A stretch of DNA of 64,000 nt from Hyphobacterium sp. CCMP332 (GTDB lineage Bacteria > Pseudomonadota > Alphaproteobacteria > Caulobacterales > Maricaulaceae). The notes beneath the pieces were generated by a model, which saw only the letters and a list, made by a program, of their open reading frames with translations, was not told the DNA's origin and did not search any database. Made by a program: the position numbers and the translations under genes. Numbering within the stretch: the first letter of the stretch is position 1; every line of letters begins with the position of its first letter. Location: assembly GCF_014323565.1 (NCBI RefSeq), contig NZ_CP058669.1, positions 1,949,501 to 2,013,500 on the forward strand, written 5' to 3'. Below, piece after piece: positions 1 to 64,000 of the stretch.

Positions 1-1
1 G

Positions 2-805
2 GTCGAACGCATCGAAGCGCGGCCGCCCGAAGCCTCGGCACCGTCATTCGCGGAAATCGATGTTACCGAGATCAATCATCCAGAAGGCAGCAATGGACAA
101 CGTGCCGCGCGAATACCCGTGACGCTGGATGTTCACATTCGGGCCGACGACAGTATTTTTGTGTCGGGCGAGCCGTTTTCGACCGAATGGCGGGGCGATT
201 GGCACGTCACGGGCAGCCCATCAGCGCTCAACATCAATGGCGATGCCGTACTTCTTTACGGTCGCGCCTTCCTGCTCAATCGTGCCTTTCGCATTGAAGA
301 GGGCGTCGTCTCCCTGTCGGGCGATGTGCGTACGGCCGAGATCAATCTTCTGGCCCGGCATCAACGCGAAGGCCTCACCGTCAATACGCGGATTTCAGGT
401 CCCGTCTCGTCACCGGCGCTGAGCCTCTCCAGCCAACCAGCCTTGCCTGAGGACGAAATTCTGGCACGGCTGCTATTCGATCGGAATTCGGGACAGCTCA
501 GCCCGCTGGAAACCGCAACCATTGCCGCTCAGCTCTCCGGCCAGAACCTGTTCGGCATCGTCGGCGGGCTGAGGCGCGCGGCCGGGCTCGACAGACTCGA
601 TTTTGCCGCCGGTGAGAATGGCGAGATCGTCGTCACCGGCGGCCGCCAGTTGACGGACGATGTTTATCTGGAAGTTGAAAGCAGCGGCTCGGCTCTATCT
701 TCTGCGCGACTGGAATGGACGCTGACACCGGACGTCTCGCTGCTCTCGCGCCTGACCGGCGACACCCAAGCCTCCATTGCCCTGCGCTGGCGCACCGAAT
801 ACTAG
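2..805 (+). CDS. tamB: TamB C-terminal part (translocation and assembly module, DUF490), 5' end outside the window
   Basis: The reading frame is open from base 2, so this is the last ~267 residues of a much longer protein. It shows the marks of the TamB/DUF490 C-terminus: runs of alternating beta-strand residues, the motif DEILARLLFDR, then an NLFGIVGGLRRAAGLDRL-like stretch, and a final beta strand ending in an aromatic residue (WRTEY). TamB is an inner-membrane-anchored periplasmic beta protein. With the Omp85 protein TamA it helps insert outer-membrane proteins or move phospholipids. tamA would be expected upstream, outside the window. The stop codon shares the four bases CTAG with the stop of the convergent ligase gene. 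Confidence 0.85.
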   Translation, partial: VERIEARPPEASAPSFAEIDVTEINHPEGSNGQRAARIPVTLDVHIRADDSIFVSGEPFSTEWRGDWHVTGSPSALNINGDAVLLYGRAFLLNRAFRIEEGVVSLSGDVRTAEINLLARHQREGLTVNTRISGPVSSPALSLSSQPALPEDEILARLLFDRNSGQLSPLETATIAAQLSGQNLFGIVGGLRRAAGLDRLDFAAGENGEIVVTGGRQLTDDVYLEVESSGSALSSARLEWTLTPDVSLLSRLTGDTQASIALRWRTEY

Positions 806-2406
806 GATTTGAGCCGGAAACGCTGGATTTTTCCGGTCTGTGTTTTCGGCAAGGCATCGGTGAAGTGAATAGCGCGCGGATATTTGTAAGGCGCAATCGT
901 CAGCTTGACGAAGTCCTGCAATTCCTTCGCCATCTCGTCGCCCGCCAGAAGGGGCTGTTTCAGAACAATATGGGCGGCCACAATCGTCCCGCGGTCCTCG
1001 CACGCCTGCCCCACGACCGCGCATTCTGCGACGGCATCATGCATCAACAGCGCCTGCTCCACTTCCGGTCCGGCAATGTTGTAGCCTGACGCGACAATCA
1101 GATCATCCGCGCGGCTGACATACCAGAAATAGCCATCCGGGTCGCGGCGATAGAGATCTCCGGTAATATTCCAGCCGTCCTGCACATAGATTTTTTGCCG
1201 GTCATCCGCGAGATAGAGGCAACCGGTCGGGCCACGGACCGCCAGCTTGCCAATCTCGCCATCCGGCACCGGCCGGCCATCTTCACCGATGACCTTCGCG
1301 TCATAGCCCGGCACGGCCTGCCCTGTCGCGCCGGGCCGAATTTTCCGTCCTGTCGCCGAAATGAAAATATGGATCATTTCCGTGGCACCGATTCCGTCCA
1401 CCAGACTGACACCCGTCGCGTCTTTCCACGCCCGCCATGTAGCTTCTGGCAGATGCTCCCCCGCCGACACGCCGCCTTTGAGCGAGGACAGGTCATAGGC
1501 ATCCTTCAAACCAATCATCGCGCGATAACCGGTCGGTGCGGTGAAAGTGTGCGTCACGCCAAAGCGCTGGATCGTCTCGCACAATGCCTCGAATCCCGGC
1601 CGGGAGGCGAGCGCGACCGCAATACCGGCGCGGGCCGGAAAGACCACGAAGGCGCCGAGCCCGAAGGTGAACGCAAAGGGCGGCGTGCCGGCATAGATAT
1701 CGCCCGGCGCTGGCGCGAGCATCGCGCCGAAGGTGTCGGCCATCGCCAGCACGGACCGGTGGAAATGGGCGCACGCCTTGGGCTCGCCCGTCGTTCCCGA
1801 CGTAAAGGCCAGAAGCGCGACGTCATCAGCTGCGGTATCGCAGGCACGGAACTCGTCTGGCTTGCCTGCCATGAGGCGCACAACGTCTTCACCTTCACCG
1901 GTGAGCGCAATGCGCTTCAGGCCCGAATTTTGCGCCATCGAGTTTTCGACCGCTTCCTTCAACGGCGCGGCACACAGAGCCAGTCGGATTTTGGCTTTGC
2001 GGACAATCTTTGTGATTTCAGGCTCGCGCAGCAACGGCATGGTCATCACCGCAATGCCGCCGGCTTTCAGAACACCATACCAGGCCACCATCATGTCGAT
2101 GGAATTGGGGCCGTGGATCAGCACCCGCTCGCCACTGACCAGATCGAGATCGTCCACAAGCACATGGGCCAGCCGGTTCGCCTCGACCGCCAGCTCGGCA
2201 TAGGTGAGCGTCCGCGCTTCGGAATAGACCGCCGCCCGGTCGCCCCAACCCTTTTCAATCGCGCCATCGAGTAATTCGGCGGCGGCATTCAGGCGTTTTG
2301 GGTATTGAACCGACGGACGATCAAACCGGAAGTCCGGCCAGTCGGATTCATCCGGCAGGCTGTCTCGCGCAAAACCATCCGCATAGCCTGAAGGCTCCAT
2401 CGGCAT
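802..2406 (-). CDS. abmG: 2-aminobenzoate-CoA ligase-like benzoate-CoA ligase family enzyme
   Basis: A 534-residue adenylate-forming enzyme that should activate an aromatic acid, most likely anthranilate, with ATP and CoA. The phosphate-binding loop TSGTTGEPK lies near residues 202-210 and the adenylation lysine (KTQTGK) near residue 526. The N-terminus (GYADGFARDSLP, then PKRLNAAAELLD) is typical of 2-aminobenzoate and benzoate CoA ligases. I place the start at the ATG at 2406 because GGGGAG lies 7 bases upstream; a further in-frame ATG exists at 2421. It is divergent from the thiolase gene and belongs functionally with the monooxygenase/reductase at 6.2-8.5 kb. The acid substrate is inferred from that neighbourhood; the ligase fold itself is certain. 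Confidence 0.82.
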   Translation of the reverse strand: MPMEPSGYADGFARDSLPDESDWPDFRFDRPSVQYPKRLNAAAELLDGAIEKGWGDRAAVYSEARTLTYAELAVEANRLAHVLVDDLDLVSGERVLIHGPNSIDMMVAWYGVLKAGGIAVMTMPLLREPEITKIVRKAKIRLALCAAPLKEAVENSMAQNSGLKRIALTGEGEDVVRLMAGKPDEFRACDTAADDVALLAFTSGTTGEPKACAHFHRSVLAMADTFGAMLAPAPGDIYAGTPPFAFTFGLGAFVVFPARAGIAVALASRPGFEALCETIQRFGVTHTFTAPTGYRAMIGLKDAYDLSSLKGGVSAGEHLPEATWRAWKDATGVSLVDGIGATEMIHIFISATGRKIRPGATGQAVPGYDAKVIGEDGRPVPDGEIGKLAVRGPTGCLYLADDRQKIYVQDGWNITGDLYRRDPDGYFWYVSRADDLIVASGYNIAGPEVEQALLMHDAVAECAVVGQACEDRGTIVAAHIVLKQPLLAGDEMAKELQDFVKLTIAPYKYPRAIHFTDALPKTQTGKIQRFRLKS

Positions 2407-2495
2407 GGCACATCTCCCCATTTGCCGCGCAGCTGTTTAGTCTGGCCGTGAATCGCCGCGCTGTCATTGCGGTTATTGTGCACGAGGATACCCCC
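2407..2495. promoter_or_regulatory. Divergent intergenic region between ligase and thiolase genes
   Basis: These 89 bases separate two divergent genes of the same pathway and must hold both ribosome binding sites (CTCCCC on the left, GAGG at 2484-2487 on the right) and probably both promoters. I see no long inverted repeat that would mark an obvious operator, and no regulator gene lies next to it. Confidence 0.4.
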
Positions 2496-3692
2496 ATGAC
2501 GGAAGCTTTTCTCTACACCGGATTGCGCACACCCATTGGCCGCTATGCCGGTTCGCTGTCATCGGTGCGGGCAGATGACCTTGCAGCCTTGCCGATCCGG
2601 GTATTGGCAGAACGCCACGGGCAATTGTCAGAAATTGTGGAAGAAGTCGTGCTGGGTTGCGCCAATCAGGCCGGCGAGGACAATCGCAATGTCGCGCGCA
2701 TGGCGGTTTTGCTGTCCGGCCTCGGCGAGAGCGTGCCCGGTGTCACGGTCAACCGCTTGTGCGCAAGCGGGCTGGAAGCCGTAGCGCAGGCTGCTTTCCG
2801 TATACGGAGCGGTGGACTCTCTTGCGTTGTTACGGGCGGCGTCGAGAGTATGTCGCGCGCGCCATTTGTGCTCGGCAAAGCCGAGACAGCTTTCTCGAGA
2901 ACGCCAGAGCTGCAAGACACGACGATTGGCTGGCGTTTCGTCAATCCGGAAATCGAACGGCTCTACGGCGTCGAGTCCATGGGCGAGACCGCCGAAAATC
3001 TCGCCGAAGAATTCGGTATATCCCGAGACGATCAGGACGCGTTTGCCGCCCGGTCGCAAGCATTGGCGGGTGCAGCCGCGCCGCAGCTTCAAGATCAGAT
3101 TACGCCGGTCACCATTCCCCGGCGAAAGGGTGATCCGGTTGTCGTCAGTCACGACGAACATCCCCGCCCGGATGTGACCACCAGCCAGCTGGCGAAACTG
3201 CCCGCTGCCTTCCGCAAGGGCGGGAGCGTCACCGCAGGCAATGCCTCCGGCGTGAATGATGGTGCAGCAGCCCTGATCATCGGAGACGAAGCCGCAGGTC
3301 AAGCGCTCGGCCTCGATCCGATGGCGCGAATTGTCAGCTATGCCACGGCAGGCGTTCCGCCACGCACAATGGGTATCGGCCCTGTTCCGGCGACGGAAAA
3401 GGCGCTCGCGCTGGCGGGTCTGACCCTGAACGACATCGATGTGATCGAGCTCAACGAAGCCTTCGCCGCACAGGTGCTCGCCTGCACCCGCAGCTGGAAG
3501 ATCGCCGATGATGATGAGCGGCTCAACGCCTGGGGCGGCGCCATTGCGCTGGGTCACCCGCTCGGCATGAGCGGCGCGCGTCTTCCCCTCACCGCTGCGC
3601 AGCGCGTACATTCCGTAAACGGACGATATGCCCTCGTTACGCTCTGCGTCGGGGTCGGTCAGGGCGCGGCCATGGTGCTGGAGCGGGTATAA
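2496..3692 (+). CDS. Thiolase of the 3-oxoadipyl-CoA (PcaF) type
   Basis: A 398-residue thiolase that cleaves a 3-oxoacyl-CoA with CoA to give acetyl-CoA and a shortened acyl-CoA. The acyl-enzyme cysteine is in NRLCASG (Cys89). The [10 protein letters not shown] histidine and the C-terminal LCVGVGQG cysteine complete the triad. The run [17 protein letters not shown] and the motifs DTTIGWRF and [14 protein letters not shown] closely match PcaF/PaaJ, so the substrate may be a 3-oxo-dicarboxylyl-CoA. The start is the ATG at 2496, with GAGG eight bases upstream; an earlier in-frame ATG at 2298 lies inside the divergent ligase gene. It is transcribed toward the RidA gene and away from the ligase. 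Confidence 0.88.
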
Positions 3693-3700
3693 CGCATTGC

Positions 3701-3741
3701 GTGGTTCGAGGCCCGGCGCGCGCCGGGCACCTCACCATGAG
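3701..3741. repeat. Extragenic palindrome, unit 1
   Basis: An imperfect palindrome with outer arms TGGTTCGAGGC and the complementary half CACCTCACCATGAG around a perfect GC-rich core (CCCGGCGCGCGCCGGG). It belongs to the same family as the unit 20 bases downstream. It lies between two convergent genes, where it could act as a bidirectional transcription stop. Confidence 0.6.
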
Positions 3742-3761
3742 TTTGGTTGGCGATTGTTGCT

Positions 3762-3808
3762 CACCTCATCCTGAGGTGCGAGCATAGCGAGCCTCGAAGG
3801 ACGAGGTG
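3762..3808. repeat. Extragenic palindrome, unit 2
   Basis: The arms CACCTCATCCT and GGACGAGGTG are complementary with one mismatch. An inner GCGAGCATAGCGAGC segment gives a second short stem. From memory, this CCTCATCCTGAGG...GCGAGC...CGAAGGA(C/T)GAGG pattern is a scattered extragenic repeat in many alphaproteobacteria. It ends three bases before the stop codon of the RidA gene. Confidence 0.65.
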
Positions 3809-3810
3809 AT

Positions 3811-4203
3811 TTACTCTCCCACAACCGCCGTCGTTTCGATCTCCACCAATGCCCGCTCCTCGATGAGCCCGGCCACGATCACAAACGCCATCACTGGATA
3901 GCTCTTCCCCATCAGCTTTTTCCAGATCGCGCCAAGTTTTGGTCCGGCATCCAGATAAGCCTGACGGTCGGTGATATAGCCGGTCATCCGCACAATATGC
4001 TCCGGCCCGGCACCGGCTTCTGCCAGAACCGACAGCGTGTTTTTCAGGACCTGTTCGAACTGATCGGCGAAATCATCGGACACGATGGTTTCCGTCTCGT
4101 CCCAACCGATCTGGCCGGCAACGAAGATGTGCCGCCCTGTCGCCTCGATCCCGTTGGAATAGCCTTTCGGGCGCGGCCAGCCCGGCGGGTTGAGCACTTT
4201 CAT
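3811..4203 (-). CDS. RidA/YjgF family enamine-imine deaminase
   Basis: A 130-residue protein of the RidA (YjgF/YER057c/UK114) family. These small trimeric enzymes hydrolyse reactive enamine or imine intermediates and release ammonia. The arginine that binds the carboxylate in active members is present in the C-terminal RALVEIE segment (about residue 117), so catalysis is plausible. Its ATG overlaps the stop of the acyl-CoA dehydrogenase gene (ATGA), so it is the last gene of the abmA operon. In an anthranilate pathway the amino group must leave from an enamine/imine intermediate, and that is the likely job here. This role is inferred from position; the family assignment is firm. Confidence 0.85.
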
Positions 4204-5372
4204 GATCCGGTCTCCGACAAAAGATGGCGGGCAATGATGAGTTTTTGCACTTCCGACGCCCCTTCATAGATTCGCAAGGCCCGGATATCGCGATAGAGCG
4301 CTTCGGGAACCGAGCCCTTTGTGACCCCCTGCCCGCCGAATATCTGCACCGCCTTGTCGATCGTGTGCTGAGCAGTCTCCGTTGCAAAGAATTTCGACAT
4401 CGCCGCTTCGCGCGAGATCCGGCTGACGCCGGAATCCTTCATCCAGGCCCCGCGATAAATCAGCAGCGCGCTGGCATCGATATCAATGGCCATTTCGGCG
4501 AGCTGCGACTGCACCACCGGCAGATCCGCCAGCTTGTCGCCAAACAGTTCACGCGACTGGGCCCGGGCGCGGGCTTCATCCATCGCGCGCCGGGCAAAGC
4601 CCAATGCTGCGGCAGCAACGGTCGAACGAAACACATCCAGCGTCCCCATCGCATATTTGAACCCGGCATTTTCTTCGCCGATCAGGGCCGAGGCCGGGAT
4701 GCGGCAATCCTCGAATTTCAACCGCGCCAGTGGATGCGGGGCAATCACTTCGATCCGCTCGGCGACCGAAAGGCCGGGCGTATCGGCGGGCACGATAAAG
4801 GCGGAGATTCCCCGCGCACCGGCCTCGCCGGTCCGGGCAAAGACAACGTAGAACCCTGCAATCCCGCCATTCGAAATATAGGTCTTCTCCCCGTTCAGAA
4901 CGTAATCCTCGCCATCGCGGACTGCACTCAGAGCCAACGAGGACACATCCGAACCCGCCGCCGGCTCCGTCAGCGCAAAGGCAGCGAGGGTTTCTCCGGA
5001 TGCGACTTGCGGCAACCACTCGGCTTTCTGCTCATGAGAGCCGAACAACGAAATCGTCCCCGATCCGAGCCCCTGCATGGCGAAGACAAAATCCGCCAGC
5101 CCCGAATGATAACCCAGCGTCTCCCGCATGAGGCAGAGCGAGCGGACATCCAGCGTCTCGTTCGCACCGCCATACGCTGCGGGCACGCAGTTCTTCAGCC
5201 AGCCGGCATCACCCATTTTCCGGGCCATCTGGCGACAGTCCTCATCAATATCGGCATGAGCCGCAAAGCCATTGGTTCCGATCTCTGCTGCGCACCAGTC
5301 CCGTGCGGCATCGGCCAGTGCGCGGTGCCGATCCTCAAAAAACGGCCATGCAAGGAAGCTTCTGTCCGCCAT
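4200..5372 (-). CDS. Acyl-CoA dehydrogenase in the aminobenzoyl-CoA cluster
   Basis: A 390-residue flavoprotein of the acyl-CoA dehydrogenase family. The N-terminal helical domain is followed by the FAD-binding motif [15 protein letters not shown], then EKTYISNGG, and the C-terminal EGASEV segment, whose glutamate (about residue 370) sits where the catalytic base of many family members lies. It should introduce a double bond into the ring-derived or ring-opened CoA thioester. The start is the ATG at 5372, with GAGGGGAA upstream; a longer frame to 5453 would overlap the crotonase gene. It lies 2 bases after the crotonase stop and overlaps the RidA start by 4 bases, so translation is probably coupled. 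Confidence 0.85.
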
Positions 5373-5374
5373 GA

Positions 5375-6184
5375 TCAATTCCCCTCGAAGACGGGCTTTT
5401 CCTTCGCGATAAAGGCGCGATAGGCGCGGCGGAAATCCTCGGTCTGCATGCAAATCGCCTGTGCCTGGGCTTCCGCCTCGATCGCCTGGTCAATGCCCAT
5501 ATCCCATTCCGCATTCAGCTGGGTCTTGGTGATGCCATTGGCAAAAGTCGGTCCGGCGGCAATCCGCGCCGCCCACTTCCCGGCCTCTTCCATCAACTCA
5601 TCGCCCGCCACCAGCGCATTCCAGAAGCCCCAGCGTTCGCCTTCATCCGCGCTCATCGACCGCCCGAAAAAGAGAAGTTCGCTGGCCCGGCCCTGACCGA
5701 TAATGCGGGGCAGGATGGCGCACGCGCCCATATCACATCCGGCCAGCCCGACCCGGTTGAACAGGAAGGCGGTCTTGGCGTCCGGTGTGGCGATGCGCAG
5801 GTCCGACGCCATGGCGAGGATCGCCCCGGCCCCGACACAGACGCCGTCGACCGCTGCAATGACGGGCTGCGGGCAATGGCGGATCGCCTTGACGAGATCG
5901 CCGGTCATCCGCGTGAATTCAAGGAGTTGCGGCATACCCATTTCGGTCAGCGGCCCGATGATCTCCCGCACATCGCCGCCGGAACAGAAATTCCCGCCTT
6001 CCCCCTTGATAATGACCACCTTCACCTCCGGCGCATAAGCCAGCGCGCGGAAGAAATCGCGCAGCTCGGCATAGCTCTCGAAGGTGAGTGGATTCTTTTT
6101 CTCCGGCCGGTTCAGCGTGACGGTTCCAACGCCGTCCGCAAACGACCACAGGAAATGTTCCGGATTGTGCGTTGCGGGGTTCAT
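5375..6184 (-). CDS. Enoyl-CoA hydratase/isomerase (crotonase) family protein of the abm cluster
   Basis: A 269-residue crotonase-fold enzyme. The oxyanion-hole segments are visible ([14 protein letters not shown] and [16 protein letters not shown]). The first catalytic glutamate of classical hydratases, in a PE-I/L motif, is replaced here: the equivalent stretch reads [15 protein letters not shown]. The second glutamate (ASELLFFG) is kept. The reaction may therefore differ from simple hydration, for example hydrolysis of a cyclic 2-oxo or 6-oxo acyl-CoA. Its start codon overlaps the stop of the monooxygenase/reductase gene (ATGA). Confidence 0.82.
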
Positions 6185-8457
6185 ACCTTCATCTCCTGCA
6201 TTTCGGCGGCGCGTTTGAGATTGCGTGCCAGCTGGACGTGACCGGCAATATACTGGTTGGGCACATCCACCCCGCGATAGCCCAGCTCGGCCGCCGCGCG
6301 CAGCGTCCAGTAGGGATCGGCCAGATGCGGCCGCGCCAGCGCCACCAGATCGGCCCGGCCCGCCGCCAGGATCGAATTGACGTGATCGACCTCATAGATA
6401 TTACCCACTGCCATGGTTGAACAATGCAGCGTATTGCGGATCTGGTCGGAAAACGGCGTCTGGAACATGCGGCCATAAACGGGCTCACCCGCCGGCGTGG
6501 TCTGTCCGGCAGACACATCAATCAGATCGGCACCGGCTGCCGCGAAGGCTTTTGCCACTAGCACCGCATCGTCCGGCGTTATGCCGTCTTCACCGACCCA
6601 GTCCGTCGCCGACAGGCGCACCGCCATCGGCCGGTCCGCAGGCCAGACCGCCCGCATGGCGGTAAAGACCTCCAGCGGATAGCGCAGCCGGTTTTCCAGA
6701 CTGCCGCCATATTCATCGTCGCGCTGATTGGAGACTGGCGTGATGAAAGACGAGAAGAGATATCCGTGCGCACCATGCATCTCGACCATGTCGAATCCGG
6801 CTTCCAGCGCCCGCTTCGTCGCGGTGACGAATTCATCCTTCACCCGATCCATGTCCTCCCGCGTCATTTCGCGCGGGATCTGGTTCTTCTCGGACCAGGG
6901 AATGGGTGACGGACCAATCAGCTCCCAACCACCCGACTCCAGCGGCTCGTTATTGCCTTCCCAGGAGAGTTTCGTTGCCCCCTTGCGGCCGGCATGCCCG
7001 ATCTGGATAGCCATTTTCGCATTATTCGCATGGACATGATCGACGACGCGTTTCCACGCGGCGACATGTTCATCCGTGTAGATGCCGGCGCATCCGGGTG
7101 AAATCCGCGCATCGGCCGCCACATTGGTCATTTCCGTATAGATCAGCCCCGCCCCGCCCATGGCGCGCGATCCGTAATGGACAAAGTGGAAATCATTGAT
7201 CAGCCCGTCATCGCTGGAATACATGCACATCGGCGAAACCACGACGCGGTTTTTAAGCTCCATCCCGCGCAGGGCATAGGGCACGAACATGGGGGGGCGA
7301 ACAGAGACGCCCTGCTGGCTTGCAAACCAGCCCTCCATCCGCGCCATCCATTTCGCATCCCGCTCACGCAGATTTTCATGGCTGATGCGTTGCGAGCGTG
7401 TGAGTAGCGAATAGGCAAATTGCTTGGGCTCGAAATCCAGATAGCGGTCGAGCGTTTCAAACCATTCGGTGGAATTTCGCGCCGCAGACTGGAGCTTCAA
7501 GACCTCCACCGTCCGGACCGCCTGATATTCCTTCAGTCCCTCTTCGATGGGCTGGCTCTTCGAGGTCAGAACCTCGGCCAGCATGATCGCGTCTTCAAAG
7601 GCCAGCTTGGTTCCGGACCCGATGGAAAAGTGCGCCGTATGGGCCGCATCGCCCAGCAGGATGACATTCCTGTGTGTCCAGTTTTCGCATAATACGCGCC
7701 GGAAATTCAGCCAGGCCGACCCCCGTAAATGCCGGGCATTGCTCATCAGCTCATGGCCGTCGAGCTGGTCCGCAAACAGCGCCTCACAAGCCCGGCAGGT
7801 CTCGTCCTGGTCCATCTGGTCAAAACCCAAACCGCGCCAGGTCTCCTCCGAACACTCCACGATGAAGGTCGAGAGATCATCGTCGAACCGGTAGGCGTGC
7901 GCCCACACCCAGCCATGCGCCGTCTCCTTGAAGGCAAAGGTGAAGGCATCGAAAACCTTGTGCGTGCCCAGCCAGACGAATTTGTTCGCCCGCACATCGA
8001 TGTCCGGCTTGAAAACGTCCGCATACTGCTCGCGAATGCGCGAATTGATCCCGTCGGCGGCGATCACCAGATCGGCATCGGGCAGATTGGCCGGATCGGT
8101 TTCGGTCTCGAAATGCAGATTGACGCCCAGCTCGGCCGCGCGGTCCTGCAGGATGGCCAGCAGGCGCTTGCGGCCGATACCGCAAAAGCCGTGGCCACCG
8201 GAACTTTCAACCGTATTCTTGAAATGGACCTCGATATCATCCCAGTGCGCCAGCGAATCGGCAATCAATTGCGCGCTCTGCGGGTCGGTCGCGGCGAGAT
8301 TGGCCATCGTCTGATCAGAGAAGACCACGCCCCAGCCGAATGTATCACCCGGCTTGTTACGTTCGTAGATGTCAATTTCGCAGAACGGGTCCCGCAATTT
8401 CATCGCGATCGCGAAATACAGGCCCGCCGGGCCGCCACCGATGCATGCGATTTTCAT
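6181..8457 (-). CDS. abmA: 2-aminobenzoyl-CoA monooxygenase/reductase-like fusion (FAD hydroxylase + old yellow enzyme)
   Basis: A 758-residue two-domain flavoenzyme. Residues 1 to about 370 form a salicylate-hydroxylase-type FAD monooxygenase: [10 protein letters not shown] Rossmann motif at the N-terminus, [11 protein letters not shown], and [22 protein letters not shown]. From about residue 390 the protein is an old-yellow-enzyme TIM barrel with [19 protein letters not shown] and [15 protein letters not shown]. This fusion and size match the anthraniloyl-CoA enzyme of Azoarcus evansii, which hydroxylates and partly reduces the ring with O2 and NAD(P)H. The ATG at 8457 is preferred: GGGGAGG is 9 bases upstream, inside a stem. 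It heads the operon abmA-crotonase-dehydrogenase-RidA. Salicylyl-CoA hydroxylase is the main alternative but normally lacks the second domain. Confidence 0.88.
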
Positions 8458-8463
8458 ATGAAA

Positions 8464-8522
8464 AGGCCTCCCCGAACTTGTCCGCGTCAGACAATCACAC
8501 AACGCGGAAAATGGGGAGGCCT
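8464..8522 (-). promoter_or_regulatory. Leader hairpin that contains the abmA ribosome binding site
   Basis: A perfect 10-bp inverted repeat (AGGCCTCCCC / GGGGAGGCCT, positions 8513-8522 and 8464-8473) encloses a second 6-bp stem (TCCGCG / CGCGGA, 8503-8508 and 8481-8486). On the minus strand the 3' arm holds GGGGAGG, the Shine-Dalgarno of abmA, and is followed at once by TTTT and then the ATG. The structure could end transcripts from the DUF3501 operon, block abmA translation, or both. The pairing is seen directly; the regulatory role is inferred. Confidence 0.6.
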
Positions 8523-8547
8523 GAACTGGTTTTAGCGGTGGAGGAAG

Positions 8548-9168
8548 CTAGACGAGGTCCGCGCCCAGCGTGGCTTTGGTATCGGCCGACAACAAGGTCA
8601 TGTGCGGGTAATTCTCGTGACGAATCCCCAGCATCACGTCGCCGTCGAAGTCCTTGAAAGCGGCGGCCTGATCATCGGTGAAGTCGAAATGGATGAACTG
8701 GACGGACGAGGCTTTACCGTCAGCCGTCGTCCGGTCGACATCTGTTTCCGCGCGGGCCTGGATTTCGTGATCCCCGAATTTGAGGAAAATCGTCTCCTCG
8801 ACGCCGCCCAGCCGCCCCAGCACGCTTTTACGCAATTTTTCATCATCGATCTCGAACATCAATGTCGCCGACAGGTCGCGGCCTTTCGGGATCAGCGGAT
8901 TGTAGGCGGCGAGTTCATCGGGAATCTGGTCCGGTCCGCCTTTTTCAATGAACAGCATTTCGTGGATCTGCAGCCACATGGTCTCGTAGCTCTCGAAATA
9001 GAAGGTCGCATGCGGGCCGATCGGCACACGGCGCGCCTTCTTCAAGGGAACCAGCTCGGCGCGCTTCTGTTTGCGAACCTTTCCGTATTCGGCAAGGTCC
9101 ATCAGGTCTGCGGCCTTCACCTCGGTCTTGTGCCGGGCTTCGGAGAGATTGACGACATTTCCCATCAT
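8548..9168 (-). CDS. DUF3501 family protein
   Basis: A 206-residue soluble protein recognised as DUF3501 by its N-terminal part (ADLMDLAEYGKVRKQ, then PIGPHATFYFESYETMWLQIHEML). No enzymatic activity is established for this family as far as I know. It is commonly encoded next to a rubrerythrin and a two-domain Fe-S protein, as here, which points to a shared role in iron or peroxide handling. Two adjacent ATGs (9168, 9165) follow AAGGA; I chose the first. The Fe-S protein stop lies 10 bases upstream, so the two are co-transcribed. Confidence 0.8.
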   Translation of the reverse strand: MMGNVVNLSEARHKTEVKAADLMDLAEYGKVRKQKRAELVPLKKARRVPIGPHATFYFESYETMWLQIHEMLFIEKGGPDQIPDELAAYNPLIPKGRDLSATLMFEIDDEKLRKSVLGRLGGVEETIFLKFGDHEIQARAETDVDRTTADGKASSVQFIHFDFTDDQAAAFKDFDGDVMLGIRHENYPHMTLLSADTKATLGADLV

Positions 9169-9178
9169 TCTGGTCCTT

Positions 9179-10534
9179 CTAGAGTCCGTAGGCTTTTGCG
9201 AAAATTTCAATCGGATGCCAGGTCCGCGCCGGGGCTGACTCAGATTGCAGCGTGTTGATGCCCGTCTTGATGTGATCGCAGGACAGCGGGCAGGTCGACG
9301 ACACAAATGTGTTGTGATGCTCCAGTGCCTTGCGGAAGACCGGCGTGCCCACCTTGATGGCGGTGTCGTGATTGGCCTTCTTGATACCCCACGTCCCGCC
9401 ATGCCCCGAACATCGCTCGATGACATTCAGTTCGGTATTCGGGATCATCTTCAGGAGCTCGGTCGATTTCTGCCCGATATTCTGCGCCCGCGAGTGGCAG
9501 GACAGGTGCAGGGTGATACCGCCCTTCAATGGCTTCAGCCCCTCGGCCAGGCCCTCATTTTTTGCGACATCCACGATCAGCTGGTCAAAATCCATTGTCG
9601 CCGCGGACAGCGCTTTGACATCTTCATCATCCGGCAGAATGAGCGGCCATTCGAACTTCAGCATCAGCGAGCAGGAGGGAACCAGACCCATAATGGTATA
9701 GCCGTCATCGACCAGCGGACGCAGTGCCTTTGCGACCTTGCGGGCATTGGCCGCGACCTTGTCGAGATTGCCCTGCTCCAGTTCGGGCATGCCGCAACAC
9801 CCCGGATAGACCACTTCGGCATCAATGCCGTTCCGGGCCAGTACCGCCAGCGTCGCTTCGCCAATTTCCGGCTTGTTGTATTCACCAAAACAGGTTGCGT
9901 AGACCGCCACCTTGCGTTTGCCGTAGGCGGGTGCCTCGGCATTGATTTCGCGTGGGACTTTCGCCCGGCTGGTCAACGTGCGCGTATTGAATTTCGGCAG
10001 CTCGGCCTCGGGGCTGATATCCCCCAGTGTGTTGATCAGCGTGCGGACGCCGGTATTCTTCCGGTCCGTTGCCCAGTTGATGACGCCGGCCACTGGCCGC
10101 GCCAGCGTGCCATTGCGGTCGGTCTTCACCAGCTGATTGTCGGCAAAGGGAATCTCGCCCTTTTTTTGTGAAATGGCACGATAGCGCAGCATCAGATGCG
10201 GGAAATCGATATTGAATTCGTGCGGCGGTACATAGGGGCATTTGGTCAGGAAGCACATGTCGCAGAGCGTGCAGCCATCGACCGTTGCCTTGATATCCGT
10301 CTTGGTCAGATCATCGACCGAGAAATTCTCGCTTTCATCCACAGCGTCGAACAGGGTCGGAAAGCTGTCGCACAGATTGAAACAGCGGCGGCAGGAATGG
10401 CAGACTTCGGCCTGACGGCGGAATTCCGCGTCAAATTTTTCCTCGTCATAATAATCGGGATTCTGCCAGTCGATCGGATGCCGCATGGGCGCATCCAGAG
10501 AGCCTTCGCGCGGCTGTGACGGTGTATCGCTCAT
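9179..10534 (-). CDS. Heterodisulfide-reductase-related (CCG domain) iron-sulfur protein
   Basis: A 451-residue soluble electron-transfer protein. The N-terminal third has two 4Fe-4S motifs, CHSCRRCFNLC and CTLCDMCFLTKCP. The rest carries two CCG-type domains (VYPGCCGMPELEQG and LSCHSRAQNIGQ with ERCSGHGGTWG). This resembles GlpC and HdrD-like subunits, which pass electrons from a partner dehydrogenase to quinone or disulfide acceptors. No dehydrogenase partner is encoded nearby; the neighbours are rubrerythrin and DUF3501. It may therefore supply electrons to rubrerythrin for peroxide reduction, which is an inference. The ATG at 10534 has GGGGAGG six bases upstream. Confidence 0.85.
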   Translation of the reverse strand: MSDTPSQPREGSLDAPMRHPIDWQNPDYYDEEKFDAEFRRQAEVCHSCRRCFNLCDSFPTLFDAVDESENFSVDDLTKTDIKATVDGCTLCDMCFLTKCPYVPPHEFNIDFPHLMLRYRAISQKKGEIPFADNQLVKTDRNGTLARPVAGVINWATDRKNTGVRTLINTLGDISPEAELPKFNTRTLTSRAKVPREINAEAPAYGKRKVAVYATCFGEYNKPEIGEATLAVLARNGIDAEVVYPGCCGMPELEQGNLDKVAANARKVAKALRPLVDDGYTIMGLVPSCSLMLKFEWPLILPDDEDVKALSAATMDFDQLIVDVAKNEGLAEGLKPLKGGITLHLSCHSRAQNIGQKSTELLKMIPNTELNVIERCSGHGGTWGIKKANHDTAIKVGTPVFRKALEHHNTFVSSTCPLSCDHIKTGINTLQSESAPARTWHPIEIFAKAYGL

Positions 10535-10566
10535 GCTTGTGCCTCCCCGGCCAGTCCCGAAAGAAA

Positions 10567-10602
10567 GCGCCCGAGCCCGCCGTCTGGCCAGCCCGGGCGC
10601 TA
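10567..10602 (-). terminator. Intra-operon hairpin after rubrerythrin (terminator or attenuator)
   Basis: AGCGCCCG (10567-10574) pairs with CGGGCGCT (10595-10602). On the minus strand the stem is followed by TTTCTTTC, a weak U-rich tail. It sits between the rubrerythrin stop and the Fe-S protein start, so it may let rubrerythrin mRNA exceed that of the downstream genes. Confidence 0.5.
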
Positions 10603-10625
10603 TCGGGATAACAACGAAAGGCGGC

Positions 10626-11045
10626 CTAGCTGGCCAGTTCGTCCAGTGTTTTCTGGAACTTGCCGGCATGCGAACGCTCGGCCTTCGCCAGCGTTTCGAA
10701 CCAGTCGGCAATCTCGTCAAAACCCTCTTCGCGAGCGGTCCGCGCCATACCCGGATACATGTCCGTGTATTCGTGCGTCTCGCCGGCAATGGCGGACTTC
10801 AGATTGGCTTCGGTATTGCCGATCGGCTCACCTGTCGCCGGATCGCCGACTTCCTCGAGATATTCGAGGTGACCGTGCGCGTGGCCGGTTTCGCCTTCGG
10901 CTGTGGAGCGAAAGACCGACGCGACATCGTTGTAGCCTTCGATGTCGGCCTTTTGCGCGAAATACAGATAGCGGCGATTGGCCTGGCTCTCGCCGGCAAA
11001 CGCTTCCTTGAGGTTTTCTTCGGTTTTGGAACCTTTGAGCGACAT
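10626..11045 (-). CDS. Rubrerythrin (ferritin-like diiron domain only)
   Basis: A 139-residue four-helix diiron protein. The metal-binding glutamates and histidines are seen in [39 protein letters not shown] and [10 protein letters not shown]. There is no C-terminal rubredoxin domain, so it is a short rubrerythrin that needs an outside electron donor, possibly the Fe-S protein encoded next. Rubrerythrins reduce hydrogen peroxide. The start has GGAGGA upstream. The gene lies just downstream of two palindromic iron-control boxes and of irr, so iron- or haem-responsive expression is likely. Confidence 0.9.
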
Positions 11046-11121
11046 GATCTTCCTCCCTTTGCGCCGACCATCCGGCGTGAATATGAGAGCAAACCTAATC
11101 GCGCGACAGGCGAAGTCAACG

Positions 11122-11140
11122 TTTTAGAATCATTCTAAAA
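11122..11140. promoter_or_regulatory. Irr/Fur-type operator 1 (ICE-like box)
   Basis: TTTTAGAATCATTCTAAAA is a perfect 9-1-9 inverted repeat. It fits the iron control element TTTAGAA-N3-TTCTAAA bound by Irr in rhizobia. It lies about 76 bases upstream of the rubrerythrin start and just after irr. Confidence 0.85.
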
Positions 11141-11142
11141 TT

Positions 11143-11157
11143 TGAGAATTATTCTCA
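11143..11157. promoter_or_regulatory. Irr/Fur-type operator 2
   Basis: TGAGAATTATTCTCA is a perfect 7-1-7 inverted repeat whose centre is 19 bp from that of the first box, close to two helical turns. It overlaps the stop codon of irr. Tandem boxes at this spacing suggest two dimers bound on the same face of the DNA. Confidence 0.75.
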
Positions 11158-11559
11158 TTGTGAACGGGTGCGGATCACCAGTTCACAGGCGACAATCTCG
11201 CTGCCATCGGCGGGTTGGGGCAACAGATCCAGAGGGATGGCACCCTCCGGAATATCGGTCAGTTCACCGGTCGTCTCATTCAGGAAATGATGGTGCGAAC
11301 TGGTATTTGTATCGAATCGTGTCGCGTCCGACCCCCGCGCCGTAATCGGTCGCAAGAGGCCCGCATTCACGAAATGTCCAAGCGTATTATAGACGGTCGC
11401 CAGCGCGATCGGGGCGTCATGGCCCGACAACTGCCCGTATATCTGCTCCGCCGTGACATGCCGGTCCTGACCATCGCCGAACAACAGACGCGCAATCTGC
11501 ACACGCGGACGCGTGACGCGCAGGCCAGCGGTTTCAAGAAGGGGCAACGGATCGATCAT
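11155..11559 (-). CDS. irr: Irr-like Fur family iron response regulator
   Basis: A 134-residue Fur-superfamily repressor. The winged-helix part begins GLRVTRPRVQIARLLF and contains HVTAEQIYGQL and ALATVYNTLGHFVNAGLL. The motif FDTNTSSHHHF is characteristic of the Irr branch, which responds to haem and iron status in alphaproteobacteria. The C-terminus lacks the CxxC pairs of classical zinc-bound Fur. ICE-like boxes lie directly downstream, before rubrerythrin. No strong Shine-Dalgarno precedes the ATG at 11559. A short palindrome GCGAATTGTTCGC (11580-11592) lies 20 bp upstream of the start, perhaps in its own promoter. PerR is the alternative assignment but fits less well. Confidence 0.85.
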   Translation of the reverse strand: MIDPLPLLETAGLRVTRPRVQIARLLFGDGQDRHVTAEQIYGQLSGHDAPIALATVYNTLGHFVNAGLLRPITARGSDATRFDTNTSSHHHFLNETTGELTDIPEGAIPLDLLPQPADGSEIVACELVIRTRSQ

Positions 11560-11595
11560 GCATGCTGTTTAGGTCAATCGCGAATTGTTCGCAAC

Positions 11596-13071
11596 TCACG
11601 TCTTTGAAGCCGGGGCAACCGCGCGCCGGGAAGGCCGGGAGGCAATAATCAAAAGCCCCAATGGCAAAACCCACGGCACAATGCGTTCGAACGGATCCCC
11701 CGGCAGACGCGCCAGCTCACCTGCCCAGCTATCCCCGCCGATCTGGCCGGCCAGATAGAAAAAGACCGTCATGGCAAATCCGGACAGGATCGCCGCCAGT
11801 ATCGCCCAGCCCGCCGGTTCGCGATGAAACACACGGACCAGAACGACCGGGCCAAAGGCGGCGCCGAGCGCTGACCATGCAAACAGGACGCGGCTGAAAA
11901 TTGTGGCCGGAAGCGCCAGCGCCAGAGCGACCGCAAGACCCACCAGGATTGCCATCACAATGCGCGAAATCAGGACTTCCCTGCCGGGAAACTGGCGCGC
12001 GACGCCCATGTCATGGGCGACAGCGGCCGAAGTCGCGATCAGGAGCGAATCCACGGTCGACATCACGGCCGACAGGACGGCGGCAATGATCAGCCCGGCA
12101 ATCATCGCGGGAAAAAGGTCGCCAGCGAGCAGATAGAGCAGGCTTTCGCCATCCGCCTCGCCGCCGGTCAGCGCACGGCCCGACAGGGCCAGCGTGATCA
12201 TGCCGGTATAAACGATCACCGCCCAGCCCATCGCGATCCGGAATCCCTGCTGGCGGGATTTCTCGTCCTTGACGGCCATCAGCCGCGCAATCAGGTGTGG
12301 CTGACCGAAGGGGCCCAGCCCGATGGCGGCAATACCCAGCACGAAGCCGATAAAGATGAATCCGGCATGCGGGCCCGTCCAGGACAGATACCCGTCCGGC
12401 GCACTCGTACTCAGGGTTTCCCAGACACCGCCCGGCCCGCCCGCGGCGATCAGAGCTGCCGCGGGAAGCAGAATGGCAACCAATGCCATGAGCCCGCCCT
12501 GTAGCATGTCAGTGACACTAACCGCCCAGAACCCGCCCAGCAGCGCATAGATGAGGATGACGAGTGCACCGATCAGAAGGCTTTCGACATGCGGCAGGTT
12601 GAGTTGGGTTTCAAACGCCGCCCCGGCCGCGCCGAACTGGGCGGCGATATAGAAGATAAAGCAGAAAATGATCAGCACGGCGCTGGTCATGGCAATGACG
12701 GTTTTCATGCCGCGCCCGGTTTCAGCCGTCATGAAATCGGTGAGCGTAACATGACCACGCGAGGCGGTTTCCTCGCGCAACCGTTTGCCAAAGACCTGCC
12801 ATACAACGATATAGCCACCCAATATGCCCGGCACCATCCAGAGCGCACTAAGGCCATTGGTATACACAAAGCCGGTAAACCCCAGCAGCACCCAGGCCGA
12901 GGAGGTGGACGCCGCATAGGAGAGCCCCGCCACCCAGGCGCCCAGCCCGCGCCCGCCGAGGAAGAAATCATCCTCCGTCTTGTTGCGGCGGGAGGCCCAG
13001 AGGCCAATGCCGATCAGCGCCAGCTTGTAGACGATGAGCGTCGCAATAATGATCAGAGTATTGGTGTCCAT
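11596..13071 (-). CDS. Sodium:solute symporter, PutP-like (SLC5/SSS family)
   Basis: A 491-residue membrane protein with about 13 hydrophobic segments. It starts with the family's N-terminal helix and a RRNKTEDDFFLGGRGLGAWV loop, followed by AASTSSAWVLLGFTGFVY, like the sodium/proline symporter PutP. The middle carries GPFGQPHLIARLMAVKD, also typical of the proline branch. It should import proline or a related solute with sodium. GGGGAGA precedes the ATG. The next gene on the strand is irr, 36 bases downstream, so read-through into irr is possible. The substrate is inferred from family resemblance only. Confidence 0.82.
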   Translation of the reverse strand: MDTNTLIIIATLIVYKLALIGIGLWASRRNKTEDDFFLGGRGLGAWVAGLSYAASTSSAWVLLGFTGFVYTNGLSALWMVPGILGGYIVVWQVFGKRLREETASRGHVTLTDFMTAETGRGMKTVIAMTSAVLIIFCFIFYIAAQFGAAGAAFETQLNLPHVESLLIGALVILIYALLGGFWAVSVTDMLQGGLMALVAILLPAAALIAAGGPGGVWETLSTSAPDGYLSWTGPHAGFIFIGFVLGIAAIGLGPFGQPHLIARLMAVKDEKSRQQGFRIAMGWAVIVYTGMITLALSGRALTGGEADGESLLYLLAGDLFPAMIAGLIIAAVLSAVMSTVDSLLIATSAAVAHDMGVARQFPGREVLISRIVMAILVGLAVALALALPATIFSRVLFAWSALGAAFGPVVLVRVFHREPAGWAILAAILSGFAMTVFFYLAGQIGGDSWAGELARLPGDPFERIVPWVLPLGLLIIASRPSRRAVAPASKT

Positions 13072-13196
13072 GATGTCTCCCCTGCATCGACCCTAGCGCG
13101 GCATGTCCGATGCGAATAGTGCCCTCGCCAATGGACGCCTGCGCGCTAAAATGTCATCAGACGACCAACATTCCGACCGATTACAGGACGACCGCC

Positions 13197-14390
13197 ATGA
13201 ACAGCCACACCGATGTCGATGCCAAAAGCTTCAACTGGGAAGACCCGCTCGATCTGACCGGCCTCTTGTCCGAAGAAGAGCGCATGGTCCAGGAAACCGC
13301 GCGCGGCTATGCGCAGGAAAAGCTGATGCCGCGCGTTATCGCGGCCGCACGAGAAGAAAATTTCGACCGTAATATCATGACGGAAATGGGCGAGCTCGGC
13401 CTGCTCGGCGCCACCCTGCCGGAAGAATATGGCGGGGCCGGTCTCAACCATGTCGCCTATGGCCTGATCGCGCATGAAGTTGAAAAAGTGGACTCCGGCT
13501 ATCGCTCCGCCATGAGCGTCCAGTCCTCTCTGGTTATGTATCCGATCTACGCCTTTGGCTCCGAAGAGCAGAAACAGAAATACCTGCCCCGACTCGCCAC
13601 GGGTGAGTGGGTCGGTTGTTTCGGCCTGACCGAACCCGACGGGGGATCCGATCCGGGTGCCATGCGCACCACGGCGACGAAGGTCTCTGGCGGCTATGTC
13701 CTCAACGGCTCGAAAATGTGGATCACCAATTCCCCCATCGCCGATGTGGCAGTGGTCTGGGCCAAGCTGGATGGCGCCATCCGTGGCTTCATCGTCGAAC
13801 GCGGCACGCCGGGTTTCGAAACGCCCAAGATTGAAGGCAAGATGAGCCTGCGCGCCTCGATTACCGGCTCGATCACGCTCAGCGATTGCAAGGTCGGCGA
13901 AGACGCGCTCATGCCGAATGTGAAGGGCCTGCGGGGCCCCTTCTCCTGCCTCAACAAGGCGCGCTACGGCATTGCCTGGGGCGCCATGGGGTCCGCGACC
14001 TTCTGCTGGCATGCGGCGCGTGAATATGCGCTGGAGCGCGTCGTCTTCGGCAAGCCGATTGCCGGCACACAGCTGGTCCAGAAAAAGCTCGCCGATATGC
14101 AGACCGAGATCTCGCTGGGCCTGATGGGGGCCTGGCGGCTCGGGCGTCAACTCGATGAAGGTGCATGGATTCCGGAAACCATCTCGCTGATGAAGCGGAA
14201 TAATTGCGGCAAGGCACTCGCCATTGCCCGCGAAGCCCGCGACATTCATGGCGGCAATGGCATTGCCGAGGAATACCATGTGCTGCGCCATGCGGTGAAT
14301 CTGGAAACCGTGAACACCTATGAAGGCACGCACGATATCCACGCCCTCATCCTCGGGCGCGCCCAGACCGGCATTCAGGCCTTCGCCTAG
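13197..14390 (+). CDS. gcdH: Glutaryl-CoA dehydrogenase
   Basis: A 397-residue acyl-CoA dehydrogenase that oxidises and decarboxylates glutaryl-CoA to crotonyl-CoA in lysine, tryptophan and aromatic breakdown. The N-terminal [20 protein letters not shown], the [15 protein letters not shown] flavin loop, LRASITGSI and the C-terminal [19 protein letters not shown] are close to the GcdH signature. The catalytic glutamate is Glu376 (YEG). The start is the ATG at 13197, where the GcdH N-terminus begins; an in-frame ATG at 13110 is not supported by family length. A strong terminator follows. Confidence 0.92.
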
Positions 14391-14413
14391 ACATGCATCC
14401 GGCAGGAATGGAG

Positions 14414-14440
14414 AGGGCGGCCCGAGAGCCGCCCTTTTTC
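14414..14440 (+). terminator. Rho-independent terminator after gcdH
   Basis: AGGGCGGC (14414-14421) pairs with GCCGCCCT (14428-14435) around a 6-base loop, and the run continues as TTTTTC. It lies 23 bases after the gcdH stop, between convergent genes. Confidence 0.85.
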
Positions 14441-14447
14441 GTCTGCA

Positions 14448-15263
14448 TTACTCGAAGACCTTGAGAAGGTCGCCAGCCTGGCCGCCTTCCTTGATTTCCT
14501 TGAGGCGGGCGTAGACGACACCGCTGGCAATCAGGGATAGCGGCGCTGCCAGTGAGGAAATCGCAGCATTGAGAACGCTGAACCAGATCGGATAAGAGGC
14601 TGTATTTCCCTGCAGAAAGGTATCGCTGCCGCCTGTCGCCATGAAAGCACCGACCAGAATGGCGCCACCGATTGCACTGACAATCCAGATAATGATGATC
14701 AGTACGATCGCGGTGCCGATAATCGCCCAGCGATAGTTTTCCGTGAGTTTCAGGCTGCGCTCCAGCGCGCCGAAACCGGCATTTTCGAACACGATGGTTG
14801 GCACCATCACATAGAACATCGCCATGATGTATAGACCGGGAACAATCAGGAATACGAGCCCGATACCGGTCATCAGCCCGACCAGAATACCGAGGATCAG
14901 AATCGGGAAAAAGCCGGCCAGCGCCGCGCTGATGGCTTTGCCGACCGCACTTCCCTGCCCGACCTGCAGGCTCACCGCCATGCGCACGATCACGGCTTGC
15001 GCCAGGATCATCAGAACCAGATAGACGAAGAGCGACCCAAAAGTGCCTGCAAGCATCGCAAGCACGTCACTCGGATCGTTCTGGAAATTGCTGGCAAACA
15101 GGCGATTGAAAAACAGTTCGAAAATAAGGGTCGGGATGAAGACGATCAGGAAAAAGACCGGCAGGTTCTTGAAATAGAGCCCGAAGCTCTGCGAGATCAT
15201 TCGACCGACATCGAGCGGCATCTTTCCGCCCGGCGGTTGCAGTGTTCCTGTCGTGTCAGCCAT
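14448..15263 (-). CDS. Polytopic membrane protein, YciC/glycerophosphodiesterase membrane-domain-like
   Basis: A 271-residue membrane protein with about six hydrophobic segments. It has the N-terminal pattern MISQSFGLYFKNLPVFFLIVF and the mid-protein motif VPTIVFENAGFGALERSLKLTENYRW, both seen in the YciC/DUF975-like family of uncharacterised membrane proteins. No catalytic residues are evident. It is 66 bases downstream of the RDD gene on the same strand and may be part of the same membrane block. GGGGAGGA precedes the ATG. No function can be stated. Confidence 0.7.
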   Translation of the reverse strand: MADTTGTLQPPGGKMPLDVGRMISQSFGLYFKNLPVFFLIVFIPTLIFELFFNRLFASNFQNDPSDVLAMLAGTFGSLFVYLVLMILAQAVIVRMAVSLQVGQGSAVGKAISAALAGFFPILILGILVGLMTGIGLVFLIVPGLYIMAMFYVMVPTIVFENAGFGALERSLKLTENYRWAIIGTAIVLIIIIWIVSAIGGAILVGAFMATGGSDTFLQGNTASYPIWFSVLNAAISSLAAPLSLIASGVVYARLKEIKEGGQAGDLLKVFE

Positions 15264-15329
15264 TATTTCCTCCCCGTGGCCGTTGAATCAGTGCCGTCAG
15301 TGTGCCGGGCGCGCCGCCACAATCAATGA

Positions 15330-16256
15330 TTATTTTTGCGTATTCTGCCCGCTTTCGTCCCTGTGATGTTTGTCATCGCGCACATCGCCGAAGAGTTGCT
15401 TCTGCTCCAGATAGGCGCGTTGAGCGGTATAAAAGGCATGCAAAAAGGCGAGTACGCGCTCATCTGCAACCGATTCGGCAAAGCCGGTTTTCTTGCGGAT
15501 TTGTGCCGCCACCTCGACCAGCGTCTTGCGCATGTCGGCCTTGATCGGCTTGTCCAGCGGATTGGCGCGCAGAAGCGTTTCCAGCGTCTGCAATTCGAAC
15601 CGGCCGTAATGTTCAAGGTGCGAGGCGGAAAAGACAAATTCCTCGTCCGGGCCGGCCGTTGAAAGATCCGGCATCAGCAGGGTCTTGGGCTGAGCCGCGA
15701 CATAGGTGTTGGCGAGAATATCACCCAGTCTCTGTCGCCGTTTATTGGTGAGCGGGACAATCAGCAGAATGGCAATCCAGACCAGAAGGACAATGTTCCA
15801 GAAAAGCCCCATCTGTCCGGCCATCAGAACCATAGTTCCCGGAATGAAAACCTCGACTTCCTTCATTATATTGCGCGCCACGACACCATGGGTCGTCAGA
15901 CCCCGCCCGTCCGCGGACAAGACGCGCAGCCCGGTCAGTCGTTTGCCCAGCGTCTGCCCGTTCCAGAACAATTCAGCCATGATGTAATAGGGCGCGCGAA
16001 TAAACAGCGAGAGCAACCCGACCAGAACGCCTGCCGCCTCGCCGCCCAGATTGAATGGCAGGAGAGCAATCACCAGAGTCAGCGCCACAGCACCGAACAC
16101 GGTGATCAGGATATCGGCAATCTGGGCGCCCATCCGCGCCATCAGACTGGCAACCTCGAAATGAATCGGCACACCTTCCGGCGGCGTCAGAACGGAATAA
16201 CGCTGAGCTTTTTCATACTGGCGGGCAGCCGCGGCAGGCGTCTTGGCGCGCGCCAT
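15330..16256 (-). CDS. RDD family membrane protein
   Basis: A 308-residue protein with an RDD domain: the arginine and aspartates appear in ASLMARMGAQIADILI and in LFWNGQTLGKRLTGLRVLSADG, followed by two further membrane segments. The C-terminal third is soluble and charged (LETLLRANPLDKPIKADMRKTLVEVAAQI). I start it at the ATG at 16256, where the stop of the SpoIIM gene overlaps by one base (TGATG). RDD proteins are proposed transporters or membrane chaperones without a firm function. The tight link to SpoIIM, DUF58 and MoxR suggests one complex. Confidence 0.82.
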   Translation of the reverse strand: MARAKTPAAAARQYEKAQRYSVLTPPEGVPIHFEVASLMARMGAQIADILITVFGAVALTLVIALLPFNLGGEAAGVLVGLLSLFIRAPYYIMAELFWNGQTLGKRLTGLRVLSADGRGLTTHGVVARNIMKEVEVFIPGTMVLMAGQMGLFWNIVLLVWIAILLIVPLTNKRRQRLGDILANTYVAAQPKTLLMPDLSTAGPDEEFVFSASHLEHYGRFELQTLETLLRANPLDKPIKADMRKTLVEVAAQIRKKTGFAESVADERVLAFLHAFYTAQRAYLEQKQLFGDVRDDKHHRDESGQNTQK

Positions 16257-17257
16257 CAGTTCCGCCTCCAGCCGGCCAGAAGAAACCACACCGCCCAGAC
16301 AGCACCAAAACCCCAACCAATGACGATGCGCACTTGCGTATCCTGTATCAGTTGTCGCCCGAAGCCCTCCAGTAGGCCGGCCACAAAAAGCATCAGCGCC
16401 GAAATCAGCGCCAGCTTCACAGCATCCTTTGATGCCGCCCGCAGCGCATCCTTTCGGGGCATGTCGCCGGGAAAGAGAAAGGCCAGCCCCAGCATGAACC
16501 CGCCGCCGGCCGCAATCATGATCGCGGCCAGCTCGGTCACGCCGTGAATACTGAGCCAGCCAAACAGCTCATACCCGAGATCGCGGCTGTCATAGAGGGC
16601 ATAGAAGGCGCCCAGCATCAGCCCGTTATAGAGCGTCAGTAGAAAGCTCGGAACACAGGCAAAAATGCCCAATGCGAAGGCAAAAAACGCCACCCGCGTA
16701 TTGTTGGAAAACAGGTAGGCCGCAAAAGCGCCAAGACCGGCCAGATAGCCGCCGCCATCATCAAACAGGGCCGCACGAAGCGATTCCGTGCTGGCACCCG
16801 GATCCCGGCCGCCTGCCAGACCGCCGGGCACAAACGTGTAGAACCAGGCCGTATCCTGCATGAACAGCGCATAGGCGATCACCGCCCCCAGCGCCATGGC
16901 CAGAAAGCCGAGGATCAAGCCGATCCAGCTGCGGCGCATGGCCTGCGGAGCCGATGACGCAAAGAAGCGCGTGACCACACCGGAGAGACTTTCCTGCGGT
17001 GCATAGACAGCGATATAGGCCCGCGCGACCAGCGCTTCGAGATAGGCGAGAAGGGCCTTGTCCAGCGAAATATCCCGGGCCACCGAAAGGCTCGTTGCCG
17101 TTGACCGGTAGAGCCGCGCCAGATCCTGCGCTTCCTGAAAGGACAGTTTCGCCGCCGCACCGCGCTCGGCCTTCCTGACCAGCTCTTCCAGCGCCCGCCA
17201 GTCGGCTTCGCGCTGTTCCCGGAAACGGGTTGAGCGTATACGGGCAATATCGGTCAT
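16256..17257 (-). CDS. Stage II sporulation protein M family (SpoIIM/DUF95) membrane protein
   Basis: A 333-residue membrane protein with a soluble helical N-terminus of about 105 residues and several membrane segments after it. NNTRVAFFAFALGIFACVPSFLLTLYNGLMLGAF and the following SIHGVTELAAIMIAAGGGFMLG region identify the SpoIIM/DUF95 family. This organism need not sporulate: the family is common in non-sporing bacteria beside MoxR and DUF58 genes. Its ATG overlaps the DUF58 stop by 4 bases. The precise function is unknown. Confidence 0.83.
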   Translation of the reverse strand: MTDIARIRSTRFREQREADWRALEELVRKAERGAAAKLSFQEAQDLARLYRSTATSLSVARDISLDKALLAYLEALVARAYIAVYAPQESLSGVVTRFFASSAPQAMRRSWIGLILGFLAMALGAVIAYALFMQDTAWFYTFVPGGLAGGRDPGASTESLRAALFDDGGGYLAGLGAFAAYLFSNNTRVAFFAFALGIFACVPSFLLTLYNGLMLGAFYALYDSRDLGYELFGWLSIHGVTELAAIMIAAGGGFMLGLAFLFPGDMPRKDALRAASKDAVKLALISALMLFVAGLLEGFGRQLIQDTQVRIVIGWGFGAVWAVWFLLAGWRRN

Positions 17258-18543
17258 GCGACCTCCCGCGCTTTCAGATCAAGATAGGTCGACACCAGAC
17301 GCGGGGTCAGCTTGTCCGGCTCCACATCCAGGCACATCACACCCAGACGGTTCAGACGTTCAAACACAATCCGGCGCTCGCGCACGAAATCCGCTGCGGC
17401 GACACTCGCGGCGGCCTGCTCGATCGAGGTCACGGGATCGCTGACCAGCGCCTCTGTCTCCGGATCGCGCAGGGCAATGAAAATCACCAGATGTTCACGC
17501 GCCAGATGACCGACCTGCTCCAGCATCAATTCCGCCGTCGTGGTATCCACGAAATCGGAGAAGACGATCACCAGGCTGCGGCGCTTCAGCTGGCCTTTCA
17601 ACGTAGCAAGGGCGAGGGTGTGATTGCTTTCGCGGCTCTCATAGGCGAGGTCGGCCAGGGTCCGGCGCATTTTCGGAAAAGCCTGCCGGCCTGGCGCGGG
17701 CGGAAGCCAGACCCGCGGCCGCGAATCATAGGTATAGAGCCCGACCTGATCCCCGCCGGCCGCCGCCGCCCAGGCGGTTGCCAGCGCCGCATTGATCGCA
17801 TGGTCAATCTTCGGCAGGCCGAGAATTTCCTCGCGCATCAGATACCCGTTATCCAGCGCGATGATGACCGAGTGATTGCGCTCCGCCCGCGTCTCCTTGG
17901 AGAGCATACGGCGCTGCCGGGCCGAGCGCTTCCAGTCAATCCGGCGCAGGCTTTCGCCCGGCACATAGTCGCGCAATTGGTGAAATTCGGACCCCTCACC
18001 TTCATTGAAGGTGTTTTTTTGCCCCATCAGGCTGGTGCGAACCTGAAGATCAATTTCACCATTCAGCACAGGACGAATGTCCGGCATCACCGCGATCGGC
18101 TGCGGCATGCGCGCCTTCGGGACAAATTCAAAGAGGCCCAACCGGCTGGGCCAGCTCATCCAGATATCGCTGAACAACCAGCTCCCGCGGCTCGTGGCGC
18201 GGACTTCGAATGTCAGGGTCCGTTCGGCATCCGGGTCCTGATATTCGCCGGGGCCGTCCAGACCGTCCGGCCAGTCAAAACGGAGACGAAAATCAGCCGG
18301 CAACGGGCGCCGGAACACCAGTTCATACCGCGCCGTCTCATTGCAGAAAAGCTGTAAAGGTCCCGATATTCCGAACTTCGGGCGGAGCCGGAAACTGGTG
18401 AGCAGGTCGAACAGGATCACAAGCCCCAGCGCCGTCCACGGCAAAGCCAGAAGCGTGGCGTTACCGGTCGAGATCGGTAGCAACAGCCCGGTCAACAGCA
18501 AGGCGCCCAGCGACAGCCACAGAAGACGAGCGGTTGGACGCAC
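17254..18543 (-). CDS. DUF58 domain protein (VWA-like, MoxR partner)
   Basis: A 429-residue protein with two N-terminal membrane helices, a beta-rich middle part and the DUF58 core (GEGSEFHQLRDYVPGESLRRIDWKRSARQRRML) near residues 180-215. A VWA-like fold follows (VIIALDNGYLM, then VIVFSDFVDT). Such proteins are thought to be folding or metal-insertion clients or partners of the MoxR ATPase. The start is GTG, sharing one base with the moxR stop. It is translationally linked to both neighbours. Confidence 0.85.
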   Translation of the reverse strand: MRPTARLLWLSLGALLLTGLLLPISTGNATLLALPWTALGLVILFDLLTSFRLRPKFGISGPLQLFCNETARYELVFRRPLPADFRLRFDWPDGLDGPGEYQDPDAERTLTFEVRATSRGSWLFSDIWMSWPSRLGLFEFVPKARMPQPIAVMPDIRPVLNGEIDLQVRTSLMGQKNTFNEGEGSEFHQLRDYVPGESLRRIDWKRSARQRRMLSKETRAERNHSVIIALDNGYLMREEILGLPKIDHAINAALATAWAAAAGGDQVGLYTYDSRPRVWLPPAPGRQAFPKMRRTLADLAYESRESNHTLALATLKGQLKRRSLVIVFSDFVDTTTAELMLEQVGHLAREHLVIFIALRDPETEALVSDPVTSIEQAAASVAAADFVRERRIVFERLNRLGVMCLDVEPDKLTPRLVSTYLDLKAREVA

Positions 18544-19508
18544 TAGCGCGGCACCTCGATCCGGCCGAGCACGGAGGTCAGGACATCATCGGCCGTGCGG
18601 CCTTCAATTTCGGCCGACGGTCCGAGCACGATGCGGTGACGAAGGGCCGGCAGGAAAAGATCGCGGACATCGTCCGGAATGGCATAGTCGCGGCCATCCA
18701 GCGCCGCCGTAACACGCACCGCCCCTGCAATCGCATCGGCCGCCCGCGTGGATGCGCCTTCGCGGATATCCGGGTCAGAGCGCGTCTCCCGAACCAGATC
18801 GACGATATAGGTCAGGATTTTCTCGTCGAGCCGAATGCTGTCGATCAGACCCTGCGCCGCCGTCAGCTGTTCGCCCGACATGACAGGTTCGATACGGTCG
18901 GTCTGGCGGGATTTGTTGAGGGATTGTGCCGCATGGCGGCGCAGGATTTCCAGCTCCGCATCCCGATCCGGGAAGTTCAGGACAATCTTGAACAGAAAGC
19001 GGTCATTCTGCGCTTCCGGAAGCGGATACGTGCCTTGCTGTTCGATGGGGTTCTGGGTCGCGATCACATGAAAATGCTCACCCAGCGACATGTCCTGCCC
19101 GTCAATCGTCACAATCCCTTCCTGCATGGCCTGCAGGAGCGCGGCCTGGGTCTTGGGCGGTGCACGGTTGATCTCGTCCGCCAGCAGAATGTCAGTGAAT
19201 ACCGGCCCCTTCACGAGGCGAAAGGCGTTGGCACCAAAATCAAAGAGGTTGGCGCCGAGCACATCGCCCGGCATCAGATCCGGCGTGAACTGGATGCGCC
19301 CGAAATCCAGCGCCATGGCGGCCGCAAAACTGCGGGCCAGCAGCGTTTTCGCCGTCCCGGGCGGTCCCTCCAGAAGGCAATGCCCGCGTGAAAAAACCGA
19401 AACCAGCAGCTGGTTGATAACCGCATCCTGACCGTGAACGGTCTTGCGGATTTCCTGTCGCAGCGCCTCGGCGCCAGTGGCAAAATCGTCGAGCGTAAAA
19501 TCTGTCAT
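18543..19508 (-). CDS. MoxR family AAA+ ATPase
   Basis: A 321-residue AAA+ ATPase. Walker A is GPPGTAKTLL, Walker B is ILLADEINRAPPK, and sensor 1 lies in IATQNPIEQQGTYPLPEAQNDRF. MoxR ATPases act as chaperones that remodel or activate partner proteins, usually VWA/DUF58 proteins encoded alongside, as here. Its ATG overlaps the stop of the DUF4350 gene (ATGA). Confidence 0.92.
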   Translation of the reverse strand: MTDFTLDDFATGAEALRQEIRKTVHGQDAVINQLLVSVFSRGHCLLEGPPGTAKTLLARSFAAAMALDFGRIQFTPDLMPGDVLGANLFDFGANAFRLVKGPVFTDILLADEINRAPPKTQAALLQAMQEGIVTIDGQDMSLGEHFHVIATQNPIEQQGTYPLPEAQNDRFLFKIVLNFPDRDAELEILRRHAAQSLNKSRQTDRIEPVMSGEQLTAAQGLIDSIRLDEKILTYIVDLVRETRSDPDIREGASTRAADAIAGAVRVTAALDGRDYAIPDDVRDLFLPALRHRIVLGPSAEIEGRTADDVLTSVLGRIEVPR

Positions 19509-20974
19509 GTCAGCTTCAGCGCCTTTTTGTAAGCGGTTTCCAACCGGGAAAGTGCGGGAACGGTCTGATCCAGACCAGCGGTATCGGGCAGGTTACGGAT
19601 TTCGGCGATCACATCGCGGAAAGCTTTTGCGACCGCTGCGTCAACGTGATCCAGCCGGCGCAGCACGCGCGCCTCGCGATCTGCAAGGCGGGCATCCCGC
19701 CCGAGCGTGCGTTCTGCCAGCGTTGTAATGTGCGTGGTCAGCAAGGTCTTCAGGAGGGCACCATCCGAGCGCGCGCGGCGCATCAGGCGGGCCTGCGCGA
19801 AAAGAGACGTCCGCCGCGCCGCGCCATATCCTTCGGTGAAGCGCCGCACCAGCGGAACGCCGCGAACGCCACCCCGCCACAAGAGAATGATCAGAAAGCC
19901 GAGTCCCGCCAGCCAGAGCCAGCGGAAGGGCGGCTCGAAATAGCGCAGCAAATCCGACAGGGAACGTGCATGCTCTGCGACATCGCGCAGAAGCCAGGGG
20001 CGCGCCGTATAATCGACCATCACAACCCCATCACCGGCCAGGCCGCGGATCAACTCGACCGCCAGACGCGCATTTTCCCCGCGCGCCAGCCCGTGATTGT
20101 TCAGTAAATCAGGGTCACTCAGCAACCAGTAGGTCACGTCATTAGTGACGCATTCGAACAGCAAGCCGCGCTCGCCCTCACCAATCAGGGCTTCGCAGCC
20201 GAGCGGCGCAACAGCATATTGCGGCGCATAAACAGATGCACTTCCGGTCAGGCGAGGCGCAAGTGAAACCGGCTCCGGTTGGTCAGGTTGCTCATGGGCC
20301 AGTCTGTAGAAGGTACCGAAATCGGCTTGCTGATAGTCGTCGGCAGGCTCTTCCACGATGATCTCGCCGGGTTCTTTCGGCGGCAGGTATTCACTCTCGG
20401 GCTGGAGTTCCACAATGTCGCCATCTCCGGCAAAGCCCTCGACATCCCAATCCTCGTCAGCTGTTGAATCCACGGGTGGCGTGTAGGCATTGCCGGACTC
20501 CCCGGCATCAACGGCCGGTTCGGCAGAAGCGGGAATATCGCCTGGAAGCAGAAAGTCCGGGTGAATGAAACCCGCCTGGCGAATACCGTCGCGCCATTTG
20601 GCCATGACGACAAGCGTCGGAAGCGTCTCGATCTTGGTCGAAATGACACCGTTGAAAATGCGCTGGATTTCCGGCCGGAGAAATCGCCCCTCCCCGCTCA
20701 AAACCGTTGAATCAATGCCTGCCGTGTTATCGTCGTAAAGCGGCAGTATCCGCAAACCAATGCCCTCCGGATCCAGCGCGCCGCCGCCATGAAAGGCGCG
20801 GCTCTCGATGTCATGGGCATCCAGAAGCGCGACCAACCCGTCCAGGCCGATCACGCTGCGCGAAATCCGGGGCGCGCCCTGAAACGTCAACAGCCAGACA
20901 ATACAGGCGGCCATGAGCAGCAACAAAATGCCCCCGCTGATAAGCGGAAAACGGGGTTTGGAGCGACTCGCCAC
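19505..20974 (-). CDS. DUF4350 domain-containing membrane protein
   Basis: A 489-residue protein with an N-terminal membrane helix (LLLLMAACIVWLL), a large extracytoplasmic part, and a second helix near residue 345 (WLWLAGLGFLIILLW) followed by a cytoplasmic helical tail. The layout and the segment RGENARLAVELIRGLAGDGVVMVDY fit DUF4350 proteins found beside MoxR. Residues 160-230 are rich in acid and proline and look like a flexible linker. The start is GTG, overlapping the DUF4129 stop by one base. No activity is known. Confidence 0.78.
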   Translation of the reverse strand: MASRSKPRFPLISGGILLLLMAACIVWLLTFQGAPRISRSVIGLDGLVALLDAHDIESRAFHGGGALDPEGIGLRILPLYDDNTAGIDSTVLSGEGRFLRPEIQRIFNGVISTKIETLPTLVVMAKWRDGIRQAGFIHPDFLLPGDIPASAEPAVDAGESGNAYTPPVDSTADEDWDVEGFAGDGDIVELQPESEYLPPKEPGEIIVEEPADDYQQADFGTFYRLAHEQPDQPEPVSLAPRLTGSASVYAPQYAVAPLGCEALIGEGERGLLFECVTNDVTYWLLSDPDLLNNHGLARGENARLAVELIRGLAGDGVVMVDYTARPWLLRDVAEHARSLSDLLRYFEPPFRWLWLAGLGFLIILLWRGGVRGVPLVRRFTEGYGAARRTSLFAQARLMRRARSDGALLKTLLTTHITTLAERTLGRDARLADREARVLRRLDHVDAAVAKAFRDVIAEIRNLPDTAGLDQTVPALSRLETAYKKALKLT

Positions 20975-21744
20975 TACGCGCGTCCTTTTACGTCGCGTAA
21001 AACCGGACGCGCCGCTTCGACGGCAGCGACCAGTCCCGCGCGGTCCAGCGTTTCGCCAGCAAAGCGCACGCGCTCGGCCAGCCGGACGAGCGCAGCCACG
21101 GGTGCATAATGGCGCCAGTCCCGCGGCAGCCGAAACAGCACGGCCCGCGCCGTTTCGCTTTTGCGCAGCGTCGCATTGATGGAGGCCAGCGCTGTCTCCA
21201 GAACCAGCCTCTGCAAGGCACCGATCGCAACATTCTCGTCGTCAATCGCAAGAACCGCTTCAAGCGTCGCGATCTTTTCTTCATTCGCCAGTGCCGGGCC
21301 GGCTTCGACCGTCCCGCCGCCCGTCGCGCCGGTATCGGCGTCACCTCTTGTCCCGACCTGGATCACCGATCCATAGCGCCAGATCACATAGATAATCACG
21401 CCAAGTATGGCCGCGCCAATCGTCCACAGAAGGATCCGGATGACCGTGAATGGATTGAGGTTTCTCAGGAAATTCACGAACCAGTTTGAGCCGTTCGCTC
21501 CGCGAGCCTCCACGCCCGCGCGTTCCCGCCAGTTATCCTCTGCCGGATAGATTTCAGGTACGGGCTGCAAATCCAGCCGTTCCGAAATCTCAGTGAAGTC
21601 CGGAGTCCCTGCGGTAACGGGTTCGCTGTCCGCCAGGCGCGCGAAGAGGCCAAAGGCCGCCAGCAGAACCAGGCCCGTAATCGCGACAAAACCAGCCAGC
21701 AAAACCGGTCGGGACAAGCCGGATCGGGCCGAACGCACACTCAC
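20974..21744 (-). CDS. DUF4129 domain-containing membrane protein
   Basis: A 256-residue protein with membrane segments near residues 14-35 (VLLAGFVAITGLVLLAAFGLF) and 97-118, and a C-terminal soluble DUF4129 region (RLPRDWRHYAPVAALVRLAERVRFAGE). It is the first gene of the DUF4129-DUF4350-MoxR-DUF58-SpoIIM-RDD run, and each junction overlaps. I use the GTG start at 21744, although its Shine-Dalgarno is poor and an inner start cannot be excluded. Confidence 0.75.
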   Translation of the reverse strand: MSVRSARSGLSRPVLLAGFVAITGLVLLAAFGLFARLADSEPVTAGTPDFTEISERLDLQPVPEIYPAEDNWRERAGVEARGANGSNWFVNFLRNLNPFTVIRILLWTIGAAILGVIIYVIWRYGSVIQVGTRGDADTGATGGGTVEAGPALANEEKIATLEAVLAIDDENVAIGALQRLVLETALASINATLRKSETARAVLFRLPRDWRHYAPVAALVRLAERVRFAGETLDRAGLVAAVEAARPVLRDVKGRA

Positions 21745-21901
21745 TTCTGGACACCCCGCATTGCCGACACCACTCCCCTGAGGAACGACCGTAGATAGCG
21801 GTCATAGCAAGAGCAAGTGCGGCGTATGAATCTTCGCGAAAATCCCGACACATGTGGATTTCCCAATTGCTAGACGCGGCGCTGCCTGAAACACTTGTGC
21901 C

Positions 21902-22990
21902 ATGTCCGCGCGCCCCCGCCTCACCGTCGACCTTGACGCCGTTTCGGCCAATTATCGCTTGTTGCGAGATACGGTTTCGCCAGCGGAATGCGCAGCCGTC
22001 ATAAAGGCAGATGCCTACGGGTTGGGCGCCAACGCCATCGGACGCCGCTTGCTCGCGGAAAACTGCCGGACCTTCTTTTTCGCCCATCTGCCGGAAGTGG
22101 CGGATCTCGCACCAGCCATACAGGCGGTCGACGGCAAGGCGTTTGTCCTGAACGGGGTCGGCCTGTATCCGGTCGCAGACTTCCTGAGCGCCCACGCTAT
22201 CCCCGTCCTGAATACGCTTGAGGAGGCGCGGCAATGGGCCGCCGAAGCCGGCAATGCCCCTGCCGCCCTTCATCTGGACACCGGCATGAATCGTCTGGGT
22301 CTGCCGCATCGGGATGACGACAAAATCCGCGATCTTCAGGATTCCGGTCTCAACCTGATCCATGTGATGAGCCACCTCGCCTGCGCGGATGAGGCCGGCC
22401 ATCCGCAAAATCGCGTCCAGCTGGAACGGTTCAGGGATCGCGCAGGCCGTTTCGGCAACCTTCCGGCCTCCCTGTCAAATTCAGCCGGATGCTTTCTGGG
22501 TAGCGCGTTCCAGTTTGATCTTTCACGCCCCGGCCTTGCCCTCTACGGCGCACAGCCGATCAACGGAAAAGACTTGCCGCTGGCCCTTCCCTATCGGTTC
22601 GAAGCGCCCGTGCTTCAGGTCCGTCGTTTTTCCAGAGACGAAGCGTTCGGCTATGGCGGCACGCACTCAGCGGGAGCCGAGGGTTATTCAGCGACCATCG
22701 GCGCAGGCTATGCAGACGGGGTTCCCCGCTGCCTGTCAAATCGCGGCCATGTCTGGTTAGGTGGTATCAGGGCACCCATCATCGGACGTGTCTCCATGGA
22801 CTCGTTTACCGCCGATATTTCGGCCTTGCCGGACCCGGAAGGCCAGCTTCACCGGAGCGCACAGATTTATGGGCCGGACCTGCCCATTGATGCGCAGGCT
22901 GCAGCTTCTGGATTGAGCGCCTATGAGTTGCTGACCCGCATCGGCGGGCGTACAGAACGGTTTTATATCAATGAATTGGAATTGCGCTGA
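21902..22990 (+). CDS. alr: Alanine racemase
   Basis: A 362-residue PLP enzyme that makes D-alanine for peptidoglycan. The cofactor lysine is in AAVIKADAYGLGA (Lys35). HLDTGMNRLG, SNSAGCFLG and the C-terminal GAGYADGVPR tyrosine and GRVSMD motif complete the family pattern. Length is normal. It lies divergent from the MoxR block across 157 bases and is followed 39 bases later by the M14 peptidase gene. Confidence 0.93.
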   Translation: MSARPRLTVDLDAVSANYRLLRDTVSPAECAAVIKADAYGLGANAIGRRLLAENCRTFFFAHLPEVADLAPAIQAVDGKAFVLNGVGLYPVADFLSAHAIPVLNTLEEARQWAAEAGNAPAALHLDTGMNRLGLPHRDDDKIRDLQDSGLNLIHVMSHLACADEAGHPQNRVQLERFRDRAGRFGNLPASLSNSAGCFLGSAFQFDLSRPGLALYGAQPINGKDLPLALPYRFEAPVLQVRRFSRDEAFGYGGTHSAGAEGYSATIGAGYADGVPRCLSNRGHVWLGGIRAPIIGRVSMDSFTADISALPDPEGQLHRSAQIYGPDLPIDAQAAASGLSAYELLTRIGGRTERFYINELELR

Positions 22991-23029
22991 TACTGCGCTA
23001 AGCCAAAATGGATCAAACAGGGGATAATC

Positions 23030-25615
23030 ATGCAACGTATTCTGCTCGCCTTGAGCGTTTTTATGGGCACCGCTGCGGCGGCGCTGGCTGACCCGATTGA
23101 GTATTTTCAGGTCGACGGCATTGCCTATGACGAAACCATCCCCGCGCCCGAAGACCGGCTGGGCTTTGGCGTCGGCGACCGCCCCATTCGCCATGATGCC
23201 ATGGTCGCGTATCTGACAGAGCTCGCAGACCGGTCTGACCGGATATCTGTCGAGACCATCGGCTACTCTCACGAGCACCGCCCCATTCTTTTCTTCACGG
23301 TCACCTCGCCCGATAATCAGGACCGTATCGAAGATATCCGCCAGCAGCATCTGGCCCAGCTGGCGCCCGGCAGTACACCCGGAAATGGCCCCGCCGTCAT
23401 CTGGCTCAATTATGGGGTTCACGGCGCGGAAAGCGCTGGCATGGATGCCGCCATTCCTACGCTTTATCATTTCGCCGCCGCGCAAGGTGCGGAGATCGAA
23501 GAGACTCTGGCCAACAGCGTCATTCTGATCACGGCCATTTTCAATCCGGATGGTCATTCCCGCCGCGTCAATCATGTCGAAGCGTTCGGCGCGGAAATCG
23601 CCGTTACCGATCCCGACCACGAACAACACAATCTGTGGACAGAGGCCCGAACCAATCATTACTGGTTTGACCTCAATCGCCAGTGGTTATTGCAAACCCA
23701 ACCGGAATCCCAAGCCTGGCTGGAGCAATGGCATCGCTGGAAGCCGCAAGTCTCCGCTGATTTCCACGAAATGCAGACCGAGGCCACCTTCTATTTCCAC
23801 CCCGGCGAGCCCCTGAGACGTAATCCGCTCATCCCGGAACGTGCCCGCGAACTGACCGAGGGTATTGCGCAATATCATGTCCGCTTTCTCGATAGCGAAG
23901 CGCGCCTCTACACCTCCGCCGAGGGCTTCGATAATTTCTATGTCGGAAAGGGCTCAACCTATCCTCAGGTCAATGGCTCTCTCGGCATTCTGTTCGAGAT
24001 CGGTGCCGCGCGTGGTGGGCTGATCGAAGCCGATCGAGGGCTAGTCCGCCACGGGGAAAATGTCCGCACGCATTTCCGTACAAGCCTCACGACTGTTGAA
24101 GGCGCACTCGCTCAGCGCGAGGCCATTGCCGGCTATCAAAGGCAGTTCTTTGCCGACGCCGCGGCACAAGCCGCGCGCGATTCCGATCGTGCCTATGTGT
24201 TTTCCGCCACCGGCGATCCGGAACGTCTGAATCTGTTTGTCGATCTGCTGGATCGCCACGACATCACGGTCCATGCTCTGGCCCGCAATGTGCGGGCTGG
24301 GGGGCAGGACTATCGCGCCGGAGAGGCCTTGATCGTCCGGCTGGATCAGCCGCAATACATCATGATCCGCAGCCTGTTTGATCGCGTGACCGAGTTTGAC
24401 GAGAATATCTTCTACGATGTCTCGGGTTGGACACTGCCGCTGGCCTATGATCTCGAATACGCTCCGCTGGGCCGCACCTTTGCCGCCGACATGCTGGGCG
24501 ACGTGATATCGCCGCGCGCGGTCGGCACCACGCCGCCGCAGCGCTCCACCTATGGCTATGTGCTTCGCTGGTCGGATTATTTCGCGCCGCGCAGCCTGTA
24601 TCGCCTTCTGGACAATGACGTCCGTGTCCGCGTCGCCACCGAAAATGTGACAATTCCCGTGACCGGTGGACCGCGCCAGTTCGGCCCCGGCAGCGTCTTC
24701 ATTCCGCTGGTCGGACAGGATGTTTCCAACGACCGGATTTACGAACTGGTGGCTGAAGCCGCGCGCGAGGATGGCGTCTCAGCCCATGCCGTCGTTTCCG
24801 GATCCACGCCCGGCAACACGCCGGATCTGGGTGACAGCAGCGGTTTCCGCTCGGTGGATCAGCCGCATGTGCTGGTGCTGTTTGATGATGGCATCGCCTC
24901 TTATGATGCCGGCGAAGTCTGGCACCAGCTGGACTATCGGATGCATATACCGGTGACCTTGCGGCGCAAGGATGAGGTCGGCAGCCTCGACTGGTCACGC
25001 TATACCCATCTTGTCATCGTCGGCGGCGGGAATACGCGCCTGTCTGATAGTGCCGCCGATCGTGTCCGCCAATGGGTCCGCGAAGACGGCGGCGTCATTA
25101 TCGCCAGCCGACAGGCGGCTCTGATGGCGCAGAATGTATTCCTTGGCGTTGAACCCGAAGCGGACGACGAAGAGGAAGAGGACGAAGAGGACAGCTCCGA
25201 TCCGGATCGCCGCAATTATGCCGACCTGTCCGTCGACGACGCCGAGCATATTATCGGCGGTGCCATATTCGAAGGCGACCTCGACCCCACCCATCCGATC
25301 GGCTTTGGCTATTCGGATCGTTTCATCGCACTCCACCGCAACATGGTCGAAACGCTGGAATGGCCGGAAGATGACCCGTTCGCCGTTGTCGTCCAGTATG
25401 CCGACGACCCCCTCCTGTCCGGATATGCATCCGGACGACGGCTGGAAGAAATCGGCGGGACACCGGCTGTGATCGCACAACGCATGGGCCGGGGGGCCGT
25501 CATTCTGTTCGCGGACAATCCCAATTTCAGGGCCACGTTCCGCGGCAATGAGCGCATGTTCATGAATGCCATCTTCTTCTCCCGGCTGATCACGCCACCG
25601 CGCGGGGAGTACTGA
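23030..25615 (+). CDS. Secreted M14-family zinc carboxypeptidase with a C-terminal amidotransferase-like domain
   Basis: An 861-residue exported protein. The signal peptide ends at about residue 20 (AAALA-DP). The metallocarboxypeptidase domain occupies the first ~360 residues: zinc ligands HGAES and SADFHEM, NPDGHSRRVN for substrate binding, and the general-base glutamate likely in ILFEIGAARG. The C-terminal part (HVLVLFDDG, then THLVIVGGGNTRLSDSAADRVRQWVREDGG) resembles a class I glutamine-amidotransferase-like fold without a clear catalytic Cys. An acidic linker of Glu and Asp (residues ~706-720) interrupts it. It probably degrades peptides in the periplasm or outside. AGGGGA precedes the ATG. 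Confidence 0.85.
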   Translation: MQRILLALSVFMGTAAAALADPIEYFQVDGIAYDETIPAPEDRLGFGVGDRPIRHDAMVAYLTELADRSDRISVETIGYSHEHRPILFFTVTSPDNQDRIEDIRQQHLAQLAPGSTPGNGPAVIWLNYGVHGAESAGMDAAIPTLYHFAAAQGAEIEETLANSVILITAIFNPDGHSRRVNHVEAFGAEIAVTDPDHEQHNLWTEARTNHYWFDLNRQWLLQTQPESQAWLEQWHRWKPQVSADFHEMQTEATFYFHPGEPLRRNPLIPERARELTEGIAQYHVRFLDSEARLYTSAEGFDNFYVGKGSTYPQVNGSLGILFEIGAARGGLIEADRGLVRHGENVRTHFRTSLTTVEGALAQREAIAGYQRQFFADAAAQAARDSDRAYVFSATGDPERLNLFVDLLDRHDITVHALARNVRAGGQDYRAGEALIVRLDQPQYIMIRSLFDRVTEFDENIFYDVSGWTLPLAYDLEYAPLGRTFAADMLGDVISPRAVGTTPPQRSTYGYVLRWSDYFAPRSLYRLLDNDVRVRVATENVTIPVTGGPRQFGPGSVFIPLVGQDVSNDRIYELVAEAAREDGVSAHAVVSGSTPGNTPDLGDSSGFRSVDQPHVLVLFDDGIASYDAGEVWHQLDYRMHIPVTLRRKDEVGSLDWSRYTHLVIVGGGNTRLSDSAADRVRQWVREDGGVIIASRQAALMAQNVFLGVEPEADDEEEEDEEDSSDPDRRNYADLSVDDAEHIIGGAIFEGDLDPTHPIGFGYSDRFIALHRNMVETLEWPEDDPFAVVVQYADDPLLSGYASGRRLEEIGGTPAVIAQRMGRGAVILFADNPNFRATFRGNERMFMNAIFFSRLITPPRGEY

Positions 25616-25622
25616 TCACGGC

Positions 25623-26432
25623 ATGACGGACGCGCCCCTTTTCTACGTCCGGAACGGTCCCGTCGGAGAGTTGGTGCTCAACCGCCCGCAAAAGCGGAAC
25701 GCACTGACACGCGCCATGTGGCAGACGCTTCCACGTCTGCTCGCCGGGGCCATGGAAGAGCCGGACCTGCGGGTGGTGATCGTCCGCGGAGAAGGGGGAG
25801 CGTTTGCAGCTGGAGCAGACATAGCCGAGTTTGAAGATGTCTATGCCACGCCGGAAAGTGCCGATGCCTTTTCCGCCGAAGTTGCAGCTGCGCTGGATGC
25901 GCTCGCCGGTTTTCCGCTCCCCACACTCGCACAGATCGAGGGGGCCTGCATCGGGGCCGGGTGCGGCATCGCACTGGCCTGCGATATTCGCTATGCGAGC
26001 GAGACAGCCAAATTCGGCATCACGCCGGCCAAGCTGGGCCTGCTCTATCCGCTGAACGACACACGCCGGCTGGTCGATGCGGTCGGGCAGGCTGTCGCAC
26101 GCGACATGCTGTTTTCCGCCCGCCATCTGGATGCCCGCGAGGCGGCGACCACTGGCCTGGTCAATGCCTGCTTCCCAGCCACCGATCTGGAAGCCCGGAG
26201 CCGCGAAATGGCCGGCCTGATCGCCTCCAGGTCCAGAGACAGCCTGCGCGGGCTCAAATCCATCCTCGACCTCATTGCCGGCGGGGTTCACAATGATACG
26301 GTAGAAACGCGCGCGCTTTTCCGGCAAGCATTTGATGGTGATGATTTTTCCGAAGGTTATCGGGCCTTTCTCGAAAAGCGGGCACCGGATTTTTCCGGCC
26401 CCGACTCCGGCTCCGACAAGGACAAGACATGA
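25623..26432 (+). CDS. Enoyl-CoA hydratase/isomerase family protein
   Basis: A 269-residue crotonase-fold protein with the oxyanion-hole segments EGGAFAAGADIAEF and IEGACIGAGCGIALACDIRYA. The positions of the two catalytic glutamates of classical hydratases read TPAKLG and ARDMLF, so standard hydratase chemistry is doubtful. The gene starts 7 bases after the M14 peptidase stop and its own stop overlaps the DUF4345 start (ATGA), giving an operon with the CoA-transferase further on. The substrate is unknown. Confidence 0.8.
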   Translation: MTDAPLFYVRNGPVGELVLNRPQKRNALTRAMWQTLPRLLAGAMEEPDLRVVIVRGEGGAFAAGADIAEFEDVYATPESADAFSAEVAAALDALAGFPLPTLAQIEGACIGAGCGIALACDIRYASETAKFGITPAKLGLLYPLNDTRRLVDAVGQAVARDMLFSARHLDAREAATTGLVNACFPATDLEARSREMAGLIASRSRDSLRGLKSILDLIAGGVHNDTVETRALFRQAFDGDDFSEGYRAFLEKRAPDFSGPDSGSDKDKT

Positions 26433-26821
26433 AACGCGGACTTCAGATTTTCCTCGCCATATTCAGCCTCGCTCCGCTGTATTTCGGAGTGACCGGCGTC
26501 TTCTTTGGAGCCGCCGGCCATATGCCCGCCGACGCGGTGACGCCCGATCTCGACAGCCAGTTTCGCTATCTGTCGGGCCTCTATATCGGCTTTACCGCGC
26601 TCATCTGGTGGTTCATTCCCAATATTGATCGTCATGTCTGGCTGTTCCGCCTGCTGACACTCGCCATCTTTCTGGGCGGTCTGGCGCGGCTCTTCTCATA
26701 CCTGACCGTCGGCGCACCGGCGCCGCAACTGGTCGCCGGGATCGGCATCGAAATCGCCCTTCCGCTCATCATCATCTGGCAGACGGCCGTCGCGCGAAAA
26801 GCACAGCTGGAAAACGGATAG
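26429..26821 (+). CDS. DUF4345 domain-containing small membrane protein
   Basis: A 130-residue protein with four predicted membrane segments. The pattern LDSQFRYLSGLYIGFTALIWW followed by RLLTLAIFLGGLARLFSY is the DUF4345 signature. No catalytic residues are seen and the family has no known function. It is wedged between a crotonase and a CoA-transferase gene with a 4-bp overlap and a 6-bp gap, so it is co-translated with them. Confidence 0.8.
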   Translation: MKRGLQIFLAIFSLAPLYFGVTGVFFGAAGHMPADAVTPDLDSQFRYLSGLYIGFTALIWWFIPNIDRHVWLFRLLTLAIFLGGLARLFSYLTVGAPAPQLVAGIGIEIALPLIIIWQTAVARKAQLENG

Positions 26822-26827
26822 ACCGAC

Positions 26828-27970
26828 ATGGCGGATGCGCCTCTGAAAGGCCTCAAGGTTCTGGAACTGGCCCGCGTGCTGGCAGGGCCATGGATCGGAC
26901 AGACACTCGCCGATCTGGGTGCGGATGTCATCAAGGTGGAAGCGCCCGGCGGCGATGATACACGGCGTTGGGGCCCGCCCTGGATCGACCATGATGGCGA
27001 GCGCGCCGCGGCCTATTATCATGCCTGCAACCGGGGCAAGCGGTCCATCACTGCCGATTTCAGGACCGAAGAGGGCCGTGATCTTGTTCGCAAACTGGCT
27101 GCGCAATCGGATGTACTGGTCGAGAATTTCAAGCATGGCGGGCTCGCGAAATACGGGCTGGATTATGCGGCATTGAGCGCCATCAATCCCCGTCTCGTCT
27201 ATTGTTCGGTCACAGGCTTTGGCCATACCGGCCCCTATGCCGACTATGCCGGCTATGACTTCATCATTCAGGGCATGTCCGGCCTGATGGATCTGACGGG
27301 CGAGACAGACGGTGCCCCGCAGAAAATCGGCATTGCCATCGCGGATCTGTTGACCGGGCTTTATGGCGTCATCGCCATTCAGGCGGCGCTGGCCGGGCGG
27401 GAGAAAACCGGCAAGGGCCGGCATATCGATATGGCGCTGATGGATTGCATGACCGGCGTCCTCTCCAATCAGGCGATGAATTATCTGGTAACGAAGAAAA
27501 GCCCGCACCGCATGGGCCCGGCACATCCCAATATCGTGCCCTATCAGGCCTTTCCGGTGAAGGACGGCTATCTGATTATCGCCGTCGGCAATGATGGCCA
27601 GTATCAGCGTCTGGTCGATTTGCTGGGTCTGGAGGCCGGGCGGGCGCCGGAATATGCGACCAATTCCGGCCGGGTCGAACATCGTGAGCGTCTGGTGCCG
27701 CTGATCGCGGAGCAGACACGAAAATGGACACGTTCAAACCTCCTGCAGGCTTGCGAAGACCACACCATTCCGGCCGGCCCGATCAACACCCTTGCCGAGG
27801 TCTTCAACGACCCGCAGACGATCGAACGGGAAATGGCCATTCTCGTCGACGGTGTGCCGGGCATCCGCACCCCCATCACCTTCACCGGCGACAAGCTGGC
27901 GCTTGGCAGGCCGTCCCCGAAGCTGGACGAGCACCGGGCAGAAATCCTGGCAGAGTTGACTACCGGATAA
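26828..27970 (+). CDS. CaiB/BaiF family (class III) CoA-transferase
   Basis: A 380-residue family III CoA-transferase that moves CoA between carboxylic acids through an aspartyl anhydride. KVLELARVLAGPWIGQTLADLGADVIKVE opens the protein. The catalytic aspartate is in HIDMALMDCMTG, and NRGKRSITADF and SVTGFGHTGPYADYAGYDFIIQ are family hallmarks. It follows the crotonase and DUF4345 genes in one operon, so a short acyl-CoA pathway is plausible. The acids used cannot be read from the sequence. Confidence 0.88.
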   Translation: MADAPLKGLKVLELARVLAGPWIGQTLADLGADVIKVEAPGGDDTRRWGPPWIDHDGERAAAYYHACNRGKRSITADFRTEEGRDLVRKLAAQSDVLVENFKHGGLAKYGLDYAALSAINPRLVYCSVTGFGHTGPYADYAGYDFIIQGMSGLMDLTGETDGAPQKIGIAIADLLTGLYGVIAIQAALAGREKTGKGRHIDMALMDCMTGVLSNQAMNYLVTKKSPHRMGPAHPNIVPYQAFPVKDGYLIIAVGNDGQYQRLVDLLGLEAGRAPEYATNSGRVEHRERLVPLIAEQTRKWTRSNLLQACEDHTIPAGPINTLAEVFNDPQTIEREMAILVDGVPGIRTPITFTGDKLALGRPSPKLDEHRAEILAELTTG

Positions 27971-27995
27971 AAAAAGGCGGACCCGAAGGCCCGCC
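27969..27995 (-). terminator. Rho-independent terminator of the fghA transcript
   Basis: On the minus strand GGCGGGCC pairs with GGTCCGCC around a TTCG loop, followed by seven Ts. It lies about 105 bases after the S-formylglutathione hydrolase stop and starts within the stop codon of the convergent CoA-transferase gene. Confidence 0.75.
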
Positions 27996-28099
27996 CAGTC
28001 ATACCAGTAATCCGAAACCCGGAGGGAGAATCCGGCGACCGTTCGATAGGCCCGGCATGTGTCAACTTCGTCGCTTCTCCATGAAGCCTGCAAGACGGA

Positions 28100-28930
28100 T
28101 CAGCCCAGCATCTTCACATGATGGGCGATGTGATCGTCCATGAAGGTCGAGATGAAATAATAGGAATGATCATAGCCGGCCTGCCGGCGCAGGGTCAGCT
28201 TCTGCCCCGCTTCCGCGCAGGCCGCTTCGAACAATGCAGGCCGCAAATGTTCTTCCAGGAAATTATCCGCCAACCCCTGATCGATCAGGATGTGGGCGCT
28301 GGACGCCTGTTTCCGTACCAGCTCGCAGGCATCATATTGCGCCCAGCTGGAACGGTCCTCGCCCAGATAGGCGGTGAAGGCCTTTGTTCCCCAGGGCACT
28401 TGCGCCGGTGCGACAATCGGCGCGAAGGCGGAGCAGGTCCTGTAGGTCTCGGGGTGTTTCAGGTGAAGGGTCAGCGCGCCATGCCCGCCCATGGAATGCC
28501 CGAATATACCTTGCCGGCTCATATCCGCCGGGAAGTTCGCGGCGATGATCTGTGGCAACTCATCCGTCAGATATTGATCCATCCGGAAATGTTTCGCCCA
28601 CGGCGCTTGCGTGGCGGTCAGGTAGAAGCCCGCCCCCTGCCCGAGATCGTAAGACTCATCGTCGGGAATTCCCTCGCCGCGCGGGCTGGTATCCGGCGCA
28701 ACGACAATCACGCCGTGACGCGCCGCCGCAGCCTGGAGATTGCCCTTCTCCATCACATTCGACCAGTTGCAGGTCAGGCCCGACAAATACCACAACACCG
28801 GCACCGGACCGGACTCTGCCTGCGGCGGTACATAGACGGCAAACCGCATCGCCGTCCCGGTCACCGATGAGTCGTGATCATGGACGGACAAAGTGCCGTT
28901 GAAGGATTTGAAGGTGGAAATGGGGGTCAT
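28100..28930 (-). CDS. fghA: S-formylglutathione hydrolase
   Basis: A 276-residue esterase that hydrolyses S-formylglutathione to formate and glutathione, the second step of glutathione-dependent formaldehyde detoxification. The nucleophile motif is GHSMGGHGAL. The N-terminal YLSGLTCNWSNVMEKGNLQ and the C-terminal GYDHSYYFISTFMDDHIAHH, with the catalytic histidine, are diagnostic. The likely start is the ATG at 28930; an in-frame TTG at 28939 is possible. Its partner adhC is upstream on the same strand, separated by an Mrr-type nuclease gene. Confidence 0.92.
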   Translation of the reverse strand: MTPISTFKSFNGTLSVHDHDSSVTGTAMRFAVYVPPQAESGPVPVLWYLSGLTCNWSNVMEKGNLQAAAARHGVIVVAPDTSPRGEGIPDDESYDLGQGAGFYLTATQAPWAKHFRMDQYLTDELPQIIAANFPADMSRQGIFGHSMGGHGALTLHLKHPETYRTCSAFAPIVAPAQVPWGTKAFTAYLGEDRSSWAQYDACELVRKQASSAHILIDQGLADNFLEEHLRPALFEAACAEAGQKLTLRRQAGYDHSYYFISTFMDDHIAHHVKMLG

Positions 28931-28939
28931 ATCGGACAA

Positions 28940-29848
28940 CTAGCCAAAATAATCTTCGTCGACTTTCTTGATGTGAAGGATCTCCTGATCACGACACCCG
29001 ATATTGTAGGCAATCATCAGTTTTGCTAGCTGCCGTCCGTCGATTAAAACAATTCGATTGCCAAGACCTTTTGCGGTTTCAATCGCGGCTGGCGAAAACG
29101 CGGATGTTGTAACGAAAATTCCTTTTTGAGCACGCTTGAGGCTTAGCCCGCCGAAGAAGTCCCGGATGGCCCCGGAGCCTATTGAATTCCCTTCGGCGTA
29201 ACGTTTTGCCTGCAAATAAATCTGATCCACACCCAATGGGTCTTGATCGATTACGCCGTCGATTCCGTCATCACCAGACTTGCCAAGCGCGCGCCCCGCT
29301 TCCTCGCTTGACCCTCCATAGCCCATGGCGATCAGGAGCTCGACAATCAGCTGTTCGAAAAAGGCTGGCGGCGCTTCACGCACGCGATCAAGAAGGTCAA
29401 GTGATAGCGCGTTGTTTATTTTCTTATGCGCTGCGCGAAGAATTTCATCCGGTGTTTCATCTGCTGTTTCATCAATTATTTCGCTTTTCTGCTTGTCCGA
29501 TCTCTCAGGTTTTCGGTTCTGAAAGTCCTGAAATTCTTCAAACTGTTTCAAAAAGCTATTGTCTATTCGCTGGTCGGGTTTTGATAGGGCGTCTCTGCCG
29601 CGCTCAGTAATCGTGAAATGCCCTCGTCGTGTTGCGCGAACCAACCCTGCTTGTTTCAGATATGACTTCGCCCAGTGGACGCGATTTGCAATTACGGTCT
29701 GCTTGCCACTGGGCAGCAATTCTTCGCGCTCATCCTGTGACAGGCCCAGTTCGCCACTCAACGTATCGACCAGCTCGCCAATGCGAATTTCTCCTGCGGC
29801 CGAATGCTCGAGGACGGGTCTCATGAGGGACTGATAATCCGGAATCAA
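28940..29848 (-). CDS. Mrr-type restriction endonuclease
   Basis: A 302-residue protein with an N-terminal winged-helix domain (IPDYQSLMRPVLEH, then NRVHWAKSYLKQAGLV) and a C-terminal Mrr catalytic domain (FFEQLIVELLIAMGYGG, then DDGIDGVIDQDPLG and IYLQAKRY). The Asp and the Gln-x-Lys form the PD-(D/E)xK-type active site in its usual Mrr form. Mrr nucleases cut modified DNA. I use a TTG start at 29848 with AAGGGG upstream, which lines up with the usual Mrr N-terminus; a longer frame to 29908 would run into adhC. It lies between adhC and fghA, and its codons are visibly more A/T-rich than those of its neighbours, so it is probably acquired. Confidence 0.85.
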   Translation of the reverse strand: MIPDYQSLMRPVLEHSAAGEIRIGELVDTLSGELGLSQDEREELLPSGKQTVIANRVHWAKSYLKQAGLVRATRRGHFTITERGRDALSKPDQRIDNSFLKQFEEFQDFQNRKPERSDKQKSEIIDETADETPDEILRAAHKKINNALSLDLLDRVREAPPAFFEQLIVELLIAMGYGGSSEEAGRALGKSGDDGIDGVIDQDPLGVDQIYLQAKRYAEGNSIGSGAIRDFFGGLSLKRAQKGIFVTTSAFSPAAIETAKGLGNRIVLIDGRQLAKLMIAYNIGCRDQEILHIKKVDEDYFG

Positions 29849-29870
29849 AGCGAAACCCCTTCGCGCGCCA

Positions 29871-30989
29871 TCAATAAACCACCACGCTGCGAATGCTCTC
29901 GCCGGCATGCATCAGATCAAAGCCTTTGTTGATGTCTTCAAGCGCCAGCTTGTGGGTGATCAGCGAGTCGATATCGATGCGGCCGTCCATATACATGTCG
30001 ACGATTTTCGGCACATCCGTTCGTCCTCTGGCCCCGCCAAAGGCCGAACCGCGCCAGACGCGGCCGGTCACCAGCTGGAAGGGCCGCGTGGATATCTCGG
30101 CGCCCGCCGGGGCGACGCCGATGATGATGCTCTCGCCCCAGCCCTTGTGACAACATTCCAGCGCCGCGCGCATGACATCGACATTGCCGATACATTCAAA
30201 GGAATAATCCGCCCCGCCGCCGGTCAGCTCGACCAGATGACCAACGAGGCCATCATGCCCGCCGGGAATGTCCTTCGGATTGACGAAATCCGTCATGCCG
30301 AACTGGCGCGCCATGCTCTCGCGGGCCGGATTGAGATCGACGCCGACGATCTGTTTCGCGCCGATCAGCTTCAGCCCCTGGATGACATTGAGCCCGATCC
30401 CGCCGAGCCCGAACACGACGGCGGTGGAATTGGGCTCCACCTTGGCGGTGAACATCACCGCGCCAATGCCGGTCGTCACGCCGCAGCCGATATAGCAGAT
30501 CTTGTCAAACGGCGCGTCCTTGCGGACCTTGGCCAGCGAGACTTCCGGCAGGACGGTATGGTTCGAAAACGTCGAACAGCCCATATAGTGCAGGAGTTTC
30601 TGCCCCTTGTAGGAGAACCGGCTGGTCCCGTCCGGCATCACGCCCTTTCCTTGCGTGGCGCGCACCTTCTGGCAGAGATTGGTCTTGGGATTGAGGCAGT
30701 ATTCGCACTCCCGGCACTCGGCCGTATAGAGCGGAATGACATGATCACCGGGTTTCAGGCTGGTGACGCCCGGCCCGACTTCGAGCACCACGCCCGCGCC
30801 TTCATGGCCGAGAATGGCCGGGAAGGCCCCTTCGGATTCCGCGCCGGACAAAGTGAATTCGTCGGTATGGCAGATACCGGTTGCCTTGATCTCGACCAAC
30901 ACTTCCCCGGCCTTCGGGCCCTCGAGATCGACCTCGCAGATTTCCAGCGGCTTTCCGGCTTCAAAGGCAACAGCGGCGCGTGTTTTCAT
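29871..30989 (-). CDS. adhC: S-(hydroxymethyl)glutathione dehydrogenase (class III alcohol dehydrogenase)
   Basis: A 372-residue zinc alcohol dehydrogenase that oxidises S-hydroxymethylglutathione to S-formylglutathione with NAD. Catalytic zinc ligands lie in [11 protein letters not shown] and GHEGAGVV. The structural zinc is held by [29 protein letters not shown] is the NAD-binding loop, and [22 protein letters not shown] is typical of class III. GAGAGAG precedes the start. Together with fghA it forms a formaldehyde-removal route. No formaldehyde regulator is encoded next to it. Confidence 0.95.
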
Positions 30990-30999
30990 CAGTCTCTCT

Positions 31000-33105
31000 C
31001 TACTCGTTCGGTTCGGTCACAGCCGGGATTTCGGTGAAAGGCAGGATACCGAATTCCGGATAGATTTCAGTGGGGAAATAGACCCGCCCATCCGCCATCA
31101 CCATGGAGATCGTCTTGATCTCGCGCAGATCCTGTGTCGGATCGCCCGGCACCATGAAGAAGTCGGCGAGATAGCCTTCCTCGATCAGGCCCACCTCGTC
31201 GCCCACACCCAGATATTCGGCCATGCCGTGGCTCGCCCAGGCGAGGATTTCCGGCGGCGTCATGCCGATCCGCTGATACAGCTCCAGCTCGCGGTGATAG
31301 GTGAAAGACCCGCCCAGATCGGTACCGGGCACGATGAAAATACCGCGTTCGCGCATCCGCCGCAGCGTCTCGGTGATCTGGTCGAACGCACCGCGATAAT
31401 TGATGTCATCCTCTTCCGTCTCGATCGCCGCCCAGGCCGAGCGGGCCTGCCGCTGCGCGTCGACCGGCAGATGATCGATATAATCGACCGTTCCCGGCGA
31501 AATCTCGCCATTGCGCGACAGGAGCAGGGCTTCATGGATCGCGAAGGTCGGATCAATCGCCACACCATTCTCCACCATCGCATCCAGCGTCGCCTGAACC
31601 GGCGCGCTGTCGAGATCCAGTGCCGGCAGGCGGCGCAGAGCCGTCAGACGGAGCAGTTGCCGCGTGTCCTCACCCTCTTCCAGCACCCAGCCCAGCATGA
31701 CCTGGTTGATATGCGTCATCTCGTCATAGCCGGCTGCAATCATCGCATCGGCATTGGTGAAGGCCGGCACATGGCCCGAGACACGCAGGCCGCGGTCATG
31801 CGCGCGCGCAATCATGGCCGGCACCCATTCCGGCGTCATGGAGTTGTATATCTTGATCTGGTGATAGACGCCCGCATCGGCATAGAAATCGACCGCCGCG
31901 ACTGCTTCCGCCTCGCTGGAAACGATGATGCCATTATTCGAGCTGTAATCGCTCTGGCCTTCGATAAAGCCGGACCGGTGAATGCGCGGCCCCGCCAGAT
32001 CGCCGGATTCAATCCGCTCCACCAGCGCGCCCAGCACTTCGTTGTCATTGCCCATATCCCGCAGCGACGTGACGCCCGCAGCGATATTCAGGAAGGCGGC
32101 GGTTTCGCCCATATGGCCGTGCATTTCAAAGAAGCCGGGCAGGAGCGTGCCGCCCGCCCCGTCAATCTCGACGGCATTGGCAGGGGCGGCCATGTCAGCC
32201 GCTCCGATCGCGGCAATCGTGTTGCCCTCGACCAGTACCGAGGCCGCGTCGCCGCGGGTTTCCGTTTCGGCGTTGAAAATATGAACATTCCGGATCAGCA
32301 CCGGCGCGTCATAATCGCGGATCACACGGGACTGGATCTCCTCGAACCGGCGCGCGCCATAGTCCGCTGACAGATTGCGCAGGCGCTCGTCCTCGCCTTC
32401 AAACCCTTCTGCAAGAATGGCAAAGCGCGGCGTTATCAGCCCCATGAAGGCCTCACCAGACATCAGGAAATAGGTCGGGTTCACACTCGTTCCGGACATG
32501 GCATAAGTCGTGGCGTCGAAGGTTTCTTCGCCATTCGAGAGCGTCAGCGTCTCGATCGGTGTCATCCGCAATTCACCGCCCGGAATGGCCGGCAAAACAC
32601 CGTCCTCATCAGCGATCAGGGCGCGCGCCGCAATAGCCAGCCAGTAGGGGCTGCCATCCTGCGGCACATAAAATCCCGGCGATTCCATCACCGCCTCGTC
32701 AGACCCGGTCGCATCCGTCCAGCTCGCCTGACTGTCGGTATAGCCATAGGTCTCGTTGACCGCATTGCCGAACGTCGTATTGCCCTCGACCGTCCAGCTG
32801 ATGGGCAGCCCGTCTTCATCGAGCAGGACGCGCTCGCTGATCGTCGGACCCCGGCCATTATTGCGGAATTCGTATTCGACCGAATACCCGTCCTCGATCT
32901 CGCTGATCTCCAGCGCGCCAATCACGGTGCCACCGACCATGATGGTGAAGACTTCCGCCTCGGCGATCTGTGCCGTCGCCGCCCCTGACCCAGCCGTTTG
33001 CGAATCTGTCGCCGGCACCGCCGCCGACGGTTCCTCTGCTGCTGGTGAACAGGCCGCAATTACCAGGCCCGCGCCCGCCAAAAGGCTCAATCTGATCGAA
33101 TTCAT
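31000..33105 (-). CDS. Lipoprotein amidohydrolase (imidazolonepropionase-like)
   Basis: A 701-residue exported lipoprotein: the signal peptide carries the lipobox VIAAC and is followed by an Ala/Ser/Glu-rich spacer. Residues ~30-250 form a beta-rich domain unlike the catalytic core. The metal-dependent amidohydrolase barrel follows with MHGHMGE (first zinc histidines), [14 protein letters not shown] and [11 protein letters not shown], and ends with the usual DFFMVPGDP and VMADGRVYF. Such enzymes cleave amides, imides or peptide-like bonds in the periplasm; the substrate is unknown. GGGGGAGA precedes the ATG. It lies 10 bases upstream of adhC on the same strand. Confidence 0.85.
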
Positions 33106-33173
33106 GTCATTCTCCCCCGAATTGTTGGGGAGAGACTAGCAGGCCGGTCTGGCCCTGTCGCCTGACCCGGTCC

Positions 33174-33818
33174 CTATTGTACTGTGATTGCAAGCGACGT
33201 TGCCGGGCTTTCACGTCCAAAAAAGAAACCAATCCGGTTGTCGCGGGGATTGAAGGCAATCGGATCGCCGGTAGATCGAATGAAGGCGGTGAAGGTCCGC
33301 ACCTCGTTGCGCGCAAAGTCAAAGGAAAGCGTTTCCGCACGTTCGCCAAGGCATTGTCCGGTTGCGGGGTTGGTCGCGCAGAATTCCACCGTGAACGCTC
33401 CTGCAATCGCATTGGATAGCGAACGCGCTTCCAACGTAACCTGACTTGTCCGGCCTATATTTACCGCAGCAAGCGCTACAGCGGTTGCCCGGCCTTGATC
33501 AATGCGGGCCACCCCGTCCCCCGACGCACTGATTGCAGATGTGATGACATCGGCACTATTGGCGCCTGTGTTGGAAAAGCCGAACGAATTCACGCCGGGG
33601 AAAACGGCCGCTTGCACATCGCCGCAGCTCACAAATGGCGCAAAATCCACACTTGCGTATTGACGGCTGGCTTGCAACTGTCCGTCGTCAGGACATTTGG
33701 CACAGATTGCGGCGTGATCGTTTGGAGCATCGGCCTCGTCTGGTGGGTTGATATTAGGCGGCGAGTTTGCGGTGTTGCAAGCGCCGATGTTCGAGCGTCT
33801 GTCGCTTGATCCTTTCAC
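33174..33818 (-). pseudogene. Remnant of a small beta-rich protein with its 5' end replaced by an IS element
   Basis: The genuine part starts around QYASVDFAPFVSCGDV and ends FGRESPATSLAITVQ, about 161 residues with cysteine pairs and beta-strand periodicity, which fits an exported domain. I recognise no family. Upstream of about base 33664 the open frame runs into the IS terminal repeat and even into the transposase end, so residues such as MKGSSDRRSNIGACN are not native. If the IS and one copy of the 5-bp repeat TTGAC are removed, the frame joins an ATG at 35225 (MSGVCGQ, then YASVDF). Whether that ATG is the true start is uncertain. Confidence 0.6.
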
Positions 33819-34734
33819 GTTGTTTGATGATGGTTTGTGCTCTGCCGAAGTAGGCGTCTGCAGGCGTCACATTGTTCAGGCTCTCGTGGTAACGTTGATG
33901 ATTGTAGTGTTCGACGAACGCTTCGATCTGCGTTTCGAGGTCGCCGGGCAGGAAGTAGTTTTCCAACAGAATGCGGTTCTTGAGGGTCTGGTGCCAGCGC
34001 TCGATCTTGCCTTGCGTCTGCGGATGGAAGGGTGCGCCGCGAACATGGCTCATGCGCCGGGCCTCGATGTAGTCTGCTAGCTCGCCCGCGATGTAGCTCG
34101 GCCCATTGTCGCTAAGCAGTCTGGGTTTGTGCATCACGGTAGCCTGGTCGCAGCCTGAAGCAGCGAGCGCCATGTCCAGCGTGTCGGTGACGTCCTCGGC
34201 GCGCATGGTCGAACACAGCTTCCAGGCGATGATGTAGCGCGAGTAATCGTCGAGTACGGTCGACAGATACATCCAGCCCCAACCAATGATCTTGAAGTAG
34301 GTAAAATCGGTCTGCCACATCTCGTTCACCCGGGTCGTCTGGGTATGGAAGCGATCAGCAGCCTTGATCACCACATAGGCTGGGCTGGTAATCAGATCAT
34401 GGGCCTTCAACAGCCGGTAAACCGTAGCCTCAGACACGAAGTAGCGCGTCTCGTCAGTGAACCGCACAGCCAGTTCCCGTGGGCTGAGCTCGGACTGCTC
34501 CAGCGCCAGTTCGATAATCTGACCGTGGATGTCGGGCGGAATACGGTTCCACACACGGCCCGGTACCGATAGCCGATCCTCCAGCGCTTCAGGTCCACCT
34601 TCCAGATACCGGTCATACCAGCGATAGAAGGTTCGCCGCGCTATACCCAGCTTCTCAAGCGTAACCTTGGCAGGCAAGTGGGACTGCTCGACGAGCCTGA
34701 TGATCTCGAGCTTCTCAGCTGCAGGATATCTCAT
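33754..34734 (-). CDS. IS3-family transposase OrfB (DDE integrase domain)
   Basis: A 326-residue rve-type integrase-fold transposase. A helix-turn-helix N-terminus (VTLEKLGIARRTFYRWYDRYLEGG) precedes the DDE core: first Asp in MWQTDFTYFK, second Asp in LLSDNGPSYI, Glu in GKIERWHQTLKNRI. It overlaps orfA by ATGA and lies in the -1 frame relative to it. It can therefore be made on its own or as an OrfAB fusion through the A7 run upstream. Confidence 0.93.
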   Translation of the reverse strand: MRYPAAEKLEIIRLVEQSHLPAKVTLEKLGIARRTFYRWYDRYLEGGPEALEDRLSVPGRVWNRIPPDIHGQIIELALEQSELSPRELAVRFTDETRYFVSEATVYRLLKAHDLITSPAYVVIKAADRFHTQTTRVNEMWQTDFTYFKIIGWGWMYLSTVLDDYSRYIIAWKLCSTMRAEDVTDTLDMALAASGCDQATVMHKPRLLSDNGPSYIAGELADYIEARRMSHVRGAPFHPQTQGKIERWHQTLKNRILLENYFLPGDLETQIEAFVEHYNHQRYHESLNNVTPADAYFGRAQTIIKQRERIKRQTLEHRRLQHRKLAA

Positions 34735-35111
34735 GCGCCGTCTCCCCCATCCGCGAGAATGCTTTTTTTGAGCAGACGGTTCTCCAGCGTCAGATCAGCC
34801 ACGCATTCTTTGAGATCACGCGCCTGATGGCGCAGATCCTTGACCTCATCGCTGGTGGCTGCACGCGCAGTGTCACCGGCAAGCCGGCGTTTGCCAGCCT
34901 CCATGAACTCCTTCGACCATGTGTAATACAGGCTCTGCGCAATGCCTTCCTTGCGGCATAGCTCGGCGATGCTGTCGTCACCGCGCAGGCCTTCCAGCAC
35001 GATCCTGATCTTGTCTTCAGCCGAGAAGTGTCGCCGCGTTGCCCGGCGGATGTCCTTTACCACACGATCTGCAGGCTTTTTGGACTTTGTAGATTTGGCT
35101 CTCATCTTCAT
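34731..35111 (-). CDS. IS3-family transposase OrfA (helix-turn-helix)
   Basis: A 126-residue protein with a basic N-terminus, a DNA-binding HTH (RRHFSAEDKIRIVLEGLRGD, then IAELCRKEGIAQSLYYTWSKEF) and a C-terminal leucine-zipper-like helix (LKECVADLTLENRLLKKSIL). It binds the IS ends and regulates transposition, as in other IS3 elements. The coding end contains the A7 slippery run. Confidence 0.9.
   Translation of the reverse strand: MKMRAKSTKSKKPADRVVKDIRRATRRHFSAEDKIRIVLEGLRGDDSIAELCRKEGIAQSLYYTWSKEFMEAGKRRLAGDTARAATSDEVKDLRHQARDLKECVADLTLENRLLKKSILADGGDGA
34763..34769 (-). other. Probable -1 ribosomal frameshift site in the IS
   Basis: Seven consecutive A residues on the coding strand (CTC AAA AAA AGC) lie near the end of orfA. 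A -1 slip leads without a stop into the orfB frame (AAG CAT TCT CGC), giving an OrfAB fusion as is usual for IS3 elements. The codon phasing differs slightly from the classic A-AAA-AAG heptamer. Confidence 0.55.
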
Positions 35112-35244
35112 TCCTTGGTCATTACGACGAGAACCAAATCCTCCTTAAATCACAACCCCAATTCTGTGCCATAGGTGCTGACGGGGAACAAGTCTAGCCC
35201 ATTTTTGACCGCACACTCCAGACATTAAGACCGAACGCAATCCA

Positions 35245-35793
35245 TCAGGAGTCAAAATCAAACGCTTCTTCGCCCTCGCGCGTCAGCGTGAAAACATAGG
35301 GCCGGGCCATGCGCTTCATATCCATGAAGCCCAGGACATTATTATCGTCCAGCTTGCGGAAAACGTCATGAATAGGCAGCTGATCATAACACATGGTCGC
35401 CGACACCTTGCCGCGATACTCGGTCATCCGCAGGCGCGCCCGGCTCCTCCGGGTCTGCATATAAGCCTTCATGCCCCAACGCAGGGCGGGCAGCATCCAT
35501 TCCGGATAGTGCGGCGTTTTCATCCGCGGCCCCATCGGCATTTTGCCGGGATCAGCAAAATACTTGCGACCCTGCCCGTCGAGATGGACGAGCGGATGAA
35601 CATTCTCTTCGTCCAGAAACGTCTTGCCATACCAGCGTGCCAGCGCCAGCGAGCCGTCCATATTGTGACCGGTGGAGACTTCGCGCCCCCACCATTCGCC
35701 AATCATGAAATCGGTCGGGATGGGATTGAGGCCATCATACAGGGCCTCGGCGGATTCAAAGCTCATGGAAACAGGATATGTGTCATGGGTCAT
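35245..35793 (-). CDS. DUF4334 / GXWXG domain protein
   Basis: A 182-residue soluble protein. The N-terminal GXWXG-like part (FMIGEWWGREVSTGHNMDG, then WYGKTFLDEENVHPLV) is followed by a DUF4334 region (LRMTEYRGKVSATMCYDQLPIHDVFRKLDDNNVLGFMD). The family has no settled function; some members look like lipid or small-ligand binders. The start at 35793 is the first ATG after the MsrQ stop region, and its Shine-Dalgarno is weak. It is downstream of msrPQ on the same strand, 32 bases away, and just upstream of the IS. Confidence 0.78.
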   Translation of the reverse strand: MTHDTYPVSMSFESAEALYDGLNPIPTDFMIGEWWGREVSTGHNMDGSLALARWYGKTFLDEENVHPLVHLDGQGRKYFADPGKMPMGPRMKTPHYPEWMLPALRWGMKAYMQTRRSRARLRMTEYRGKVSATMCYDQLPIHDVFRKLDDNNVLGFMDMKRMARPYVFTLTREGEEAFDFDS

Positions 35794-35825
35794 GGCGATA
35801 TTAGGCCATGAATTGCAGGACCTGC

Positions 35826-36488
35826 CTAGCGCTTTGACGTCGCCGCAGCGCGCGGCGTCAGCGCCGGCAGCCATCGCGTCCAGAGCCGCCAGCCCAGAAG
35901 CAGAGCGAGGATGCCGGCATGGATCAGCGGGCCGGGCTGGAGGCCCTTTTCAGCGAAGAAATGGTGCGTCACGGCAAGGATCGCCAAGGGATAGACCAGC
36001 ATATGAAGCCGTTGCCAGCGTTGCGGGCCGAGCCGCCGGATCATGGAATTGAAAGAGGTCGCCGCCAGCGGCACCAGCAGGATTAGCGCCGCCATACCGA
36101 AGGTGATGTAGGTGCGCTCGACAATGTCTTCCCACAGGGCCGGCAGGGAAAAGAACAGGTCCGCACCGAAATAGGCGAGCAGATGCAGCAGGGCATACCA
36201 GAAGGCCGCCAGCCCGATCCGCCGGCGCACCTGCAGGATGGGTGTCCAGCGAGTGATATCCCGGAACGGCGTCACCGCCAGCGAGATCAGAAGGATACGC
36301 AGCGCCGTCTGGCCCAGAAAATGGTGCGTCGCCGCCACCGGCTCAAACCCGAGATCATGTTCCATCCCGGCAAGCAGCAAGGCCCACTGGCTGGCAATCC
36401 AGACAAGGGGCAGCACCAGCAGAAACAGCGTCACCGGCTTCAGCCAGTGCCGCGCGAAGTTGCGCAGGAAGGCGGATCTTTGCGCCAT
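35826..36488 (-). CDS. msrQ: MsrQ, haem-binding membrane subunit of periplasmic methionine sulfoxide reductase
   Basis: A 220-residue membrane protein with six segments of the ferric-reductase-like fold. Haem-ligand histidines are visible in AATHHFLGQTALRI, YALLHLLAYF and VTHHFFAEKG. It carries electrons from the respiratory chain to MsrP in the periplasm. It follows msrP by 5 bases in the same operon. Confidence 0.92.
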   Translation of the reverse strand: MAQRSAFLRNFARHWLKPVTLFLLVLPLVWIASQWALLLAGMEHDLGFEPVAATHHFLGQTALRILLISLAVTPFRDITRWTPILQVRRRIGLAAFWYALLHLLAYFGADLFFSLPALWEDIVERTYITFGMAALILLVPLAATSFNSMIRRLGPQRWQRLHMLVYPLAILAVTHHFFAEKGLQPGPLIHAGILALLLGWRLWTRWLPALTPRAAATSKR

Positions 36489-36493
36489 TGGCC

Positions 36494-37471
36494 TTAGTAG
36501 TTTTCTTCCAGATCCATACCGGCATAAAGCGAGGCGACGTCGTCATAACCGTTGAACATCTCCGTATCGCGGCGGGCGAAAGGTCCGGCCCCGATGATGC
36601 GCTCGCTCGCCTGACTCCATCGCGGATGGGACCGGTTCGGGTTGACGTTGGAATAGAAGCCGTATTCGCGCGGCGCCGACTGTTTCCAGCTGGTCGGCGG
36701 CTGTTCAGACACAAAGCTGATTCGTGAAATCGACTTGATCGACTTGAAGCCGTATTTCCACGGCACCACCAGGCGCATCGGCGCGCCATTCTGGTTCGGC
36801 AGAACTTCGCCATAGAGGCCCACCGCCATCAGCGTCAGCGGATGCATGGCTTCATCCATCCGCAGACCCTCCTTGTAGGGCCAGTCCAGCACCGGAAACC
36901 GCGTGCCGCGCATTTCCGAGCGGTTCAGATAGGTCTCGAACGCCACGTATCGGGCATCGGATGTCGGCCGAAATCGCTCCAGCACCGAGCTCAGGGGTAC
37001 ACCGATCCAGGGAATAACCATCGACCAGGCTTCCACGCAGCGCAGCCGGTAGATGCGTTCTTCCAGCGCATTGAAATCCACGAGATCCTCGACGCTGAAC
37101 GTCCCGGTCCGCTCCGCATGACCGTCGACCTGCACGGACCAGGGATCGGTGGTCATCGCGCCGGCATAGCGGGCCGGATCATCCTTGCCGGTACCGAACT
37201 CATAGAAATTGTTGTAGCCGGTGACCGCATCATAGGGCGTCAGATCGCCATCCGTGACACGATAAGCGGTCTCCGAATAATCCAGCGATCCGTCGGATAC
37301 ACGCGGCGCGGCTTGGGTCTCGTCAGGTTCCTGCGCCGAACAGGCGGATGTCATGCCGGTCAGCGCCAATGCGCCCCCGGCCGCCATGATTTTCCGGCGA
37401 TTGAGATAGAGATGCTTTGGCGTCACATCATTTTCGGTCACGCCCGCCAGAGGCGGTTTCCTGATCAGCAT
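36494..37471 (-). CDS. msrP: MsrP, molybdopterin catalytic subunit of periplasmic methionine sulfoxide reductase
   Basis: A 325-residue sulfite-oxidase-fold enzyme that repairs oxidised methionines in periplasmic proteins. A twin-arginine signal (NRRKIMAAGGALALTG) is present. The molybdenum-ligating cysteine is in YRLRCVEAWSMVIPW. RLVVPWKYGFKSIKSI and EYGFYSNVNP match the family. AGGGGA precedes the ATG at 37471. It needs molybdenum cofactor, which the moa/moe operon at 54-58 kb can provide. Confidence 0.94.
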   Translation of the reverse strand: MLIRKPPLAGVTENDVTPKHLYLNRRKIMAAGGALALTGMTSACSAQEPDETQAAPRVSDGSLDYSETAYRVTDGDLTPYDAVTGYNNFYEFGTGKDDPARYAGAMTTDPWSVQVDGHAERTGTFSVEDLVDFNALEERIYRLRCVEAWSMVIPWIGVPLSSVLERFRPTSDARYVAFETYLNRSEMRGTRFPVLDWPYKEGLRMDEAMHPLTLMAVGLYGEVLPNQNGAPMRLVVPWKYGFKSIKSISRISFVSEQPPTSWKQSAPREYGFYSNVNPNRSHPRWSQASERIIGAGPFARRDTEMFNGYDDVASLYAGMDLEENY

Positions 37472-37590
37472 GTCGGTCCCCTTATTCGCTCGGTTCCCGT
37501 TGGGACATAGCACGATCAGCGGCCACGTCTCCCCGGCTTCACCAATTGTGATCGGGCGTGATCTGGCGTGACAGGATCGCGACCATGCGA

Positions 37591-38817
37591 TTATCGCTCG
37601 ATCGTATTCCGGGCCACAACAGCGGCTCCCTCAAATATCGCCGACGATGGATAAAGCACGACGCGGTCGCCTTCTTCCAGACCCGAGACAATATGGGCCT
37701 GCAGGCCGTTATTCCGATCGATCTCTACCGGCACGCGGCGGGCGCGGCCGGACCGGACGGCGAAGACCGCCCAGTCATCTCCATCCCGGAAGAGCGCGCT
37801 GGAAGGCACGACCAGTGCGTTTTCATTCTCCCAGATCACGATGCGGACCACGACACGATAACCATGGCCCAGTCCTTGCGGTCGCTCGTCGGGGTTGGCA
37901 AAACGTATCACAGAATTGACGCGTTGTTCTTCGACGCCCAGGGCCGAGAATTTCGTAAAACCCCACGGATCAACGCGTTCAACCACGCCGTCGATATCGG
38001 ATTCTCCGCCCCAGTCTGCGATCAACACCCTCTGACCGGGCAAGACCCTGACAGCATCGGTAGACAGGAGCTCGACCAGAATTTCCAGATCATGTTCGAC
38101 ATTGCCGATTTCCAGAATTGGGGACCCGGCAGGCAAAGTGGTTTCACTTTGCTGGATCAGGCGCAGCACCCGTCCGGAAGCCGGCGCATGTATCGGAATA
38201 TCCGCGATCAGCTGTGGCGCATCCTCGCGATCTCCGCTGATGCCATCAAGCATGGCACGCGCATTCGCCAGCTCTGCTTGCCGGACGGAGACTGCGGCAT
38301 CTGCGGAATCGAGTGCCGCACTTGCCGAACGCGCCTCGCGGACCGCACGATCCAGCGCGGCTTCGCTGGCGACGTCATTCTCCCGCAGATAGCGCTGCCG
38401 CTCCAGTTCTGATTCCGTCAACTCAAGGTCGGCAACCGCCCGGTTACGTTCAGCCTGCGCCAGCCGCAAAGCGGCCTCTGCGGCGCTGACATTGGCGCGG
38501 GCCTGCTCGCGCGTCCTTACATCCAGCACAGCCGGATTGGACGGGGCCATATAGGCCACGATATCCTCGCCGCGCTCCACCGGATCACCGGGCTCGACCT
38601 CGACACGGCGCAACCGGCCCGACACCGGTGTTGAGACGACATAGGCATCATGAACCCGTGTCCGCCCTTCTTCTGTGACCGTATCCAGCATAGGCTCCCG
38701 GACCACTTCTCCGATATCAACCGGGACAGGACGCGGCCAGAAGGCAAATGCCAGCACGGCCACCAGCAAAACGGCGGCTATGAGGACCAGTATGGTGCGC
38801 GAATATTTCTTGATCAT
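37591..38817 (-). CDS. HlyD-family periplasmic adaptor of an ABC-type exporter
   Basis: A 408-residue membrane fusion protein with one N-terminal anchor (TILVLIAAVLLVAVLAFAFW), a split biotinyl-lipoyl-like domain (STPVSGRLRRVEVEPGDPV and IHAPASGRVLRLIQQSE) around a coiled-coil hairpin (residues ~100-190, rich in Ala, Glu, Arg), and a beta-barrel end. It should link the FtsX-type permease encoded just upstream to an outer-membrane channel. The gap to the permease gene is 6 bases. Confidence 0.88.
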   Translation of the reverse strand: MIKKYSRTILVLIAAVLLVAVLAFAFWPRPVPVDIGEVVREPMLDTVTEEGRTRVHDAYVVSTPVSGRLRRVEVEPGDPVERGEDIVAYMAPSNPAVLDVRTREQARANVSAAEAALRLAQAERNRAVADLELTESELERQRYLRENDVASEAALDRAVREARSASAALDSADAAVSVRQAELANARAMLDGISGDREDAPQLIADIPIHAPASGRVLRLIQQSETTLPAGSPILEIGNVEHDLEILVELLSTDAVRVLPGQRVLIADWGGESDIDGVVERVDPWGFTKFSALGVEEQRVNSVIRFANPDERPQGLGHGYRVVVRIVIWENENALVVPSSALFRDGDDWAVFAVRSGRARRVPVEIDRNNGLQAHIVSGLEEGDRVVLYPSSAIFEGAAVVARNTIER

Positions 38818-38823
38818 CTGCCC

Positions 38824-41190
38824 CTATTCCCTCGACTTTAGCGCGGAAACCAGATCGGCGCGATCACTCTCGCGCTTGACCATCCATCCGGAAAATATCG
38901 CAGCGGCAAGCACGGCCAATCCCGCCACACCCAGACTGTCCGGCGAGAAAATGGCCGGCACCTGATAAAGATCTGTACTGAAGCCCGCGGCAATCGCATG
39001 GCTCAGCCCATAGCCAAGGACCGCGCCGGCTGGCAATGCCAGCAGTACGATCAGCCCTAGCTCACCGAGTAACACGAAAGCCGCCTCTCCTTTGGAAAAA
39101 CCGATCACACGCAGGCTGGCCAGATCATGCGCACTTTCGGCGTAGGCGATACGGGCAGTGTTGTAGACGATGCCGAATGTGATCAATGCCGCAATCGCGG
39201 CCATCACGAACCGCATGGCACCGGCTCCATTGTCCATCATGCGCTGGAAAGCCTCCCGCGCATCCTGTTTGACCGAGATGCCCGCAACCGTCGGCATGGC
39301 ATCCAGTGCGGCATAGATCGCATCACGCCGCAGCGGATCAATCCGCAAATAGGCACCTGATACGCGATTCGGTTCGCCCAGCGCCCGGTTCAATGCCGAC
39401 AATTCCATGTAGGACGGCGCGCCCAGAAGGGATTCTGCAATACCTGTGACGACCAGATCCAGTTGCGGACGCCGCCCTTGCCGGATGTCAGCGCGTAGCC
39501 GGTCTCCGGTCTGAAGCTGCAGAATATCGGCCAGGGCAGGCGTGAGAATGATGCCATCCCCGCGCAGTGTCAGCGCCTGACCGTTTGCATCGACCGCACG
39601 CTGGAGCCGCGCACTGGACGTAATGCCGGACACACCGCCCCGATAGGAATGAACACCATTCCTCAGGATGACCGGGATTGTCCGCGAGGCTTCCACCTCG
39701 ATCACACCATCGAGCTGTGCAAGCGCGTGCAGTGTTCTGTCCGGCAACGGTTCGATGAAGCTGACCGACATGTCGCTGCGGTCGATAACGCTGAATGTGG
39801 TCTCGACCGCCTCGTCAAATCCGGCCAGCACCGTCATCATCCCAGCTGAAAGCGCCATCCCGGCGGAAACCCCGGCAATCGCCCCCAGACTGCGTCCCGG
39901 ATGCCGGACAAAACGGCGCAGCACCATCCGGGTCGGCTGATCCAGCACCCGCTTCAGCAAGCCGCCGAAACGGCCTGTCCCGCTATAGTCCGGCGGTGTG
40001 GGCGGCCGCATGGCAACGGCGGGCGTCAGGGCAAATATCCGGCGCAGTGCGAAGAGGCCGCCGAACGCGGCGGCCGCCACACTTGCAGATACCGCAATGA
40101 TGAAAGAGGCGGGGTCGATTTCGAAGACCAGAAACGGAAATTTGTAATACTGGACATAAACACCGATGAGCGCTGCACCAGCCGCCAGCCCCAGCAGGTA
40201 ACCCAGCACGGCACCGCCGGCCGCAATGGTGAGGATGAGTTTGAAATAGTGAGCCGTCACCTCTGAATTGGTATAACCGAACGCCTTGATCAGGCCGATT
40301 TGCTGGCGCTCGGCCTGCAAAAGCCGCGAGATCACAATGTTCAGCAGAAAGGCGGCCACCGCCAGAAATATCGGCGGCACGCCGGCGCTGGAGGCGCGCA
40401 ATCCGGCAATTTCCTCCGCCACGAAGCGGTTCGAGAACTGATCCGCGAGCCCGTAAGCGCCGACGGCCCCGTAATCATCGAGAATCCGGTCTGCCGCTGC
40501 CAGAACCGACGGCAGATCCTCTTCCCGGCCAATGTCCAGCAGCGCCTCATTGAAGGCCCCGTCCAGATCATAGGCCGCCTCCATGGCCGTCCGGCTCATC
40601 CAGATCACACCGAAACGGGAATCATCCGGCACCAGTTCGCCCGGCGCGGTCGTGTAGAGAAACTCGGGAGACTGGGCGATGCCGACGATTTCAAAACTCC
40701 GCCGCGCGCCATGCATTGTGGCTGACAGGGTGTCGCCGGCTTCCAGTCCATGGGCATCCGCAAAACTTTTGAGCAACAGGATTTCATGGGACCGCCGCCG
40801 GTCGATCCAGCGGCCGGCCGAAAGATAGACCGCATTCAGCCGCGGCTGGCCGAAATCGGGCAGGGAAACGGCGCGCGCCTGCACCGGCAGATCGCTTCCG
40901 GGCATATCGATCAGCGCGCTCCCGGTGATACGCCCTTCGGCGGCCGACACCCCTTCTATGTCCGCCAGTCTGGTCAGCACGCGGTCAGGCGCACGCACGA
41001 CCGGTGCAAAGACGTCCGCCAGCCGATAGCGTTCATAATAGGCCCGCCGCGTCTCATCGAGGGAGTTGACCAGACCCGACATCATCACCAGCAGCATGAC
41101 GCCCACAGCGACGACCAGGCTGATCGCCAGGGCCTGCGTCTTCATCCGCCAGAGATCGCGCAGCAATTTGCGGTCCAGCGGGCTTACCAT
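38824..41190 (-). CDS. FtsX/MacB-type ABC transporter permease (duplicated)
   Basis: A 788-residue permease made of two FtsX-like halves, each with membrane helices and a periplasmic domain. The first helix is at residues ~20-42 ([20 protein letters not shown]). [31 protein letters not shown] and the C-terminal [27 protein letters not shown] match the FtsX pattern. It pairs with the ATPase encoded upstream (7-bp overlap) and the HlyD adaptor downstream. The set resembles an export or lipoprotein-type transporter of unknown substrate. Confidence 0.88.
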
Positions 41191-41891
41191 TCGATTTCGT
41201 CCGGCGAGAGCTTGGTCGGGTTCCGGACGACCTCCCGAATGCTGCCGTCCGAAAAATAGATGACGCGGTCGGCCATATTGGCTGTGGCAGCCGCATGGGT
41301 GACAATCAGCACGGTCGCACCCAGCCGCTCATTCACATCGCGCAATGCGGTCAGGACGGTCCGTCCGGTCTCGGAATCCAGAGCGCCGGTTGGCTCGTCA
41401 CAGAACAAGACTGTCGGGTTTTTTGCGATGGCGCGGGCAATGGCGACACGCTGCTGCTCCCCGCCGGAAAGTTCCGATGGGAAGTGATCGGCGCGATTGG
41501 AAAGGCCAACCATGGCGAGCGCCGCCTCGGCCGTCATCGGATCTTCGGCCACCTCGGTGACCAGTTCGACATTCTCGAGCGCCGTGAGACTGGGCATGAG
41601 ATTGTAGAACTGGAAAACAAAGCCGACATGGTCCCGCCGGTAACGGGTCAGCTGGCGGTCACTCATCGCCGTCAATTCCCGGTCGAGAAACCAGGCCTGC
41701 CCGCCGCTCGCACGGTCCAGTCCGCCGATGATGTTCAGAAGCGTCGATTTTCCGCTTCCCGATGGCCCCAGAAGCACGACAAACTCACCTGCCGGAATGT
41801 CCAGATCAACGCCGCGCAACGCATGTACAGCTGTCTCGCCTTCACCATAGACCTTGGTGAGATTCTTCGTGGTAAAGGCATTCTGCGTCAC
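41184..41891 (-). CDS. ABC transporter ATP-binding protein (LolD/MacB type)
   Basis: A 235-residue ABC ATPase: Walker [10 protein letters not shown], signature [14 protein letters not shown], Walker [13 protein letters not shown], and the H-loop in [11 protein letters not shown] choose the GTG at 41891 ([18 protein letters not shown]) with GGAAGGGA 10 bases upstream, because the family's usual N-terminus begins there; the frame is open to 41966. It energises the FtsX-type permease encoded next. Confidence 0.88.
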
Positions 41892-41972
41892 GCGGGCTCT
41901 TGTCCCTTCCAGCCAGAGGCGGTCAGCCTGCTGCACACAGTTTGAGCATTTTCCGGTACAGCGCAATGTCAG

Positions 41973-42608
41973 CTATCGGCCGTCCCACGCCACTCCATCT
42001 GCCCACAAATCGTGCTTCACCATGATGTCGGCGAAAAGCGGTGACGCCAGATGTCCCGCCAGCCAGGTTTGCAGTTGCGGCAAATCCTGAGCGTCAAACC
42101 AGTCGCGGTCATGATTGGCAAATTGCCGGATGAAGGGAAAAATCGCGATATCGGCGAGGCTGACATGATCGCCGAACAATTGCGCCTGCCCGTCCAGTCG
42201 GGAATTGAGCTTTTTCAGGAAGACATGACCTGCCGCGCGGTGTTCCTCCGCTTGCACGTTCTCATAGCGATCAGGGTATTTGTAGCGATCCAGATGATGT
42301 TTGAACGGACCGTCATTTTCCGAGATCAGATCAAACATGGCATCGCCGGGCGCGAGCCAGTCATGCGGGTCATTCTGCGCCAGCGCCCAGCGCATGACAT
42401 CCAGACTTTCCTCGATCACATCGCCATTCGGCAGGACGACCACCGGCACTGTCCCTTTGGGTGAGGCAGCCAGCATGGAAGGCGGCTTGTCGCGCAAGAG
42501 GATTTCGCGGTGCTCCAGCTTTATCCCGGCGTTCTTCAGGGCCATGCGCCCGCGCATGGCATAGGGGCAGCGGCGAAAGGAATAGAGTATGGGCAAAGCC
42601 GGACTCAC
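41973..42608 (-). CDS. Glutathione S-transferase family protein with a CPYA motif
   Basis: A 211-residue thioredoxin-fold protein. The N-terminal [15 protein letters not shown] motif is glutaredoxin-like, then [23 protein letters not shown] gives the GST N-domain, followed by a helical C-domain. A cysteine-type GST (omega/beta-like) that acts on glutathione mixed disulfides is likely. The start is GTG and overlaps the trhO stop by 4 bases. Confidence 0.83.
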
Positions 42609-43537
42609 CGCCGGGCCTCGTCCTCATAACTGGCACCCAGATGCTTTTCCCCGCGCGCCGCGGCCAGCGCCTGCTGTTTTTGCCGTTCGGCATAACGGGC
42701 CCGTTGCTCTTCGCTCGTCAGGCCATGACAATGCGGGCAAGAGACGCCTTTTTCGAACAGGGGCGATTTGAGGTCTTCCGGTGCCAATGGTTCACGGCAG
42801 GCATGACACGACACAAACTCACCCACCTCCAGCCCGTGCTTCACGGCGACGCGGCGGTCGAATACAAAGCACTCGCCTTCCCACAGACTTTCGGCTTCGG
42901 GGATGGTTTCCAGATATTTCAGAATACCGCCCTTGAGATGGAAAACCTCGTCTTCGCCTTCCGCGAGCGCAAAGGCGGTGGATTTCTCGCAGCGTATACC
43001 GCCCGTGCAATACATGGCGACCCGCGCATTCGGGCGGGTTTCGCGAAAGTTCCGATACCAGTCGGGAAACTCGCGAAAGCTCACCGTCTCGGGATTGATG
43101 GCGCCCTTGAACTGCCCGATCCGGACTTCGTAATCATTGCGCGTATCAATGGTGACGACATCCGGCGAGGAAATCAGCGCATTCCAGTCTTCCGGTGCCA
43201 CATAGGTCCCCACCGCCCTGTTCGGATCAACGCCCGGAACGCCCAGCGTGACGATTTCCTTTTTCAGGCGGACCTTGAGCCGGAAGAAGGGTTGCTCGTC
43301 GGAAAAGCTTTCCTTGTGTTCCAGATCAGCGCAGCCCGGCAGGGCACGCAAGGCCGTCAGGACCTGCTCGACACCGCCCGCGGGGCCGCCAATCGTGCCG
43401 TTGATGCCTTCCGGTGCAATCAGAATGGTTCCGACCACATCATTGCGGGAACACACGTCAAAAAGCGCCTGTTGAAGCGACTTGTCCGCCGTCAAAGGCG
43501 TGAACTTGTAGAAGGCAGCGATGCGGTATGCGGGCAT
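42605..43537 (-). CDS. trhO: tRNA uridine(34) hydroxylase TrhO (rhodanese-related, UPF0176)
   Basis: A 310-residue protein with an N-terminal acylphosphatase-like domain ([14 protein letters not shown]) and a rhodanese domain with the active cysteine in [17 protein letters not shown]-terminal Cys pair region (SCHACREPL and SCPHCHG) probably binds zinc. TrhO makes 5-hydroxyuridine at the tRNA wobble base with O2. It is co-translated with the GST gene. Confidence 0.92.
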
Positions 43538-43609
43538 GGCGCGATAGTCCGTTAACGGTCAGAGGTCGCCCTGTCCTATGCAGGCAGACGCCGGCACGCA
43601 AGCCTTCGG

Positions 43610-44470
43610 TCAGTCGAGAAATCCCCGGATGGCGGCCCAGGCCGCGTCTTCCGTCAGGAAGGGCGCATGACCGACATCCGGCACGTTCACAAATTCCATG
43701 TCCGGCTTGCGGCGTTTCATTTCCTCAACTGTCGACGTCATCAGGAGGTCGGAAATCCCCCCTCGCACGACGAGGGTCGGAATGTCTTTCATCGCGTCAA
43801 ACAGCGGCCACAAATCGACATCGGTATCCCCGCCTTCGGCCACGGATTTGGCGATCGCCGGATCATAATCCAGCATCACCACGCCATTGTCCTCGCGGCA
43901 GGTCTTGTGCGCAAAATCGAGCCAGAAAGCGTTTTCCGATTCCTTTGGAAAGGCGGTCCCGTTGATGGCGCGGATCGCATCCGCCGCCGCCTGCCAGCTG
44001 TCAAACCGGCCAGACGTCTTTCCGGCATAGGACCGGATGCGGGCAATGCCCACCGGGTCGAGTTCGGGGCCGATATCATTCAGCACCGCTTTTGCGATAC
44101 GATGCGGTGCCATGGTGGCCGCGACCATCGTCATCAGCCCGCCCATGGACGTGCCGATAAAGACCGCCTTGTCGATGCCGAGATGATCGAGCAGGGCCAG
44201 CATGTCCTGCGTATAGACGGCCGGCGTGTAGCGCTCATGTTGCGGATCATGGTCCGATCCACCACGGCCGCGCTGCGTGGCAGAGATGACTGTCCGGCCC
44301 AGCGCACCGAGCCGGGGTGCCAGATCCTCGAAATCCTTCAGATTGCGTGTCAGCCCGTGCAGGCAGAGAACCGGCGGCCCGGTCTCCTCCGCCGTCGCCG
44401 GATAGACCCGGTAGTGAAGTTTCAGACCGTCATCCGTCTCGAACATGTGGTCGGTAAAGCCGCCAGCCAT
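43610..44470 (-). CDS. Alpha/beta hydrolase
   Basis: A 286-residue cytoplasmic alpha/beta hydrolase. The oxyanion segment is LCLHGLTRNLKDFE, the nucleophile elbow is FIGTSMGGLM, and the C-terminal histidine is in NVPDVGHAPFLTE. It follows the MFS transporter gene by 3 bases and belongs to the operon that starts with the TonB receptor or the second hydrolase. It probably hydrolyses an ester or lactone taken up by that system; the substrate is unknown. Confidence 0.83.
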   Translation of the reverse strand: MAGGFTDHMFETDDGLKLHYRVYPATAEETGPPVLCLHGLTRNLKDFEDLAPRLGALGRTVISATQRGRGGSDHDPQHERYTPAVYTQDMLALLDHLGIDKAVFIGTSMGGLMTMVAATMAPHRIAKAVLNDIGPELDPVGIARIRSYAGKTSGRFDSWQAAADAIRAINGTAFPKESENAFWLDFAHKTCREDNGVVMLDYDPAIAKSVAEGGDTDVDLWPLFDAMKDIPTLVVRGGISDLLMTSTVEEMKRRKPDMEFVNVPDVGHAPFLTEDAAWAAIRGFLD

Positions 44471-44473
44471 CGA

Positions 44474-45850
44474 TTATTTCTCCCAGTCATTGGCCAGCGT
44501 CCGCGAGGCCAGCAGGAATAACAGGCCCGCGACCAGGTAGAGGGACGCGCCGATCATGATCGAATAGCGCAGCGCGTCGGCACCGAATGCAGGGGTGAGC
44601 AGGGTCGACAATTCGCCCAGCACGTACACCCCGACCCCGATCCCGAGGAGATTGTTGATCAAGAGGAAGACGGCGGACGCCATGGCGCGCATGTTCGCCG
44701 GCGCCAGATGCTGGAAGGCCGACAGCGTCGGCCCGAGCCAGGCGAGGCCCAGACCGGTGGGAATGACGAACAGCAACGCCGCAATCACAGGCGTCGTGGC
44801 CATCGTTCCGGCGATATACATCGGGAAGGTGCAGAAGAACGCGATCGCAGGCACGATGGCGTACATCTTCTTCGACCCCTTGCCCATGAGATCACCAAGC
44901 ACGCCGCCCAGGATGATCCCGAGCGAACCACCCACGAACAGCACGCCGCCGAACAGCCAGCCGGTGGTGATGATGTCCAGCTCGAAGCTGCGCGCGAAGA
45001 AGCTGGGGACCCAGAAAAACACGCCATAGCCCATCATCGATGAGCACGACGCACCGAATACCAGGAACCAGAAGCTTGGCTTCTTCGCCAGGACGGCGAA
45101 CACGCCGAAAAAGCCGGGCTTTTTCTCGTCGGCCGCCTCGGCCGGTGCCGCGGCGCTCGCCGCTTCGCCGGGTTCGGGCTGCAGCTTCGCCGCTTGCGTC
45201 TGCGGTTTCACATCGAGTCCGCCGCGCTTGGGTTCGCGCAGGGTGAGCTTGAAGATCGGTGCGATCACGATGCCGGCGAGCCCGACGATGATGAAGGCGG
45301 CGCGCCAATCGAGGCTTTCGCCCAGATTACCCCCGGCGATCTGCGCCCCGGCGACCACCCCGAAGGCCGATCCGATCGGTATGCCCAGCGAATAGAGCGC
45401 CAAAGCGCGCGCGCGTTTATCCGGCGGAAAATAGTCGGCAATCAATGAATAGGATGGGGCCACGCCGCCCGCCTCTCCGACTCCCACGCCAACCCGGGCG
45501 AGGAAGAGCTGCCAGAAATTCTGTGCCATGCCGCAAACCGCCGTGAAGCCGCTCCAGACCACCAGCGAGACCGTGATGATCGAGGTCCGGCTTTTCCGGT
45601 CGGCGAGCCAGGCAATCGGCACGCCGAGCGTCGAATAAAGCGCGGCGAAAGCAATCCCGCCCAGAAGGCCGAGCTGGCGGTCCGACAGGCCCAGCTCGTC
45701 CTGGATCGGGATGGCCAGAATGGAGATGATCTGGCGGTCCAGAAAATTGAACGCGTAGACGACAAACAGCATGATGAGCACCCAGGCGCGATAGCCTGCC
45801 GTCGTCTCGCTTGCTGCTGGCGGGCGGGCGGAAGCCGTGGTTTCACTCAT
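44474..45850 (-). CDS. Major facilitator superfamily transporter (spinster-like)
   Basis: A 458-residue, 12-helix MFS transporter. YAFNFLDRQIISILAIPIQDELGLSDRQLGLLGG and GVGEAGGVAPSYSLIADYFPPDKRARALA are close to the spinster/hexuronate-like subgroup. An Ala/Glu/Pro-rich loop (residues ~205-235) lies between the halves. Its ATG overlaps the stop of the preceding hydrolase gene (ATGA). It probably moves the product of that hydrolase. Confidence 0.87.
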   Translation of the reverse strand: MSETTASARPPAASETTAGYRAWVLIMLFVVYAFNFLDRQIISILAIPIQDELGLSDRQLGLLGGIAFAALYSTLGVPIAWLADRKSRTSIITVSLVVWSGFTAVCGMAQNFWQLFLARVGVGVGEAGGVAPSYSLIADYFPPDKRARALALYSLGIPIGSAFGVVAGAQIAGGNLGESLDWRAAFIIVGLAGIVIAPIFKLTLREPKRGGLDVKPQTQAAKLQPEPGEAASAAAPAEAADEKKPGFFGVFAVLAKKPSFWFLVFGASCSSMMGYGVFFWVPSFFARSFELDIITTGWLFGGVLFVGGSLGIILGGVLGDLMGKGSKKMYAIVPAIAFFCTFPMYIAGTMATTPVIAALLFVIPTGLGLAWLGPTLSAFQHLAPANMRAMASAVFLLINNLLGIGVGVYVLGELSTLLTPAFGADALRYSIMIGASLYLVAGLLFLLASRTLANDWEK

Positions 45851-46791
45851 TCGGAAGTCTCCAGAAAGGTCAGCACATCCGCAACGGTGCGCTCGGGATC
45901 ATCTTCATGCGCTGCATGGGCGAGGTCGTCGTAAATGATGAGCTGCGAATTGGCGATGGCCGCCGCGACACGCGGGCCGTGACTCGCCGGAATCATAAGA
46001 TCGCGCCCGCCCCACAAGATTAGGGTCGGCGCGGTTATCTGCGACAGCAAGGCTGAGGGGTCCGGCATGGTGAACTGACGGATGTGCTCGACAAAGGCCT
46101 CGCCATTTCCCTCCCGCCGCATCATGTCGATAATCGTCTGGACGCGTGCTTCGCTGACGGCTGCCGGATCGGCGAATACAAAGGCCAGACTCTGGCGTAC
46201 AGCCGCGTCCGGAGCGAGCTGGAAGAACGCCTGGATGGCCGCGGGCGGCTCCACCGGCTCATCCCCCACTTCATTGAACTGGAAAACACCGGGATCGACC
46301 AGGATCAGGTGATCCACACGATCCGGAAAGGCCGCTGCAAAACGCCAGGCTATCGTGCCACCCAGCGAACTGCCGGCCAGCGAGGCGTGCTCGATATCCA
46401 GTGCATCCATCAATTCGGCCAGAAACTCCGCTCTGGCCTGTGGTGCATAGCGTTCCTGTGGATCCGGCCCCGTCAGCCCGTGACCGAGAAGATCATAGCG
46501 AATGACCCGATAGTCTTCGGACAGACGTTCGGCCCAGCCATCCCAGCTTTCCAGCGAGAAACTGAATCCGTGTATCAGGATGAGGACATCACCGTTCACC
46601 GGCCCCTCTTCCCGTACCCGCACCCGGGCACCGGAAACATCAATGAACCGGTCATTTCCGGTCAGGTATCGGGTTTCGAGCGCCGAGGCCGGTTCGCCGC
46701 CGGCCTGGTTTTGATACCAGAGATATCCCGCGCCAAGGGCGAGAAAAACGAGGGCCAGCAAAACGCCAGCAATGATGAGAATCGTGCGCAT
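45847..46791 (-). CDS. Membrane-anchored alpha/beta hydrolase
   Basis: A 314-residue hydrolase with an N-terminal membrane anchor or signal (ILIIAGVLLALVFLALGAGYLWY). The oxyanion segment is LIHGFSFSLESWD, the nucleophile is SLAGSSLGGTIAW, and the acid and His are near LILWGGRDLMIPASHG and DLAHAAHEDDPE. It is the first gene after the TonB receptor gene, across a stable hairpin, and overlaps the MFS gene. It may cleave the ligand brought in by the receptor. Confidence 0.83.
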   Translation of the reverse strand: MRTILIIAGVLLALVFLALGAGYLWYQNQAGGEPASALETRYLTGNDRFIDVSGARVRVREEGPVNGDVLILIHGFSFSLESWDGWAERLSEDYRVIRYDLLGHGLTGPDPQERYAPQARAEFLAELMDALDIEHASLAGSSLGGTIAWRFAAAFPDRVDHLILVDPGVFQFNEVGDEPVEPPAAIQAFFQLAPDAAVRQSLAFVFADPAAVSEARVQTIIDMMRREGNGEAFVEHIRQFTMPDPSALLSQITAPTLILWGGRDLMIPASHGPRVAAAIANSQLIIYDDLAHAAHEDDPERTVADVLTFLETSE

Positions 46792-46806
46792 GACAATACC
46801 CTACAC

Positions 46807-46830
46807 GGCTCTGGCCCGGAGGCCAGAGCC
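46807..46830. terminator. Perfect hairpin between TonB receptor and hydrolase genes
   Basis: GGCTCTGGCC (46807-46816) and GGCCAGAGCC (46821-46830) form a 10-bp stem with a CGGA loop. There is no T-run on the minus strand, so it is less a rho-independent stop than a possible mRNA-stability element lowering expression of the downstream genes. Confidence 0.5.
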
Positions 46831-46843
46831 GCGAGGTGCTGTA

Positions 46844-49165
46844 TCAGTAACGGAAGGCGATCGTGCCGGTTACCGTGCGAGGATCGCCATAGAAGGCGGT
46901 CAGCGTGCCTTCAAGGCCCAGTTCCGGGGCATTTGTGGCGTTGTTGACGAAGTCATATCCGGCAACTTTATAGCGTTCATCAGACAGGTTGCGTCCATGA
47001 ACACCGAACTGCCAGCGGCCATCATCTGAATCCCAGACGACGCTGGCATTCCAGAGGGTGAAGGCTTCCTGATCGATTGCCGCAAACGGGATTTCGAACT
47101 GACTGGAGTCACCGCGATAGGACAGCGTGTTGAGCAGGGTCAGCTCGCCCTGACGGACCGGGGTCGTATAGGCCAGCGTCGCAGACGCCGTCATGTCCGG
47201 CGTATTCTGGATCTGGACCTGGTTGGAAATGTCCACACCGAAGGCGTTGATAAAGCTGTCATATTCCCCATCGAGTACACCGACAGCCCAGTTCAGGGCC
47301 AGCGTGTCACCCCGGCCGGTCATGTCATCGGACAGAATGGCAGAGCCTTCATACTCGATACCCTGGATGGTCGCAGCCGCCGCATTGGTGGTCACGCCCG
47401 TGAAGGTATCATTGATGCCGTCGCCATTGGTGTCGACGCCCACCGAACCCGGAATCTGGACGTCCTGATAGTCCATGAAGAAGGCCGCAACGGCGTGACG
47501 ATAGCGGCCATTGTCGAAGCGCCAGCCGACTTCATAGGAATCGACCTCTTCCGGATCGAAGCTCATGAAGCGGAAGACCTCGTCTGCCGTCACGGCACCG
47601 CTATTGTCAAAATCCGGGGCTGCCGATGTCTGGCCACGCGGGTCAAACGAACCGCCCTTGAAGCCCTGGCTGTAGGAGAAATAGACGCTGTTCTGATCGT
47701 TGACGGTAAAGTTCAGCGAGGCCCGCGGGCTGAAATCTGTCCACTCGTTCGAGCCGGTGAAATTTGACGTCGTTGCGATCAGTGTCGGTGTGCCGCCGAA
47801 ATTCTGCGAGAACCCGCCGATATAGGTCCGGCGAAGCACTGTGGAGTTGCGCTGGTCATTCGTATAACGGCCACCGATCGAGGCGCTCACCCAATCATTC
47901 AGATCGAAGCTGACATCTGCGAAGATCGACCAGGTTTCAGTCGAGACATCGCCGAAAGTCTGTGCGTTCAGGCCGGGCAGGTTGATCAGCGCACCCGTAT
48001 TGGCGAGAAGGACGTCAAAGACCGTGCTGGAATTGGCATCCAGATAGTAGAAGCCGGCCACACCGCTGATCCGGTCGCCCTCATAGAGCACCTGGAATTC
48101 TTCGGAGAACTGCTCATTCGTGTAAATGGCCGGAACGTCGAGGTCGCCGCTGGGAAGGCTGTCGAAATCGATCGGCGTGATCGAGTCATCCTCACGGTAG
48201 GAGAGGATATTCCGGAACGTCCAGCGATCATCATGGCGGTATTCGGCCAGGAAGGACCCACCCGATGCTTCCACGCTCTGGCTGACTACATTCAGTCCGG
48301 CGCGGGTATCATAGACATTGTTCAGAACCGGAGCGCCGGAAAGGGCGCCCGGAATCAGGCGATGACCCTGACGCGGGGCCGAATCATCGGTCAGCGTGTC
48401 GGCTGACAGGCGGAAGAACCACTGATCATTCGGCTCGAATTCGGCCGAGGCCCGGAAAGCCAGAACCTGCTTGTTATAATTGTCTTCGCCGGTCGTCAGA
48501 TTGGTGCCGTAGCCGCCGCGGTTGAGGCTGGCAACCGCGCCGCCGACACGGAAAGTGTCGCTGAGCGGCACCGAGCCGGACACGATGGCATCGACCTGCT
48601 CATAGCTGCCGACATTCAGGCGCGCATTGAAGGTCGGGTTTTCTGTGTCCAGACGGCGGGTCACGTATTTTACTGCACCGCCAATCGTGTTGCGGCCGTA
48701 AAGCGTACCCTGCGGTCCGCGCAATACCTCGATGCGTTCCACATCGTAGATGTCCAATACAGCGGCCTGCGGACGGTTGAGATAGACATCATCCAGATAG
48801 AGGCCGACGCCGGATTCAAACCCGGAAACCGGATCCTGCTGACCGACGCCGCGAATGAAAGCCGACAGCGTTGTATTGGTGCCGCGGGACACTTCCAGCG
48901 TGACGTTCGGAGTGGTCTGACCGACATAGGTAATATCCGGCGAACCCTGACGCTCGAGCTGTTCACCGGAAATGGCGGTCACCGACAACGGAACATCCAT
49001 AATCGTTTCTTCGCGGCGGCGCGCTGTCACCGTAATAACGTCCTGCGTCATCGGCGCATCGGCGGAGTCGTCCTGAGCCACGGCCATCGGCGCAGCCAGC
49101 ACCGGCAACATGGACGCGCTGGCCAACAGGGCGGCCAGCCGTGCGGAACGGTTACGTAAAATCAT
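46844..49165 (-). CDS. TonB-dependent outer-membrane receptor
   Basis: A 773-residue receptor. The signal peptide ends near PMAVAQDD. A TonB-box-like segment (QDVITVTARRREE) and plug domain (VPLSVTAISGEQLERQGS, then LRGPQGTLYGRNTIGGAVKYVTR) follow, then a 22-strand barrel ending in an aromatic residue (GTIAFRY). It should import a large or scarce substrate with energy from TonB. AAGGGAGAG precedes the ATG. It is divergent from a TetR-type regulator whose putative operator lies between them. Confidence 0.92.
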   Translation of the reverse strand: MILRNRSARLAALLASASMLPVLAAPMAVAQDDSADAPMTQDVITVTARRREETIMDVPLSVTAISGEQLERQGSPDITYVGQTTPNVTLEVSRGTNTTLSAFIRGVGQQDPVSGFESGVGLYLDDVYLNRPQAAVLDIYDVERIEVLRGPQGTLYGRNTIGGAVKYVTRRLDTENPTFNARLNVGSYEQVDAIVSGSVPLSDTFRVGGAVASLNRGGYGTNLTTGEDNYNKQVLAFRASAEFEPNDQWFFRLSADTLTDDSAPRQGHRLIPGALSGAPVLNNVYDTRAGLNVVSQSVEASGGSFLAEYRHDDRWTFRNILSYREDDSITPIDFDSLPSGDLDVPAIYTNEQFSEEFQVLYEGDRISGVAGFYYLDANSSTVFDVLLANTGALINLPGLNAQTFGDVSTETWSIFADVSFDLNDWVSASIGGRYTNDQRNSTVLRRTYIGGFSQNFGGTPTLIATTSNFTGSNEWTDFSPRASLNFTVNDQNSVYFSYSQGFKGGSFDPRGQTSAAPDFDNSGAVTADEVFRFMSFDPEEVDSYEVGWRFDNGRYRHAVAAFFMDYQDVQIPGSVGVDTNGDGINDTFTGVTTNAAAATIQGIEYEGSAILSDDMTGRGDTLALNWAVGVLDGEYDSFINAFGVDISNQVQIQNTPDMTASATLAYTTPVRQGELTLLNTLSYRGDSSQFEIPFAAIDQEAFTLWNASVVWDSDDGRWQFGVHGRNLSDERYKVAGYDFVNNATNAPELGLEGTLTAFYGDPRTVTGTIAFRY

Positions 49166-49423
49166 AATGCTCTCCCTTTGACCTTGCGGACCCGCCGTTG
49201 CCGGGGTGTCCGGCAAACCAACGCGCCTCTTTTTTAAAGGTCGGTTCCTTTGTGATGGTGCACAACAAATTCAACGCTAGTTGAAATGTCAAATGAAATT
49301 AAATGAACGTTGAAATTAGTTTCCAAACTTGGTCATCTTTGCAACACTGGCCGCCGGTTTGCGGTTCACCTTAAACTGTGTATGGATTTTCCATCATCAA
49401 CCGCACGGGGGGAGACAATCGGG
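49166..49423. promoter_or_regulatory. Divergent promoter region between TonB receptor and TetR gene
   Basis: About 258 bases, markedly A/T-rich in the middle. It holds an inverted repeat at 49270-49285, a second GTTGAAAT half-site at 49309-49316, and the Shine-Dalgarno sequences of both genes. An alternative upstream start of the TetR gene at 49382 lies inside it. Confidence 0.55.
49270..49285. promoter_or_regulatory. Probable TetR-type operator (TTCAAC-N4-GTTGAA)
   Basis: A perfect 6-4-6 inverted repeat. The right half-site extends to GTTGAAAT, and the same 8-mer recurs 29 bp downstream. A matching palindrome lies in front of the acyl-CoA ligase gene. Confidence 0.65.
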
Positions 49424-50077
49424 GTGACACGCGGCGAAAAAACCCGGAAGAAAATCCTTGATTCGGCGGAAAAACTCTTTGCCCGGCGGGGGTATCACGG
49501 CGTTACGATCCGTCAGATCACAAAGGATGCCGGTGTCGATACGGCGCTCGCGAATTACCATTTCGGAACCAAGCGAAATCTGTTCGACGCGGTGCTGCTG
49601 CGGCGCGCCGAAGAGCTCAACAAGGTTCGTCTGGAAAAACTCGAAGAGATCGAATCGGCCGCAGAGAACGGTGTCGCCAGCCTTGAAGACATTATCGATG
49701 CCTTCTCTCATCCGCTGCTCGACCGGTCCGAACGCGGCGGGCCAGGCTGGAAAAGCTATTTTGCCCTGATCGCCCAGATCAACAACTCACCGGAATGGGG
49801 CGGCAAGTTGATGACGGAATATTTCGACCCACTGGTGCGACGCTTCATTGCGGCCCTGCAACGCGCCCTGCCCGATGCGCGGGAAGAAGATCTCTACTGG
49901 AGCTATCATTTCTTCTCTGGCGCGCTGGTGCTCACCTATGCCGAAACCGGCCGGATCGATAATCTCTCGGACGGCAAGGTCCATTCCAGTGATCTTGATG
50001 CTGTGCAGTTGCGTATGCCGCCCTTTATTGCGGCCGGTTTCCGGCGCTTGTGCGCACCGGAGCCCACGAAAAACTGA
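49424..50077 (+). CDS. TetR/AcrR family transcriptional regulator
   Basis: A 217-residue repressor. The N-terminal HTH (KILDSAEKLFARRGYHGVTIRQITKDAGVDTALANYHFGTKRNLF) is canonical TetR. The C-terminal ligand-binding domain (FFSGALVLTYAE) suggests a CoA or aromatic ligand as in related acyl-CoA regulons, but this is not proved. The best start is the GTG at 49424, with GGGGGGAG nine bases upstream; ATGs at 49310 and 49382 are in frame but lack a good site. It probably controls the divergent receptor and the downstream ligase. Confidence 0.85.
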   Translation: MTRGEKTRKKILDSAEKLFARRGYHGVTIRQITKDAGVDTALANYHFGTKRNLFDAVLLRRAEELNKVRLEKLEEIESAAENGVASLEDIIDAFSHPLLDRSERGGPGWKSYFALIAQINNSPEWGGKLMTEYFDPLVRRFIAALQRALPDAREEDLYWSYHFFSGALVLTYAETGRIDNLSDGKVHSSDLDAVQLRMPPFIAAGFRRLCAPEPTKN

Positions 50078-50085
50078 GCGGCTAG

Positions 50086-50105
50086 ATTTCAACACTTGTC
50101 GAAAT
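50086..50105. promoter_or_regulatory. Second copy of the TetR-type operator before the ligase gene
   Basis: ATTTCAAC-ACTT-GTCGAAAT is an 8-4-8 palindrome with one mismatch. It shares the half-site and spacing of the operator in the receptor/TetR region. It begins 9 bases after the TetR stop and 66 bases before the ligase ATG. Confidence 0.65.
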
Positions 50106-50170
50106 TAAGTTGACGGACGCGCATTCCTCGGCTCAGTTTCCGGTCCTCCGAGACTGATCCGAAGGTGCAA

Positions 50171-51724
50171 ATGCAGCGCGGCCTGACCTCTCCTCCTCCG
50201 CTTTTTCCGGAAATATTGCAGCTGAACGCGAAATGGCGCGGGACAGCGCCTGCACTGGTGGCCGGGAATGAAACGCTGAGCTGGATTGATTTCGAGCAGC
50301 AGACAAATGCGATAGCCAATGGTCTTCTGGAAACCGGCCTCAAATCCGGTGATGCGATCGCACTGGTCATGTCCAACAGCATCGACATGGCGCTTGTCAT
50401 CGCCGCTGCGATGAAGGCCGGGCTGGTCACCGCCCCTCTGAACACCAGCGTTCTGCCTGGGGCCATGCTGGCCATGATCGCGGACTCGCAAGCCCGGGCG
50501 ATTATTGCATCCGCCCACTTCCGCAATGCGCTCGAGACGGCCGCAGCGGCAAGCGCCTCATCCCTGCCCGCCATCCGGATCGTCCAGGCCGGAGAGGCAG
50601 ACGGCTGGCAAAGCCTGAAAGACGTTCGCACGCATGCCCGCACCTCGCCGCCGGGCGTGTGTGTAGACCGCGATCACCCGTTGAACATTATCTATTCCTC
50701 CGGCACGACCGGACAGCCCAAAGGCATCCTCCACACTCATGGAACGCGGCTCGACTGGGCTTATGATCTGGCGATTGCCCTGCGCTATCATTCCGGCGCG
50801 CGCACCCTCGTCACGCTCGGCCTGTATTCGAATATCAGCTGGGTCATGATGCTGTGCACGTGGCTGTGCGGCGGCACGATTTTCATTCGCGACACATTTT
50901 CCGCCAGCGATGTACTGGATCAGGTCTCGCATCACCGCATCACCCATACGGCGATGGTGCCGATACAGTATCAGCGCATTCTCGACGACCCGGCTTTCAA
51001 TCCTGAAAAGCTGAGCTCCCTGCAAAATGTCATGTCCTGCGGATCTCCGCTTCTGGCCCATACCAAGTCGGCCTGGCTGGAAATCTGCCCCGGCATTATC
51101 GAGCTATACGGTCTCACCGAAGGCCTGATCACGACGCTGGATCCGGAAGATGCGCCGGGCCGCCTGGCATCCGTTGGCAAACCGGTGCCCGGAACGGATA
51201 TCCGCATTCTCGATGATGACGACAAGGACTGTGCGCCCGGCATTGCCGGTGAAGTTGTGGGACGCGGCCGCATTGCGATGCCCGGCTATCACAACCGTCC
51301 CGACGCCACATCGGACGCCACATGGATGGATGAGCAAGGCGAGGCCTGGCTCCGGACAGGCGATATCGGCAAGCTGGATGCGGACGGCTTCCTCTATATC
51401 GTGGATCGCAAGAAAGACATGATCGTCTCGGGCGGTCAGAACATTTTTCCCAAGGACATCGAAGAGGTCCTGATCGCCCATGACGACGTCGCGGATGTCG
51501 CCGTGATCGGCGTTCCCGATGACATCTGGGGCGAAACGCCGGTCGCGGTCATCGTCGCAATCCCCGGCGCCGCGCCCGACCTGGAAGAGCTCATTGATTG
51601 GGCCAATGCGCGTCTGGGCAAACAGCAACGCATTCGCGGCGCTCACCTCATTGACGAGCTTCCGCGCAACGCCAATGGCAAGGTGTTGAAGCGGGAATTG
51701 CGGACCCGGTATTCCGGTAGCTGA
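50171..51724 (+). CDS. Acyl-CoA ligase (AMP-dependent synthetase) of the TetR regulon
   Basis: A 517-residue adenylate-forming ligase. The P-loop is IYSSGTTGQPKGILHTHG. ELYGLTEGLITTLDPED and WLRTGDIGKLDADGFLYIVDRKKDMIVSGGQNIFPKDIEEVL follow, and the C-terminal lysine is in RNANGKVLKREL. It should activate a free acid from the imported substrate to its CoA ester. The ATG at 50171 has GAAGG 5 bases upstream; a GTG at 50165 is also in frame. It follows the TetR gene and is preceded by the second operator. Confidence 0.87.
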   Translation: MQRGLTSPPPLFPEILQLNAKWRGTAPALVAGNETLSWIDFEQQTNAIANGLLETGLKSGDAIALVMSNSIDMALVIAAAMKAGLVTAPLNTSVLPGAMLAMIADSQARAIIASAHFRNALETAAAASASSLPAIRIVQAGEADGWQSLKDVRTHARTSPPGVCVDRDHPLNIIYSSGTTGQPKGILHTHGTRLDWAYDLAIALRYHSGARTLVTLGLYSNISWVMMLCTWLCGGTIFIRDTFSASDVLDQVSHHRITHTAMVPIQYQRILDDPAFNPEKLSSLQNVMSCGSPLLAHTKSAWLEICPGIIELYGLTEGLITTLDPEDAPGRLASVGKPVPGTDIRILDDDDKDCAPGIAGEVVGRGRIAMPGYHNRPDATSDATWMDEQGEAWLRTGDIGKLDADGFLYIVDRKKDMIVSGGQNIFPKDIEEVLIAHDDVADVAVIGVPDDIWGETPVAVIVAIPGAAPDLEELIDWANARLGKQQRIRGAHLIDELPRNANGKVLKRELRTRYSGS

Positions 51725-51732
51725 CCGGATTT

Positions 51733-52848
51733 TCAGGGTAGCGGCTTTGTCTGATAAAGCCTGATCTTTATCCCGCCATGATCCACCGGCCGGGAAGGGG
51801 CGCCGAAAGGCAGGCGGGTGGCCCGCGCCAGCTTGTCCTCGCTGGTGATCAGCCCGACGCGCCAGCCCGCAAACCGCGATCTGAGGCTCTGACCTAGATC
51901 ATGATAGACGCTGTATAACGCCTTCAGATTGCCAATCCGCGCACCATAGGGCGGATTGACGATCAGAAGACCCGGCGGCCCGTCCGGCGGTTCGATGTCG
52001 GCCACGCTCTTTTGCTGAAACGCCGTCCATGCGGAGACACCGGCGCGCGCGGCATTGGCCTCGCTGGAACGGATTGCGCCCGCATCCCGGTCAGAGCCGG
52101 AAAAGCAAATGTCCGGAACCGAATGTTGTGTGGCCTGTTTCAGGGCTCGCCATCGCCCGTCATCAAATCCGGCAAGTTGTTCGAAGGCAAAGGTACGGCC
52201 CCGTCCCGGCTGAAGGCCGGCGGCCATCTCGGCAGCCTCGATCACGAAAGTCCCCGACCCGCACATCGGATCACAGACCGGTTCCTTGCCTGTATAGCCA
52301 CACTGGCGCAGGATAAGTGCGGCCAGCGTCTCGCGCATCGGCGCTTTGGCGACGGCCTCCTTGAAGCCGCGCCGGTGCAGCAACTCGCCCGAGGTATCGA
52401 TGCTGATCGTGCAGACATTGTCGTCAATTCGCGCCAGAATTCGCAAATCGGCATCCCTGGAAACCGGCGCGCCGAATGTCTCGGCTATCGCCGTTTCAAT
52501 CCGTTGGGCAATGGCCCCCGCATGATAGAGCTTCGATTTCCGGGCCGAGGCATCGACCCTGACCGGCACATCAGACCGCAGAAAGCCACCCCATTCGATG
52601 GCCCGTGCCCGTTTGTCCAGCTGCGCCAGATGAACGACGCGAAATTCGGCGATACGGGCCAGAACACGGCTGACACCCCGGATTTCGAGATTGGCGCGCC
52701 AGACATCCGGCCAGCCCCCCTCAAAGGTGACGCCACCCGGTGTGATCTGCGGATCCGGAAATCTCTTTTCGCGCAATTCGTCGGCCAGAACCGGCTCAAG
52801 CCCCGGCGGTACGGTCAGGAAGATTTCGAAGCGTTCAGCCATTGTCAT
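51733..52848 (-). CDS. THUMP-domain rRNA methyltransferase (RlmL/RlmK-like)
   Basis: A 371-residue SAM-dependent RNA methyltransferase. An N-terminal THUMP domain (VTFEGGWPDVWRANLEIRGVSRVLARI) precedes the Rossmann methyltransferase with CDPMCGSGTFVIEAAEMA and the catalytic LIVNPPYGARIG motif. It corresponds to the N-terminal half of E. coli RlmKL (m2G2445). An inner ATG six bases in is also possible. Confidence 0.87.
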   Translation of the reverse strand: MTMAERFEIFLTVPPGLEPVLADELREKRFPDPQITPGGVTFEGGWPDVWRANLEIRGVSRVLARIAEFRVVHLAQLDKRARAIEWGGFLRSDVPVRVDASARKSKLYHAGAIAQRIETAIAETFGAPVSRDADLRILARIDDNVCTISIDTSGELLHRRGFKEAVAKAPMRETLAALILRQCGYTGKEPVCDPMCGSGTFVIEAAEMAAGLQPGRGRTFAFEQLAGFDDGRWRALKQATQHSVPDICFSGSDRDAGAIRSSEANAARAGVSAWTAFQQKSVADIEPPDGPPGLLIVNPPYGARIGNLKALYSVYHDLGQSLRSRFAGWRVGLITSEDKLARATRLPFGAPSRPVDHGGIKIRLYQTKPLP

Positions 52849-52941
52849 CCAACCGCTATAGACGGGAAATCCGGCCGGATCGATTCCCGGCCAGCAGACA
52901 GGTGAGCTATTGCAAAAAGTCAGAAGTCTTCTGCAGCGCGC

Positions 52942-53538
52942 TCAGTCGACCCGCATCAAGTCAAGCCGTTCGCGCCAATGGACCCGGCACAGCGAGACAT
53001 AGTCCGATTTCGCGACCCCGACCTGCTCACCTTCGGAGACCGCACCGCCAGCAGAATCCTGCCGTAAATTCATTGTTGCCTTGCGCCCGCAATGACAGAT
53101 CGTGCGCGCCTCGCGAAGGTCATCGGCAATCGCCAGGAGCTCAGCAGCCCCTTCAAACAGCTCGCCCTGAAAATCGGTGCGCAAGCCGTAACACAATACC
53201 GGTATGCCGAGATCATCTCCGACCCTCGCCAATTGCCAGACATGGTCCTTCGACAGGAATTGCGCCTCATCGACAAAGACGGCATTCAGGGGACCCTCCG
53301 CTTTCCGCCGCGCGATCGCGTCAAGCATATCCGTCTCGGCGCGGAAAATATGCGCTGGCGCGCGCAGGCCGATGCGGGATTCAATCTCCCCCATCCGGGC
53401 GTCCGGATCGCTGGCATGATGGCCGGACGTCCACAACATGACCGACATGCCGCATTCGCCGTAATTGTGCGCAGCTTGCAGCAATATTGCCGATTTCCCG
53501 GCATTCATGGCGCTGTAGGTAAAGTAGAGCTTCGACAT
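52942..53538 (-). CDS. tdk: Thymidine kinase (type II)
   Basis: A 198-residue thymidine kinase of the TK1/bacterial family. The P-loop is SAMNAGKSAILLQ, the DEAQF motif is VFVDEAQFLSKDHV, and VLCYGLRTDFQGELF is the lasso loop. Zinc cysteines are present (TICHCGRKAT), plus a C-terminal SLCRVHW. It phosphorylates thymidine in salvage. The ATG at 53538 gives the usual family length; the longer frame does not. Confidence 0.93.
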   Translation of the reverse strand: MSKLYFTYSAMNAGKSAILLQAAHNYGECGMSVMLWTSGHHASDPDARMGEIESRIGLRAPAHIFRAETDMLDAIARRKAEGPLNAVFVDEAQFLSKDHVWQLARVGDDLGIPVLCYGLRTDFQGELFEGAAELLAIADDLREARTICHCGRKATMNLRQDSAGGAVSEGEQVGVAKSDYVSLCRVHWRERLDLMRVD

Positions 53539-53595
53539 TCTGGCTGGATAGCTTGATTCCGGATTTCGTCTACTGCGCGGCAAGCGCGTCCATGC

Positions 53596-54267
53596 CTAAA
53601 AGGGCACCGGACTTTCAACGTAGACAATTTTACCGCTGACCGGGTGAGCAAATTCGAGCGATTGCGAATGCAGACAGAGCCGGTCGCGCGCTGCCAAAGC
53701 CGCGTTCGGGGCATAGAGATTGTCGCCGAGAATGGGATGGCCCAGATACGCCATATGCACGCGTAATTGGTGGCTCCGCCCGGTCAGTGGCGTCAGGCGC
53801 ATCCGCGTCGACTCTGCCCCGGTCTCCAGCGCGGTCCAGTCCGTAATCGCCCGGCGGCCATTGATCGGGTCGATATGCTGTTTTGGCCGGTTCGGCCAAT
53901 CCGTCATCAGGGGTTGGTCCACGCGCCCTTCCGCTTCCGCGACTCGCCCCCAGACCAGCGCAATATAGACTTTCCGTGTTGCGCGTTGCTCGAACTGGCG
54001 GCTGACCCGGGCCTGCGCCTCCAGCGTCAAGCCCATGACGATCACACCGGATGTATCCATATCGAGCCGGTGGATGATGCGGGCGGTTGGAAAATCAACC
54101 CGCGCCCGCTTTTCCAGACAATCTGCCCGCTCGGGCTGATTGCCCGGCACGGTCAACAGACCGCTTGGCTTATCGAGCACCAGAATATGATCGTCGGCAA
54201 ACAGGACCGGAAGAGGTCCCGGTGCGGGCGGTGAATAGACAAAGGGGCGCGGAGGGGCCGGTGAAAT
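53596..54267 (-). CDS. rluA: RluA-type 23S/tRNA pseudouridine synthase, apparent AUU start
   Basis: A 223-residue pseudouridine synthase. The catalytic aspartate is in HRLDMDTSGV. GRSHQLRVHMAYLGHPILGD and KPSGLLTVPG match RluA (23S U746 and tRNA U32). The N-terminal FVYSPPAPGPLPVLFADDHILVLDK is clearly homologous to RluA but lies upstream of the first usable GTG (54180). In this frame there is no ATG, GTG or TTG above that up to a TGA. An ATT at 54267 has AGGAG 8 bases upstream and fits the family length (E. coli RluA 219 residues). I infer AUU initiation. Confidence 0.8.
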   Translation of the reverse strand: MSPAPPRPFVYSPPAPGPLPVLFADDHILVLDKPSGLLTVPGNQPERADCLEKRARVDFPTARIIHRLDMDTSGVIVMGLTLEAQARVSRQFEQRATRKVYIALVWGRVAEAEGRVDQPLMTDWPNRPKQHIDPINGRRAITDWTALETGAESTRMRLTPLTGRSHQLRVHMAYLGHPILGDNLYAPNAALAARDRLCLHSQSLEFAHPVSGKIVYVESPVPF

Positions 54268-54275
54268 GCTTGAAT

Positions 54276-54280
54276 CTCCT
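54276..54280 (-). promoter_or_regulatory. Shine-Dalgarno that decides the rluA start
   Basis: On the minus strand AGGAG is followed by 8 bases and then ATT. No other start codon lies at a usable distance, which supports an AUU start. Confidence 0.55.
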
Positions 54281-54299
54281 GAAGTGGAGGGTGAATATC

Positions 54300-54434
54300 A
54301 TGTCTATCAAAACCGAGCGCCCGAACGCTGTCATCCTCGCGCGGCAGGTGCGGGTTTTCCTCTCGCCCCTCCCCGGCCGATTGCTGGCGACACCACTGAT
54401 CGCGGCATTGTGCGCGCCAGACACCTTGTCGTGA
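54300..54434 (+). CDS. Possible 44-residue small protein upstream of moaA
   Basis: ATG with GGAGGG 8 bases upstream opens a frame of 44 residues (MSIKTERPNAVILARQ... to APDTLS) ending 60 bases before the moaA start. It is basic with one moderately hydrophobic stretch and matches nothing I recognise. Its good Shine-Dalgarno and clean stop favour translation, possibly as a leader peptide. A real function is unproven. Confidence 0.35.
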   Translation: MSIKTERPNAVILARQVRVFLSPLPGRLLATPLIAALCAPDTLS

Positions 54435-54459
54435 CTGGATACCCAACGCAGACTGGATA
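54433..54459 (+). repeat. Direct repeat GACTGGATA in the moaA leader
   Basis: The 9-mer GACTGGATA occurs twice (54433-54441 and 54451-54459) with an 18-bp period, 36 bases upstream of moaA. It could be a regulator site; no known motif is matched. Confidence 0.35.
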
Positions 54460-54494
54460 TATGGCAAGCCATGAGATGAACCAACGGAGTTGTT

Positions 54495-55514
54495 TTGGAC
54501 CGCACAAGTCACATTGGTGAAAAGCCGAAACTGATCGACCAGTTTGGACGGCAGATCACCTATCTGCGCCTGTCCGTCACCGACCGCTGCGATTTACGCT
54601 GTGTGTATTGCATGAAGGCGCGACCGGACTTCCTGCCCAAGCCGGATTTGCTGACGCTGGAGGAACTGACCGTTCTGTGTGACGCCTTCATCGCGCGCGG
54701 TGTGACCAAAATCCGTCTCACGGGCGGCGAACCGCTGGTGCGCAGGGACATCCTCACCCTGATCGAGAATCTGGGTGCCCGGATCGGCAAACCCGGCCTG
54801 AAAGAGTTGTGCCTGACCACCAACGCCACCCAGCTTCCGAAATATGCGGGCCGGCTGGCAGCGGCCGGCATCAAACGCCTCAATGTCTCGCTGGATACGC
54901 TCGACCCGGATGTCTTCAGCCAGCTCACACGCGGTGGCAAGGTCGAACAGACACTGGCCGGGATCGCCGCTGCGAAGGCCGCAGGGCTTCACGTCAAGAT
55001 CAACGCCGTCACCCTGAAAGACCGGAATGACGCTCACTTGCCTGATCTCATCCGCTGGGCCCATGATGAAGGCCATGATGTCTCCCTGATCGAGGTCATG
55101 CCGGTCGGCGAAATCGGCGCGGATCGCTCTGCCCAGTTTGTTTCACTCCTCGATATACGTCAGCAATTCGAAAGCCATTGGACGCTCACCGACCTGCCCG
55201 ATGATACCGGCGGCCCGTCCCGCTATGTCCGCATCGAGGAAACCGGCGGCCGTCTGGGCTTCATCTCGCCGCTGACCGGGAATTTCTGCGCCGGCTGCAA
55301 CCGTGTCCGCATGACCTGTACGGGCGAGCTTTTCATGTGCCTTGGTCAGAACGGCTCGGTGGACCTGAAAGCGGCCATGCGTGACGGCGGCCCTGATGCT
55401 GTTGACCGGGCGCTCGACCGGGCCATGGCCACCAAACCCCTGCAGCATGAATTTGACGTCTCGCCCGGGGCGAAGTCGACTGTAGCGCGCGATATGGCGC
55501 GGACCGGAGGATGA
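54495..55514 (+). CDS. moaA: GTP 3',8-cyclase (molybdenum cofactor biosynthesis)
   Basis: A 339-residue radical SAM enzyme that turns GTP into 3',8-cyclo-GTP. The radical SAM cluster motif is CDLRCVYC (after YLRLSVTDR), the second cluster cysteines are in FCAGCNRVRMTCTGELFMC, and the C-terminus ends in GG as in most MoaA. The start is TTG at 54495 with GGAG upstream; ILVAS-like alternatives are absent. It overlaps moaD by 4 bases and heads the Moco operon. Confidence 0.93.
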   Translation: MDRTSHIGEKPKLIDQFGRQITYLRLSVTDRCDLRCVYCMKARPDFLPKPDLLTLEELTVLCDAFIARGVTKIRLTGGEPLVRRDILTLIENLGARIGKPGLKELCLTTNATQLPKYAGRLAAAGIKRLNVSLDTLDPDVFSQLTRGGKVEQTLAGIAAAKAAGLHVKINAVTLKDRNDAHLPDLIRWAHDEGHDVSLIEVMPVGEIGADRSAQFVSLLDIRQQFESHWTLTDLPDDTGGPSRYVRIEETGGRLGFISPLTGNFCAGCNRVRMTCTGELFMCLGQNGSVDLKAAMRDGGPDAVDRALDRAMATKPLQHEFDVSPGAKSTVARDMARTGG

Positions 55515-55774
55515 GCATGAAAATCTCGCTCGAATTCTTTGGTCCAATCCGCGACCGGGTGGGAACAGCCCCCGACATCCTTGAACTCGACTCTGCACCG
55601 GCAACACTCGAAGCGCTGATCGAAATGGTCGCCTGTCAACTGAGTGCGGAAGACGCCCTTCGCGATCCCCATCTGCGTATCGCGATCAATGACCAGCTCT
55701 GCCCCGGGAATGAGACCATCTCCCTCAAGGAGGGTGATCGCATCGCCGTTCTCTCACCTTTTTCGGGGGGGTAA
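55511..55774 (+). CDS. moaD: Molybdopterin synthase small subunit
   Basis: An 87-residue ubiquitin-fold sulfur carrier. The C-terminal FSGG carries the thiocarboxylate used to put sulfur into the pterin. Overlaps moaA by ATGA and moaE by one base (TAATG). Confidence 0.92.
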   Translation: MSMKISLEFFGPIRDRVGTAPDILELDSAPATLEALIEMVACQLSAEDALRDPHLRIAINDQLCPGNETISLKEGDRIAVLSPFSGG

Positions 55775-56244
55775 TGCGCCAATCCGCCACCCTTCTGACC
55801 GCTGACCCGCTCGATCTGGCGGCGTTGAACACACGCCTGCCCGCCCGGGCGAAAACCGGCGCCATCGCCAGTTTCACCGGTTACGTCCGGGGTGGAAACG
55901 GGCTCACCGAGTTGGAATTGCTGGTACATCCGGTCCTGACGCATGCGGCGCTGGAAAAGATTTCGGAAGACGCCGCCACCCACTTCGACCTGACCGGGCT
56001 GTTGATCGCACACCGGCATGGCCGCATGCAGATTGGAGAGCCGATTGTTCATATTCTGGCCGCCTCCTCCCATCGCCACGCGGCGCTGGAGGCCGTCAGT
56101 TTCGCGATTGACGTACTGAAAACCCAAGCGCCTTTCTGGAAGCGGGAGTGGCGGGGCGAAAGATATCAGTGGATAGAGCCCACATCGAATGATCATGACA
56201 AGACCGCACAATGGCTGGGAGCGATGAATGACAGGCATTCCTGA
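55774..56244 (+). CDS. moaE: Molybdopterin synthase catalytic subunit
   Basis: A 156-residue MoaE. AIASFTGYVRGGNG, AHRHGRMQIGEPIVHILAASSHRHAALEA and APFWKREW are characteristic, with the active-site lysine in the last motif. It works with MoaD to convert cPMP to molybdopterin. It overlaps moaB by 17 bases. Confidence 0.93.
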   Translation: MRQSATLLTADPLDLAALNTRLPARAKTGAIASFTGYVRGGNGLTELELLVHPVLTHAALEKISEDAATHFDLTGLLIAHRHGRMQIGEPIVHILAASSHRHAALEAVSFAIDVLKTQAPFWKREWRGERYQWIEPTSNDHDKTAQWLGAMNDRHS

Positions 56245-56740
56245 AACCGTCGGCTTTGCCGTCATGACCGTATCCGACACACGCGATGCCGCGACCGACA
56301 AGACCGGCCCGTGGCTGCGCGAACAGATCGCGTCCGAAGGTCATGCCGTAATCGATCACGCCATCGTCCCGGACGATACTTCTGCCATCCAAGCCAAGCT
56401 GAAAGCCTGGATCGCGCATCCGGATATTCACGCCATTATTGCAACGGGCGGCACCGGCCTGACCGGCCGCGATGTCACCCCCGACGCCTTCCGCCCGCTA
56501 TTCGACAAGGAAATGGACGGCTTTGCCGCCGTTTTCCATCAGATCAGTTTCAAATCCGTGGGCGTCTCCACCATCCAGTCGCGGGCCATCGCAGGCATTT
56601 CCGGTGGCACTTATCTCTTTGCCATACCGGGCTCCTCGGGCGGGTGCAAGGACGCCTGGAACCACGTTCTGCGCGATGAATTCGACCGCACGCATCGCCC
56701 GTGTAATCTGGTTGAACTGATCCCCCGGCTGACGGAGTAA
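56228..56740 (+). CDS. moaB: Molybdopterin adenylyltransferase-type protein MoaB/MogA
   Basis: A 170-residue protein of the MoaB/MogA family. [33 protein letters not shown] and [11 protein letters not shown] are the signature. It adenylates molybdopterin before molybdenum insertion. There is no separate mogA in the window, so this is the only candidate for the step. Confidence 0.9.
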
Positions 56741-56744
56741 ACGG

Positions 56745-57236
56745 ATGAGCAAGTCCCTGACCCACCAGGACGACGAAGGCCGCATTCGCATGGTCGATGT
56801 TGGCGATAAGCCCGTCACCCGGCGCCGCGCACTGGCGGGCGGGCATATCGCCATGTCCGGGACAGCCTTCAAAGCCATTCGCGACGGTCAGGGGCCGAAG
56901 GGTGATGCGCTGCAAACGGCGGAGCTGGCGGGCATTATGGCGGCCAAACGCACCGCCGACCTGATTCCGCTCTGCCATCCTCTGCCGCTGACCTCGGTCA
57001 AGGTGAAAATCGAGCCAGACGTCGATGGCAAGGGCTTTGATATTCGTGCCGAGGCGGTCTGCGATGGCAAGACCGGCGTCGAGATGGAAGCCCTGACGGC
57101 GGTCTCCATCGCCGCGCTGACGCTCTACGACATGACCAAGGCGATCGACAAAACCATGACGATCAGCGCCATACAATTGCTCGACAAAAGCGGCGGCCAT
57201 TCGGGTGACTATCACCGGATAACACCGGACAGATGA
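56745..57236 (+). CDS. moaC: Cyclic pyranopterin monophosphate synthase
   Basis: A 163-residue Moa[41 protein letters not shown] and [20 protein letters not shown] with KAIDKTM are diagnostic. It makes cPMP from the MoaA product. Overlaps moeA by ATGA. Confidence 0.95.
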
Positions 57237-58423
57237 TTGCGCTGGACGACGCCATCGCCCTGATCCGGGACCGGATCCAGCCCCTTGGCGCGGAAACCGT
57301 TCCGCTCGGCGCGGCGCATCGGCGTTGGCTGGCGGCACCAGTGATCGCCGCGCGGACCCAGCCCCCCTTTGATGCCTCTGCCATGGACGGATATGCGGTC
57401 CGTTCCGCGGATCTGACCGGCTGGGACATCAGGCTCGATCTTCGCGGTGAATCTGCCGCCGGGCATGCCAGCCATCACGCCGTGGGCGCGGGCGGAGCGT
57501 TTCGCATTTCGACGGGAGCACGCCTGCCCGCCGGGGCGGATCAGGTTGTCATTCAGGAGAACTGCAGGAAGGCGGAAGGGGGCATCACAACCGCCGAGGC
57601 CCCTCACCCCGGCGCCCATATCCGCCGCGCCGGGATCGACTTCATGACCGGCGACACGCTACTCGAACCGGGCCAAAGCATGACGCCGGCAGCGATGTCT
57701 CTGGCGGCCAGTGCCGGGCATTCCGCCCTCTCCGTCTCCCGCCAGCCAATTGTCGGTCTTCTGTCGACCGGTGACGAGCTGGTCGAGATCGGCGCGGCCG
57801 CCGGACCGGACCAGATCATCAATTCACTCGGCCCGGGACTGACCGCCCTCGTCCAGGCATGGGGCGGCCTGCCCCGTTATCTCGGCATTGCCCGCGACGA
57901 TGTGGTGGATGTCCGCGAAAAACTGCGGGCCGCCGAAGGTCTTGATCTCCTTGTCACCATTGGCGGTGCCTCGGTCGGCGATCACGACCATTTACGCCGT
58001 GTCTTCGGCGAGCTTGGCGGCGAGTTGTTCTTTGAAAAAATCGCCATCAAACCGGGCAAGCCGACCTGGTTCGGTCGCCTTGGATCGACCCCGGTCCTCG
58101 GCCTGCCGGGAAATCCGGTTTCAGCCATGGTTATGGCCCGGCTCTGTCTGAAACCGGCCATGGACCGTCTGTTGGGATCGGAAAATCCGGCGCTCTTCCT
58201 CAGCGCGCAGCTCGGCATTGACCTGCCCGCCAATGGCCCGCGCGAGAACATGATCCGCGCGCATTTCGATGCTGCCACAGGACAGATTGCACCTCTGGAC
58301 AATCAGGATTCTTCGGCTCTGTCCGCACTGGTGGCGTCCAACGCCCTGATCCGGCGTCCGGCCGAAGCCCCTGCCGCTTCGGCCGGCGAGAGCGTCAGCT
58401 TTCTGCCGCTGGATGCCGGATGA
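57233..58423 (+). CDS. moeA: Molybdopterin molybdotransferase
   Basis: A 396-residue Moe[59 protein letters not shown] and [12 protein letters not shown] are the family motifs. It inserts molybdenum into the adenylated pterin. Its stop overlaps the TSUP gene start (ATGA). Confidence 0.94.
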
Positions 58424-59178
58424 TCGCGCTGGCGGGACTGGCGGCGCTGTTCCTCCTGACAGCTCTGGCCTATGCCATGGTCGGCTTTGGCGGCGGCTCG
58501 ACCTACACGGCGCTTCTGGTGCTGGCCGACACGGATTACCGCATCCTTCCCGCCATCTCTCTGGCCTGCAACATCACCGTCGTGACCGGTTCGGTCATCC
58601 AGTATGGATCGGCCGGACTGATCCGCTGGAAGCGGATTCTGCCGCTTGCCGCTGTGTCGGTGCCGATGGCGTTTCTGGGTGGGCTGATGGAGATTCCCGA
58701 ACGCGCCTTCATCACAATTCTGGGCCTCTCGCTTCTGGCCTCGGCCGCTGCTCTGGTGATCCGGAAACCTGCGACAGCAGGGCCGCATAAAACCCTCCCG
58801 GCCTGGTCCGGCCCCGCACTCGGCGGCGGCATCGGGTTTCTCGCCGGTCTGGTCGGAATTGGCGGCGGGATTTTTCTCGCGCCGATCCTGCATCTTCTGC
58901 GCTGGGGCAAGGCGCGTGAGATCGCGGCAGCAGCCTCTGTCTTTATACTCGTCAATTCCATCGCCGGGCTGACCGGACAGGTGCAACGCTTGTCCGGGAC
59001 GGGTGATATTGGCGCGATCATCGACTATTGGCCGCTTCTTCCCGCCGTTCTGATCGGCGGGCAGATCGGTGTCTGGCTGGGCCGCACCCGGACATCGGAC
59101 ATCTGGCTGATCCGCCTCACCGCATTGCTGGTGCTATTTGTTGCCGCACGGCTTCTATGGCGGGCTTCCGGTCTGTAA
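58420..59178 (+). CDS. TSUP family (TauE/SafE) membrane transporter
   Basis: A 252-residue membrane protein with about eight segments. The duplicated TSUP pattern is visible: FGGGSTYTALLVLAD near the start and GLVGIGGGIFLAPILH in the second half, followed by AAAASVFILVNSIAGLTGQ. TSUP proteins move sulfite, sulfoacetate or related anions. Translational coupling to moeA suggests a link with molybdenum or sulfur supply for cofactor making, which is an inference. Confidence 0.87.
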   Translation: MIALAGLAALFLLTALAYAMVGFGGGSTYTALLVLADTDYRILPAISLACNITVVTGSVIQYGSAGLIRWKRILPLAAVSVPMAFLGGLMEIPERAFITILGLSLLASAAALVIRKPATAGPHKTLPAWSGPALGGGIGFLAGLVGIGGGIFLAPILHLLRWGKAREIAAAASVFILVNSIAGLTGQVQRLSGTGDIGAIIDYWPLLPAVLIGGQIGVWLGRTRTSDIWLIRLTALLVLFVAARLLWRASGL

Positions 59179-59330
59179 GGCGTTGTCGGGTTCGACAGCT
59201 GGCCGCTGCGGGTTCAGCGGATCGAGCCCCCCGCAACGACATGGCAACGATGCAGGCAATTCGGCCCGGGGTGGCGCCGCATGCCGACCGTGCACGACGC
59301 TTGACGCATCGCGCCCGGCAATCAAAAGCA

Positions 59331-60533
59331 ATGGTGATGAACGGTATTCTGACCCACTCATTCGACGCACTGGTGATTGGCGCCGGTGCTGCCGGCCTGT
59401 TCTATGCTGCACGCGCGGGCGAAGCAGGTTTGCGGGTATTGGTCATCGATCATGCCGCCAAACCCGCCGAAAAGGTGCGTATCTCGGGCGGCGGTCGATG
59501 CAATTTCACTAATATCCATACGCGACCAGAAAATTTCATTTCGGAGAATCCGCATTTTGCCAAATCTGCGCTGGCGCGCTTTACGCCGCAGGATTTCATC
59601 GATCGGCTGGCCCGGCATGACATCACCTGGCACGAAAAGACGCTCGGCCAGCTTTTCTGCGACGGCCGTTCAGCGGCCATCATCGACATGCTGGTCGGTG
59701 AGTTGAGAGAGACGAGCGGCGAGCTGCAACTGGACACAAGCGTCGGCGAGATATCCAGAACGGCCGACGGATTTCGGGTCGAGACCTCGGGCGGGATCAT
59801 CGAGACCCGTCGGCTGGTGATCGCCAGTGGCGGGCTCTCCATCCCGAAAATGGGGGCCTCCGGCCTGGCCTATGATGTCGCGCGTCAGTTCGGTCATACC
59901 ATCATCGATCCGCGTCCGGCTCTGGTGCCCTTCGTTTTCGAGGGTCGCGACAAAAGCGACTTTGCCTCCATTTCAGGGCTCGCCTGCCCGGTCACCGCCC
60001 GCTCGGAACGCGCTGCTTTTGAAGAGGCCATGTTGTTTACCCATCGTGGCCTGTCGGGTCCCGCCATATTGCAGATCTCGTCCTACTGGGCAGAAGGCGA
60101 GCCAATCCGGCTTGACCTCCTCGCGGGGCTGGACGCCGGCGAGCGCCTCAAGGCGTTCAAGGCGGATCATCCCAGAAAAAGTTTCGCCAGCGCAATGGAA
60201 ACGATTCTGCCCAATCGACTGGTCAGCCTGCTGACCCTGCGCGGCGACATTCCGGATATGCCGCGCATGGCGGACATGTCCCATTCGGCGATCGACAACG
60301 TGGTGGAAGACCTCTCGAACTGGACGATAAAGCCTGCCGGCACGGAAGGCTGGCGCACCGCCGAGGTCACGGCCGGGGGTGTGGATACGGCCGGCCTGTC
60401 TTCCAGCACCCTGGAAAGCCGTCGTGTCCCGGGCCTCTATTTCATCGGCGAATGTGTCGACGTCACGGGTTGGCTGGGCGGGTATAATTTCCAGTGGACC
60501 TGGTCCAGCGCATTCGCAGCCGCGCAAGCCTGA
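59331..60533 (+). CDS. HI0933/BaiN-like NAD(P)/FAD-dependent oxidoreductase
   Basis: A 400-residue flavoprotein of the HI0933/YhiN/BaiN family. VIGAGAAGLFYAARAG is the FAD motif, KVRISGGGRCNFTNIH is the family hallmark, and the C-terminal TAGGVDTAGLSSSTLESR and FIGECVDVTGWLGGYNFQWTWSSAFAAAQA close the fold. The exact reaction is not known for most members. I start at 59331 (a second ATG at 59337); the Shine-Dalgarno is weak. The 150 bases before it hold nothing I can identify. Confidence 0.87.
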   Translation: MVMNGILTHSFDALVIGAGAAGLFYAARAGEAGLRVLVIDHAAKPAEKVRISGGGRCNFTNIHTRPENFISENPHFAKSALARFTPQDFIDRLARHDITWHEKTLGQLFCDGRSAAIIDMLVGELRETSGELQLDTSVGEISRTADGFRVETSGGIIETRRLVIASGGLSIPKMGASGLAYDVARQFGHTIIDPRPALVPFVFEGRDKSDFASISGLACPVTARSERAAFEEAMLFTHRGLSGPAILQISSYWAEGEPIRLDLLAGLDAGERLKAFKADHPRKSFASAMETILPNRLVSLLTLRGDIPDMPRMADMSHSAIDNVVEDLSNWTIKPAGTEGWRTAEVTAGGVDTAGLSSSTLESRRVPGLYFIGECVDVTGWLGGYNFQWTWSSAFAAAQA

Positions 60534-60541
60534 ACCGTGGA

Positions 60542-60913
60542 TCAGGACTCGCCCTGATCACCCTCAAAACACGCCAGAATCCGGTTCAGAAGCGTTTCGG
60601 CGGCAAAGGGTTTTTCAATCAGATCGGTAAATCCTGCACTCGCGAATTCCGGATCGCGGCTGACGCTTTCGTCCGCCGTCAGGGCGATAATCGGCCCCTC
60701 AAATCCGCCAGACCGGATCGAGCGGCACGCGGCCACGCCATCAATGCCCGGCATCCGGATGTCGAGGAGTATCCCGTCGAATGTTTGAGATGCGGCAGCT
60801 GCAATTGCATCCTGACCGTTGACGACAGCCACCACCTCGCAATGCGGCCCCAAGAGCCGCAACAGAACGGTTCGCATGATATCACTATCGTCGGCAACAA
60901 GAAGGCGAGGCAT
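60542..60913 (-). CDS. Stand-alone response regulator receiver protein
   Basis: A 123-residue single receiver domain. Acidic residues are in VADDSD, the phospho-acceptor aspartate in ILLDIRMPG (about residue 51), the threonine in ALTADES, and the lysine in EKPFAAE. No output domain and no kinase gene are next to it, so it probably works as a phosphate relay or by protein binding, as with DivK/CpdR/CheY-type proteins. It is convergent with the flavoprotein gene. Confidence 0.88.
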   Translation of the reverse strand: MPRLLVADDSDIMRTVLLRLLGPHCEVVAVVNGQDAIAAAASQTFDGILLDIRMPGIDGVAACRSIRSGGFEGPIIALTADESVSRDPEFASAGFTDLIEKPFAAETLLNRILACFEGDQGES

Positions 60914-61049
60914 CGTCCGTCTCTATGTCGTATCCGGATGAAATGGAATGGTACGTTTTCACTCTGTCCGATTGTAAGGACTGGCGCGATCATGAATTCC
61001 GGCGAAGGGTTTCCCTGACAATTCCCGGCAGTTTTTTAAAGCCGCTTTC

Positions 61050-62510
61050 TCAGAATACGCGGGGCGCAATCAGCAGGGCCACGGCGCTGAGAACGGCAAC
61101 GGCGACAATGTTCAGGATCAGGCCAACCCGGACCATGTGCGGAATGGCGACCATGCCGGAGCTGAACACCACCGCATTGGGCGGGGTCGCGACCGGGAGC
61201 ATGAAGGCACAGCTCGCCGCCAGCGTGACCGGAATGACATAGACGAGCGGGTCCTGCCCGGTCTCGACGCCGATCGCTGCAATCACCGGCAGGAAGGTCG
61301 CGGTGGTTGCCAGATTACTGGTCAGCTCGGTGATGAAAATCACCAGAGCGGTGGCCGCCACGATCAGCAGGATCGTATTCAACCCGCCGACGGAGACCAA
61401 TTGTTGCCCGAGCCACAAGGCCAGTCCGGAAGCGGAAACCGCTGTTGCGAGAGCCAGCCCGCCTCCAAACAGCACCAGCACGCCCCAGGGCAGCTTGGCC
61501 ACAGCGTCCCAGGTCATCAAGGCCTGACCCTTTTTTCCCGAGGGAATCAGGAATGCGGCGACAGCCGCTGCCATGGCGACGCCCGTATCCGAAACCTCCC
61601 CCAGATAGGGAATGTCATTCAGCCATCCGCGTGACAGCCAGCCGACAACGAGGAAGGCAAACAGAAGCCCGGTCCGCACCTCGGCCTTGCTCATCTTGCC
61701 GAGCCCGGCCCGCATGGAGAGGATGTGCCGCACCGCTTCGTCAGACGCCTTGAAACTGATCGGGAAAACTATCCGCGTGAGCACCAGCCAGGCGATGGGC
61801 AGCATGATCAGGGACACCGGCAAACCGACCAGCATCCAGCGCGCAAAATCGATCTGGACATCGTAATTGTCCGACATGAAACCGACCATGAAGGCATTTG
61901 GCGGCGTCCCGACCAGCGTGGCCAACCCGCCAAGTGTTGCGCCATAGGCGAGACCCAGAAGCAGCGATACGCCGAAATTGGTCCGCTGGCGCTCATCGAG
62001 GGACGGCATGGTTTCATGGATGACCGTTACAACAGACATGGCGATGGGCAGCAGCATCAACGTGGTCGAGGTGTTGGATATCCACATGCTGACAAAGGCG
62101 GCGGCAAGCATGAAACCACCCACAAGGGCTCTGGCATCCGCCCCGGCGAGCGCGAAGACGGCGAGCGCGATACGGCGATGCAGGCCGCAGCGCTCAATGG
62201 CCAGCGCAACCACAAAGCCGCCAAAGAAGAGATAGATGATCGGATTGGCGTAGGGCGCAGCGATTTCGCGTGTCGATATCACATCAAGCAGAGGCAGGGC
62301 CACGAGTGGCAGGAATGCCGTAATGGCAACCGGAATCGCTTCCGTCGCCCACCATATCGCCATCCATGTTCCGATAGCGGCGACGATCACGCCTTCACGG
62401 GGCAAGCCCTCAGGTGCGAAGGTAAATCCGATGAGCAATGCCGCAAGAGGCCCGAGCAACAGGCCGATCCGCTGATAGAGTGCGGGGCTGGAATCCTCTT
62501 GTGGGGTCAT
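61050..62510 (-). CDS. DASS/SLC13 family sodium:dicarboxylate (or sulfate) symporter
   Basis: A 486-residue membrane protein with about 12 hydrophobic segments. WWATEAIPVAITAFLPLVALPLLDV opens the transport domain, SNTSTTLMLLPIAMSV holds the first SNT sodium/substrate motif, and ELTSNLATTATFLPVIAAIG the second. Typical substrates are succinate, malate and fumarate. It is oriented toward the response regulator gene but 136 bases away. Confidence 0.9.
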   Translation of the reverse strand: MTPQEDSSPALYQRIGLLLGPLAALLIGFTFAPEGLPREGVIVAAIGTWMAIWWATEAIPVAITAFLPLVALPLLDVISTREIAAPYANPIIYLFFGGFVVALAIERCGLHRRIALAVFALAGADARALVGGFMLAAAFVSMWISNTSTTLMLLPIAMSVVTVIHETMPSLDERQRTNFGVSLLLGLAYGATLGGLATLVGTPPNAFMVGFMSDNYDVQIDFARWMLVGLPVSLIMLPIAWLVLTRIVFPISFKASDEAVRHILSMRAGLGKMSKAEVRTGLLFAFLVVGWLSRGWLNDIPYLGEVSDTGVAMAAAVAAFLIPSGKKGQALMTWDAVAKLPWGVLVLFGGGLALATAVSASGLALWLGQQLVSVGGLNTILLIVAATALVIFITELTSNLATTATFLPVIAAIGVETGQDPLVYVIPVTLAASCAFMLPVATPPNAVVFSSGMVAIPHMVRVGLILNIVAVAVLSAVALLIAPRVF

Positions 62511-62581
62511 CGGGTCACCTGTTCTGGGTCAATTCTTATGAAAGAAGGCGAGACAGGAGGCGCCGGGGGCACGACCTGTCA

Positions 62582-63445
62582 TCATGGGGCTGTTCTTGTC
62601 CTGTCCGGCTGTGCCGCGATCAGGGCCGCGGCGGCCTCGGCCATTCCCGCATTGTCGTGTGCAATCCCGGGAACACTGACAGTGCTCCACAAGAAAGGCG
62701 TATCGAGCCGGTCGGCCTGAGCCTGTGCAAAAGCGAAGAAAAATTCGCCGCGGGCGTATCGATGCGGGCCTTGCGTCATCGCGTCCGGCGTACGCCGCAA
62801 ATTCACGTCTTCCGGATCCGTGTCCTGATCACCCAGTAGCAACACCATCGGCCGGCCCAGCCATTGACGCACATCGTTCTGATCTGCCGGCACGCCGTGA
62901 AGCCCATAGGGCCAGGGCGTCCCGGCATCCGGTAATGTGTACCAGCCTGCATTTGCAGAATAGGCCGTATTCAGGCGCGGCAAGTCCTCGAACAGAAGTG
63001 CGCGGTGAACAAATTGCGCGCCCGCCGAATGGCCGAAAAGGAAATATCCCTCCGCCGTACCACCGCGCTGCATAATCGCATCGAAGAGCGGTTCGATTGC
63101 CGAGTAGGCATAGGGACCGTCAGTGCCGATTCCGCCAAGATTATACAAAGCGGCTCCGGGAAAGGAGTTTGCCGAGAATTCCGGCGCATAGATCCGCAAA
63201 CCATATTCCCGGGCCAATGTCTCCCAGTTTGCCGCATAATCGTCCGCATTCCGGTTCACGCCGTGCATAACGATCACCACGGGCGCATCGCCCATGGCCT
63301 CCGGCAGGGGCTCGACAAAGAAGACGTTCATCGCCGGGCCGGACCAGCCGGAAAACACAAAACGGCCCGTGCGCAGGTCGTCGGCCAGAGCCAACCCTGC
63401 GGGAAGCATCGCAATGAAAAGGAAGGCAGCCAGACGGCGCAGCAT
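62582..63445 (-). CDS. Secreted alpha/beta hydrolase
   Basis: A 287-residue exported protein: signal peptide ends near AGLALADD. The oxyanion segment is VIVMHGVNRNADDYAANW, the nucleophile is FLFGHSAGAQFVHRALL, and the C-terminal histidine lies in PGIAHDNAG. It resembles PHB-depolymerase/esterase-like hydrolases. It lies after a TonB receptor gene across a hairpin, as in the 46.8 kb locus. The substrate is unknown. Confidence 0.83.
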   Translation of the reverse strand: MLRRLAAFLFIAMLPAGLALADDLRTGRFVFSGWSGPAMNVFFVEPLPEAMGDAPVVIVMHGVNRNADDYAANWETLAREYGLRIYAPEFSANSFPGAALYNLGGIGTDGPYAYSAIEPLFDAIMQRGGTAEGYFLFGHSAGAQFVHRALLFEDLPRLNTAYSANAGWYTLPDAGTPWPYGLHGVPADQNDVRQWLGRPMVLLLGDQDTDPEDVNLRRTPDAMTQGPHRYARGEFFFAFAQAQADRLDTPFLWSTVSVPGIAHDNAGMAEAAAALIAAQPDRTRTAP

Positions 63446-63454
63446 GAGATGATC

Positions 63455-63480
63455 GGGGCGCCGCTGGACAGCAGCGCCCC
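63455..63480. terminator. Hairpin between TonB receptor and hydrolase genes
   Basis: GGGGCGC (63455-63461) pairs with GCGCCCC (63474-63480), and part of the inner sequence can pair too. There is no T-run on the minus strand, so a processing or stability element is as likely as a terminator. Confidence 0.45.
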
Positions 63481-63492
63481 TGCAATCACGAG

Positions 63493-64000
63493 CTAGAAGA
63501 ATTTACGAATGTCGAGATAGATCTGACGTCCGCGAATGCTGTGATAGGCCGCATCATAGCCGTTGGTTTCATCGGCCAGCGGCGGATCTTCATCGAAGAT
63601 ATTATTTGCGCCAACGCGAATGCGCAGGCCATCGAAGGATCCATTGCTGTCGATGTCATACTCCATATAGGCGTTTACCTGGGTCCATTCATTGACAATG
63701 AATGGATCGCCATTCGGATCCAGTCCAGCGCCGGTATCGATAAACTCGCTGGTGTAGTCGGCGCGCACGCCACCACCAAAACCGCTCGGGTGACGCCATG
63801 TCAGGCTTCCTGCGACACGCCATTCCGGCTGACCGTCCTGGCGGATGATGTCCCCTTCCTGCGAAACGGTAATTTCATTGGAGATCAGGCCGCTATTCAC
63901 AGCATCCCGGATCTGCTGGGCCCCGGGTGAAAGAGCGATGAAGTAGGTATCGAGGAAGGACGCATTCAGGCTGAGATCAAAGTCGCCGAGCGGCGTATCT
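63493..64000 (-). CDS. TonB-dependent receptor, C-terminal part (5' end outside the window)
   Basis: The frame is open to the window edge. The last ~168 residues show barrel strands with alternating aromatics (ADYTSEFIDTG, VNAYMEYDID), the RVGANNIFDEDPP segment found near the C-terminus of many receptors, and the final strand QIYLDIRKFF ending in Phe. It is the second TonB receptor in the window that is followed by a hydrolase gene. Confidence 0.88.
   Translation of the reverse strand, partial: DTPLGDFDLSLNASFLDTYFIALSPGAQQIRDAVNSGLISNEITVSQEGDIIRQDGQPEWRVAGSLTWRHPSGFGGGVRADYTSEFIDTGAGLDPNGDPFIVNEWTQVNAYMEYDIDSNGSFDGLRIRVGANNIFDEDPPLADETNGYDAAYHSIRGRQIYLDIRKFF

Follow-up and report, generated by a model that had tools for sequence, protein, structure and literature searches.

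The 90-nt gap between a DUF3501 gene and abmA in Hyphobacterium sp. CCMP332 probably contains the promoter of abmA itself, which would lie in a conserved 48-nt block, and the hairpin that the same sequence forms in RNA would mask the abmA Shine-Dalgarno (SD) sequence only on read-through transcripts. We assign this reading a probability of roughly 60%. According to the proposed mechanism, the gap would consist of an abmA promoter/operator, represented by the block, followed by a short leader that bears the SD sequence, with a predicted transcription start near -25 and a predicted -10 element at about TTGTCT. The CCTCCCC of the block is complementary to the SD sequence, and RNA that enters from the upstream rubrerythrin/Fe-S protein/DUF3501 operon would therefore fold into a long hairpin and allow only poor translation of abmA. 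RNA from abmA's own promoter, in contrast, would start 3' of the 5' arm and, lacking this arm, would be translated, so that the hairpin could silence read-through RNA only. Both the occurrence of read-through and a role of the hairpin in the cell are inferred.

Anatomy of the abmA leader

abmA (6181..8457, minus strand) encodes a 758-aa two-domain flavoenzyme of the 2-aminobenzoyl-CoA monooxygenase/reductase type in the window, the 64,000-nt stretch of DNA that was analysed as a whole. The protein matches NCBIfam NF006101 with 1294.8 bits (cut-off 1078) and the Pfam families Oxidored_FMN and FAD_binding_3. The DUF3501 gene (8548..9168, minus strand; PF12007, 199.7 bits) is the last gene of the rubrerythrin/Fe-S protein operon. 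Its stop codon (8550-8548) is separated from the abmA ATG (8457-8455) by exactly 90 nt (8458-8547). The possibility that the abmA protein extends N-terminally into the leader, where the frame is open here and in two related genomes (G024 and G028), was rejected; a TAA interrupts this upstream in-frame extension in a third relative, G029, and the ATG at 8457 is thus the abmA start. An abmA leader peptide was also rejected, given that the leader has no ATG and contains only a GTG-TGA frame. Farther upstream in the window, adjacent palindromes GAGAATAATTCTC and TTTTAGAATGATTCTAAAA (11155-11110) lie between an Irr/Fur-like gene and the rubrerythrin gene, and they probably mediate iron control of the upstream operon.

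The preliminary description of this DNA depicted the gap accurately. A perfect 10-bp inverted repeat, whose coordinates were re-checked, is formed by the 5' arm AGGCCTCCCC (8522-8513, minus strand), the anti-SD sequence, and the 3' arm GGGGAGGCCT (8473-8464, minus strand), which includes the SD sequence GGGGAGG of abmA. The 39-nt hairpin loop holds a nested 6-bp stem between CCGCGT (8507-8502) and ACGCGG (8487-8482), both on the minus strand. A TTTT (8464-8461, minus strand) follows the 3' arm and precedes the ATG. This U-run consists of only four T, the first of which doubles as the last stem base, and five of the eight nucleotides after the 9-bp stem core are T. The RNA of 8560-8440 folds with -39.9 kcal/mol (z -3.5), and none of 200 shuffled sequences is equally stable. 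The exact 9-bp core occurs a single time in the 2.69 Mb genome, and a search of the window against Rfam 15 at the gathering score matched no family.

How unusual is such a stem in front of a gene? When the rest of the leader is shuffled with the SD sequence and the tail fixed, a stem of at least 10 bp appears with P = 0.0016 per leader; over ~1,300 leaders, a number extrapolated for the genome, about two such stems are therefore expected per genome. In a 464-kb genome sample (20 stretches plus the window, home-made gene calls, 236 intergenic leaders), 2 of the 236 leaders have a stem of at least 10 bp in the SD zone, and the other one is a 13-bp terminator preceding a gene. Among 152 SD sequences sampled from this genome, that of abmA is the least accessible (most occluded). 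The abmA hairpin is beyond chance, though not hugely; it is unusual, but rarity alone does not establish a function. In L131, a terminator hairpin with a perfect 13-bp stem and TTTTTATTT lies upstream of a minus-strand gene (1459-1951). It ends 17 nt before the start codon and leaves the SD sequence just outside the hairpin, and as a juxtaposition of terminator and start codon it is cleaner than abmA.

Conservation of the leader among relatives

The gene order rubrerythrin, Fe-S protein, DUF3501 and abmA is kept in G024 (H. indicum, one of the nearest relatives of this genome in the search), G028 and G029, and the contig of a fifth genome, G026, ends inside abmA. A thiolase query gave identities of 73-86%. 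The more distant genomes examined carry abmA with different neighbours and different leaders, and the abmA leader was found in only four genomes of one genus among the 398 genomes of the order that were searched. A leader match in G437 was rejected as a chance match in coding sequence.

The part of the leader that is conserved in these four genomes is the 48-nt block CTAAAACCAGTTCAGGCCTCCCCATTTTCCGCGTTGTGTGATTGTCTG (8488..8535, minus strand), the putative abmA promoter/operator, which extends from -78 to -31 relative to the abmA ATG. Forty-one of its 48 columns are identical in the four genomes, compared with 31% of the abmA four-fold sites (P 5.6e-15). The 5' arm and the hairpin loop fall within the block, and the 3' inner arm and the T-run lie outside it. 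The 14 columns on its 3' side, which include the nested-stem arm ACGCGG, are identical at only 6/14, the neutral rate. The GGGGAG of the SD sequence is kept in all four genomes, and the nine columns following GGGGAGG are identical at 0/9. No excess synonymous conservation was observed in the end of the DUF3501 gene or the start of abmA. Selection on a stem should be visible in both of its arms; a retained 5' arm and loop beside a free inner 3' arm draw the outline of a promoter/operator, not that of a stem. This pattern supports a putative active promoter within the DNA that encodes the 5' arm or the loop, and the 48-nt block would accordingly be abmA's own promoter/operator rather than an RNA switch.

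The hairpin itself is retained unevenly. The 5' arm is identical in G024 and G028, where all ten stem pairs are kept, one of them as G-U, and the stem is retained to its end, at which the leader identity stops; the four-fold sites of these two genomes are only 58% identical to those of this genome. G029 has two changes in the 5' arm, its stem is reduced to CTCCC/GGGAG, and the outer pairs are lost without compensation. The SD occlusion of the G024 leader is equalled by 2 of 500 shuffles, versus 221 of 500 for G029, and the block persists in G029, where occlusion is no better than in shuffled leaders. In G024 and G028, the T-run is replaced by TTCGGTCC; the tails after the stem read TCGGTCC, TCGGTCC and GTAATCC in G024, G028 and G029, respectively, and thus none of the three relatives has a T-run.

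The preliminary description named an absence of covariation in relatives as evidence against its proposal, and at the available depth no covariation stands out. One pair changes on both sides, and 254 of 500 shuffles do as well or better, in a comparison of only four sequences, two of them nearly identical, in which the pair statistics are those of shuffled columns. The pairing register of the nested stem is not kept in the relatives, which use an alternative inner helix. In three pairs of this helix one of the two bases varies, with pairing preserved throughout the four sequences, which slightly favours an RNA structure.

A partial second copy and promoter signals

A partial copy of the element, CTCCCCATTTGCCGCGCAGCTGTTTAGTCTGGC (2414..2446, plus strand), matches the abmA block consensus at 24 of 33 positions. 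It is located in an 89-nt intergenic region flanked by the divergent CoA ligase and thiolase genes, which belong to abmA's own cluster and pathway. In a search of the 464 kb with the 33-nt piece (~928,000 positions, both strands), this second site is the best non-self match, and the next best reaches 22/33; none of 233 other leaders exceeds 21/33. The spacing from CTCCCC to T[AT]GTCT is 24 nt at both sites. A degenerate pattern, drawn up after both sites had been seen, finds with at most three mismatches only these two places in this genome, G024 and G028, and nothing in reversed controls. The CTCCCC of the second site is also the SD sequence of the CoA ligase gene on the opposite strand. G029 retains the second site only in part, and its two sites are hardly alike. 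TTGTGTGATTGTCTG was rejected as a genome-wide regulon motif, as it has one copy per genome; an extra match in G026, upstream of a cysteine-synthase-like gene, has one mismatch and corresponds approximately to chance expectation.

The candidate -10 element of abmA is TTGTCT (8489..8494, minus strand). CTAG[GT]CT is present at a comparable position in pathway relatives, namely in the promoter regions of kyn, the route from tryptophan to anthranilate, and in the leaders of abmA in G025 and G027. The kyn regions and these two leaders resemble Caulobacter RpoD promoters, whose consensus is TTGaCgS / GCtANAWC (PMC8144410), in that they contain, ~40-60 nt ahead of the start, elements similar to GCTAGTCT or ACTAGGCT. 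The abmA block differs from the Caulobacter promoters because it has TTGTCT only and no recognisable -35 element, and it would thus need an activator. A sigma-70 consensus scan of the abmA leader found no -35/-10 consensus, and a de novo promoter motif search by expectation maximization (EM) in 236 leaders yielded nothing strand-specific.

The leader had been put forward as the control point of abmA, given that no regulator gene was seen near the cluster. The lack of a MarR gene in the cluster agrees with this proposal, but the conserved object is a promoter-like DNA block with a partial second copy. Since the block is conserved, occupies a promoter-like position and is partly repeated in another promoter region of this pathway, control is more likely to be transcriptional.

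Masking of the SD sequence and its possible regulators

On RNA that starts upstream, the computed cost of opening the abmA SD sequence is 14-19 kcal/mol in three genomes, versus 2.5-6.4 kcal/mol on RNA that starts between -31 and -22. The corresponding values for G029 are 6.5-7.3 and 4.1-4.7 kcal/mol. For RNA that starts upstream, the earlier claim that the hairpin blocks the SD sequence is thus supported by the folds of three genomes, and occlusion is lost in the fourth, G029. In these three genomes, the computed folds reproduce the hallmark of the T4 gene e leader, in which the SD sequence is occluded only on upstream-started RNA. In the gene e (lysozyme) and I-TevI leaders of phage T4, an upstream arm likewise pairs with the SD sequence on long read-through RNA, and the short RNA escapes because its promoter is situated in the DNA that encodes the 5' arm (PMC3014915); for abmA, such a promoter position is our prediction. 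The gene e promoters at this place are late promoters (PMC3014915). The T4 case differs in its phage late sigma factor and temporal switch, in that the structure and starts were shown experimentally, whereas those of abmA are predicted, and in the insulated gene, which is a phage gene in T4 and part of a cellular catabolic operon here. As to whether the masking of read-through RNA was selected rather than a by-product, we lean against selection; the loss of masking in G029 argues that it is incidental or dispensable.

The main competitor, at a little below even odds, is that the stem is a functionless coincidence over a promoter, in which CCTCCC happens to match the SD sequence and AGGCCT extends the match. 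As it is a weak form of the promoter explanation, the two overlap. A 6-nt anti-SD sequence within a conserved block is cheap, stems of this length are expected about twice per genome, and G029 lost the outer pairs without compensation. Such a coincidence is harder to reconcile with the ten pairs kept in G024 and G028 despite their low four-fold identity, and with the rarity of comparable SD occlusion among shuffled G024 leaders. Alternatively, the whole leader might be part of the abmA mRNA, and a ligand, protein, temperature or sRNA might open or close the hairpin to set translation. The fully paired SD sequence in the leaders of this genome, G024 and G028, the stable fold, the unbroken inner helix and the missing MarR regulator all suit this mechanism, but it is unlikely, given that covariation does not exceed that of shuffles, that G029 loses occlusion yet keeps the sequence block, that no Rfam family matches, that 78-90 nt leaves little room for an aptamer beside the stem, and that the leader is confined to one genus.

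The preliminary description also saw in the hairpin a stop to read-through from the iron operon. If the rubrerythrin/DUF3501 operon had its intrinsic terminator here and the 3' arm served as the SD sequence by coincidence, this would account for the GC-rich 10-bp stem and the following TTTTCATA, which is the tail of a convergent-gene terminator in this genome. However, intrinsic terminators are recognised by a short-loop GC-rich stem and a conserved U-run, and the abmA hairpin has neither. Its 39-nt loop with a nested stem contrasts with loops of 3-8 nt in the best terminator-like matches of the genome, obtained with a scan that allowed loops of 3-10 only, and the T-run is missing from all three relatives. 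Termination is accordingly not supported as a conserved function, and we regard a terminator as very improbable.

Which regulator would act on the promoter? Related abm clusters, in Maricaulis and others, contain a MarR gene between the SDR and enoyl-CoA hydratase genes. The abm cluster of Hyphobacterium has no MarR gene, and the genome has no close homologue elsewhere; the nearest MarR protein is 40% identical over ~100 aa and is encoded ~360 kb away beside unrelated genes. In its enzyme and neighbouring genes, the cluster resembles the MarR-containing clusters of Maricaulis and sphingomonads, many of whose leaders have a palindrome such as TATTTTAAGCTTGAAATAAA immediately ahead of abmA. It differs from them in lacking both the MarR and the SDR gene, an SDR gene of this type being located in the kyn cluster at about 951-962 kb, and in the unrelated 48-nt block of its leader. 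Given the missing MarR gene and the conserved block, a different regulator acting on the block is a reasonable expectation. Palindromes such as TATTTTAAGCTTGAAATAAA or TAGTTGACACCTAAACTA directly precede abmA in many sphingomonads, Maricaulis and Burkholderiales (L036-L111), and together with the MarR protein of several examined clusters they are a candidate repressor-operator pair.

The kyn cluster (L177:3619-12945, about 951.6-960.9 kb in this genome), which leads from tryptophan to anthranilate, lies ~1 Mb from abmA and encodes TDO, KynB, KynU, an ECH/HADH-like fusion, an SDR of the MarR-cluster type, a stand-alone Lrp/AsnC ligand domain and a serine dehydratase. In G025 and G027, kynA, kynB and kynU directly precede abmA; the pathway is thus split in Hyphobacterium. 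A conserved TGCCG-N10-CGGCA inverted repeat precedes CTAG[GT]CT upstream of kynA (L177, L178 and L184), is imperfect in this genome, and may represent an operator of the kyn operon.

If the promoter reading is right, the abmA leader also illustrates how a hairpin with the looks of a regulatory RNA may be what a conserved promoter yields when transcribed, and how easily leaders can mislead in this way. A further and more doubtful proposal is that the promoter itself supplies the anti-SD sequence and that a catabolic operon located behind an iron/oxidative-stress operon is thereby insulated at the level of translation, with neither a terminator nor a dedicated regulator. If true, this arrangement would allow a compact, cross-talk-free placement of one operon behind another, a solution known from phage T4 and represented here by a bacterial metabolic gene.
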